Source: Terriglobales bacterium (GTDB lineage Bacteria > Acidobacteriota > Terriglobia > Terriglobales > Acidobacteriaceae). From it: DNA of 35,636 nt. The stretch covers positions 1 to 35,636 of the forward strand of contig JACQDD010000085.1 in NCBI GenBank assembly GCA_016201265.1, in the 5' to 3' direction. Both the position numbers and the translations under genes were made by a program. Below the pieces are notes generated by a model. That model was given only the letters and a program-made list of their open reading frames with translations. It made no database searches and was not told the DNA's origin. Numbering within the stretch: position 1 is the stretch's first letter; each line of letters starts with the position of its first letter. Shown piece by piece: positions 1 through 35,636 of the stretch.

Positions 1-536
1 AGCACGTTGGCGGAATGGTGCCGGCGGGCAAGTATGTTCAAAATGTCGCGCACCGCCGCGCCCTGGGGAGAAGTGATGATCCCGATCCGGTGCGGCAGCG
101 GAGGAATAGATTTCTTCCGCGAAGCGTCAAACAGCCCCTCGGCCTCGAGGCGCGCCTTCAGTTGTTCAAAAGCCAGTTGCAGGGCGCCCGCGCCCTGCGG
201 CTCCATGAACTCGGCCGAGATTTGTAACTCACCGCGCTCTTCATACACGGTGATACGGCCCCGCACCGTGACGTGCAACCCGTTCTCCGGGCGGAAGCGC
301 AACAGCTTTGCCGACGAGCGGAACATCACAACCCGAACTTGGGCGCTCTCTTCCTTCAGCGTGAAATAGAGATGGCCCGAGTCGGGGATACGGAGGTTGG
401 AAATTTCGCCTTCCACCCAGCAGTCGGAGTACTCGCGCTCAAGGTGCGCGCGGACGGCGGAAACCAGCGCCCGCACCGTCCAGATGCGGCGCTCCGGCGG
501 ACGAAACTGGAAGCCGAGTTGGTCAGTTCCCTCCAT
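1..536 (-). CDS. xseA: Exodeoxyribonuclease VII large subunit, N-terminal part (cut by window edge)
   Basis: Reading the minus strand from an ATG at 536 gives about 178 residues beginning MEGTDQLGF. They contain the family signatures WVEGEISNLR, GHLYFTLKE and VRGRITVYEERGELQI (N-terminal OB-fold) and then RIGIITSPQGAAVRDIL (start of the catalytic domain). The enzyme, with XseB, degrades single-stranded DNA to acid-soluble oligonucleotides in the cytoplasm. An in-frame TGA three codons upstream fixes the ATG as the start. The gene runs off the left edge, so the catalytic and coiled-coil C-terminal parts are not seen. No xseB is visible. The DUF2905 gene lies 32 bases upstream on the same strand, so co-transcription is likely. 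Confidence 0.95.
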   Translation of the reverse strand, partial: MEGTDQLGFQFRPPERRIWTVRALVSAVRAHLEREYSDCWVEGEISNLRIPDSGHLYFTLKEESAQVRVVMFRSSAKLLRFRPENGLHVTVRGRITVYEERGELQISAEFMEPQGAGALQLAFEQLKARLEAEGLFDASRKKSIPPLPHRIGIITSPQGAAVRDILNILARRHHSANV

Positions 537-568
537 GAGGCTTCAGTGTACGCTGCCCGAGAAGCGGG

Positions 569-793
569 TTACCGCTTGAAGCGGCTAATCATGTAGATCA
601 GCGCCGATAGGACAACACTCAGCAGGATCGATGTAGCGAGCGGGAAATAGAAGGTGGTGTTCTTGCCCTTGTAGAGGATGTCTCCGGGGAGGCGTCCCAG
701 GGGCAGGCCGGTGCGTCCCAGCAGCATGATGAGACCGCCGATCACCACCAGGGCAATGCCGAAAATCACCAGAATCCGGCCCATCTCCAGCAT
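569..793 (-). CDS. DUF2905 family small membrane protein
   Basis: A 74-residue protein with two predicted membrane helices (about residues 5-25 and 50-70). The short loop between them carries the pattern GRLPGDI, typical of the DUF2905 family, whose usual length is about 70 residues. Function is unknown; it should sit in the inner membrane. The start is either the ATG at 793 or the ATG at 784 (MGRILVIFG); neither has a clear ribosome binding site. It lies just upstream of xseA on the same strand. Confidence 0.85.
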   Translation of the reverse strand: MLEMGRILVIFGIALVVIGGLIMLLGRTGLPLGRLPGDILYKGKNTTFYFPLATSILLSVVLSALIYMISRFKR

Positions 794-819
794 GATTCGA
801 GTCTAAACCCACGATGAGA

Positions 820-899
820 TGTGTGGGGCGGGCACACTTGCCCGCCGCCGGTGGTCGCTCCCCGCGAAGGGCGGCGGACAAGAGTGTCCGCCCCACACA
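820..899. repeat. Pair of inverted TGTGTGG stem-loop repeats
   Basis: Two copies of the same short palindrome face each other. At 820-846 a TGTGTGG box precedes a stem GGGCGGGC/GCCCGCC. At 873-899 the reverse arrangement ends in CCCCACACA with a stem GGCGGACA/TGTCCGCC. Related copies lie at 8872-8896, 27003-27029, 29348-29373 and 35608-35634. The pair lies between the divergent DUF2905 and GNAT genes and is not coding. Confidence 0.85.
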
Positions 900-917
900 A
901 TTGCTAGACTGAATTTG

Positions 918-1430
918 GTGGCAAGAATTCTAGAGACCGACCGCCTCATCCTACGCGAATTCTTGCCGCAGGACGCGGACGCCCTGGCGCTGCTCCTCTC
1001 CGATCCAGAAACCATGCGGCACTACCCTGCTCCGATGGATCGGGCCGGGGTGGAGCAGTGGATTGAACGCAATCTTCGGCGCTATGCCGAGGACGGTGTC
1101 GGCCTCTGGGCAATGGTGCTGAAAGCGACCGGCGAGATGATCGGCGACTGCGGCATCATTCGCCAGCACGTCGAGGGCGAGTACTTGTACGAGATCGGAT
1201 ATCACTTGCGGCGCGATCACTGGGGAAAGGGGCTGGCGACGGAAGCGGCCGTCGCTTGCCGGGAGTGGGGCTTCGCGCACCTGGGAGTCTCCCGGCTTAT
1301 TTCGCTCATCCGGCCGCAGAATCTGCCCTCGCAGCGCGTGGCCGAACGCAACCGCATGACGATCTGGAAAGAAGTGGACTGGCGGGGACTGCGGCACTAC
1401 GTGTATGCGGTGGAGAGAACTGGAGCGTAG
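918..1430 (+). CDS. GNAT family N-acetyltransferase (RimJ/RimL-like)
   Basis: About 170 residues beginning VARILETDRLILREF, the standard opening of RimJ/RimL-type acetyltransferases, which move an acetyl group from acetyl-CoA to an amine. The acetyl-CoA-binding motif A region is YHLRRDHWGKGLATEA. The substrate cannot be read from sequence. The frame stays open back to an ATG at 819, but that stretch encodes only the inverted repeat, so a TTG at 915 or GTG at 918 is the likely start; no good ribosome binding site is visible. The TAG stop lies in a second repeat (GCGTAGCGCCGGC). Confidence 0.8.
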   Translation: MARILETDRLILREFLPQDADALALLLSDPETMRHYPAPMDRAGVEQWIERNLRRYAEDGVGLWAMVLKATGEMIGDCGIIRQHVEGEYLYEIGYHLRRDHWGKGLATEAAVACREWGFAHLGVSRLISLIRPQNLPSQRVAERNRMTIWKEVDWRGLRHYVYAVERTGA

Positions 1431-1477
1431 CGCCGGCATCCTGCCCTCGGCGCGGCGGGCGAAGACGCCCGCCGGAC
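1426..1477. repeat. GTAGCGCCGGC-type palindromic repeat
   Basis: The repeat begins GTAGCGCCGGC and carries a hairpin CCGGCGGGCG/CGCCCGCCGG-like stem (about 1453-1474). It resembles half of the composite element at 14163-14260 and the remnant at 9843-9858. It overlaps the last codons and stop of the GNAT gene and separates it from the convergent TPR gene, where it might act as a terminator. Confidence 0.65.
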
Positions 1478-1488
1478 AGTACTTCCGT

Positions 1489-3138
1489 TTACACCAGGTC
1501 TTCCAGCTTCAGCTTCCCCTCTCCGCCCTTCCACGATTCACGAAATTGCTTCTCGATGAACCCGGCATCGTAACTGCGGTCCTGGGCTTTGAGCGCTTGA
1601 TCAAGTCCGAACAGCGAGCGGGGATTCCGGGGATTCCTTGCCAGATCGTCCCGGAACACTTGCTCGGCGCCCTTGGCGTCGCCGCTCATCAGGACCACGC
1701 CACCCAGGGCTTCACGTACCGGGAAGTACCAGTCGGGGGGCTCGCCGTAGTTCAGGCTGTCCTGCACGGCGACAGCATCGCGCAGGCTGGTCGTCGCGGT
1801 CTGCCGGTCGTGGCGTGCCAGAGCGATCTTGGCGGTGAGCACATCGTGAGCGATCCGGAGAATGTCCTTGGTCTTGTTGTTGAATGGGGGCGCAAAGATG
1901 GCGTCGGCCGGAGTGGCGTTCCAGGCCGCTTCGACAAGCCTGCGTTCTTTCTCGGCTTCATCCGGCTTGCCGGTGCCAGCCAGCGCCATTCCCTGGGCAT
2001 AGTGCCAGAAGGTTGCGGCGACCGGGAGGCTGGCGTCGGGTTGCGGAGTCTTGAGCACATCATTCCAGCGCTCAAACCGGAGCAGGATGGCGGTGGGAAT
2101 CGTCAGGAAGCCCTGCAACATCGGCATGTCTTTGACCAAGGGTTGAACGTGGGCGGCGAGTTGATCGGCCGCCTTCTTGGCCTGGGTGAAATTCCCCTGC
2201 ATGCTGGCCGCAATCGCAATGAAGTGCAGGTTATGGCTGTAGTACATGGCAGGGTAGATCCCCTGCGCGCCCGACGCTTTGATGTAGGCCTCATCCGCAG
2301 TGGCGGCAGCGAGATTGGTCTTGACCGCCGCGTCGAAATCGCCGGTGCGGATATAGACGTGCGCCGGCATGTGGACAATGTGTCCGGCCGCGGGCGCCAG
2401 CGCCGCCAGGCGGTTCGCCCCGGCCAGAGCCCGCTCCGGCGAGTTCGATGCCTCTACGGAGTGAATGTAGTAATGCACCGCACCCAGGTGATTCGGGTCG
2501 CGCTTCAGCACGGATTCGAGCGCGGCCACGATCTCCTCGGTACCTTCGCGCGGAGTGCCGTCATGATTCCATAATCCCCACGGATGCAGGTTCATCCCTG
2601 CCTCGGCAAACAGCGTGGCCGCGTCGAGGTCGTCGGGATAGGTCTTCACCACTTCGCACATGGCGTCGCGGTAATCTTCGGCGGCTTTTCGCAGATCGGA
2701 CTTCGGATCAGCCGGGAAACGCTTGGCCATGGCCGCGATGTAGGCACGCTCGCTGGGCGCAGCGCCACTGCCAAGGTCCACAGCTTTCTGAATTGCCTCG
2801 TGCGCCTGCTTGAAGCGATCTTCGCTGGCGGGGTCGTTATAGTTGGGTCCGACAGCCTCGGCAATTCCCCAGTACGCCATCGCGAGCTTGGGATCGAGTT
2901 CGGCGGCCTTCTGGAAGGACCGGGCAGCCTCGTCGTGATTGAAGGCATAGATAAAGCGCAGGCCCTGGTCGAAGAACTGCTGCGCTTGGGCATTGCTGGT
3001 AGAGACGGGATGATGGAGATCCCCGAGGCCGGTCACCAGCGTTACGGGGTGGGAGTGGGCGGCCATGCTGTGATCCTGAGCTGCAACGACGGCGCCCAAG
3101 CACAAAACAGCCACGACGAACCACAAGATCCGACTCAT
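1489..3138 (-). CDS. Secreted tetratricopeptide repeat protein
   Basis: A 549-residue protein. It starts at the ATG at 3138 with an AGGAGG ribosome binding site nine bases upstream; the longer reading to 3240 has no such site. Residues 1-21 (MSRILWFVVAVLCLGAVVAAQ) form a signal peptide, so it is exported. TPR-like helical pairs run through the protein; clear units include QFFDQGLRFIYAFNHDEAARSF and AELDPKLAMAYWGIAEA. The stretches AVHYYIHSVEAS and AAGHIVHMPAHVYIRTGDF recur in large secreted TPR proteins of environmental bacteria. No catalytic motif is recognised. A role as a periplasmic or outer-membrane scaffold is inference. Confidence 0.8.
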   Translation of the reverse strand: MSRILWFVVAVLCLGAVVAAQDHSMAAHSHPVTLVTGLGDLHHPVSTSNAQAQQFFDQGLRFIYAFNHDEAARSFQKAAELDPKLAMAYWGIAEAVGPNYNDPASEDRFKQAHEAIQKAVDLGSGAAPSERAYIAAMAKRFPADPKSDLRKAAEDYRDAMCEVVKTYPDDLDAATLFAEAGMNLHPWGLWNHDGTPREGTEEIVAALESVLKRDPNHLGAVHYYIHSVEASNSPERALAGANRLAALAPAAGHIVHMPAHVYIRTGDFDAAVKTNLAAATADEAYIKASGAQGIYPAMYYSHNLHFIAIAASMQGNFTQAKKAADQLAAHVQPLVKDMPMLQGFLTIPTAILLRFERWNDVLKTPQPDASLPVAATFWHYAQGMALAGTGKPDEAEKERRLVEAAWNATPADAIFAPPFNNKTKDILRIAHDVLTAKIALARHDRQTATTSLRDAVAVQDSLNYGEPPDWYFPVREALGGVVLMSGDAKGAEQVFRDDLARNPRNPRSLFGLDQALKAQDRSYDAGFIEKQFRESWKGGEGKLKLEDLV

Positions 3139-3291
3139 ACTAGAACCTCCTGGAATGAACAGCCTGTGTGAAACAGGCCAGCGAACTGAATACCCCACGA
3201 CTGTTGGCGAAAGCTTATTCCAGACGGCTTGCGCGTGCAAGTCGTTAGGATGCGGGCGCTACGGTAAACTCGCGGAGAACGATTCACGCGA

Positions 3292-4233
3292 ATGCGGAAA
3301 GCAACCCTCCTCTACAATCCCAGCTCCGGGCGCAAGCGGCGAGAAGCAGAACTGGAGAGGGCTTTGCAGGTGCTCCGGTCGCCCGGCGTCGAAGCGGAGA
3401 TCATCGTTTGCCGCTCCAGCGAAGAAGCCACCGAGCAGGCCCGGCGCGCGGTCGCCGCGGGCAACGACACGGTCTTCGCGTGTGGCGGAGATGGCACGGT
3501 TAGCGACGTGCTGCAAGGCCTGGCCGGATCCGAGACAGCGCTGGCCATCCTTCCGCTGGGAACGGCGAACGCCCTCGCGCACGATCTGGCGCTTCCTCTT
3601 CGTCTTGTGGAGGCGGCGCGCGCGGCACTGGACGGCAGGCTTCGGCGAATACCTCTGGGGCGCATTGAATACCACGACTTCTCGGGCCAATCTGCGGCGC
3701 GATATTTTACGGTTGCAGCAGGCATCGGCGTGGACGCCCATCTCTTCTACAAACTGACCAGCGAGTTCAAGCAGCGGCGCGGGATGGCCGCGTATTACCT
3801 GAAAGCCTGGCAGCTTTGGGCCACCCATCGCATGCGCAAGTTCGACGTAGAGTACTCGACGAACGGGGGCGAGAAGCAGCGGGCGAGGCTGACGGAACTG
3901 TTGGCGGTGAGGATCCGTTTCTTCGGAGGAGTGCTGCGGGAACTTGTGCCTGGAGCGTCGCTGGAGTCGAGGGAGCTGCGGGCGGTCATGTGCCGCACCT
4001 CAAGCCGCAACGCGTATCTGCAGTATGTGGCCGGAGCGCTCCTGGGACGGCGATGGAACATTGAAGGCATTGATCTGGTGAGTTGTTCAGAGATAGCCTG
4101 CCAACTGCCCGAAGGCGGGGAGCGCGTTTACGTTGAGGCCGATGGGGAACTGCTCGGCCGCTTGCCGGCGCGCCTGACAATGGTTCCGGATGCTTTGTCG
4201 CTGGTGGTACCCGCACGAAGGCAGTGGAGCTAG
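3292..4233 (+). CDS. Diacylglycerol kinase family lipid kinase (YegS/DgkB/BmrU type)
   Basis: A 313-residue protein with the N-terminal kinase signature LLYNPSSGRKRRE (residues 6-18), the nucleotide-binding GGDGT at 65-69 and the downstream ILPLGTANALAHDL (86-99). These define the DAGK catalytic domain, which phosphorylates diacylglycerol, sphingoid or other lipids with ATP on the inner face of the membrane. Length matches the family (about 300). The C-terminal half carries the usual beta-rich domain ending in YVEADGELLGRLPARLTMVP. The exact lipid substrate cannot be assigned. It is transcribed away from the TPR gene and is followed after 32 bases by the YdjM-like gene. Confidence 0.9.
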   Translation: MRKATLLYNPSSGRKRREAELERALQVLRSPGVEAEIIVCRSSEEATEQARRAVAAGNDTVFACGGDGTVSDVLQGLAGSETALAILPLGTANALAHDLALPLRLVEAARAALDGRLRRIPLGRIEYHDFSGQSAARYFTVAAGIGVDAHLFYKLTSEFKQRRGMAAYYLKAWQLWATHRMRKFDVEYSTNGGEKQRARLTELLAVRIRFFGGVLRELVPGASLESRELRAVMCRTSSRNAYLQYVAGALLGRRWNIEGIDLVSCSEIACQLPEGGERVYVEADGELLGRLPARLTMVPDALSLVVPARRQWS

Positions 4234-4265
4234 ATAGATTGTAGACTCCGGGAGCGGGAGCACAT

Positions 4266-5318
4266 TTGGAACCAATCACGCATTTTCTGTTCGGCGCCGC
4301 GATGGGCCGAGCCGGACTCAATCGCAAGACCGCGCTCGCGACGGCCACGCTGACCCTGGCCGCCGAAGCTGCCGACCTCGACGTCTTCAGCCGGTTCAAC
4401 GGATCGGTGTATGGATTTGCCCATCACCGCGGCTTCACGCATTCCTTCCTCGGTGTGCCGCTGGTGGCTGCGGTCGTGGTGGGATTCATGTACCTCGTCT
4501 GGCGACTGCGCGGGCGGCGAACGCGCGACCCGAATCTGCCGCCGCGCTGGGGATTGCTGTTTGGCTATGCGTGCCTGTCCGGTCTCAGCCACATCCTGCT
4601 GGACTTCACGAACAATTACGGCGTGCGTCCGTTCTGGCCGTTCTCCGAGCGCTGGTATTCGTGGGACATCGTGTTCATCGTGGAGCCGGTGCTGCTGGTG
4701 ATCCTGGTTCTGGGGCTGATCCTGCCGGGGCTGTTTTCGCTGATCAACGAAGAGATCGGCGTCCGGCGCAAGGGTCCGCAAGGACGGTTCGCGGCAACCG
4801 TCGCACTACTCGGCGTGTTCGCGTGCTGGGGATTTCGCGACTACGAACATCGCCGGGCGGTGGCCTTGCTGGAATCGCAGACCTATCAGGGCGCGGAGCC
4901 ACTCCGGGTTTCCGCCTATCCGTATTGGGTCAATCCCTTCCGCTGGTACGGAGTCGCCGAAACACCCTCTGGCTTTGCCATGATGAACGTGGATTCGCTG
5001 GTGCCCGAGGTTGATCCCGAAGGCAGAATGCAGATTCGCTACAAGCCGGAAGAGACGCCGGTGACGCTCGCCGCCAAGCAAAGCTACTTGGGCCGTGTCT
5101 ATCTCGACTGGGCGCAATATCCCGTGACTGAGAGCGAACAGGTTGCTGAAGGACCGGTTGCGTACATCGTGCGCTTCCGTGACCTGCGGTATGCATATCC
5201 CGGGCGGGATACGCGGGCCACGCTGGGGGCGATGGTGTTCCTGGATCGGGATCTGCAAGTTGTGGATGAACGATTCGGGATGAGGAGCGCGAGGACGGGA
5301 ACTCAAAGCGGACACTGA
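4266..5318 (+). CDS. YdjM-like inner-membrane metal-dependent hydrolase
   Basis: A 350-residue membrane protein starting at TTG 4266, preceded by a GGGAGCGGGAG ribosome-binding stretch. The opening EPITHFLFGAAMGRAG, then the AADLDVFSR and HHRGFTHSFLG stretches and SHILLDFTNNYGVRPFWPF, supply the His/Asp residues typical of the YdjM (PF04307) family. Helices are visible near residues 65-85, 105-120, 140-165 and 180-192. The C-terminal 140 residues look soluble. Physiological substrates of this family are not established. Probably co-transcribed with the lipid kinase upstream. The last codons lie in the left arm of an inverted repeat. Confidence 0.82.
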   Translation: MEPITHFLFGAAMGRAGLNRKTALATATLTLAAEAADLDVFSRFNGSVYGFAHHRGFTHSFLGVPLVAAVVVGFMYLVWRLRGRRTRDPNLPPRWGLLFGYACLSGLSHILLDFTNNYGVRPFWPFSERWYSWDIVFIVEPVLLVILVLGLILPGLFSLINEEIGVRRKGPQGRFAATVALLGVFACWGFRDYEHRRAVALLESQTYQGAEPLRVSAYPYWVNPFRWYGVAETPSGFAMMNVDSLVPEVDPEGRMQIRYKPEETPVTLAAKQSYLGRVYLDWAQYPVTESEQVAEGPVAYIVRFRDLRYAYPGRDTRATLGAMVFLDRDLQVVDERFGMRSARTGTQSGH

Positions 5319-5396
5319 CTGCGGGTAGTGGTGCAGTTTCCCTGCGATGAAGAGGCCAGGACGCCCAACTGCACCACTACCTGACTGCGAGTTCCC
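5297..5396. repeat. Long interrupted inverted repeat
   Basis: A perfect 15-base inverted repeat, GGTAGTGGTGCAGTT at 5324-5338 and its complement at 5367-5381, is nested in outer arms GGGAACTC (5297-5304) and GAGTTCCC (5389-5396). TGACTGCG occurs next to both inner arms in the same orientation. The left outer arm lies inside the YdjM-like coding sequence. It may terminate that transcript, but no T-tract follows. Confidence 0.75.
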
Positions 5397-5452
5397 TTGA
5401 CCGCTGCCCTCCTCCCGCGCCACAATCCTAGTTCGCTCTATTTGAGGTGATC

Positions 5453-5983
5453 ATGCTGGCTTATGTGTTCGTTCTTTTCGCAGTCGCGGTGCGGTTCCTG
5501 CCTCATCCTCTGGCGTTTACTCCGGTGGCGGCTGCGCTCCTGTATTTCGGCGCGCGTGGCTCGCGGCGCCAGATGTGGGTTCCCTTTGCCCTGCTGGCAG
5601 CCGCAGACGTGGTCTTGACCAAGTTCGTTTACGCGTATCCCTTTTCCTGGGATCATCTCGTGACCTGGGCCTGGTACGCGGCCATCCTGTGGCTGGGCAC
5701 CGGCTTGCGCGAGAATTCGAAGCCGCTGCGGGTCGTGGGCGCGGCGCTGGCTGGCTCAGTCTCGTTCTTTGTAATCAGTAATTTTGCCGTGTGGGCGGCA
5801 TGGAACATGTATCCCAAGACGGTATCGGGCTTGACGGCCTGCTACGCCGCCGGGCTGCCGTTCTTCCGGCGTGGTCTCGAAGGGGATCTGCTCTTCACAG
5901 CCGTGATATTTGGACTGCCAGTGTTGGCGGGTGCCATCGCACACCGGATGGGCAAACCACAAGGCGCAGCCGCCGCCGCTTAG
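5453..5983 (+). CDS. Small integral membrane protein (DUF6580-like)
   Basis: A 176-residue protein with about five hydrophobic helices. It begins MLAYVFVLFAVAVRFLPHPLAFTP and later has ALLYFGARGSRRQMWVPFALL and FVISNFAVWAA. This layout resembles the DUF6580 putative transport family (related in shape to ECF S-components). The ATG at 5453 is favoured over the GTG at 5447 because GAGG sits five bases upstream of it. No energising ATPase is adjacent, so the transported substrate, if any, is unknown. Its stop codon overlaps that of the convergent DedA-like gene. Confidence 0.7.
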   Translation: MLAYVFVLFAVAVRFLPHPLAFTPVAAALLYFGARGSRRQMWVPFALLAAADVVLTKFVYAYPFSWDHLVTWAWYAAILWLGTGLRENSKPLRVVGAALAGSVSFFVISNFAVWAAWNMYPKTVSGLTACYAAGLPFFRRGLEGDLLFTAVIFGLPVLAGAIAHRMGKPQGAAAAA

Positions 5984-6660
5984 GCGCCGGACGACTTTTC
6001 TTCCGAGCGCAGCGCGGGATTCCCCGTCCCGGCTGCGTTTTGTTTTGCCGCCGTCCTCTTTGCAGCCCGTCTCCGCCAGAGCAGCCACAGCACCAGCCCC
6101 ACCGCAGCCGCAATCAGGACCCACTTGAAATGGTGGGCAAAGACGTGCCCACTCAACTCCACAAATTTCGGCCCGAAGCGCAAGGTCAACCACCCGAGAA
6201 TCAGGAAACGGAAAAACCGCCCCGCAAAAATCGCCAGCAAGAAACGCGGGAAGCTCATCTCGAACGCGGCTGCCGCGAGCACGACGGCTTTGAACGGCGT
6301 CGGCGGCGGCAGCATGGCGGGGAACATCAGCGCCCAGAATTCATGCTTGTCGAACGAGGCATGGATTTTCTGAAAGCGTTCGGGCGAGAGGCGCTTGCGG
6401 AGCAGCATCTCGCCGCCGGTATAGCCGATGACGTAGAGAACAATGCTGCCCACGGCCGATCCCGACGCCGCCAGCAGCACGTAGATCAGGAAACCGTTGG
6501 GATCCTTGTAGATGTAGCCGGCCACAATCGGGTCCATGGGCAGCCCCATAAATGCGGCATCGACGGCGGCGATGGCAAAGACGCCCCAGATCCCGAGTGG
6601 GGCAAGAAGTCCCCAGATCCACTTCCCGTAGGCGCTGACAATGTGCGTGATGGTCTTCAA
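5980..6660 (-). CDS. DedA/YqaA-like VTT-domain membrane protein
   Basis: A 226-residue inner-membrane protein with helices near residues 18-40, 55-80, 108-135 and 180-195. The pattern GSAVGSIVLYVIGYTGGE and the later MFPAMLPPPTPFKAVVLAAAAFEMSFPRFLLAIFAGRFFRF match the VTT (SNARE-associated) domain of YqaA/DedA proteins, which are implicated in lipid scrambling and envelope homeostasis. The start is TTG at 6660 with no evident ribosome binding site, so it is uncertain. The last 30 residues are basic and low-complexity. Its TAA overlaps the stop of the gene on the other strand. Confidence 0.8.
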   Translation of the reverse strand: MKTITHIVSAYGKWIWGLLAPLGIWGVFAIAAVDAAFMGLPMDPIVAGYIYKDPNGFLIYVLLAASGSAVGSIVLYVIGYTGGEMLLRKRLSPERFQKIHASFDKHEFWALMFPAMLPPPTPFKAVVLAAAAFEMSFPRFLLAIFAGRFFRFLILGWLTLRFGPKFVELSGHVFAHHFKWVLIAAAVGLVLWLLWRRRAAKRTAAKQNAAGTGNPALRSEEKSSGA

Positions 6661-6681
6661 AAGGTGTAACTAGCAGTTTAC

Positions 6682-6776
6682 GTGAAAGCAGTCGTTGGTC
6701 GTTAGTCGTTGGTCGTTCGCGGGTTCCATCGGGGTTGCTAACGACTAACGACCGCCGACCAACGACTGATCTTCAC
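6682..6776. repeat. Hairpin built of GTCGTTG/GTCGTTA units
   Basis: The left arm (6682-6720) contains direct heptamer-like units GTCGTTG-GTCGTTA-GTCGTTG-GTCGTT. The right arm (6737-6776) is the imperfect complement, and the outer ends read GTGAA and TTCAC. It lies between the DedA-like gene and mog and overlaps the last codon of mog. The same architecture recurs at 20757-20857. Confidence 0.85.
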
Positions 6777-7270
6777 TCGTGCGCCGTCTTCCCCTCCAGC
6801 AAATCCAGCGCATGCGGCAAAAGATCAATCACCGAAGCCAGCGCATCCACAGCCCCCGCCGGACTGCCGGGGAGAGTAAGGATCAGGCTCGTTCCCCGAA
6901 TGCCGCAGACCGCGCGGCTGAGCGCGGCAAATCGTGTTTTCCAACCGCCCTGGGACCGCATCTGCTCGGCGATCCCTTCTACCAGGCGATCGCTGACGGC
7001 GCGGGTAGCTTCCGGTGTAACGTCGCGCGGAGCCACCCCGGTTCCGCCCGTGGTGACGACCAAACGCGCCGACCGGCACAGTTCAATCAGCTTTTCCTGA
7101 ATAGCCGGACTTTCGTCGGGAACCACACTGCGCACGATCACGCGAAAACTACGGCGTTCAAGGGCCTCGGCGACGGCGGGGCCGGAGAGATCGATCTTTT
7201 CGCCGCGCGAGCACGAGTCGCTGACGGTGAGAACCGCGGCGGGAACCCTCTCAGGTGTCGAGGAGGACAT
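6773..7270 (-). CDS. mog: Molybdopterin adenylyltransferase (MogA/MoaB family)
   Basis: A 165-residue protein with AAVLTVSDSCSRGEKID near the N-terminus, VVTTGGTGVAPRDVTPEAT in the middle and ILTLPGSPAGAV near the end. These are the molybdopterin-binding motifs of the MogA/MoaB fold. The enzyme adenylylates molybdopterin before metal insertion by MoeA. The ATG at 7270, with GAGGGAGAAG just upstream, is chosen over 7288. It starts inside the 3' end of the receiver-PATAN gene (20-base overlap), which suggests translational coupling. Last gene of the moeA-moaC-regulator-mog operon. Confidence 0.9.
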   Translation of the reverse strand: MSSSTPERVPAAVLTVSDSCSRGEKIDLSGPAVAEALERRSFRVIVRSVVPDESPAIQEKLIELCRSARLVVTTGGTGVAPRDVTPEATRAVSDRLVEGIAEQMRSQGGWKTRFAALSRAVCGIRGTSLILTLPGSPAGAVDALASVIDLLPHALDLLEGKTAHE

Positions 7271-8006
7271 CTTCTCCCTCAGCCGCATCCCGGTGGGCCT
7301 CGTCCAACTGGCGCAACCCTTCCATCAGCAGACCCTGGGTGTTCAGAGAGGTCGTCTGAAGGGTGGTTTTTCCGTCGAAGTCCACCTGGAAGTTGCCGTC
7401 GGTCCAGCGCAGAACCTTGAAGACCGCTTCGTCGCCGGTGATGGAGCCATACGCGGCGTGTTTCACCTGGCCCTGGCTGAAGTACATCTCGCACTTGTCG
7501 TCGGCGTTGGTCATGGTGAGCGAGCAACTCTTGCGCCCCATCTCGAGCGACTGGACCAGGTCAACCACGTTCATCTGCGAGAGGCTGCCGCGCAGGATGC
7601 CGTCGGAAGACGCGGCCTTGGCCATTTTTTCCAGAGCGATGCGGTCGATCACGCGTTTGATGCGCTGGGTGGCTTCCTTCAGGAAAAAAGGCTTTTCGAG
7701 ATAGTCTTCGGCGGACTCGTGATGAGAAAGACGCTCGTTGATGTCGGACTTGCTGGCCATGAGGATGACAGTGATGCCGGCGGTGGCGGGGCGGCTTTTC
7801 AGTTTTTCGAGCAACTGGCGCCCGTCCATGCCGGGCATGCCGTAGTCGCTGATGAGAATGTCAGGCGTGTCGTCCACTGCTTTCAGCAAGGCATCGGCGG
7901 CATCGCCGGCGGTGGAGATTTCGGCCAGGGGCGAGAGCGCCTGCTTGAGCATGCCTAGCACCATGGGGTTGTCATCTACCAGCAAAAGTTTGACGTTGCT
8001 TGCCAT
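7251..8006 (-). CDS. Response regulator with receiver and PATAN (DUF4388) domains
   Basis: A 251-residue protein. Residues 1-120 are a complete receiver domain: acidic pocket D11/D12, phospho-acceptor D54 (ISDYGMPGMDG), S85 and K105 (EKPF). Residues about 135-235 (GSLSQMNVVDLVQSLEMGRKSCSLTM...EMYFSQGQVKHAAYG...VFKVLRW) match the PATAN/DUF4388 domain, a protein-interaction module in signalling proteins of Myxococcus, Acidobacteria and cyanobacteria. There is no DNA-binding domain, so output is probably through protein contacts. It starts six bases after moaC stops and overlaps mog, so it is an integral part of the molybdenum cofactor operon. No partner histidine kinase is visible in the window. 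Confidence 0.9.
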   Translation of the reverse strand: MASNVKLLLVDDNPMVLGMLKQALSPLAEISTAGDAADALLKAVDDTPDILISDYGMPGMDGRQLLEKLKSRPATAGITVILMASKSDINERLSHHESAEDYLEKPFFLKEATQRIKRVIDRIALEKMAKAASSDGILRGSLSQMNVVDLVQSLEMGRKSCSLTMTNADDKCEMYFSQGQVKHAAYGSITGDEAVFKVLRWTDGNFQVDFDGKTTLQTTSLNTQGLLMEGLRQLDEAHRDAAEGEDVLLDT

Positions 8007-8012
8007 AGGAAG

Positions 8013-8492
8013 CTACTTGCGCTTGCTCTTTCGGCGGTAGTCGCCGCTCTTGCCGCCCGACTTGCGCTCCAACCTCAACTCGCGGATTTCGATGCCCTTA
8101 TCGAGCGCCTTGCACATGTCGTACACGGTGAGAGCCGCTACGCTGGCCGCGACCAGCGCTTCCATTTCCACGCCGGTCTCGGCGGTGGTCTTTACTTTTG
8201 AGGCAATAGCCACGCCATTTTCGCATACGCGCAAAGTCACAGCAATGTGCGAGAGCGGGAGCGGATGGCACATCGGAATCAGGTCGGCGGTGCGCTTGGC
8301 GCCCATGATGCCGGCCATGCGGGCAGCTTCCAGCGGATCTCCTTTGGGGTTCGAGGGCAGCGCCCTCAGCACTGCCGGTTTCATGCGGACGAACGCGCTG
8401 GCTTCGGCCTCCCGCGCCGTCCGCGGCTTGGCGGAAACGTCCACCATGCGGGCACGGCCTTTTGCGTCGTAGTGGGAGAGCTTCTTCGGCAT
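8013..8492 (-). CDS. moaC: Cyclic pyranopterin monophosphate synthase
   Basis: A 159-residue MoaC, the usual length. Visible motifs are SHYDAKGRARMVDVS at the N-terminus, KGDPLEAARMAGIMGAKRT (residues 50-68), LIPMCHPLPLSH (71-82), TGVEMEAL (106-113) and YDMCKALDKG (124-133). These contain the lysine, histidine, glutamate and aspartate residues of the active site. It converts the product of MoaA into cyclic pyranopterin monophosphate, the second half of the first Moco step. MoaA, MoaD and MoaE are not in this window. The C-terminal tail (RKSGGKSGDYRRKSKRK) is basic. moeA lies 39 bases upstream. Confidence 0.95.
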   Translation of the reverse strand: MPKKLSHYDAKGRARMVDVSAKPRTAREAEASAFVRMKPAVLRALPSNPKGDPLEAARMAGIMGAKRTADLIPMCHPLPLSHIAVTLRVCENGVAIASKVKTTAETGVEMEALVAASVAALTVYDMCKALDKGIEIRELRLERKSGGKSGDYRRKSKRK

Positions 8493-8531
8493 TGCAGACA
8501 GGTTATCGTATCTGGTCGAAGCGCCGCACCT

Positions 8532-9794
8532 TTAGGGGAGCAAGAGCGAGACCCACTCTCCGGCGCTGATCTGCTCGCGGTCAGGCGGAATCACAAGGTA
8601 GCAGTTAGCGCCCGCGCGTGCGGCAATATCACCGGAACCCTGCCAGCGCGCCAGTTCGACTTCCGCGTTCTCGAATTCGCCGCAGAGTACGGCCGGCAGA
8701 AAACGCTTCAACCCAGTTTTCGTCCGCACCTCGGACTTCAGGCGGGCCTTCAAAAAGATCAGCGGCTGCGGTTTGCCGCCGGTAAGAGCCTGGATCATGG
8801 GCCTCACGAAAAGTTCGAACGTCACCATGGTGGACACGGGATTGCCCGGCAGTCCGAAGAAGTATGTGTGGTGTGGGGCGGACACTCCTGTCCGCCACTG
8901 TCCGCACCGCCCGAAAACTATCGGCCGCCCCGGCTGAATCTGCGCTCCGGTGAAATAGAACTCAGCCTTCAGTTCGGCTAACACCTGCTCGACCAGGTCG
9001 TACTTCCCCATGGAGACCCCGCCCGTCAGCAGCAGAAGATCAGACTCGAGACCTTCTTCGATGAGCGACCTCAGCCGCGACGGCTCATCCGGCGCAATGG
9101 GAAGTCGCACCGGTTCCCCGCCCGCTCTCCGAATCTGTGCGGACAACGAATAAGTATTCGAATTTCGTATCTGGGACGGGCCAGGAATCTTTTCAATCTC
9201 AACGATTTCATCCCCGGTCGAAAGCACCGCAATGCGGGGCCTCCGGAAAACTTGCAGCTTGCTTTTGCCCACAGAAGCGGCAATCGCGATGCCCGCGTGG
9301 TCGAGACGATTTCCCCGATCCAACAGCAGCTGGCCCTCGCGAGCTTCAGCGCCGCGGGGGACAAAGTTCTCACCACTCTTCACACTGCGTTTGATCTCGA
9401 CAGAGATTCCTGTTTGCGCGGTGTACTCGACCATCACCACCGCATCCGCCCCGGGCGGCAGTGGGGCGCCCGTCATGATCGCCACCGCCTGGCCTTGTTT
9501 CACGTTGCGCGAACCGGCGGGCCAATCGCCCGCTTTGATTTCCCCAATCAACTCAAGCCGCGCCGGAACCTCGGCGACATCCTGCGCGCGCAAGGCGTAT
9601 CCGTCGCGGGTGGCGCGGGGAAAGGGAGGAAAATCGCGGTCGGCCAGAATCGGCTCGGCGAGTACGCGGCCGGACGCGGACAGAAGTTCGGCGGTCTCAG
9701 CTTCTCCAGGGGAAATCCTGCCAGCGTGCTGCTCGACGATGTGCCGGGCCTCTTCGAAGCTGACAATCCCGGCGGCCGGCGGCCTTGAAGGCAT
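8532..9794 (-). CDS. moeA: Molybdopterin molybdenumtransferase
   Basis: A 420-residue MoeA that inserts molybdate into adenylylated molybdopterin. Motifs in order: SFEEARHIVEQHA (N-terminus), DRDFPPFPRATRDGYALRA, IMTGAPLPPGADAVVMVE, VLSTGDEIVE, LLLTGGVSMGKYDLVEQVL, IQPGRPIVFG and FGLPGNPVSTMVTFELF; the C-terminal domain IV follows. Between IVFG and FGLPGNP lie extra residues (GQWRTGVSAPHHTYF) encoded by a copy of the TGTGTGG stem-loop repeat. The reading frame remains intact, so the enzyme is probably functional with a surface loop there. The start at 9794 has no strong ribosome binding site. First gene of the Moco operon. Confidence 0.95.
   Translation of the reverse strand: MPSRPPAAGIVSFEEARHIVEQHAGRISPGEAETAELLSASGRVLAEPILADRDFPPFPRATRDGYALRAQDVAEVPARLELIGEIKAGDWPAGSRNVKQGQAVAIMTGAPLPPGADAVVMVEYTAQTGISVEIKRSVKSGENFVPRGAEAREGQLLLDRGNRLDHAGIAIAASVGKSKLQVFRRPRIAVLSTGDEIVEIEKIPGPSQIRNSNTYSLSAQIRRAGGEPVRLPIAPDEPSRLRSLIEEGLESDLLLLTGGVSMGKYDLVEQVLAELKAEFYFTGAQIQPGRPIVFGRCGQWRTGVSAPHHTYFFGLPGNPVSTMVTFELFVRPMIQALTGGKPQPLIFLKARLKSEVRTKTGLKRFLPAVLCGEFENAEVELARWQGSGDIAARAGANCYLVIPPDREQISAGEWVSLLLP
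8872..8896. repeat. TGTGTGG-family stem-loop lying in frame inside moeA
   Basis: A TGTGG box followed by a GGCGGACA/TGTCCGCC stem. It differs from the copy at 873-899 (read on the other strand) by one base in 25. It lies inside the moeA reading frame at about residues 300-308 and adds codons without a stop. Confidence 0.8.
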
Positions 9795-9842
9795 GCAGGG
9801 ATGATACCCCGCGAGCGCGACGCACGTCCCCGCTCACTCCCA

Positions 9843-9932
9843 GCGTAGCGCCGGCGCCCTCGCCGATTCTTCTGTTGTCTGGAAACTTCGCCAACCGCCG
9901 GACTGGCTGAATGCTGAGTGCTGAATGCTCCG
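9843..9932. repeat. Remnants of intergenic repeats upstream of moeA
   Basis: The interval between moeA and the PilT-like gene contains GCGTAGCGCCGGCGCC (9843-9858), matching the ends of the 1426 and 14163 elements. It also contains a CTGAATGCTGAGTGCTGAATGC run (about 9907-9928) of near-heptamer units. No complete hairpin partner is visible. No gene is seen here. Confidence 0.5.
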
Positions 9933-11081
9933 CTAGTTTCTCGCCAGTTCCTGGCCCAGCACAGTGGCGTTGCTGGCAAAGCAGAGTCCAGTCTCCAGAT
10001 CCACCAGGCCGGAACGGACGAGCTTGGCAATCTCGCCGTCGAAGTGCTGCATGCCTTCGCTTTCGCTGGCCTTGATGGCATCGAGCAGGGTGCGGCCGGG
10101 GCGCTCGCCCTGTTCGACGCAGTCTCGGGTCCGTGAGTTGGACTTCAGGATTTCGACGACCGCAGTGCGGCCGCCGCCATCTGCGCGCGGAACTAGTCTC
10201 TGGACAATGATGTAGCGAAAGGTTTTCGCCAACCGGTCGCGCACCGATTGTTGCTCGGCGGGAGGAAAAGTGACAACGATGCGCTCGACCGTCTTCGAGG
10301 CGTCTACGGTATTCATGCTGGAGAGAACCAGATGCCCGTTTTCGGCGGCTTCGAGCAGAATCTCCAGCGTCTCGCGGTCACGAATTTCGCCCACCATGAT
10401 CACCCGCGGCGCCTGCCGCAGGGCCGCCCGCAGCGCCAGGGCGAAGTTCGGGGCGTCGCTGTGCAACTCGCGCTGGTGCACGGTCGATTTCTTGTGGTTG
10501 TGCAGGAACTCGATCGGATCCTCGACCGTAAGAATGTGGTAGCAATGCTCGCTGTTGATGCGATCCAGCAAGGCCGCGAGGGTCGAGGACTTGCCGGACC
10601 CACTTCCCCCGGTAACCAGCACAATTCCGTTGCGCACTTGCGCGACTTCCTCCAGTTGTGCCGGCAAACGCAAAGAGCTAAAGCTTGGAATCACCGTGGG
10701 AATGACGCGCATGACAATCGCGCAGCTTCCCCGCTGAATGAAGACGTTGACGCGGAAGCGGGCCATGCCCGGCAATCCGTAAGAAACGTCGCAGGAGCCC
10801 TGCTCGCGCAAGGTGTTGATGGCTTGTTTGTTGGTGCCGATCAGGTCGGCCGCGATGCGCCGCGTGTCGTCCGCGCTGAGGACGCTGGCCCCGGAAATTT
10901 CCACTGCTGTGAGTTGGCCGTGAATCTCCACTTGCGGCGGACGGCCCGGCGAAAAAATCAAGTCGCTGACCTTCTCGGAGGCGCGCAGCATGCCGGCCAA
11001 CAACACCGGGGTCGGGATCAATCCCGACCCGCTCATCCCTTCGAAGGCAATCGCAATCGGGGCATTCCCCGGAGCAGCCAT
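9933..11081 (-). CDS. PilT/PilU-type twitching motility ATPase
   Basis: A 382-residue secretion-type ATPase. The N-terminal region has ASEKVSDLIFSPGRPPQVEIHGQL, the PAS-like opening of PilT proteins. Walker A is TGGSGSGKSS, followed by ILTVEDPIEFLH, the His-box-like stretch and Walker B region VIMVGEIRDRET, and then a VLSSMNTVDASKTVERIV stretch. The C-terminus has QRLVPRADGGGRTAVVEIL. Such ATPases power pilus retraction at the inner membrane. 'STMNT' in place of the usual 'LHTNSA' makes it closer to divergent PilT paralogues than to canonical PilT. The ATG at 11081 with GGGAGGG six bases upstream is preferred to the TTG at 11096. No other pilus gene is in the window. Confidence 0.87.
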   Translation of the reverse strand: MAAPGNAPIAIAFEGMSGSGLIPTPVLLAGMLRASEKVSDLIFSPGRPPQVEIHGQLTAVEISGASVLSADDTRRIAADLIGTNKQAINTLREQGSCDVSYGLPGMARFRVNVFIQRGSCAIVMRVIPTVIPSFSSLRLPAQLEEVAQVRNGIVLVTGGSGSGKSSTLAALLDRINSEHCYHILTVEDPIEFLHNHKKSTVHQRELHSDAPNFALALRAALRQAPRVIMVGEIRDRETLEILLEAAENGHLVLSSMNTVDASKTVERIVVTFPPAEQQSVRDRLAKTFRYIIVQRLVPRADGGGRTAVVEILKSNSRTRDCVEQGERPGRTLLDAIKASESEGMQHFDGEIAKLVRSGLVDLETGLCFASNATVLGQELARN

Positions 11082-11225
11082 TCCATACCCTCCCAAATCA
11101 CCGGATTGACACCACAGAGGAGAAACGGCGAAAAGCCGCGGGGACCAATGAATTCACTGTAACGCGATTGTTAGGAGACGCGAAGGACAGTAAGGTCATA
11201 GACCTAAGTAACTGAAGGGAAAAGG

Positions 11226-11256
11226 AAAAGCGGCCCGGAAGGGCCGCTTTTTGTTT
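11226..11256 (-). terminator. Bidirectional rho-independent terminator
   Basis: Stem AAGCGGCCC (11228-11236), loop GGAA and stem GGGCCGCTT (11241-11249). The T-tract is TTTTTGTTT on the plus strand and TTTTCCTTTT on the minus strand. Placed 25 bases after the stop of the minus-strand TPR gene, which it most likely terminates. Confidence 0.85.
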
Positions 11257-11280
11257 GCCAAGTTGAGAAACAGTTTTCCG

Positions 11281-12417
11281 CTACTTTTTCACAGTCTTTT
11301 TCTTGGTGCCAAAGCTGGTTTCGATGCTGGCGCCGATGCTCGCCAGCATGTCTTTGGCGGGCTGGGCAAACGTCCCGGTCGGCTGGAGTTCGAGATATTT
11401 CTGGAAGGCTTCGGCCGTACCTTCGGGCGCAATCATCTTGTCGCCCTTGAGGGTGGCCTTGCCGATGAGGTTCACACCTTTCCAGTAGTAGGCATCGGCC
11501 CTGCTGGGATCGGCCGCGATCACCTTGTCAAAGGCGCCGATGGCATCATCCACCTTGCCGGCGTTGGTGAGCACGGCGCCGGTGTTGTACATGTACTGCG
11601 CAGCATGCAGAGGATCCAACTCAGCTGCCTTGCTGTAGCTGGCGACGGCGTCATCGATCTTGTTGGACTTGGAGTACACCTCGGCCAGGTTGTTGTAGTA
11701 GGCAGCAATCTTGCCGTTGTTGTCGGCCTCTTTCTTCGCCGCTTCCGAGCCGGCGCGCAGATCAATGGCCTTCTGATAGTCGATAGCCGCGGTTTCGAAA
11801 CGCTTTTGCTTCTCGGCGGGATCCGTCTGCTTGATGGCCGACATGCGATAGGCATCGCCCAGCCGGAACCAGATCAAATCGCGCGTGCTATCCATCTGGT
11901 TGGCTTCCGTCAGGATGGTGATCGTGGTGTCGAAGTCGCCCGCGTCGCTCGCCGTCTTGGCAGCAACCAGCTTCTCGTTAAGCGCCTTGACGGTGTTGGT
12001 TTCTTTGGCGGCCTGGGCCTGCTGTTCCTGGACTTGCTTGACCTGCTCGGCCGTCATGCCCTGGCCCTGGGCCGCGGTCGTCTGTTCCTTCTTCAGATCG
12101 AAGTCCAGCACCACTTCATCCACGCCGACCGTGACGTTGTTCATGTGGAAGATTTCCTTGCCGTCCTTGCTCAGCTTGACGTTGTACTTGCCCGGCGAAA
12201 TGCCCAGCGAAAAGTACTCACCCTTATTGTTGGTCTTCAAGGTGTACTTGCGGCCGGTCTCGGTCCCATACCACTCGACCTCGGCCTGGGTGATCAGTTT
12301 CCCCTCGACGTCCTTACAGACGCCCTTCACGCTGCCCATGGCCTGCGCAAACACCGGCGGAGCGCACAGCCCCACGACGAGCACCAACAGAAGGGGAATA
12401 ATGAATTGCTTCTTCAT
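11281..12417 (-). CDS. Secreted protein with carboxypeptidase-regulatory-like domain and TPR repeats
   Basis: A 378-residue protein from the ATG at 12417, with GGGAGGC about ten bases upstream. Signal peptide at residues 1-25 (MKKQFIIPLLLVLVVGL...FAQ). Residues about 28-105 form a beta-sandwich like carboxypeptidase regulatory or CnaB-type domains (GSVKGVCKDVEGKLITQAEVEWYG, then GISPGKYNVKLSKDGKE). A glutamine-rich linker (QVQEQQAQAAKE) precedes TPR units, for example YYNNLAEVYSKSNKIDDAVASYSKAAELDP and AQYMYNTGAVLTNAGKVDDAIGAFDKVIAADP. The basic tail is KKKTVKK. Probably periplasmic; function unknown. A strong terminator follows. Confidence 0.82.
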   Translation of the reverse strand: MKKQFIIPLLLVLVVGLCAPPVFAQAMGSVKGVCKDVEGKLITQAEVEWYGTETGRKYTLKTNNKGEYFSLGISPGKYNVKLSKDGKEIFHMNNVTVGVDEVVLDFDLKKEQTTAAQGQGMTAEQVKQVQEQQAQAAKETNTVKALNEKLVAAKTASDAGDFDTTITILTEANQMDSTRDLIWFRLGDAYRMSAIKQTDPAEKQKRFETAAIDYQKAIDLRAGSEAAKKEADNNGKIAAYYNNLAEVYSKSNKIDDAVASYSKAAELDPLHAAQYMYNTGAVLTNAGKVDDAIGAFDKVIAADPSRADAYYWKGVNLIGKATLKGDKMIAPEGTAEAFQKYLELQPTGTFAQPAKDMLASIGASIETSFGTKKKTVKK

Positions 12418-12515
12418 GATCTTGCCTCCCGGCATTAAACCTGGATTTACCATTTCCGCTTTTCGACCGCCAAGGACGCCGGTTGGGCGTCATCAGCAAC
12501 GGAGAAACGGAAACC

Positions 12516-13220
12516 CTACGACAATCTCGCCACCGCCTCCACGTACGGGATCGGATCTTCTGCCCCCGCTTCGCGAAAGGCCCGCAAGCGCAACATACAG
12601 CTGTCACAAACACCGCAGGCGCGGTCCTCCCGCTGATAGCATGACCACGTTAAATCGAAGGGTGCGCCTATTTCAAGGCCCAGCGTCACAATCTCCGCCT
12701 TCCGCATAGCGATCAGCGGGGTTACGATCTGAATGTCCCCTTCTTTGGTGCCGGTCCGCACGACTTCGTTAAACGCGCGATAGTAGGCAGGGCGGCAGTC
12801 GGGATAGCCGGAACTGTCAGGTTCTACGGCCCCGATATAGACTTTTCCTGCGCCCAGCACCTCCGCCCAACTCACCGCCACGGCCAGAAAATGGGCGTTG
12901 CGAAACGGCACATAGGTCACCGGTACGCCCCCTCCGATCGCGTGCGACTCCGGCACCGAGATGTTCGCATCGGTCAAGGCCGATCCTCCAATGGCGCGCA
13001 GTGCTTCGTTCCGCACTACCAGGCGATCACGGATCACGAGCCGGTCGCAGATGCCCTCAAAAGCACGCCGCTCGCGCTCCTCGGTGCGCTGCCCGTAGCT
13101 GACGTGGACCGCAGCCGCATCATGATCGCGCGCCGCCAGCGCCGCGCACACGCACGAATCCATCCCGCCGCTCAAGAGCACAACAGCTCGGGTCTTTTCG
13201 CCTGTAGGGTTAGATGGCAT
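12516..13220 (-). CDS. queC: 7-cyano-7-deazaguanine synthase
   Basis: About 234 residues. Near the N-terminus VVLLSGGMDSCVCAALA is the PP-loop that binds ATP. It is followed by VHVSYGQRTEERERRAF and VTYVPFRNAHFLAVAVSWAEV. The C-terminal zinc site is CYQREDRACGVCDSCMLR (four cysteines). QueC converts 7-carboxy-7-deazaguanine to preQ0 using ammonia and ATP, for queuosine or deazaguanine DNA modification. The ATG at 13220 is assumed; an in-frame GTG at 13253 would add 11 residues. Neither has a strong ribosome binding site. Part of a queD-queE-queC run on the minus strand. Confidence 0.94.
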   Translation of the reverse strand: MPSNPTGEKTRAVVLLSGGMDSCVCAALAARDHDAAAVHVSYGQRTEERERRAFEGICDRLVIRDRLVVRNEALRAIGGSALTDANISVPESHAIGGGVPVTYVPFRNAHFLAVAVSWAEVLGAGKVYIGAVEPDSSGYPDCRPAYYRAFNEVVRTGTKEGDIQIVTPLIAMRKAEIVTLGLEIGAPFDLTWSCYQREDRACGVCDSCMLRLRAFREAGAEDPIPYVEAVARLS

Positions 13221-13310
13221 GATCGGGTGCAGAAGCCCAGGAGCCGCTTCCACCTGATTTTATGACAGTTGCAGGAGAATCGGGCAGCGGGAGATCGGAT
13301 CCGGGTTCAG

Positions 13311-13409
13311 AGGCAAACCCACCACGGAGGCACGGAGACACAGAGAAAAACTCGCCCCTGTGGTTTTGATTTTGTCCGTGCCTCTGTGTCTCTGTGGTGG
13401 GTTTTGCCT
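13311..13409. repeat. Long inverted repeat of the CACGGAG/CACAGAG type
   Basis: The left arm 13311-13349 (AGGCAAACCCACCACGGAGG...) and right arm 13370-13409 (...CTCTGTGGTGGGTTTTGCCT) are imperfect complements. Eight T residues follow at 13409-13416 on the plus strand. This class of sequence, made of GGAGACACAGAG-like units, is scattered in many environmental genomes. It fills most of the queE-queC gap and holds no gene. Confidence 0.8.
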
Positions 13410-13458
13410 TTTTTTTGTTCTTAGATCACGATGGCCCGATTACCTGATCGCCGGATTC

Positions 13459-14142
13459 TCAAACACCCTTCGCCGCCGGATCCCAGATCAGCTTGTGAAT
13501 CTGCAGGCTGAGCCGGGCAGGAACATCGTCGGCCAGCATCCACTGGGCAAGCTCTTCCGGATCCAGCAGGCAGTGCGATGCATTCCGCGCGCCGGAAGCC
13601 TCCTTGTGGAAGGCGGGCGAAAACAGCACGGCGTGGACTCGCTCCGCTAGCCGATGCCGCTTGAGGAAATCGCGGGCGAACTCGTAATCCGGGCGATCGC
13701 TCAGAACGAACTTGACTTCATCGTGCGGCTCCAGCGCTTCCAGGTTCTCCATCGCGAACGTATCGGGCTCACCGGAATCCGGGCACTTCACGTCAACGAT
13801 CTTGACGACCTGTCTGGGTACTCCTGCCAGCAGCCGCTCGCCGCTGGTCTCGAGCAAAACCTTGTAGCCGGCCGCAAGCAGTTGCTGCATCAGGGGAACC
13901 ACTTCCCGCTCCTGTAGCATCGGTTCGCCGCCGGTAATTTCAACCAGTCCTCCGCCCGGGCTCAGGCGCGCGACTTCGCTGAGCACTTCTTCCCGGGTCA
14001 TCTTGTGCCCGCCGTAGAAGCTGAATTCGCTGTCACACCACGAGCAGCGGAGATTGCAGCCCGTGAGCCGCACGAAGACGCAGGGAAGCCCAGCGTAGGT
14101 CGATTCGCCCTGCAGCGATCTATAAATCTCAGTGACTTGCAT
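13459..14142 (-). CDS. queE: 7-carboxy-7-deazaguanine synthase (radical SAM)
   Basis: A 227-residue protein from the ATG at 14142. The opening MQVTEIYRSLQGES is typical of QueE. The radical SAM cysteines are C29, C33 and C36 (CNLRCSWCDSEF, the CX3CX2C motif), followed by EITGGEPMLQ for SAM and cluster binding. The enzyme contracts 6-carboxytetrahydropterin to 7-carboxy-7-deazaguanine with SAM and magnesium. Later stretches VDVKCPDSGE and DEVKFVLSDRPDYEFA fit the family. The longer reading to 14199 translates repeat sequence and is rejected. Operates between QueD (upstream) and QueC (downstream). Confidence 0.95.
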   Translation of the reverse strand: MQVTEIYRSLQGESTYAGLPCVFVRLTGCNLRCSWCDSEFSFYGGHKMTREEVLSEVARLSPGGGLVEITGGEPMLQEREVVPLMQQLLAAGYKVLLETSGERLLAGVPRQVVKIVDVKCPDSGEPDTFAMENLEALEPHDEVKFVLSDRPDYEFARDFLKRHRLAERVHAVLFSPAFHKEASGARNASHCLLDPEELAQWMLADDVPARLSLQIHKLIWDPAAKGV

Positions 14143-14162
14143 GGAAGGCAGTTGCCAAAAAC

Positions 14163-14260
14163 TGTAGCGCCGCCGCCTCGGCGGCAGTCGCGCGGGCACC
14201 TTGCCCGCGCCCCTGAAGGCAAGGTGCCTTCAGGACAGCCGGCGGGGCGCCGGCGCTACA
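14163..14260. repeat. Composite repeat of four hairpins bounded by TGTAGCGCC/GGCGCTACA
   Basis: The element begins TGTAGCGCC and ends GGCGCTACA, a terminal inverted repeat. Between these lie hairpins GCCGCC/GGCGGC, GCGCGGGC/GCCCGCGC and CCTGAAGG/CCTTCAGG, and then GCCGGCG/CGCCGGC. Related pieces are at 1426-1477 and 9843-9858. It occupies the queD-queE gap and could form a strong structure in a queDEC transcript. Confidence 0.8.
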
Positions 14261-14264
14261 ACTG

Positions 14265-14642
14265 CTACTCCAAGTACCTGGCCGTCGTCGTGTCCGTCTC
14301 GAAAATCGTGACGTCCTTCACCCGCACTCGCCCGTTGGTCACGCTCCGCAAGCGCGTGTTGGTCTCGTCGTAGAAATATTTGGCCATGTTTTCGGCGGAG
14401 GGATTCAGGACTGTAAACGGCTCCAGGTCGTTGATCATCTGGTGGTCGAGCCGGTCGATGACGTGCTTCATGACATCTTTCAGATCCTTGAAATCAAGCA
14501 GCAGACCGGCCTTGTCGAGGTCCGCGCCTGCGAGCGTAACCCGGACCTTGTAGTTGTGCCCGTGCGGGTTCTCGCACTTGCCCTTGTAGTTGCGCAGGTA
14601 GTGCCCCGCCGCAAACGTATCTTCGACCGTTACCTCGTACAT
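14265..14642 (-). CDS. queD: 6-carboxytetrahydropterin synthase
   Basis: A 125-residue QueD from the ATG at 14642, preceded by AAGAGGATTC. Zinc ligands are H14 (FAAGHYL), H27 and H29 (NPHGHNY); the catalytic cysteine is C23 (KGKCENPHGH). It converts dihydroneopterin triphosphate to 6-carboxytetrahydropterin, the first committed step toward queuosine. The reading continues open to 14810, but that part overlaps the divergent GNAT gene and lacks family similarity. It heads queD-queE-queC; no folE or queF is present here. Confidence 0.94.
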   Translation of the reverse strand: MYEVTVEDTFAAGHYLRNYKGKCENPHGHNYKVRVTLAGADLDKAGLLLDFKDLKDVMKHVIDRLDHQMINDLEPFTVLNPSAENMAKYFYDETNTRLRSVTNGRVRVKDVTIFETDTTTARYLE

Positions 14643-14733
14643 GAATCCTCTTGGCCCCTCGCAGCGCAGAGGCTTGAGTTGATATTGTACGCTTTCAAAA
14701 CCACCCGCCGAGTGCGGCTGAAGTGGAGCTACC

Positions 14734-15207
14734 ATGCCTTTACCGAACGTAAGCTTTCGACCCGCAACGCCGCAGGATTGCGCGGTGATCCTGCACCACC
14801 GCCGCAGCATGTTTCAAGACATGGGAGAAGGCACCGCCAAAGAACTGGACAGGATGATCGAGGCCACCGCGCCCTGGCTAGCCCGCGCTCTTGCCGACGG
14901 CTCTTACCAGGGCTGGCTGGCAGAGGATTTACAGGGCTCAGTCGTTGCCGGCGGCGGGGTGCTCATCTCGTCCTGGCCGGCGGGTCCCAGGGACCCCTAT
15001 ACCCGGCGAGCCCTGATCATCAATGTCTATACCGAGCCGGAAGTCCGCCAACAGGGCCTCGCTCGCCAGCTTATGTTGTTGATGATTCAGTGGTTGAGAG
15101 AGCAAGGCCTTTATTCAGTGGTCCTTCACGCCAGTGATGCCGGGCGGCATCTGTACGAAACTCTGGGCTTCGTCCCCACCAACGAGATGCGGCTGCGGCT
15201 GAAGTGA
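14734..15207 (+). CDS. GNAT family N-acetyltransferase
   Basis: A 157-residue acetyltransferase. It begins VSFRPATPQDCAVILHHRRSMFQDMG. The acetyl-CoA-binding region is INVYTEPEVRQQGLARQLMLLMIQWL, and the C-terminus HASDAGRHLYETLGFVPTNEMRL is typical of GNAT proteins. The ATG at 14734 fits; the upstream bases overlap no other gene. The substrate is unknown. It is transcribed divergently from queD. Confidence 0.87.
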   Translation: MPLPNVSFRPATPQDCAVILHHRRSMFQDMGEGTAKELDRMIEATAPWLARALADGSYQGWLAEDLQGSVVAGGGVLISSWPAGPRDPYTRRALIINVYTEPEVRQQGLARQLMLLMIQWLREQGLYSVVLHASDAGRHLYETLGFVPTNEMRLRLK

Positions 15208-15256
15208 AGACAACTTCCAGCTGTTTTACTGTGAAGCAAATAAAGGGCCAACTCTC

Positions 15257-15262
15257 TATAAT
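15257..15262 (+). promoter_or_regulatory. Candidate -10 element upstream of the ECF sigma gene
   Basis: A consensus TATAAT lies about 80 bases before the sigma-factor start codon. No convincing -35 is visible at the usual distance, so this is a weak call. Confidence 0.35.
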
Positions 15263-15341
15263 CTGCTAACGATCTGGTAGCTGCCCCGTCTATTTCCCTG
15301 CCAGGTTAGGTTGGTCCAGCTTGTAGAGGAAGCAGACGCAA

Positions 15342-16046
15342 ATGCCGGCCGATTCGTACGCAGCGGCAATTCCGGTTGGCGATCTTTCCCGTCCGGGGCG
15401 GGCCCGGCAGGAACAGGGCAGCGGTACCCAGAACCCCAGCATGAGGGGCTCCGTGGCAGCACAGGGCAGCCGCATTGACGACACGACTTTGATCCGGGAG
15501 GCGCAGCGGGGCAACCGCGCGGCTTTCGAGGTACTCGTTCGTCACTACGATCAGTCGGTCCTGCGCCTGGCCCTTCACCTCACCGGATCGGAAGCGGACG
15601 CCCAGGACATCCACCAGGATGCCTTCCTCAAGGCCTACAAGAACCTGGGAAGTTTCCGGTTTGAGTGTTCCTTCTACACCTGGATTTACCGCATCGTTAC
15701 CAACCTGTGCCTCGACCACTTGCGCAAAAGGAATGTTCGCAAAGAGGACGCTCCGGTGGCGACGGATCAGTCGGGCGAAGAGTACAGCCTGCTGGAGCAG
15801 GTCGCTGACGGGCGAGCGGGGGCGAATCCGGAACGCGACCTGATGCGCCGCGAACTGGGCCGCAAGATTGGCGCGGCGCTGTCTCGCCTGACTCCTCGCG
15901 AGCGCATGGTGTTCGAGTTGAAGCACTATCACGGCCTCAAGTTGCGCACCGTGGGCGAGATGCTCAATACCACGGAAGAAACGGCCAAAAATACGCTGTT
16001 CCGCGCCACGCAGAAACTGCGCAGCGCGCTGTCGGAGATGCGATGA
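15342..16046 (+). CDS. ECF-type RNA polymerase sigma factor (RpoE-like)
   Basis: A 234-residue sigma-70 family protein. Region 2 spans about residues 48-120: LIREAQRGNRAAFEVLVRHYDQSVLRLAL, then DAQDIHQDAFLKAYKNLGSF and FYTWIYRIVTNLCLDHLRKR. Region 4 spans about 178-232: LSRLTPRERMVFELKHYHGLKLRTVGEML and the recognition helix area TEETAKNTLFRATQKLR. The first 45 residues are low-complexity. The ATG at 15342 has AGAGGAAG upstream; an internal ATG at 15441 is an alternative. The anti-sigma gene follows after 36 bases, so this sigma is probably held inactive by it and released by an envelope signal (inference). Confidence 0.93.
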   Translation: MPADSYAAAIPVGDLSRPGRARQEQGSGTQNPSMRGSVAAQGSRIDDTTLIREAQRGNRAAFEVLVRHYDQSVLRLALHLTGSEADAQDIHQDAFLKAYKNLGSFRFECSFYTWIYRIVTNLCLDHLRKRNVRKEDAPVATDQSGEEYSLLEQVADGRAGANPERDLMRRELGRKIGAALSRLTPRERMVFELKHYHGLKLRTVGEMLNTTEETAKNTLFRATQKLRSALSEMR

Positions 16047-16082
16047 AGAGTTTCGATCGACTCCCCGCGAAGGGGTGCAAAC

Positions 16083-17030
16083 ATGAAATGTGATTGGGTA
16101 AAAGACAATATCGTTTTCTACGTTTATAACGAGTTGGAAGACGACGCTCGTTATGAAGTAGAGCAGCATCTGGCGCGGTGTCCGGAGTGCACCGTCGAAC
16201 TGAAGGCGGCGCGCAAGTTCCATGCCACGCTTTCGCAAGCGCCGGTAGCGGAGCCGAGCCCGAACCTTCTGGCCGCCTCGCGCATGCGCCTGCAGGAAGC
16301 GCTCGAGACCACCACCCAGGGCGGCTTCTGGCAGCGCCTGATCTTCGATCCGGGCAACTGGCTGCGGCAGGTCCGAATGGCCCCGGCTGTGGCCGCAGTG
16401 ATTTTCATCGTGGGCTTCGGCGGGGGAATCGCAGCCACCTACAATTTCGTTGGGTCGCATTCCACAGTAACGAATCTTGCGAGCGGAACATCCAGCTCCG
16501 GCGCCTCCCCTCTCGAAGCTTCCGTCACCGGTATTCGATCCGTCACCCAGGAGCCAGGATCCAATCAGGTCAGCATTAAGTACGACACGGTTTCCACGCA
16601 GGAGACGCAGGGTTCTCTGAACGACCAGCGCATCCAGCAGCTCCTTCTCTTCGCGGCCCGCAATAACTTCAACTCGGGAGTTCGCATGGACTCGGTGGAC
16701 CTGCTGACGCAGGCGCCCAACGATACCAATGTCCGAGAGGTACTGATGTACTCGCTGCAGAACGACACCAATCCGGGCGTGCGCCTGAAAGCGCTGGACG
16801 GGCTGAGCGGCTTCGTCCGGCAGGATGTGCGGGTGCGGAACGCGGTCTTGCAATCGTTGATCAGCGATGCCAATCCCGGTGTGCGAGTGCAGGCCCTGCG
16901 CCTGGTGGAGCCGATGAAAGCGGACAGCGGCGTGCGTTCGGTGCTAACCAAGCTGTCGCAGAGCGATCAGAATGTTTCTATCCGTTCCCAGGCCCGCGCC
17001 ATGCTGGCGCAGGTACCGGAAATGGATTAG
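16083..17030 (+). CDS. Anti-sigma factor: zinc finger, one membrane helix, periplasmic HEAT-like repeats
   Basis: A 315-residue protein. Residues 1-50 are a zinc-finger anti-sigma domain with the HX3CX2C motif at H29, C33 and C36 (EQHLARCPEC). A single helix at about 100-120 (APAVAAVIFIVGFGGGIAATY) crosses the inner membrane. A serine/threonine-rich linker is followed by repeated helical units from about 180 to 315, for example NTNVREVLMYSLQNDTNPGVRLKALDGL and VRNAVLQSLISDANPGVRVQALRLV. These read as HEAT repeats. The cytoplasmic part should bind the sigma factor encoded upstream, and the periplasmic HEAT part would be the sensor. It ends at a TAG directly before the DUF4097 gene. Confidence 0.88.
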   Translation: MKCDWVKDNIVFYVYNELEDDARYEVEQHLARCPECTVELKAARKFHATLSQAPVAEPSPNLLAASRMRLQEALETTTQGGFWQRLIFDPGNWLRQVRMAPAVAAVIFIVGFGGGIAATYNFVGSHSTVTNLASGTSSSGASPLEASVTGIRSVTQEPGSNQVSIKYDTVSTQETQGSLNDQRIQQLLLFAARNNFNSGVRMDSVDLLTQAPNDTNVREVLMYSLQNDTNPGVRLKALDGLSGFVRQDVRVRNAVLQSLISDANPGVRVQALRLVEPMKADSGVRSVLTKLSQSDQNVSIRSQARAMLAQVPEMD

Positions 17031-17182
17031 AAGTCGCTAGAATTTTCCAACTGGCTGGCACCGGAGTAGTTCTGGCAGCGCTGGCGTCCCTGGCCGCGGG
17101 CCAGGAAACTCGCGTCTACCGCGAGGGCAGCAACTGGGTTCAGGAGATCACCGGGACCCTGGGCGCTGCCAAAACTCTGCGC

Positions 17183-18103
17183 GTGAAGGTGGACATGGGA
17201 TCGGTTCGGGTCGAGGGCGGTTCGCAGCCGGGGGTCAGTTACGTCATTCATAGTCGTGCTTATACCTCCTCGGAGCAGCAGGCTCGGCGCGAATTCGACG
17301 CGTACAAGATCAGAGGCGGGAACGTCCGCACCACGGGGATTGCCGGCCGTACTGAAATCCAGAGTGGAGGTGGGAGTATTCACCTTGACGACATCGGCGG
17401 TGCGATCAACGGCGAAACCGGCGGCGGCGCCATCGACGTAGGCACGGTAGGCAGCGATGTAAACGTTCGCACGGGAGGCGGAAATATCAAGGTCGCCTCG
17501 GCCAAAGGCAAGCTGGCCGCCGAAAGCGGTGGTGGAAGCGTCGTGGTTCTCTCCTGCCTGCAGGGAGCGACGTTGGAAACCGGCGGCGGCAACATCCAGG
17601 TGGAGCGCTGTCAGGGAACGGTGCGCGCCACCACCGGCGGCGGCAGTATCGATTTGGGCGACATCGGTGGTCCCGTGGAAATTGAGACCGGCGGGGGCAG
17701 CATCCGCCTGAGTTCAGCCAAAGGTGCGGTGAAGGCGGAAACCGGGGGCGGTTGTATTGAGTTGAACGGAGTTCCGTCCGCCCGGGCCGAAACCGGAGGG
17801 GGCGGAATCATTGCCAGGTTCCTGCCGTCCGCAGGTGAACGAACCGACTCGACACTGGAAACTGGCGCTGGCGACATCACCGTCTATCTCGCCAGCGATC
17901 TGCCGATCTCCATTCGAGCGGCGATCGAACTGGCCAACGGCCACACCATTCGTACGGATTTTTCCGATATTCACATTGCCAGCGAAGGTGGAGACTGGGG
18001 GCCGAGAACGGTGACGGCCGAAGGCAAGCTAAACGGCGGCGGACCGGTACTCAAGGTCCGGACAAATTCCGGGAACATCAAATTCCTCCGCGTCAGTCAC
18101 TAG
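17183..18103 (+). CDS. DUF4097 family beta-repeat protein; true start lies upstream
   Basis: From the first ordinary start codon (GTG 17183) the protein has 306 residues. About ten copies of a TGGGxI unit (SGGGSIHLDDIGG, TGGGNIKVASAKG, TGGGSIRLSSAKG) should form a beta-helix-like stack, as in DUF4097 proteins. The same frame is clearly coding further upstream: codons from about 17042 give IFQLAGTGVVLAALASLAAG, a signal peptide, and then QETRVYREGSNWVQEITGTL, the usual family N-terminus. No ATG, GTG or TTG precedes the signal peptide in this frame; ATT at 17042 or CTG at 17051 are the only plausible starts unless there is a sequence error. Probably exported; function unknown. Confidence 0.82.
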   Translation: MKVDMGSVRVEGGSQPGVSYVIHSRAYTSSEQQARREFDAYKIRGGNVRTTGIAGRTEIQSGGGSIHLDDIGGAINGETGGGAIDVGTVGSDVNVRTGGGNIKVASAKGKLAAESGGGSVVVLSCLQGATLETGGGNIQVERCQGTVRATTGGGSIDLGDIGGPVEIETGGGSIRLSSAKGAVKAETGGGCIELNGVPSARAETGGGGIIARFLPSAGERTDSTLETGAGDITVYLASDLPISIRAAIELANGHTIRTDFSDIHIASEGGDWGPRTVTAEGKLNGGGPVLKVRTNSGNIKFLRVSH

Positions 18104-18133
18104 CGGGGGACGATTCTTTCTTCAGGAGGGCCC

Positions 18134-19195
18134 ATGACACATCGCATTCTGCTCGGTGTGGTTCTGTTGACGCTAGTCGCCACCGCACAACCTGCGGAAC
18201 TGGCTTACGACCGCCCTGGCGAAAACTGGAACTGGGGCTACGGCGTGGAAGAGGGCGGAGGCGGCTCATCGTACCTGGGAGTGGACATCGCCGATGTCAC
18301 GACCGAACGGCTGGGAGCCTTGAAGCTCAAGGAAGAGCACGGCGCGGAAGTCACCATGGTGGACCAGGATGCGCCCGCCGGAAAAGCCGGCTTGAAAGAG
18401 CACGACGTCATCTTGAGCTTGAACGGCGCGGCGGTGGAGAGTGCCGCCCAGTTGCGCCGCATGATTCGCGAAACTCCCGCCGGCCGCGTGGTCACGCTCG
18501 GCATCAGCCGGGACGGTCAGCCGCAGTCCATCAAAGTACAACTCGCAAACCGCGGGAAGGCTTTTGCTTTGCGGTCCATGCCCCAGGATTTCAAGTTTGA
18601 GATGCCGGCGATGCCCGTGATTGCGGACCTCGATATTCCGGTTTCGGTCGTGATCGCCCATTCCTCCCTGCGCAGCGGGCTGATGGTGGAAAACATTACG
18701 CCACAGCTCGGTGAGTTTTTCGGGGTCAAGAACGGCAACGGCGTGCTGGTGCGGTCGGTGGAGAAAGGCAGCCGGTCGGAGAAAGCTGGATTCCATGCCG
18801 GTGATGTGATCGTGCGCGTCAACAGCCAGTCGGTGCACGATACCTCTGACTTCACCCGAGCTCTGCGAGCAACCTCCGGCGGCACGGCGGCCGTTACGGT
18901 GATTCGCGACAAGAAAGAGCAGAACCTGAACCTAACCCTTCCCGACAAGAAGGATTCAGGGGGGCTGCTGATGGAGGAGAGCTTCGACATCCCCGAGCTG
19001 ACCGCCGAGACCGAGGTTGAACTCAGCCGCGTCGGAGAGGAAATCGCGCGCATTGCCCCGGCGCTGGAGAGAGTACAGCGGGCGACTCCCTGCTTGAAAG
19101 ACCTGCAACGAAAATTGCAGGACTCGCAGCGCAAGATCCAGCAGCAAGGGGAAAAGCTCCACCACGAAGTCGCGGGAGAATGGGCCGAGATCTGA
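18134..19195 (+). CDS. Exported double-PDZ protein without protease domain
   Basis: A 353-residue protein with AGGAGG seven bases before its ATG. A signal peptide (about 1-20) is followed by PDZ1 (about 45-137; YLGVDIADVT, then VDQDAPAGKAGLKEHDVILSLNGAAV) and PDZ2 (about 170-268; VRSVEKGSRSEKAGFHAGDVIVRVNSQSV). A helical, charged C-terminal tail (about 290-350) looks coiled-coil. There is no trypsin-like or other catalytic domain, unlike DegS/HtrA. PDZ domains bind exposed C-termini, so a sensing or scaffold role in the periplasm beside the anti-sigma factor is plausible but inferred. It follows the DUF4097 gene by 30 bases. Confidence 0.88.
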   Translation: MTHRILLGVVLLTLVATAQPAELAYDRPGENWNWGYGVEEGGGGSSYLGVDIADVTTERLGALKLKEEHGAEVTMVDQDAPAGKAGLKEHDVILSLNGAAVESAAQLRRMIRETPAGRVVTLGISRDGQPQSIKVQLANRGKAFALRSMPQDFKFEMPAMPVIADLDIPVSVVIAHSSLRSGLMVENITPQLGEFFGVKNGNGVLVRSVEKGSRSEKAGFHAGDVIVRVNSQSVHDTSDFTRALRATSGGTAAVTVIRDKKEQNLNLTLPDKKDSGGLLMEESFDIPELTAETEVELSRVGEEIARIAPALERVQRATPCLKDLQRKLQDSQRKIQQQGEKLHHEVAGEWAEI

Positions 19196-19361
19196 TCCGT
19201 CGACGCGACTGAGCGCAAGACGGCGGCAGCTCGTTGGTGACCAAAGTCACTGCCTACAAGTACAGGCCCCTTCTCGCCCAACAGTTTCCGAATCCCGCCC
19301 TAAGTCCAGTACCCCTGGTTACCTGCCTCCGCAGAGAGATTCCCGTTAAGCTGATGGTGGA

Positions 19362-20714
19362 ATGGCTCTCCGCGCCCTGTTGTTTTCGAAGAACCCGGAA
19401 ACCGCCGATTCGCTGACCGCGGTCCTCAGGGAAGCCGGCATCCGCGCGGAAGTCTGCGCCGACATCTTCGCCGCCATGGAGAAAGGAACCAAGCAGCCCT
19501 TTGCTTGCATCCTTGTGGACTGGTCGGACCAGCCCGAGGCGGGCTTTCTGCTGAAACGCGCGCGCGAGTCGGGGCAGAACCGAAACACGGTGGCGATCGC
19601 CATCGTTGAGGACGAGCCAACCCCCGATGAGGAACGCGAAAATCGCCTCGACTTCCTGATTTTTCGCCCGATTGCTGTTGATGAAGCGCGGGCCGTGCTG
19701 GCCAAAGCGCGCCAGCAGATGCAATTGCAGTCCACCGCCTTCGCCACCGATTCCGGCACTTCCCTCGACCATCCGGAGTTTGAGGAGCCCCTGGAGGACT
19801 CCGAAGATCCCAACCTGGTTTCCACCGCTACCGATCTGCCCGAGCCTCCTCCTTCGTGCGTTTCCGCGGAAGCGGAAGTTGAAGAAGGCACCTTTGCCGA
19901 CGAACCCGCGCCCGAGGAAAGACCCCAGCGCCATCCGATCCCGTTCCGCCCCGTTTGTGCTGCCGTGCTGGCCGTCGCCGCGGCATTTTGCCTGTGGAGA
20001 TCGCGCGAGGCGTTTCGCTATCTGGCCCAGACGCGCGAGGGAACATTGCACGTGTTGCAGGAATCCGTCCTTTTCTATGTCAACCGGTCGCAGTCGGTTG
20101 GTTCGGCGATGACCGGCGTGCAACCGGACCCTTACTTCACGAGAACTCCCGGCAACGCGAATACCCAATCGGCGCCTCTGGGAGTGGTCTCGGCGGAGAT
20201 CACCCTGCCGGATACACCCGGACGCTTGCGCGCCGCTTTTGATTTTCCGCTGCCTGTGCCGGAACTGCACGTGGATCCGCTTCCCGCCCGCGTGGAGCGT
20301 GCGCAGGTTCCGGACAGTCTCAAGTCCTCCGCTCCCATCGCCCGGCCGGTCGTGGTGACGGTGGGGCCGGGTCAGATGATGCCCGTCTCCACGCCGCCGC
20401 CTCCGATTCCGCAGTACGGCGAACCCGTCCACCTGAATGAAGAAGCAGCCCGGGCGCTCGTGGTCCACTCCGTAGATCCCGTGTATCCTCCCGTAGCCAT
20501 GGCGCAGAAACTCCAGGGAACGGTCGTATTGCAGGCGACGATTGGACGCGATGGAAGTGTGCAGGATCTGAAGCTGGTTCGTGGATACTTCGCACTCGCG
20601 CGCGCCGCCATCGCCGCCGTAAAGCAGTGGCGCTTCCGTCCCAGCAGCATCAACGGCCGTCCGGTAGAAGCCCAGACCGTGATCACCGTGAACTTCAGCT
20701 ATCCGCCCGGATAG
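19362..20714 (+). CDS. Degenerate receiver domain fused via a membrane helix to a TonB C-terminal domain
   Basis: A 450-residue fusion. Residues 1-120 fold like a receiver domain. D53 (CILVDWSD) remains, but the N-terminal acidic pair is lost (LLFSKN) and the conserved lysine is R102 (FLIFRPI), so phosphorylation is doubtful. An acidic, proline-rich linker precedes one membrane helix at about 196-212 (RPVCAAVLAVAAAFCLW). A long periplasmic linker leads to a TonB C-terminal domain at about 360-450, with VDPVYPPVAMAQKLQGTVVLQATIGRDG and IAAVKQWRFRPSSINGRPV. It would span the periplasm from a cytoplasmic signalling head. No ExbB is adjacent. Start by ATG at 19362 with a weak ribosome binding site. 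Confidence 0.85.
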   Translation: MALRALLFSKNPETADSLTAVLREAGIRAEVCADIFAAMEKGTKQPFACILVDWSDQPEAGFLLKRARESGQNRNTVAIAIVEDEPTPDEERENRLDFLIFRPIAVDEARAVLAKARQQMQLQSTAFATDSGTSLDHPEFEEPLEDSEDPNLVSTATDLPEPPPSCVSAEAEVEEGTFADEPAPEERPQRHPIPFRPVCAAVLAVAAAFCLWRSREAFRYLAQTREGTLHVLQESVLFYVNRSQSVGSAMTGVQPDPYFTRTPGNANTQSAPLGVVSAEITLPDTPGRLRAAFDFPLPVPELHVDPLPARVERAQVPDSLKSSAPIARPVVVTVGPGQMMPVSTPPPPIPQYGEPVHLNEEAARALVVHSVDPVYPPVAMAQKLQGTVVLQATIGRDGSVQDLKLVRGYFALARAAIAAVKQWRFRPSSINGRPVEAQTVITVNFSYPPG

Positions 20715-20756
20715 AACTGGTCTTTCGATTTTGTGCGGCGCAGGGCGTTGACATTG

Positions 20757-20857
20757 TCGTTGGTCGATAGTCGTTGGTCGTGAGCCTCCCTTTGGCCAGG
20801 CGAAAACGCCCACCCTGGCTCCACGTCGCGAACGACCATCGACTATCGACCAACGAC
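20757..20857. repeat. Hairpin built of GTCGTTG/GTCGATA units
   Basis: The left arm at 20757-20786 contains GTCGTTGGTCGATAGTCG, and the right arm at 20828-20857 is its near-perfect complement. The loop holds GGCCAGGCGAAAACGCC. Same design as 6682-6776. It lies between convergent genes (receiver-TonB and cytochrome c). Confidence 0.88.
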
Positions 20858-20860
20858 CCG

Positions 20861-21427
20861 CTACTTGTGATCTGCGTGATTGTGCCCTTCGTGTGCGTGG
20901 CTTTCGATGGGCGCGGCAACTCCAACTGACTTCTTCCAGAAATCCTGAACCCCTGGCGGCAGCTTTTCCACGCGCGTGAGGAATGCCGTCACTTTCCAGG
21001 TGTCCGGCTCGGACAGCACTTTGTCCCAGGCCGGCATGCCGGTGTAGCGCACTCCGGTACGAATCGCGTAAAAGACACGCCACTCCGGATCGTCAATCGG
21101 GTAGAGGATCAGGCTTGGAGCCGGCGGATAGAACGACTTGCCGAGAGCCGAGACTTGGCGGTCGAGACCGCCGTGGCAGAGCGCGCAATTCATCGTGTAG
21201 ATCTTCATGCCGCCGATCAGATTCTCGTCCGTCGGCGGCACCGGATTGTTCAGTCGAGGAGCATGGCGTTCCATCGACGCGTCGAGCGCGCTCATGGCGA
21301 TCTGCCGCTCCAGTCGCGGCGGGCTGGAGTTGGCGTTAGTCGGGAGAAAGCCGAGCAAGGCCAATCCCGCGCCCCCAACCAACAGAACCAGAACCGCGAC
21401 CACTACTCCCAGAACAAATTTGCTCAT
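20861..21427 (-). CDS. Membrane-anchored class I cytochrome c
   Basis: A 188-residue protein with an N-terminal anchor helix (residues 3-27, FVLGVVVAVLVLLVGGAGLALL). The haem-binding motif CALCH is at C81, C84 and H85, and the distal ligand is likely M131 (RYTGMPAWDKV). The fold GGMKIYTMNCALCHG is that of small class I cytochromes c in electron transfer on the periplasmic face. The last 14 residues (ESHAHEGHNHADHK) are histidine-rich and could bind metal. Preceded by GAGGG and an AT-rich promoter-like stretch. No oxidase or complex III genes are adjacent. Confidence 0.9.
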   Translation of the reverse strand: MSKFVLGVVVAVLVLLVGGAGLALLGFLPTNANSSPPRLERQIAMSALDASMERHAPRLNNPVPPTDENLIGGMKIYTMNCALCHGGLDRQVSALGKSFYPPAPSLILYPIDDPEWRVFYAIRTGVRYTGMPAWDKVLSEPDTWKVTAFLTRVEKLPPGVQDFWKKSVGVAAPIESHAHEGHNHADHK

Positions 21428-21451
21428 CGAATCCCTCGGCGAGAAAAATCA

Positions 21452-21478
21452 AGTATATATAACGCGCGGTGCAGTCCA
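21452..21478 (-). promoter_or_regulatory. Candidate promoter of the cytochrome c gene
   Basis: On the minus strand TGGACT (21478-21473) and TATACT (21457-21452) are separated by 15 bases, inside an unusually AT-rich TATATATA stretch. The -35 match and spacing are poor, so confidence is low. Confidence 0.3.
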
Positions 21479-21512
21479 CACGCCGGATTGTGAAGAAGTG
21501 TAAAGCAGACGA

Positions 21513-22487
21513 TCAGTACGCGTGCAGGCGCCGAGCCTCGCGCACCAGATCGCTCACTTTCGGCAGGAAGAACTCCTCCTGAGGCGGAGAAAAGGGAACG
21601 GGCGTATCGAGCGACGTCAGCCGCACGATCGGCCCATCGAGATCGTCAAACGCTTCTTCGTTGATGATGGCCGAAATCTCTCCCGCCAGCCCGCCCGTGC
21701 GCGCGTGCTCGTGCAGGATGATGACTTTGTTCGTCTTCTTGACGGTGGCGGCGATGGCCTCGCGATCCAGAGGCGAAACCGTGCGCAGGTCGAGAATCTC
21801 GATCTCGATTCCTTCTTTGCTCAGGATCTCCGCCGCTTCGAGCGCAGTGTGCACCATCGCAGCGTAAGTGATCACGCTGAGATGACGTCCTTCGCGCGCC
21901 ACGCGAGCCTTGCCCAGCGGAACGATGTAGTCGTCGCTCGGAATTTCTTCTTTAATCCTGCGATACAGATACTTGTGCTCAAAAAAGATCACCGGATTGT
22001 TGTCGCGGATGGCCGCCTTGATCAGGCCCTTGGCGTCATAGGCAGTTGCCGGACAAACGACCTTTAACCCCGGCGCGTGCACGAACCACATCTCCGGATT
22101 CTGCGAGTGAAACGGCCCACCATGCACGTTGCCGCCACTCGGTCCGCGGATCACCAGCGGCGCCGGCGCTCCCCACCGATAGTGCGCCTTGGCCACCATG
22201 TTGACGATCTGGTTGAAGGCGCATCCGATAAAATCCATGAACTGGAACTCGGCCACTGGTCTTAAGCCCGTGAGCGCCGCTCCAAACGCCGCGCCCACAA
22301 TCGCCATCTCGGCGATCGGCGTATCAATCACGCGCTCGGGACCGAAACGATCAATGAAACCGTCGGTGACCTTGAACGCGCCGCCGTAGATGCCGATGTC
22401 TTCTCCCAGGCAGAACACGCTCGGATCGCGCTCCATCTCTTCCCAGATTCCCTGGCGGATGGCTTCGAGATAGGTGACAAGAGGCAC
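21513..22487 (-). CDS. 2-oxoacid dehydrogenase E1 component, beta subunit
   Basis: A 324-residue transketolase-like protein. Motifs are LGEDIGIYGGAFKVTDGF, ERVIDTPIAEMAIVGAAFGAALTGLRPVAEFQFMDF, VIRGPSGGNVHGGPFHSQNPE and EILDLRTVSPLDREAI. This is the beta subunit of a thiamine-diphosphate E1 enzyme (pyruvate or branched-chain type) that decarboxylates a 2-oxoacid and feeds lipoyl E2. The alpha subunit, E2 and E3 are not in the window, so pyruvate versus branched-chain substrate cannot be decided. It is transcribed away from the PEGA gene, with less than 60 bases between the start codons. Confidence 0.92.
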   Translation of the reverse strand: MPLVTYLEAIRQGIWEEMERDPSVFCLGEDIGIYGGAFKVTDGFIDRFGPERVIDTPIAEMAIVGAAFGAALTGLRPVAEFQFMDFIGCAFNQIVNMVAKAHYRWGAPAPLVIRGPSGGNVHGGPFHSQNPEMWFVHAPGLKVVCPATAYDAKGLIKAAIRDNNPVIFFEHKYLYRRIKEEIPSDDYIVPLGKARVAREGRHLSVITYAAMVHTALEAAEILSKEGIEIEILDLRTVSPLDREAIAATVKKTNKVIILHEHARTGGLAGEISAIINEEAFDDLDGPIVRLTSLDTPVPFSPPQEEFFLPKVSDLVREARRLHAY

Positions 22488-22545
22488 GGGAGGAGTTTAG
22501 CAAAGAGTGCCCATCTCCCCACGTCCTAGTAAACTGGAGTACAGG

Positions 22546-23265
22546 ATGAAGCGGGTTCTGCTGATCGTCTGCGTGTTGATTGGCTGCGGTAGGCTCACTG
22601 CAGCCGACTCCCCCTGGCAATACGGACGCATCGCGGACGTCCGCAAGTCGGTCACGACCAAGACCAAGGCCTGGGTGGTGAACACTCCGATTACCGAGGA
22701 TGAGATCGTTTACACGATCTCCGTTCACGTGCTCGACAAGATTCTTGTGGGGAACTACGAACTCACACCCGAGGGGTCTCCCCCTCCGGAGGAATGGACG
22801 ACGAATTATCCGCTGAGAGTCCAGGTTGTGGGAGACAACCTCTACCTGCGGGCGCCGACGGGGGATCTGAGGCTGCACATCGTCCGGCGTAAGAACGCCC
22901 GCCCCATGATGCCGCTCACGGCCGATGAGAAGAAGAGCCTGGAGGAGATCGAAGCGCCGCCCGGATCGCTGGTCGGGTTCTCGGAAGACAAGTCCGCAGG
23001 CGGCGCCACCAAACCGGCTGAGACCGCTCCGCCCCCGCCGCCTCTGCCGCCCACCACTGGGACCGTCAACGTGCGCTCCACGCCGTATCTCTCCGAAGTT
23101 TTCGTGGACGGAGACTCCATGGGATACACCCCGGCCAAGATCAACCTGCCTCCGGGGAAGCATACGTTCCGCGTGGAGAAACCGGGATACAAGCCGTGGA
23201 CGAAAGAGATGATGATCACGATCGGCTCGGAGTTGACGCTGGACGCGAGTCTGGAAAAGAAGTAG
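22546..23265 (+). CDS. Exported PEGA-domain protein
   Basis: About 239 residues from the ATG at 22546, with GGAGTACAGG just upstream; the longer reading from 22507 has no support. Signal peptide at residues 1-20 (MKRVLLIVCVLIGCGRL). A middle domain of unknown type (about 25-125) has IVYTISVHVLDKILVGNYEL. A proline-rich hinge (PPPPPLPPTTG) leads to a C-terminal PEGA domain (about 172-239): TGTVNVRSTPYLSEVFVDGDSMGYTP, then INLPPGKHTFRVEKPGYKPW. PEGA domains are small beta folds of surface or periplasmic proteins. Function unknown. Confidence 0.85.
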   Translation: MKRVLLIVCVLIGCGRLTAADSPWQYGRIADVRKSVTTKTKAWVVNTPITEDEIVYTISVHVLDKILVGNYELTPEGSPPPEEWTTNYPLRVQVVGDNLYLRAPTGDLRLHIVRRKNARPMMPLTADEKKSLEEIEAPPGSLVGFSEDKSAGGATKPAETAPPPPPLPPTTGTVNVRSTPYLSEVFVDGDSMGYTPAKINLPPGKHTFRVEKPGYKPWTKEMMITIGSELTLDASLEKK

Positions 23266-23282
23266 GCCCGCCCTACGTTCGT

Positions 23283-23582
23283 CTAAACCGTCTCGACCGT
23301 GAGTCTGAGACCGATGGCTCTAGTTACGGCTACCAGCGTAGATAGCCGAGGATTGCCATGGGCCGACAGGGCCCGATACAGGCTCTCGCGCTCGATGCCA
23401 GCGGCTTTGGCCACTTTGGCTACGCCCCGCGCTTGGGCAATGTGGCGCAACGCGATCAGCAGTACGCCCGGTTCGTCTTCGTCATCGAGCGCGGACTTGA
23501 GGTATTCGGCGGCAAACTCAGGATCGTGGCGGAGCCGCCGGACAATCGCCTCGTCGTGCGAGGTGCTGGCTTTACGTTTCAT
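23283..23582 (-). CDS. HTH antitoxin of a HigBA-like module
   Basis: A 99-residue protein from the ATG at 23582. The N-terminus (DEAIVRRLRHDPEFAAEYLKSALDDEDEPGVLLIALRHIAQARG) and the helix-turn-helix AKVAKAAGIERESLYRALSAHGNPRLSTLVAVTRAIGL match the addiction-module antidote family of XRE type. Its ATG overlaps the TGA of the toxin gene by four bases (ATGA), so translation is coupled. It should neutralise the toxin and repress the operon. Convergent with the PEGA gene. Confidence 0.88.
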   Translation of the reverse strand: MKRKASTSHDEAIVRRLRHDPEFAAEYLKSALDDEDEPGVLLIALRHIAQARGVAKVAKAAGIERESLYRALSAHGNPRLSTLVAVTRAIGLRLTVETV

Positions 23583-23908
23583 AAGGAGTTGGTCCTTTCT
23601 TTGTAATCCTCGAGGTATTCGAGCGCCCGGACGATGTCCGAGGACTGTTTCCGCTTGTCGCCCCCGCACAGCAGCAATACGCAAACCCTGCCGATCATTG
23701 TGTAATAGACCCGGTAGCCCGGTCCCCAGTCAATCCGCAGTTCGCACAGACCTTTTCGCAACGGCTTGCAGTCGCCGAAGTTGCCGGCGGCGAGGCGGTT
23801 GATGCGGCTCGCAACCTTCGCCTGGGCGCGGGGATCCGCCAACTCTGACAGCCAGTCGTCGAAAACATCTTTTCCAGAGCGGCTGACGTAGTGACGAATC
23901 TCGATCAC
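23579..23908 (-). CDS. RelE/HigB-type toxin (Gp49-like family)
   Basis: A 109-residue protein from GTG 23908, with SGKDVFDDWLSELADPRAQAKVASRINRLAAGNFGDCKPLRKGLCELRIDWGPGYRVYYTMIG. This is the signature of the phage-derived Gp49-like HigB/RelE mRNA-interferase family, including the core strand GPGYRVYY. The C-terminal VLLLCGGDKRKQSSDIVRALEYLEDY is also typical. The toxin gene precedes the antitoxin gene, as in higBA. No ribosome binding site is present; the start codon falls where transcription from the promoter at 23916-23944 is expected to begin. Confidence 0.88.
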   Translation of the reverse strand: MIEIRHYVSRSGKDVFDDWLSELADPRAQAKVASRINRLAAGNFGDCKPLRKGLCELRIDWGPGYRVYYTMIGRVCVLLLCGGDKRKQSSDIVRALEYLEDYKERTNSL

Positions 23909-23915
23909 AAAACTG

Positions 23916-23944
23916 ATTGTAACTTATAAATCACATAAAAGCAA
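23916..23944 (-). promoter_or_regulatory. Promoter of the toxin-antitoxin operon
   Basis: On the minus strand TTGCTT (23944-23939) and TACAAT (23921-23916) are spaced by 17 bases in an AT-rich stretch. The expected transcription start is about 23909, next to the GTG of the toxin, which would make the transcript leaderless. Confidence 0.55.
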
Positions 23945-24003
23945 GGCTTTGCCAAAGGACAAGACCCGGTCGCTGGCTGAAAATCGCTTACAATCTCCCC
24001 TTC

Positions 24004-24957
24004 ATGACGGTCACAGCCCGTTCCTTTGCCAAGATCAATCTTGGTCTGTACATCGGTCCGCTGCGCCCGGACGGATACCACGATCTGCGCACCGTGTACC
24101 AGACGATCGCACTGCATGACGTGCTCCGTGTGAGCGTCGGGAAGGGCTCGGGAATTGAGATCTACTGCGCGGACCCGCGGGTTCCGTGCGATGAGTCCAA
24201 CACCTGTTATCGCGTCGCCGAGCAGGTGATGGACGTACTCCGCGCCAAGGGGAAAGTCACCATCGAGATCGAGAAGCGTCTGCCGGTGCAGGGCGGCCTG
24301 GGGGCGGCATCGTCGAATGCGGTGGCGACCCTGATTGCTTTGGAGCGGGCGCTCAAGAAGCCCCTTTCCCAACCAGCCCGCCTGCGGATCGCGGCCGAGG
24401 TTGGGTCCGATCTACCGATGTTTCTGGTGGGTGGGACGGTGCTTGGAGTGGGCCGCGGCGAGGAAGTCTATCCCCTCCCCAATCTGCCCGCCACACCGGT
24501 AGTGGCGGTCACTCCCGATGCCGGCGTGTCGACTCCGAAAGCCTTTGCAGACTGGGATCAATTGACGCACTCCGAGGCGTCCGATAGACTAATGGAGGTT
24601 GGCCGCGTGCTGTCGGCGTGGCTTGGTTCACCTAACACCGGTGCTCCTGCGCGTGGCAGGAGCCGGGCCGGGAGCCCGCTTCTCGACCTTGTCCGTACCG
24701 GGATTGAAAACGACTTCGAAAAAGTCGTCTTCCCGCAATATCCCGACCTACGTGACATCAAAGGTGCGTTGGAGCGCGCTGGAGCGTTGTATGCTTCCCT
24801 CTCCGGATCGGGGTCAACCCTGTACGGGTTGTTCTCGACACGAGCCGCGGCTGCTCGGGCGGTGGGGCGTCTGCAGAAGCAGGGCCTGAGGGCGGTCGCG
24901 ACGGTCACGCTGACGCGCCAGCAGTATTGGAAGAAGTCGCTGGTCGCTAGTCGCTAG
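24004..24957 (+). CDS. ispE: 4-diphosphocytidyl-2-C-methyl-D-erythritol kinase
   Basis: A 317-residue GHMP kinase of the non-mevalonate isoprenoid pathway. FAKINLGLYIG carries the catalytic lysine (K10), PVQGGLGAASSNA (95-107) is the ATP-binding loop, GSDLPMFLVGGT holds catalytic D136, and LSGSGSTLYGLF is the C-terminal motif. Residues about 208-228 (GSPNTGAPARGRSRAGSPLLD) are extra relative to enterobacterial IspE and are coded by a small palindrome. The last residues (SLVASR) and stop come from an adjacent repeat. A TACAAT at 23989-23994 lies nine bases before the ATG, so the leader would be very short. First gene before tRNA-Gln and prs, a classical order. Confidence 0.94.
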   Translation: MTVTARSFAKINLGLYIGPLRPDGYHDLRTVYQTIALHDVLRVSVGKGSGIEIYCADPRVPCDESNTCYRVAEQVMDVLRAKGKVTIEIEKRLPVQGGLGAASSNAVATLIALERALKKPLSQPARLRIAAEVGSDLPMFLVGGTVLGVGRGEEVYPLPNLPATPVVAVTPDAGVSTPKAFADWDQLTHSEASDRLMEVGRVLSAWLGSPNTGAPARGRSRAGSPLLDLVRTGIENDFEKVVFPQYPDLRDIKGALERAGALYASLSGSGSTLYGLFSTRAAAARAVGRLQKQGLRAVATVTLTRQQYWKKSLVASR

Positions 24958-25048
24958 TCGCTGGTTTCTAGTTTCTTGGAAGCGCCAAATCGGGCATAGT
25001 AAAAGCGTACGGTTTTGGTTTTCACTAAAACTAGCAACTAGCAACTGA
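24942..25048. repeat. GTCGCTG/GTCGCTA repeat with weak complementary arm
   Basis: Direct units GTCGCTGGTCGCTAGTCGCTAG run from 24942. The partner arm, ACTAGCAACTAGCAACTG-like (25028-25047), is only a partial complement. The first bases encode the last residues of IspE and its TAG stop. Related in design to 6682 and 20757. Confidence 0.6.
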
Positions 25049-25052
25049 ATTT

Positions 25053-25126
25053 TGGGCCGTCGACTAATGGTAGGTCAAGTGCCTTTGGAGCACTTTGTCT
25101 AGGTTCGAATCCTAGCGGCCCAGCCA
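25053..25126 (+). tRNA. tRNA-Gln (anticodon TTG)
   Basis: The acceptor arms TGGGCCG (25053-25059) and CGGCCCA (25116-25122) pair. The anticodon stem AGTGC/GCACT encloses CTTTGGA, giving anticodon TTG. The T-arm CTAGG-TTCGAAT-CCTAG is perfect. The discriminator is G (25123) and CCA is encoded (25124-25126). It lies between ispE and prs. Confidence 0.95.
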
Positions 25127-25132
25127 AGAAAC

Positions 25133-25217
25133 CAGTTCTCAGTTCCCAGTTCTCGGTTCTCAGAGAGAAACTGAAGCCCAAAACTGAGAACTGAGATCCG
25201 GGAACTGAGAACTGAAC
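25133..25217. repeat. Hairpin built of CAGTTCT units
   Basis: The left arm carries CAGTTCTCAGTTCCCAGTTC and the right arm its complement (GAACTGAGAACTG). The inner parts also pair (GTTCTCAG/CTGAGAAC). It starts seven bases after the tRNA and ends just before the prs ATG, so it replaces the usual leader of prs. Confidence 0.85.
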
Positions 25218-25218
25218 T

Positions 25219-26247
25219 ATGGCCACAGCGATCACGACCGCAGAGAAAACGGAAAAAAAGCCGATGGCGGACGAAAAGCCGGAACGCAAGCCCCAGCGCA
25301 GCCGGGTGGACGACAAGTTCAAGATATTTTGCGGAACGGCCAACGAGCCGCTCTGCGATGAGGTCAGCCACTTCCTGGGCCTGACGCGCGGCCAGGCGCT
25401 GGTGACGCGCTTTGCCGACGGCGAAGCTTACGTGCAGATTCAGGAGAATGTGCGCGGGGCTGACGTCTTCGTCATGCAGCCCACTTGCCATCCGGTGGAC
25501 ATGCACCTGATGGAGCTGCTGTTGATGCTGGATGCGCTGAAGCGCGCTTCCGCACGGCGCATCACGGCGGTGATTCCCTATTACGGGTATGCGCGCCAGG
25601 ACCGCAAGGACAAGCCACGCGTTCCGATTTCGTCGAAGCTGGTGGCGGACTTGCTGACCACCGCCGGAGCGCATCGGGCGCTGGTTATCGATCCGCACAC
25701 CGCGCAGTTGCAGGGTTTTTTCAACATCCCGGTGGATCACCTGTTCGCGTCGCCGGTGCTGGTGGACTACTTCAAGAAGTTGAATCTGCCGAACCTGACG
25801 GTGGTGTCACCTGATGCGGGCGGCGTGGAGCGGGCGCGGTTTTTTGCCAAGAAGATGGACGCGGCGCTGGCTATCGTGGACAAGCGGCGTGTCGAAATGA
25901 ACGTCGCGGAAGTGATGCACGTCATCGGCGACGTACACGGGCGGACTTGCTTGGTGATTGACGATTTGATCGACACCGCGGGAACCCTGGTCAAGACGGC
26001 ACAGGCCCTGCTCGACAACGGCGCAAGCGCGGTCTATGCCTGCTGCTCGCACCCGGTACTGTCGGGGCCGGCGGTAGAAAACATTGTGAACTCGCCGCTC
26101 ACCGAGGTGGTGGTGACCAACACCATTCCGCTGAGTGAAGCGGCGAAGCAGGTTTCGAAAATCAAGGTTCTTACGATCGCGGGACTGATTGGACGGGCGA
26201 TCCAGTCCATTCACGAAGAGACTTCGGTCAGCAAACTGTTTCTCTAG
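25219..26247 (+). CDS. prs: Ribose-phosphate pyrophosphokinase
   Basis: A 342-residue PRPP synthase, making PRPP from ribose 5-phosphate and ATP. Motifs are FCGTANEPLCDEVSHFLG, TRFADGEAYVQIQENVRGADVFV, PYYGYARQDRKDKPRVPISSKLVA (ATP site), VVSPDAGGVERARFFAKK and CLVIDDLIDTAGTL (PRPP loop). About 30 N-terminal residues (lysine/glutamate-rich) precede the conserved core. The ATG at 25219 abuts a hairpin repeat and has no ribosome binding site; the in-frame ATG at 25264 would give a more usual length. Followed after 17 bases by rplY. Confidence 0.95.
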   Translation: MATAITTAEKTEKKPMADEKPERKPQRSRVDDKFKIFCGTANEPLCDEVSHFLGLTRGQALVTRFADGEAYVQIQENVRGADVFVMQPTCHPVDMHLMELLLMLDALKRASARRITAVIPYYGYARQDRKDKPRVPISSKLVADLLTTAGAHRALVIDPHTAQLQGFFNIPVDHLFASPVLVDYFKKLNLPNLTVVSPDAGGVERARFFAKKMDAALAIVDKRRVEMNVAEVMHVIGDVHGRTCLVIDDLIDTAGTLVKTAQALLDNGASAVYACCSHPVLSGPAVENIVNSPLTEVVVTNTIPLSEAAKQVSKIKVLTIAGLIGRAIQSIHEETSVSKLFL

Positions 26248-26264
26248 AAGGACGGAACGGAATT

Positions 26265-26996
26265 ATGGCTACTGCTACAGAAATCAACATCCTGGAGGCG
26301 CAGCAGCGCGAACCAGGCAACAAGAATGCGGCCCGGCGGGTGCGCGCGGGCGGAAAAATCCCAGCCGTTGTGTACGGCGCCGGCAAGGACACGGCCGTGA
26401 TCGCGGTCGATCCGCGGCAGGTGTTGCGCATCCTGAAGTCCGAGAGCGGCCACAACACGATTTTTGATCTGGCGCTCGGCAGCGATCGCGTCAAGGCCAT
26501 GATCGTGGATTGGCAGTTTGAACCCATCAAGGGAAAACTGCTCCACGTCGACCTTCAGCGCATCGCGATGGACAAGAAGCTGACCGTCACGGTGCCCATC
26601 CTCCTCAAGGGCGAGGCGGAAGGCGTGAAGCAGCAGGGCGGCATCCTCGAGCAGTTGCTGCGCGAGGTTGAGCTGGAGTGTCTGCCGGGCGACATCCCGA
26701 AGGCGATTGAAGCCGACATCAGCCATCTGGTGTTCGGCGTCGATTTGCGGGTCAAAGACCTGGCGCACGGCGACAAGCTCAAGTTCCTGACCAATGAAGA
26801 TCGCATGGTCGCGCACATCACTTCGGTGAAGGAAGAAGTGGTTGCGACTCCGGAAGCGGTTGCCGAAGCTGCGACTGCAGTGCCGGCTGAGCCTGAAGTC
26901 ATCAAGAAGGGCAAGCAGGAAGCCGAGGGTGAAGGCGAGGCTGAGGGCAAGCCCGAGGGCAAACCTGAGAAGGCTGAGAAGAAGGAAAAGAAATAG
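26265..26996 (+). CDS. rplY: 50S ribosomal protein bL25 (CTC form)
   Basis: A 243-residue long-form bL25/general stress protein CTC, which binds 5S rRNA. The N-terminal bL25 domain has EAQQREPGNKNAARRVRAGGKIPAVVYG and SGHNTIFDLAL, then HVDLQRIAMDKKLTVTVPI. The CTC domain has GGILEQLLREVELECLPGDIPKAIEADIS. The last 40 residues are a glutamate/lysine-rich tail (EGEGEAEGKPEGKPEKAEKKEKK pattern). Order prs-rplY-pth matches many bacterial genomes. Confidence 0.95.
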   Translation: MATATEINILEAQQREPGNKNAARRVRAGGKIPAVVYGAGKDTAVIAVDPRQVLRILKSESGHNTIFDLALGSDRVKAMIVDWQFEPIKGKLLHVDLQRIAMDKKLTVTVPILLKGEAEGVKQQGGILEQLLREVELECLPGDIPKAIEADISHLVFGVDLRVKDLAHGDKLKFLTNEDRMVAHITSVKEEVVATPEAVAEAATAVPAEPEVIKKGKQEAEGEGEAEGKPEGKPEKAEKKEKK

Positions 26997-27002
26997 CGCT
27001 TG

Positions 27003-27058
27003 TGTGTGGAGGCGGGTCTCTGACCCGCCTGACCGGGTCGAAGACCCGGTCCCACACA
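27003..27058. repeat. Double hairpin of the TGTGTGG family
   Basis: A TGTGTGG box, hairpin GGCGGGTC/GACCCGCC (27011-27029), a second hairpin ACCGGGTC/GACCCGGT (27032-27050) and a closing CCCACACA. The same double unit occurs inverted at 29321-29373. It fills the rplY-pth gap. Confidence 0.85.
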
Positions 27059-27065
27059 GACTCGC

Positions 27066-27665
27066 ATGGACCGCAGCGTGAAACTGATTGTCGGTTTGGG
27101 AAATCCTGGAATCGAGTACCAGTTCACGCCGCATAACCTCGGGTATTTGACGATCGATCGGATCGCTAACAACCTTGGGTTGGAAATCAGGAATCGCCAG
27201 TGCCGCGCGCTGACCGCGCGGGCCGTGATCGGCGGCCAGCCGGTGATCCTGGCCAAACCGGAAACCTTCATGAACCTGAGTGGGCTTTCGGTGCGGGAAC
27301 TGGTGGCGGAGTACCAGGCCGACGTGAAATCGGACCTGACCGTGATTTACGACGAGCTCGACCTGCCGCTGGGCACGATGCGCATCCGGCAGCGGGGCAG
27401 TTCGGCGGGACATAACGGAATGGAGTCCATCCTGGGCGCGCTGGCTACGGATGAATTTCTGCGGATTCGATTGGGGATTGCGCCCGATCGCAAGATCGCG
27501 GACAGCGTGAAATTCGTGCTGACGCCGTTCCGCAAGGCGCAGTTGAAAGTTGTGGACGAAATCCTCGACGCGGCGGCGGATGCGGTTGAGGTGATTTTGA
27601 AAGAGGGACCGGCAGCGGCCATGAACCGGTTCAATCGAAAGCCGGAAGACAGCAGTGGTCAGTGA
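27066..27665 (+). CDS. pth: Peptidyl-tRNA hydrolase
   Basis: A 199-residue Pth that frees tRNA from stalled peptidyl-tRNA. Residues: N13 (GLGNPG), catalytic H23 (TPHNLGY), N70 (KPETFMNLSG), D96 (VIYDELDLPLG) and N117 (GSSAGHNGMESI). Length fits the family (about 190-200). The start ATG at 27066 lies eight bases after a repeat and lacks a ribosome binding site. The last residues (DSSGQ) and the TGA are coded by the start of the next repeat. Part of the ispE-prs-rplY-pth-rpsF run. Confidence 0.95.
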   Translation: MDRSVKLIVGLGNPGIEYQFTPHNLGYLTIDRIANNLGLEIRNRQCRALTARAVIGGQPVILAKPETFMNLSGLSVRELVAEYQADVKSDLTVIYDELDLPLGTMRIRQRGSSAGHNGMESILGALATDEFLRIRLGIAPDRKIADSVKFVLTPFRKAQLKVVDEILDAAADAVEVILKEGPAAAMNRFNRKPEDSSGQ

Positions 27666-27730
27666 TCAGTCGCCAGTGGTCAGTCGCCCACGGGTGATTC
27701 TGACCACCGACCACTGGCCACCGGCCACTG
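27653..27730. repeat. Hairpin built of CAGTGGT units
   Basis: The left arm CAGTGGTCAGTGATCAGTCG... and right arm ...CCACTGGCCACCGGCCACTG are imperfect complements around a short loop near 27688. It overlaps the end of pth and ends 16 bases before rpsF. Confidence 0.85.
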
Positions 27731-27746
27731 ATTTTGGAGATAACGA

Positions 27747-28148
27747 ATGAATCGTACTTATGAACTGATGTTCATCGTCCGGCCCGACATGGTGGACGAG
27801 GATCTGAACAAACTGATTTCCACGCTGGATTCTTCGGTGACTTCGGCGCACGGGACCGTTAAAAGCGAGATCTGGGGCAAGCGCCGTCTCGCCTACACCG
27901 TGCGCGGGTTCAACGACGGCATCTTTGTCCTGCTGCTTCTCGAGGGGACGGGCGCCATGGTGCACGAACTGGAGCGCCGGCTGCGCGTAACCGAACCGGT
28001 GATCAAGTTCCTCACTGTGCGCACCGACGAAGAATTGAAGCGGCTGGACAAGATCAAGAAGATCCGCGAGTCGCGCAAGAAGGCCAGCGCCGCTCCCGCC
28101 CCGGCTACACCAGAAGCGGGGACGGAACCAACGCCAGCGACGGCCTAG
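27747..28148 (+). CDS. rpsF: 30S ribosomal protein bS6
   Basis: A 133-residue bS6 with MNRTYELMFIVRPDM at the N-terminus and then GTVKSEIWGKRRLAYTVRGFNDGIFVLLLLEG and HELERRLRVTEPVIKFLTVR. It binds bS18 on the 30S platform. A GGAGATAACGA ribosome binding site precedes the ATG. The last 25 residues are an alanine/proline-rich extension. There is no ssb between rpsF and rpsR, unlike in Bacillus. Confidence 0.96.
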   Translation: MNRTYELMFIVRPDMVDEDLNKLISTLDSSVTSAHGTVKSEIWGKRRLAYTVRGFNDGIFVLLLLEGTGAMVHELERRLRVTEPVIKFLTVRTDEELKRLDKIKKIRESRKKASAAPAPATPEAGTEPTPATA

Positions 28149-28270
28149 GCGTAGCGCGCCAGCCCCGAGCGCAGCCACGGCAGAAAACCAGCCCCGGAAG
28201 GGCGAACCAGCTTAGCCCAGCGCTTCAGCGCTGGGAAGGCTGGTAATAGCAACGCAAGTCCCGTAGGGAC
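28149..28270. repeat. Complex repeat with CCCAGCGCTT and GTCCCGTAGGGAC palindromes
   Basis: The gap between rpsF and rpsR contains CCCAGCGCTTCAGCGCTGGG (28216-28235, a perfect hairpin) and GTCCCGTAGGGAC (28258-28270). They are preceded by a GCGTAGCGCGCCAGCC start like other elements of this window. It holds no gene. It could attenuate or stabilise the rpsF-rpsR transcript. Confidence 0.75.
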
Positions 28271-28293
28271 GACCGAAAGTTTGAAGGAGCACT

Positions 28294-28686
28294 ATGGCAG
28301 AAGAAACGAAAGCACCCGCCGCTACGGCGGCAGCAAGCGGCGGCGAGACTCGTCCGGCAGAGCGCAGCAGCGAGAGCCGTCCCGAACGAAGCGAGCGCAG
28401 CGATCGTGGGCCGCGCGGCCCGCGGCCCGGCGGAGGCCCCGGCGGTTCCCGCGAAGGCGGACGCAAATACTTCCGGCGCAAGAAGGTCTGCAAGTTCTGC
28501 GTCGAGAAGATCGAAGCGGTCAACTACAAAGACGTGCGTCTGCTGGCCGGGTTCGTCGCCGAGAGCGGCAAGATCGTTCCGCGGCGCCTGACCGGAGTCT
28601 GCACGCCGCACCAGCGGCGGCTGTCGGCGGCGATCAAGCAGGCGCGCAACATCGCGCTGCTGCCGTTTGCCGGAAGGGCGCAGTAA
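28294..28686 (+). CDS. rpsR: 30S ribosomal protein bS18 with zinc site and long N-terminal extension
   Basis: A 130-residue bS18; the usual length is 70-90. The conserved part starts at about residue 58: [13 protein letters not shown], then INYKD-like [13 protein letters not shown] and [29 protein letters not shown]66, C69, C103 and H106 form a C-X2-C...C-X2-H zinc site. Residues 1-57 are a disordered arginine/glycine/proline-rich extension. A strong GAAGGAG site precedes the ATG. Confidence 0.96.
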
Positions 28687-28755
28687 CTTCAATTTCCGCA
28701 GATGAACGCGGATTTGCGCGGATCGTCCGGACCAAACCGATTGGGATCAGAGATT

Positions 28756-28831
28756 TCCTTCGTGCTCCTTTGTGTCCTTGGTGGTTAACGCCTTTTTTCT
28801 AACCACGAAGGACACGAAGGTACACGAAGGA
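28756..28831. repeat. Inverted repeat of the CACGAAGGA type
   Basis: The left arm 28756-28787 and right arm 28800-28831 are complements over 28 of 32 positions (TCCTTCGTG...GGTGGTTA / TAACCAC...CACGAAGGA). Just upstream, about 28698-28725, lies a second environmental-type repeat (CGCAGATGAACGCGGATT). The region between rpsR and rplI is otherwise empty. Confidence 0.85.
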
Positions 28832-28853
28832 AAACAAAGAAACGGAGTCATTC

Positions 28854-29306
28854 ATGGAAGTCATCCTGAAAGAAGACGTGCCCAAGCTGGGCAATCGCGG
28901 CGACGTGATTAAGGTCGCCGAAGGATACGGGAGGAATTTTCTTCTCCCGCGGAAGCTGGCGATCGAAGCCAACGCCGCCAACAAGGCTGTCATCGAGCAG
29001 ATGAAGGCCGCTGCGGTGCGCCGCTCGGCCAAGGAGAAATCCGACGCCGAAGCGCTGTCCAAGCAGTTTGACGGGCTCGAGGTTTCGTTCACCCGCAAGT
29101 CCGGCGAAGCCGATCAACTCTTCGGATCGGTGACTGCGGGCGACATTGCCGAAGCACTCGAAAAGAAAAGCTTCCACATCGACCGCCGCAAGATCCAGCT
29201 GCACGAGCCGCTGAAGACGATTGGCGAGTTCACTGTTCCGGTGAAGCTGCACAAGGACGTGACCACGCACCTGAAAGTGGTCATCGGCAAGGAACCAGCG
29301 GAGTAG
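28854..29306 (+). CDS. rplI: 50S ribosomal protein bL9
   Basis: A 150-residue bL9, the standard length. The N-terminal domain is MEVILKEDVPKLGNRGDVIKVAEGYGRNFLLPRKLAIEA, followed by the connecting helix and the C-terminal domain (GSVTAGDIAEALEKK, then IDRRKIQLHEPLKTIGEFTVPVKLH). It binds 23S rRNA at the L1-stalk base. CGGAG precedes the ATG. Last gene of the ribosomal run; convergent with the dinG-like gene. Confidence 0.97.
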   Translation: MEVILKEDVPKLGNRGDVIKVAEGYGRNFLLPRKLAIEANAANKAVIEQMKAAAVRRSAKEKSDAEALSKQFDGLEVSFTRKSGEADQLFGSVTAGDIAEALEKKSFHIDRRKIQLHEPLKTIGEFTVPVKLHKDVTTHLKVVIGKEPAE

Positions 29307-29320
29307 ATTTCCTCACTTTA

Positions 29321-29373
29321 GTGGGGCCGGGTCTTCGACCCGGCCCAGGCGGGTCAAAGACCCGCCTCCACAC
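29321..29373. repeat. Inverted copy of the double hairpin between convergent genes
   Basis: GTGGGGCCGGGTC/GACCCGGCC followed by GGCGGGTC/GACCCGCC and CCACAC is the 27003-27058 unit in the opposite orientation. Its right end encodes the last residues (GRVEAGL) and the TGA of the dinG-like gene. It could terminate both transcripts. Confidence 0.85.
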
Positions 29374-31411
29374 GGCCAATCCCAAAAAATTCCTCCACCT
29401 TCCTCAGGTCAGTCGTCCTACTGTAGCTCGGCAAGCTCTCCACGAATACTTTTCCGTACTGTTTCTTCAGAATGCGGTTATCGAGCAGCGCCAGCAGTCC
29501 GCGATCGTGCAGCGACCGGATCAGGCGTCCGAAGCCCTGTTTCAGGGTGATGACCGCGCCGGGCACCTGGTATTCGTAGAACGCGTTGCCGCCGCCGGAA
29601 TCGATGGCCTTGACGCGAGCGGCCACCACTGGGTCGCTCGGGGCGGCGAACGGCAGGCGGTCAATGATCACGCAGCTCAGTTGCTCGCCCTGCACATCCA
29701 CACCTTGCCAGAAGGATGACGTCCCAAAGAGCACAGCGTGGGGCGTGATGCGGAACTCCTCGAGCAGCGCCGACTTTGGCGCATCGCCCTGCTTGAGCAT
29801 CGGGAATTCCAGCAAGCCGAGGAGCCGCCCGTAGATTTCGTTCATCTGCGCGTAGCTGGTGAAGAGGACGAAAGCGCGCCCGCGTGTGATTTCGAGCAGG
29901 CGGCGGACGCGGTCGGACGCTTGCGCGGCGAATTGCGGCGTGCGTGGGTCGGGGAGATCGGGCGGGACGTAGAGAATTACCTGGCTCTCGTAGTCGAAGT
30001 GCGAGGGCACGATGGACTCGCGCGCGTGATCGAGGCCGAGGCGTTGACGGATGTAGTCGAATCCGCCGCCCACCGCCAGCGTGGCCGAAGTCAGGACGGC
30101 CGTCTCCATCTTTGACCACAGGCATTCGCGCAGGATGGGGCCGACTTCGATGGGCGTGGCCTGGAGAAAGACGTTAGTGCGGCCGCGGCTTGGCTTTTCC
30201 TCGGCCGTCCGGCGGGCGCCCACGCCCGCCACTCCACGTGCTCCCCGCCGCTCGATCCAGAACACTGTGTTCGGATTTTCATCCTCCATGACAAAGCCAA
30301 GCTGCGCCTGCAACTGCTGCGCGCGACGCGCGACGCTGAACACCTGATCCGGCTTTTGCGGAAGCTGCTCAAGTTCGGCGCCGATGCGGCGCAGCGCCTG
30401 ATGCAGAGCGTTGTACTCTTCGCCGTTTTCTTCCAGGAACTCCCGCCGGCCATCGAAAGCCATCCGCCCTTCGTGTGCGGGCAGCAGCGAGAAAAAGAGT
30501 TGGGACCGCTCGCGCAGCGTTTTGATTGCGCCCGAAATTCCCGGCGTATAGAGCTTTTCGCGCTGTAGCAGGGCTTCGATGTCGCGCGCCAGCTCCTCCA
30601 TCCGCATGTTGCTTACCGAGATGCCGAAATAATTGCCGGCGACTTCTTCCAGTTCGTGCGCTTCGTCGAAGATGACCACTCCGCAGTCGGGCAGCACGCC
30701 GGCATCGGGCGCATTCTCCGCTTCCAGCTTGATGGCCAGGTCGGCGAAGAACAGATGGTGATTCACGATGATGATGTCGCTCTCGGCTGCGCGGCGCCGC
30801 ATTTCCGTGATGAAGCAGCGCTCCCACTCTTTGCATTTCTGGCCGAGACAGGTATCGGCGCGCGCATCCAGCTTGCGCCAGAGCGCGCTGGCTTCGGGCA
30901 GTTCGGCCAGTTCGGCGCGGTCGCCGGTCTGGGTTGTTTTTTCCCAGGCTGCGATTGCGCGATAGTGCTCGATCTCTTCCAGACCGCTCAGTACGGGTTG
31001 GTCGGTGAGGTCGTAGAGCTTCTTGCGGCAAAGATAGTTGTTGCGGCCCTTCATGTAACAGACGGAAAGCTTGCCGACACTATCGGCGAAGAGGGCGCGT
31101 TCCAGAAAAGGGACGTCTTTGAAGAAGAGCTGTTCCTGCAGGTTCTTGGTGCCGGTGGAAATGATGACGCGCTTGCCGGAACGGATGACCGGCAGCAGAT
31201 AGGCGAGAGTCTTGCCCGTGCCGGTGCCAGCTTCGACGATCAAGTGCCGCTTCTCCGCAATGGCCTCTTCGACCGATTGGGCCATCTGCAGTTGTCCCCG
31301 CCGGAATTCGTAAGCGGGATGCGTTTTCGAGAGAAGGCCGCCGGGGGCAAAGAACTGGTAGAGCGAGAATCCAAATTGAGTCGCAGGCACGGACTGAGTA
31401 GAAGGCGCCAC
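29354..31411 (-). CDS. DinG/XPD-type ATP-dependent DNA helicase
   Basis: A 685-residue superfamily 2 helicase from GTG 31411. Walker A is AGTGTGKT (61-68). The four iron-sulfur cysteines are C128, C188, C193 and C199, and Walker B is DEAH (249-252). Motifs V/VI are GTSSFWQGVDVQGEQLSCVIIDRLPF and GFGRLIRSLHDRG. It should unwind 5' to 3', acting on R-loops or damaged DNA. Residues about 390-411 (ARGVAGVGARRTAEEKPSRG) are an insertion between FWIERRG and NVFLQATP, coded by a palindrome. The last residues come from the downstream repeat. It is divergent from der, with only 29 bases between starts. Confidence 0.92.
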   Translation of the reverse strand: MAPSTQSVPATQFGFSLYQFFAPGGLLSKTHPAYEFRRGQLQMAQSVEEAIAEKRHLIVEAGTGTGKTLAYLLPVIRSGKRVIISTGTKNLQEQLFFKDVPFLERALFADSVGKLSVCYMKGRNNYLCRKKLYDLTDQPVLSGLEEIEHYRAIAAWEKTTQTGDRAELAELPEASALWRKLDARADTCLGQKCKEWERCFITEMRRRAAESDIIIVNHHLFFADLAIKLEAENAPDAGVLPDCGVVIFDEAHELEEVAGNYFGISVSNMRMEELARDIEALLQREKLYTPGISGAIKTLRERSQLFFSLLPAHEGRMAFDGRREFLEENGEEYNALHQALRRIGAELEQLPQKPDQVFSVARRAQQLQAQLGFVMEDENPNTVFWIERRGARGVAGVGARRTAEEKPSRGRTNVFLQATPIEVGPILRECLWSKMETAVLTSATLAVGGGFDYIRQRLGLDHARESIVPSHFDYESQVILYVPPDLPDPRTPQFAAQASDRVRRLLEITRGRAFVLFTSYAQMNEIYGRLLGLLEFPMLKQGDAPKSALLEEFRITPHAVLFGTSSFWQGVDVQGEQLSCVIIDRLPFAAPSDPVVAARVKAIDSGGGNAFYEYQVPGAVITLKQGFGRLIRSLHDRGLLALLDNRILKKQYGKVFVESLPSYSRTTDLRKVEEFFGIGRVEAGL
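30211..30230. repeat. Palindrome in frame inside the dinG-like gene
   Basis: GGCGGGCG-CCCA-CGCCCGCC is a perfect 8-base-stem hairpin, resembling the 1453-1474 stem. On the minus strand it is preceded by GTGGAGT, a loose form of the TGTGTGG box. It encodes part of the 20-22 extra residues of the helicase. Confidence 0.65.
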
Positions 31412-31419
31412 GGAGTCTC

Positions 31420-31426
31420 TATAATA
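31420..31426. promoter_or_regulatory. Shared -10 element of divergent dinG-like and der promoters
   Basis: TATAATA reads TATAAT on the plus strand (toward der, ATG 15-20 bases on) and TATTAT on the minus strand (toward the helicase GTG, nine bases on). Both transcripts would have almost no leader. No clear -35 is seen on either side. Confidence 0.45.
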
Positions 31427-31440
31427 CTTGCTGGAGCATG

Positions 31441-32940
31441 ATGCCGAAATCTACCCCGCAGTCCGCCACGCTTCCCTTGCTCGCTATCGTCGGCCGTCCC
31501 AACGTGGGCAAGTCCACGCTTTTCAACCGGCTGACCGGCTCCCGTCGCGCCATTGTCGGCGATGAACCCGGTATCACTCGCGACCGCCTTTACGGCGAAT
31601 CCGAATGGCGCGGACGCGAGTTCCGAGTCGTCGATACCGGCGGCATCCTTCCTGAAGACAAAGAACACATTCCCTCGGAGATCTTTCGCCAGGCCAGAGT
31701 CGCGCTGGAAGAGTCCGCAGCCATCGTGATGGTGGTGGATGGCCGCACAGAACTCGCCGCCCCGGACGTGGAACTGGCGCGGCGGCTGATCAAAACGGGC
31801 AAACCGCTGTTCCTCGCCGTAAATAAGGTGGATTCCGACAAGCAGATGGTGTTGCATGCCGAGGTCCACCGCCTGGGTATCCACAAGTTGTTTCCCATCT
31901 CTGCCGAGCACGGCCGCGGCATTGACGACCTTCTCGATGGAGTGCTTGAGGTTTTTCCCCCGGCGCCTGAAACTGCGACGGAGGAGGTTAGGATTCCGGA
32001 GACCGCAGGCTTGCCGGAAGTTCCAGAAGATGCGGAAGAGGCAGAAACGGAAGAATCGCCGATAAGGGACGACGAAGGTGAACAAAGCAGCGCGGAGCCG
32101 CGCGAGATTAGAGTGGCCATCATCGGCCATCCCAATGTCGGGAAGTCCACGCTGCTCAACCAACTCACCGGCACCTCTCGCGCCATTGTCTCGCCCATCC
32201 CGGGCACGACGCGCGACGCGGTGGACGAACTCATCGAGCACAACGGCAAGCGCATTCGCTTCATTGACACGGCCGGGATCCGGCGCAAGGGCAAGACCCG
32301 GCTGATGGCGGAGAAGCTTTCGGTCGTCATGTCACGCAAGCATCTCGAAGCCGCCGACATCGCGCTCTTTATGGTGGACGCGACCGAAGGCGTCAGCGGA
32401 CTCGACGCGTCGATCGCCGGATACGCGCACGAGAGCGGCCGGTCCGTCATCATCCTCGTGAATAAGTGGGATCTGATCGCGAGCGGTGAAAAACGGGCCA
32501 TCAGCCAGTCGAAGGCGGCGCGCATCCAGGACGCGAAGCGCCCTCAGGATCGGAAACTCTACGAGGAGCGCTTGCGCTACGGCCTCAAATTCCTGAGCTA
32601 CGCACCGGTGCTTTTCATCTCCGCCGAGAACGGCAGGGGCACCGACAGAATCCTGCCGATGATCGAGGAGGTCGCCGCCGAACGCCGCAAGCGCATTTCG
32701 ACCGGCGAGATGAATCGCTTTCTGAAGAAAGTTGATTTCGACCGCGCCTCGGTTCCGGTGAGCAAGCGCGTGAGGATCTACTACATGACGCAGGCGGCGG
32801 TGGCGCCGCCGACATTCATTCTGTTTACCGACCGTCCGGTAAAACTGCACTTCTCCTACGAGCGCTTCCTTGAGAATCAGATTCGGCACGCGTTTCGATT
32901 CATGGGGACGCCGATCTGGATCAAGAACCGGGCACGGTAG
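31441..32940 (+). CDS. der: Ribosome biogenesis GTPase Der (EngA)
   Basis: A 499-residue double GTPase from the second of two tandem ATGs, which has GGAG four bases upstream. The first G domain has GRPNVGKST, DEPGITRDR, DTGG and NKVD; the second has GHPNVGKST, IPGTTRDAVD, DTAG and NKWD. The C-terminal KH-like domain includes RVRIYYMTQAAVAPPTFILF and FRFMGTPIWIKNRAR. It assembles the 50S subunit. The linker between the two G domains (about 180-222) is long and acidic. Confidence 0.97.
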   Translation: MPKSTPQSATLPLLAIVGRPNVGKSTLFNRLTGSRRAIVGDEPGITRDRLYGESEWRGREFRVVDTGGILPEDKEHIPSEIFRQARVALEESAAIVMVVDGRTELAAPDVELARRLIKTGKPLFLAVNKVDSDKQMVLHAEVHRLGIHKLFPISAEHGRGIDDLLDGVLEVFPPAPETATEEVRIPETAGLPEVPEDAEEAETEESPIRDDEGEQSSAEPREIRVAIIGHPNVGKSTLLNQLTGTSRAIVSPIPGTTRDAVDELIEHNGKRIRFIDTAGIRRKGKTRLMAEKLSVVMSRKHLEAADIALFMVDATEGVSGLDASIAGYAHESGRSVIILVNKWDLIASGEKRAISQSKAARIQDAKRPQDRKLYEERLRYGLKFLSYAPVLFISAENGRGTDRILPMIEEVAAERRKRISTGEMNRFLKKVDFDRASVPVSKRVRIYYMTQAAVAPPTFILFTDRPVKLHFSYERFLENQIRHAFRFMGTPIWIKNRAR

Positions 32941-32950
32941 CGCCGACCGT

Positions 32951-33370
32951 TCAGCGTTCATTCATCGTCATAACCGTGGCCAGCATGGTGGCAACCAGTT
33001 TTTCTTCTCCGCCATTGATGGCAAACGCGTCGGCGGCGCACACCGTGACTCTTCGCCCCGCCCGTTTCACCTGCGCTCTGGCTACGAATCGTTCTCCCAC
33101 CGCGGGCGACAGCAGGTTCACCTTGAACTCGACACTGAGAACGCCCGCGCCTTCCGGGGCCACGCTCAGGGCCGCGTAGCCACAGGCTGAATCGAGCACG
33201 CTGGTGATGACTCCGGCATGAATGAATCCGTTCTGCTGCGTGAGGTCCGCGCGAAAGGGAACTCCAATTTCGACCGCGCCCGGCTTCACCGAGAGCAGCG
33301 AAGCGCCGAGGGTCTTCATGAACTGCTGCTGCGCGAAGCTCTCGCGCACCCGATTCGAAGTGTCTGCCAT
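32951..33370 (-). CDS. PaaI-family hotdog thioesterase
   Basis: A 139-residue hotdog-fold protein from the ATG at 33370 (GGGGAG upstream); the reading to 33424 is rejected. The core is LTQQNGFIHAGVITSVLDSACGYAALS and VEFKVNLLSPAVGERFVARAQVKRAGRRVTVC, typical of PaaI/YdiI-type acyl-CoA thioesterases. QNGFIHAG supplies the usual catalytic-loop residues. The acyl-CoA substrate is unknown. The short exbD gene lies 71 bases upstream on the same strand, so they may be co-transcribed. Confidence 0.88.
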   Translation of the reverse strand: MADTSNRVRESFAQQQFMKTLGASLLSVKPGAVEIGVPFRADLTQQNGFIHAGVITSVLDSACGYAALSVAPEGAGVLSVEFKVNLLSPAVGERFVARAQVKRAGRRVTVCAADAFAINGGEEKLVATMLATVMTMNER

Positions 33371-33441
33371 GTCCGACTCCCCACCTAGCTGAACTTTTCT
33401 ACAGTCGGACAACGGAAAAAGCAAACGGTTGACAGCGTTGG

Positions 33442-33747
33442 TTAGTGGTCGCGATGATGGACGGCGGCCGTTTCATCGTGCAAAAGGCCGAGACGATCCA
33501 CGCCGGCGTTGTGGGCGGTATCGATCACGTCGGCCACTCTCTGGAACTCGATGTCGTCGTCATCGGGCGGCGGGATTGTGTGGTCCTTGGGATTTGCCTC
33601 CTGCGGAATCTGAGCCTCAAGCCCGTGCGGCTTCTCCTCGATGACCACGATCATGAAAATGATGATGAGCACCAGCAGAACGTCAATCAGGGGCGTGACG
33701 TTCATCTGGGGCCCGGACGGACCACCGCCTGCCGTTGAGAATGCCAT
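33442..33747 (-). CDS. ExbD/TolR-family protein with a shortened middle
   Basis: A 101-residue protein with an AGGAGAAATTTCC site before its ATG. The first 45 residues (GPQMNVTPLIDVLLVLIIIFMIVVIEEKPHGLEAQIPQ) are a normal ExbD start with the conserved NVTPLIDVLLVL membrane helix and its proton-path aspartate (D22). The end (DDDDIEFQRVADVIDTAHNAGVDRLGLL) matches the last part of ExbD. Between them about 40-50 residues normally present are missing without a frame break. Usual length is 130-150. No ExbB/TolQ is adjacent. It may be a decayed or a minimal form. Confidence 0.83.
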   Translation of the reverse strand: MAFSTAGGGPSGPQMNVTPLIDVLLVLIIIFMIVVIEEKPHGLEAQIPQEANPKDHTIPPPDDDDIEFQRVADVIDTAHNAGVDRLGLLHDETAAVHHRDH

Positions 33748-33926
33748 GGAAATTTCTCCTCTCGGGCACGCGCGTGTCTGGTGAATTGGACACCTTGCAG
33801 ACGCAGAGAGATCCCGGCGGAGGCTTGCTCCCCGGCGGCCTCGCCCGTTCGGAGGGGAGCAGATAGAATCGGAATACGTCAGTCAGTGTGCGGTGACAAA
33901 CAATTGAACTCTGGCCGCCGGGGATC

Positions 33927-34754
33927 ATGCCGAAGCATCTACCGCTGATGGTGTTGTTGGTGTTGTGTCTGGGCTCGCAGGCTTTCGCCCAGGACAACTA
34001 CGAAATCCAGGTGTACGACTCAGAGACTGTTCCGCGCGGCGTGACGATGCTGGAATTTCATTCCAATTTCACCGTCGAGGGACGCAAGCAAGTCGAGAAC
34101 GGAGTCGCGCCGACGCACCATTCTCTGCACGAAACCCTGGAGATCACACATGGCTTCACTCCCTGGTTTGAAGTCGGTTTCTACGTGTTTTCCAGCATTC
34201 AGCCGGACAGCGGGTGGAATTGGGTGGGCGATCACGTTCGTCCGCGCATTACCGCTCCGGAATCGTGGCACTTGCCGGTCGGCCTAAGCCTCTCGCAGGA
34301 GATCGGTTACCAACGCCGCAAATTTTCTGAAGATAGTTGGACCTACGAACTGCGCCCGATCGTGGACAAGAAGATCGGCCGCTGGTACCTGTCGTTCAAT
34401 CCGGCGTTCGGGAAGTCGATTCATGGCCTGAATCAGGACCGCGGTTTCGATTTCTCGCCGAACGCCAAGGTAAGCTTCGATTTCACCAAGAAAATTACCG
34501 GCGGGCTGGAATACTACGGAGGACTGGGCCCGGTGCCCGACTTCGACAAGCTCTCCAACCAGTCGCAGCAGTTTTTTCCTTCCATCGACCTCAATCTTTC
34601 GCCCAAGTGGGAATTCAATTTCGGAGCCGGCGTGGGCGTGACCCGCTCCACGGACCGCCTGATTCTCAAGTTCATCATCGGGCGGCGCTTCAGTTGGGGC
34701 GGGGAGCGCAAACCCGGCTTGGGCAAAGGTCAACCGCCGTCACAAAAGAACTGA
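33927..34754 (+). CDS. Outer-membrane beta-barrel-like protein of unknown function
   Basis: A 275-residue protein with a signal peptide (residues 1-21, LPLMVLLVLCLGSQAFAQ). Alternating hydrophobic strands rich in aromatic residues follow: WFEVGFYVFSS, LSLSQEIGYQRR, WYLSFNPAFGKS, GLEYYGGLGP, WEFNFGAGVGV and LILKFIIGRRFSW. The last strands resemble a barrel closing; the end after RFSW is a soluble glycine/lysine tail. No specific family is recognised; porin-like or phenol-MetA-like barrels are possible. It is divergent from exbD and converges with trmFO, two bases apart. Confidence 0.72.
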   Translation: MPKHLPLMVLLVLCLGSQAFAQDNYEIQVYDSETVPRGVTMLEFHSNFTVEGRKQVENGVAPTHHSLHETLEITHGFTPWFEVGFYVFSSIQPDSGWNWVGDHVRPRITAPESWHLPVGLSLSQEIGYQRRKFSEDSWTYELRPIVDKKIGRWYLSFNPAFGKSIHGLNQDRGFDFSPNAKVSFDFTKKITGGLEYYGGLGPVPDFDKLSNQSQQFFPSIDLNLSPKWEFNFGAGVGVTRSTDRLILKFIIGRRFSWGGERKPGLGKGQPPSQKN

Positions 34755-34756
34755 CT

Positions 34757-35636
34757 TCAAGACGAAGTTTGGTCCCACCACCTCTGGAACTCGTTGAGCG
34801 CAATCTGGCACTGCTGGCGGTGCCGTTCTTTGCGGTCGCGAACGCGGGTTTCGAGAGCGGGCAGAAGGTCGAAAGTGATGTTGGCCGGTTGGAAGTTCCG
34901 GGGATCCGCCTGCGTGATGTAGTGCACGAGGGAACCGAATGCCGTCGCTCGGGGCGGGGGTATGGGCTCGCTGTCGCTCGCCAGTGCCGCCACGTTCACT
35001 CCGGCCATCAGGCCGGTGGCAACGGATTCGACGTAGCCTTCGACTCCGCAGATCTGGCCCGCGAACAGAACGTGGGGATGGCCTTTCATTTGCAATGTCG
35101 GGGTGAGCAGCGCAGGGGCGTTGATGTAGGTGTTGCGGTGGATTTGTCCGTAGCGGAGGAAGCGGGCGTTTTCGAGGCCGGGGATCAGGCGCAGAACCCG
35201 CGCTTGCTCGCCGAATTTCAGGTGGTTCTGGAATCCGACGAGATTGTAGGAATCGGCGCGCAGATTTTCCTGGCGCAGTTGGACGACGGCGTAGGGACGC
35301 TTGCCGGTTCGCGGATCGATTAACCCCACTGGCTTCATCGGCCCGAATCGCAGAGTATCGCGGCCACGGCGGGCGATCTCTTCGATGGGCAGACAACCTT
35401 CGAAGTAGTTGAGCTTCTCCCAATCCTTTTCTTCTACCGATTGCGCCGCCAGCAGGGCATCGTAGAACGCGTCGTATTCTTCCTTCGACATGGGGCAGTT
35501 GATGTAGTCGGCGGAGCCCTTGTCGTAGCGGGCGGCCATGTACACCTTGCTCATGTCGATGGAGTCGGCTTCGACGATCGGGCTGATGGAGTCGTAAAAG
35601 TGGAGATTGTGTGGCGCGGGCGACGCCGCCCGCGAC
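34757..35636 (-). CDS. trmFO: Methylenetetrahydrofolate-tRNA-(uracil-5-)-methyltransferase, C-terminal part (cut by window edge)
   Basis: About 292 residues of TrmFO (usual length about 440). FYDSISPIVEADSIDMSKVYMAARYDKGSADYINCPMSKEEY, FEGCLPIEEIARRGRDTLRFGPMKPVGL, PYAVVQLRQEN, IPGLENARFLRYGQIHRNTYINAP and FAGQICGVEGYVESVATGLMAGVN are family landmarks. It makes 5-methyluridine at position 54 of tRNA with folate and FAD. The N-terminal FAD domain lies beyond the window. The first visible residues, SRAASPAPHN, are coded by an in-frame TGTGTGG-family palindrome. The internal ATG at 35554 is not the start. Confidence 0.93.
   Translation of the reverse strand, partial: SRAASPAPHNLHFYDSISPIVEADSIDMSKVYMAARYDKGSADYINCPMSKEEYDAFYDALLAAQSVEEKDWEKLNYFEGCLPIEEIARRGRDTLRFGPMKPVGLIDPRTGKRPYAVVQLRQENLRADSYNLVGFQNHLKFGEQARVLRLIPGLENARFLRYGQIHRNTYINAPALLTPTLQMKGHPHVLFAGQICGVEGYVESVATGLMAGVNVAALASDSEPIPPPRATAFGSLVHYITQADPRNFQPANITFDLLPALETRVRDRKERHRQQCQIALNEFQRWWDQTSS
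35608..35634. repeat. TGTGTGG-family stem-loop in frame inside trmFO
   Basis: A TGTGTGG box followed by stem CGCGGGC/GCCCGCG with a GACGCC loop. Same layout as the copy at 820-846. Read on the minus strand it is part of the trmFO frame, just before the conserved FYDSISPIV block. Confidence 0.75.

Follow-up and report, generated by a model that had tools for sequence, protein, structure and literature searches.

Among the closest described systems, the rpoE-rseA-rseB-rseC operon of E. coli, with DegS and the site-2 protease RseP, unites an ECF sigma factor, a membrane anti-sigma factor and exported factors under what appears to be autoregulation. Class I ZAS anti-sigma factors, for example RsrA, ChrR and RskA, carry the pattern C/H-X25-H-X3-C-X2-C. 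Toastrack proteins of the PSP/Lia systems (DUF4097/DUF2154/DUF2807), of which 4QRK is named as an example, have been predicted as intracellular domains, and their contexts have been linked in general terms to an operonic sigma factor (PMC11237479). The main text of that paper contains neither "PDZ" nor "anti-sigma", and among open-licence papers we found none that joins a HEAT anti-sigma factor, a Toastrack protein and a PDZ protein.

The window, i.e., the whole analyzed stretch of 35,636 nucleotides, contains a locus with the same general plan as the E. coli operon. The first-pass annotation placed five plus-strand genes in a row here, the first four encoding an ECF sigma factor, an anti-sigma factor with a zinc-finger head and a HEAT-like region, a DUF4097 protein and a double-PDZ protein; the order and reading-frame positions were confirmed. 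The sigma factor (15342..16046, plus strand, 234 aa) matches Pfam Sigma70_r2 (1e-18) and r4_2 (2.4e-11), and its ATG start is found at the aligned position in relatives that match from residue 1. Unlike the E. coli components, the sigma factor, anti-sigma factor and PDZ protein are far below the curated cut-offs for RpoE (TIGR02939, 116.1 versus 236.15 bits), RseA (NF041468, 17.9 versus 165 bits) and DegS (TIGR02038, 71.7 versus 422.95 bits), respectively. A further distinction is in the parts themselves: a Toastrack fold occupies the third position, the PDZ protein has no protease, and the anti-sigma factor carries a HEAT arm. The third gene has no match to the RseB family in Pfam or NCBIfam, and the model of its ortholog is a Toastrack beta-helix. 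RseP is shared with the sigma-E system: TIGR00054 scored above its cut-off in 22 of 25 genomes, so that RseP is present in relatives, and a complete RseP was not found in the own genome, G006 and G045; the own genome has a 95-bit RseP fragment, below the cut-off, near a contig start.

Gene order was compared in relatives, including MAGs. The four genes follow one another on a single contig in 35 of 61 genomes (the window's own included), and in 4 further genomes the set is divided by contig ends. The order holds in 72 of 80 named loci, the remaining 8 of which run off contig ends, and it was seen again in another family of the phylum Acidobacteriota; in other families, the reading frames of the operon genes abut or overlap when the longest-ORF starts are used. 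The absence of a conserved neighbourhood, named by the first-pass annotation as an outcome that would refute its reading, was looked for and did not come out. The exported partners are sometimes lost separately. The Toastrack gene is absent and the PDZ gene kept at the locus in G031, G035 and G107, the PDZ gene is absent and the Toastrack gene kept in G060, G052, G084 and G100, and the anti-sigma gene is kept at these loci, which is the pattern expected for modulators.

The anti-sigma factor (16083..17030, plus strand, 315 aa) matches Pfam zf-HC2 (1.7e-7) and HEAT_2 (3.7e-8). It consists of a zinc anti-sigma domain, a transmembrane helix at about residues 101-124, strands at 150-178, HEAT helices at 182-310 and a C-terminal PEMD. 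The AlphaFold model contains the membrane helix at 101-124 with a pLDDT of only about 58-68, a disordered linker at 121-140 (about 40), and three strands followed by eight HEAT helices (90-98). The extracytoplasmic HEAT arm was thereby confirmed. The sequence follows the class I ZAS pattern, with C3, H29, C33 and C36 invariant in an alignment of 50 rows, and the protein resembles this class in being membrane-anchored and differs from it in its extracytoplasmic three-strand and HEAT arm. The PE[IM]D tail is conserved, with the final D in 73 of 79 sequences. A distant homolog in G049 retains HEAT repeats, has no zinc-finger match and departs from the ZAS pattern. A Foldseek search with the whole protein returned nothing below E 0.001; the best match (1.4e-3) was a designed helical repeat, followed mainly by HEAT/ARM-type proteins.

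The third gene encodes a Toastrack/DUF4097-like exported beta-helix (17042..18103, plus strand, a stop-to-stop frame), assigned from an ortholog model and alignment. The window copy has no Pfam match and only a weak NCBIfam match to LiaG (E 0.009). The ortholog L065 matches DUF4097 with E 0.0015 (18.4 bits, below the gathering cut-off of 22.9), its model is matched by Foldseek to 4qrk (E 8.1e-7) and 4opw (E 6.6e-3), and a homolog in G078 exceeds the DUF4097 cut-off (30.9 versus 22.9 bits); another ortholog, L115, has no DUF4097 match in Pfam and a LiaF-like_C match at E 0.026. The beta-helix is thus shared with the PSP/Lia Toastrack proteins, whereas the orthologs here are apparently exported through a signal peptide (signal peptides of all products were judged by eye). 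None of the four gene products of the window has a PspA, PspC or LiaF domain above cut-off in Pfam or NCBIfam. The Toastrack gene of the window's genome looks damaged: it has no standard start or ribosome site, no ATG, GTG or TTG that would take in its signal peptide, a first in-frame start only at GTG 17183, and it lacks 42 residues of the N-terminal region present in two aligned orthologs. Orthologs with a standard start use TTG in 52 of 75 cases, and in 16 of 16 in the closest set.

The fourth gene encodes an exported double-PDZ protein (18134..19195, plus strand, 353 aa) with two stretches matching Pfam PDZ_2 (1.5e-29). As proposed, it is a PDZ protein without a protease: no protease domain was found by Pfam in the window copy or in the four relatives scanned. 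In NCBIfam, the two domains are similar to the pair found in DegP/HtrA (TIGR02037, 1.4e-40, two stretches). The protein ends in EI; I is the last residue in 58 of 71 sequences, with E or D before it in 63 of 71. This [DE]I tail is PDZ-ligand-like and could allow self-occlusion.

A predicted ECF promoter, TGCTAAC-N16-CGTCTAT, lies upstream of the sigma gene (15264..15293, plus strand), with identical spacing across loci; we presume that it makes the operon autoregulated. ECF promoters typically have an AAC/CAC-N17-GTC geometry, and the -10 element CGTCTA resembles that of sigma-E. The motif TGCTNAC-N16-CGTCYAW was present in 70 of 71 upstream regions tested and in none of 14,200 shuffled sequences. 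A TATAAT hexamer directly 5' of it (15257..15262, plus strand; 54 of 70 loci) is possibly a housekeeping -10 or an upstream element. Allowing up to two mismatches, the window holds this one site only; a sigma-70 consensus scan of the window gave no promoters, and five terminator-like sites were found versus 5.7 expected by chance. Genome-wide searches with the pattern gave 65 matches in 37 genomes, where the reversed pattern gave 7 as a control, and 28 versus 7 in 18 more; with such controls, some of the matches must be due to chance. The strict site stands at the sigma gene in 29 of 42 sigma-bearing genomes of both searches (19/26 and 10/16), and in G015, G016 and G036 the motif has one deviation. 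It is often absent at more distant sigma genes, and no motif was found at the sigma gene in G031, G035, G039, G040, G045, G047, G049, G051, G054 and G059; therefore, the motif is shown for the closer clade only.

The sigma-factor motif, which the first-pass annotation suggested searching for ahead of outer-membrane genes, was found at several envelope genes outside the operon. An exported DUF2911-TPR gene has it upstream in 16 of 16 loci (shuffles, 1/3,200), four of which were reached independently of the motif. On the divergent side of these loci, which carries a MacB/FtsX-type permease, an opposite-strand element was found in 8 of 16 cases within the 211 bases searched. The gene for a small exported protein has the motif upstream in 21 of 27 loci (shuffles, 1/5,400); it has a structured leader, for which Rfam gave no match in three loci. 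G021, a genome without detected orthologs of the sigma factor or the anti-sigma factor, keeps the motif ahead of this gene. Together with the operon, the DUF2911-TPR, permease and small exported-protein genes probably form a predicted autoregulated envelope regulon. Targets were judged at 14 of the 30 loci listed in the 37-genome search and at 6 of 28 in the 18-genome search; at L156, L163, L165 and L169 the match has no clear target at short distance. Like the Toastrack and PDZ proteins, the products of the predicted targets outside the operon appear exported or membrane-bound. Further motif sites occur ahead of a gene that is PadR-like by eye (L205), at L146 (G004:C81) and at G010:C106, which L146 resembles in its letters.

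A fifth plus-strand gene (19362..20714), separated from the PDZ gene by 166 bases, had been described as a receiver-TonB fusion and a potential cassette member. The TonB part is clear (Pfam TonB_C, 2.2e-18) and is preceded by a membrane span; the receiver-like N-terminus is seen by eye and was not recognized by Pfam at E 0.1. Considered as a core component, the gene was rejected: orthologs with E <1e-60 were confined to the genus of the window and are often unlinked to the cassette. In G002 and G006 the ortholog and the cassette are on different contigs, with ample sequence flanking the ortholog; in G014 it is 4.3 kb from the cassette, and G021 has it although a cassette was not found there. 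Another genus (L086) has a weaker homolog, matching at both ends (35% and 58%), at a distance of 3.3 kb beyond the PDZ gene. We regard the TonB fusion as a neighbour at the genus level and not as part of the core.

On computational evidence and with high confidence, the genes for the sigma factor, the HEAT anti-sigma factor, the Toastrack protein and the double-PDZ protein form a conserved unit preceded by a sigma-type promoter, the motif of which also marks a few envelope genes. The cassette is a variant of the known ECF/membrane-anti-sigma type, with a predicted regulon; the conserved order, the exported beta-stack and double-PDZ partners and the envelope genes bearing the motif support the original envelope-sensing interpretation. 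The reading that we favour, at somewhat better than even confidence for the statement as a whole, is an autoregulated operon watching the cell envelope, in which exported proteins buffer the HEAT anti-sigma factor and the sigma factor is released by proteolysis. The zinc anti-sigma domain would keep the sigma factor at the inner membrane, and the extracytoplasmic HEAT arm would provide the surface that receives the signal. Docked on this arm, the two exported proteins, Toastrack and PDZ, may act as a buffer, as RseB does in E. coli, until envelope damage pulls them away or alters their docking. The anti-sigma factor would then free the sigma factor, most likely after being cut by RseP and a putative site-1 protease encoded at another locus. 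Made from the same operon, the Toastrack and PDZ proteins would bring back the off state, i.e., act as negative feedback.

Proteolytic release by enzymes coded elsewhere remains likely because RseP is present in relatives, and this also speaks against a switch without cleavage, the sensing by contact alone that the first-pass annotation suggested, in which binding of the PDZ and/or Toastrack protein alters the grip of the anti-sigma factor on the sigma factor. We consider such a switch rather unlikely: the missing protease domain, the potentially self-occluding [DE]I tail and the conserved anti-sigma PE[IM]D tail are consistent with it, whereas a single-span anti-sigma factor with a disordered linker offers no obvious route for a conformational change. 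Its more specific form is doubtful. In that form, the HEAT region would be a scaffold for the Toastrack protein and the empty double-PDZ protein, and the [DE]I tail would plug the PDZ groove until C-termini of damaged OMPs displace it.

It is also unlikely that the Toastrack and PDZ proteins are ordinary outputs of the regulon, i.e., co-transcribed periplasmic repair or chaperone-like binders that send no signal to the anti-sigma factor. Their separate absence at some loci and the exported or membrane-bound look of other predicted targets would fit this role; however, the two genes adjoin the anti-sigma gene across families, whereas the other predicted regulon members lie elsewhere. Finally, the motif could belong to a different regulator or sigma factor, so that the cassette is not autoregulated. 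G021, with its motif and no detected sigma factor, and the 13 of 42 sigma-bearing genomes without a strict site at the sigma gene point in this direction; however, the near-constant position of the motif just upstream of the cassette sigma gene and its ECF-type geometry make this explanation very improbable.

Envelope stress sensing is little known outside Proteobacteria and Firmicutes, and Acidobacteria are abundant in soils and hard to study. A guess from domain order has become a testable module, with a defined operon, a target-predicting motif and two exported partners whose loss depends on the species. If the protease-free sensor were true, the OMP-tail signal of DegS would be read without cutting, and the phylum as a whole would have an alternative to the sigma-E pathway; the module would show whether a PDZ sensor works without a protease of its own.

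The genome that holds the window amounts to 2.93 Mb in 300 contigs, with a completeness of 76%, and the relatives of the named collection, titled Terriglobia, Terriglobales, Acidobacteriaceae and similar, are nearly all MAGs. The ORF listing of the window returned the five plus-strand frames at the coordinates of the first-pass annotation, and Pfam and NCBIfam bore out its reading of an ECF sigma factor (15342-16046), an anti-sigma factor with zf-HC2 plus HEAT_2 (16083-17030), and a protein with two PDZ domains and no protease domain (18134-19195). The third product (17042-18103), a DUF4097-like (Toastrack) protein, had no Pfam match, and the fifth (19362-20714) carries a TonB domain at the C-terminus (Pfam and NCBIfam). 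It should be noted that export of the products was judged by eye everywhere.

The gene order that the annotation had taken for a cassette is conserved: when each product was searched against its own genome and 60 relatives, the four core genes were found in order on a single contig in 35 of the 61 genomes. These are 19/24 in the genus, 9/13 in the rest of the family, 4/14 in the other family of the order (two of them, G040 and G049, with the PDZ gene taken from ORF lists), and 3/10 in the rest of the class, including G055, in which approximately 1.7 kb separates the Toastrack and PDZ matches. The domain scan of the G049 anti-sigma factor detected HEAT repeats and no zinc-finger match. In G051, G040 and G049, the frames of the anti-sigma factor, Toastrack and PDZ protein abut or overlap when the longest ORFs are taken, as would be expected of one transcript. 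The core genes are divided by contig ends in four further genomes (G014, G020, G022 and G023); G045 has the sigma factor on one contig and Toastrack and PDZ on another, with no anti-sigma factor found. Partial sets comprise the sigma factor, anti-sigma factor and PDZ protein (confirmed by domain scan) without an intervening Toastrack in G031 and G035, the anti-sigma factor and Toastrack with no adjoining PDZ gene in G060 and G052, and the sigma and anti-sigma factors at the end of a contig in G059. No such cassette was found in the remaining 16/61 genomes at the search thresholds used. A PDZ homolog in G028 (C35:31509-32444; L250) contains three TGA and one TAG internal stop codons, and no sigma ortholog was found in that genome; this homolog may be what is left of a lost cassette.

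Among the 80 named loci, all four genes are in order in 72, and the other 8 extend past the contig end; this count is conditional on the anti-sigma factor, through which the loci were picked. In an even phylum sample of 149 genomes, including the window's own, 26 have an anti-sigma factor of the profile at E 1e-15; six of these were retrieved and four were read. The full set is present in G078, from another family, and Pfam confirmed its sigma factor, DUF4097 and double PDZ. G107, from the same family, has the sigma factor, anti-sigma factor and double PDZ, Toastrack being absent, and in G084 and G100 the anti-sigma factor is accompanied by Toastrack (by eye), with PDZ not adjoining. The gene that follows in G084 (L270:4183-5805) encodes, by eye, a WD40-like and HEAT-like protein.

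The model of the anti-sigma factor (mean pLDDT 84) consists of zinc-domain helices, a membrane helix at 101-124 (pLDDT 58-68), a disordered linker, three strands at 150-178, and eight helices at 182-310 (pLDDT 90-98); Foldseek returned weak matches of the helical-repeat and HEAT/ARM type. The model of a Toastrack ortholog (L065) is a beta-helix (pLDDT 90.7), with the best structural match to 4QRK, which is given as a Toastrack example in PMC11237479. The anti-sigma factor ends in PE[IM]D, with D at the last position in 73/79 and E third from last in 75/79, and the PDZ protein in [DE]I, with the final I in 58/71 and E or D preceding it in 63/71.

The window's own Toastrack gene looks aberrant. 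The frame is open over 16667-18103, and ATG, GTG and TTG are all absent before 17183. An automatic choice of starts, which yielded none for four loci, the window among them, placed a TTG start in 52/75 loci and in 16/16 of the closest set, where a stretch resembling a ribosome site precedes the TTG after a spacer. The window copy (17031-17183 and 17042-18103) is without the spacer, ribosome site and start codon of its orthologs, and 42 internal residues are missing in the alignment with two of them. This reflects either decay of the gene in this genome or an assembly error in the MAG.

The first-pass annotation had included the TonB fusion as a possible fifth member with a receiver domain. A receiver resemblance of the N-terminus is visible by eye, and a clear acidic pocket is absent. 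Where both genes are present (named or window cases), the gap between the PDZ and TonB-fusion genes is 133-283 bases in 10/11 and 3335 bases in 1/11, the latter in a locus of another genus (L086) with a weaker homolog. Membership is contradicted by the restriction of orthologs at E < 1e-60 to the window's genus, by unlinked copies in G002 and G006, by a distance of 4.3 kb in G014, and by a copy in G021 (L249:8863-10230), which has the usual downstream neighbours by eye, unrelated upstream genes, and no cassette found. The TonB fusion is a neighbour of the cassette.

For 71 loci (10/81 were left out because of a short upstream stretch or a partial sigma match), spaced words were counted over the 220 bases that precede sigma, and a single dominant pair emerged, TGCTNAC-N16-CGTCYAW, with a spacing of exactly 16 bases in the best match of 71/71 loci. 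The strict motif occurs in 70/71 of these regions compared to 0/14,200 shuffled sequences; since it was derived from the same 71 sequences, outside tests matter. Strict-pattern searches produced 65 matches versus 7 for the reversed control in the own and 36 other genomes, and 28 versus 7 in 18 further genomes. Across both searches, 29 of the 42 sigma-bearing genomes have a strict site at sigma; G015 and G016 deviate by one base in the -10 block, the spacing in G036 is longer by one base, and no such site was found in the other ten genomes, whose sigmas are mostly more distant.

The first-pass annotation had suggested a search for the motif ahead of outer-membrane genes, and sites ahead of predicted envelope genes were found. 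Genes that recurred among the matches encode an exported DUF2911-TPR protein and, divergently, a MacB_PCD/FtsX permease (the permease side was read in G011, G012 and G023, with Pfam run on the G012 copy). In a search of 37 genomes, with the window's own among them, the DUF2911 gene was found in 16, and GCTNAC-N17-GTCYAW, with the same spacing as at sigma, precedes the matched coding stretch by 86-127 bases in 16/16 (1/3,200 in the shuffle control). Four of these cases (G000, G002, G016 and G020) were found independently of the motif and served as held-out cases; the G012 locus, reached via the permease side only, was also counted as such. An opposite-strand element on the permease side occurs within 211 bases in 8/16 loci, with one extra base of spacing in 6/8. 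A further predicted target, a small exported protein, was found in 30/61 genomes; leaving out G004 and G028, which begin at contig starts, and G058, with an internal stop, GCTN[AC]C-N17-GTCYAA is present within 500 bases upstream in 21/27 regions (1/5,400 in the shuffle control) and in a deviating form in two more. The site is exact and lies farther upstream in G012 and G036, G029 is without it, and the G008 region is truncated where its contig ends. Genomes of other genera also have the motif, ahead of the DUF2911 gene in G032 and ahead of the small-protein gene in G033. Counting against the regulon reading, G021 (96% complete) keeps the small-protein site while sigma was not detected.

In two genera, the motif lies 22-24 bases before small proteins with a hydrophobic N-terminus (L199:976-1476, minus strand; L213:1553-2071, plus strand), which share 34% identity (E 2e-19, pairwise comparison) and are a possible further regulon member. 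Between the motif and the small exported gene, we also observed a conserved multi-helix RNA (L219:1250-1500, with equivalents from 18 other genomes in alignment A9). With the structure derived from this same alignment, 37 cells were changed on both sides, as against 9.7 for the shuffles and no more than 9 for the slid controls; the three loci tested had no Rfam match. We consider this a candidate new structured leader.

The individual pieces are of known kinds. The combination of a HEAT-armed zinc anti-sigma factor, exported Toastrack and protease-free double PDZ was not found in our searches of the open-licence literature, and neither was the motif-defined regulon. The computation supports a conserved unit, its domain make-up, the promoter motif, and predicted envelope targets. 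In the proposed mechanism, the zinc domain would inhibit sigma, the exported partners would dock on the HEAT arm, and perception of the signal would be followed by release of sigma. Cleavage of the anti-sigma factor is possible, because RseP, the site-2 protease of the E. coli sigma-E system, is over the cut-off in 22/25 genomes. The cassette most likely works as a switch of the sigma-E type, in which different folds form an RseB-like buffer.
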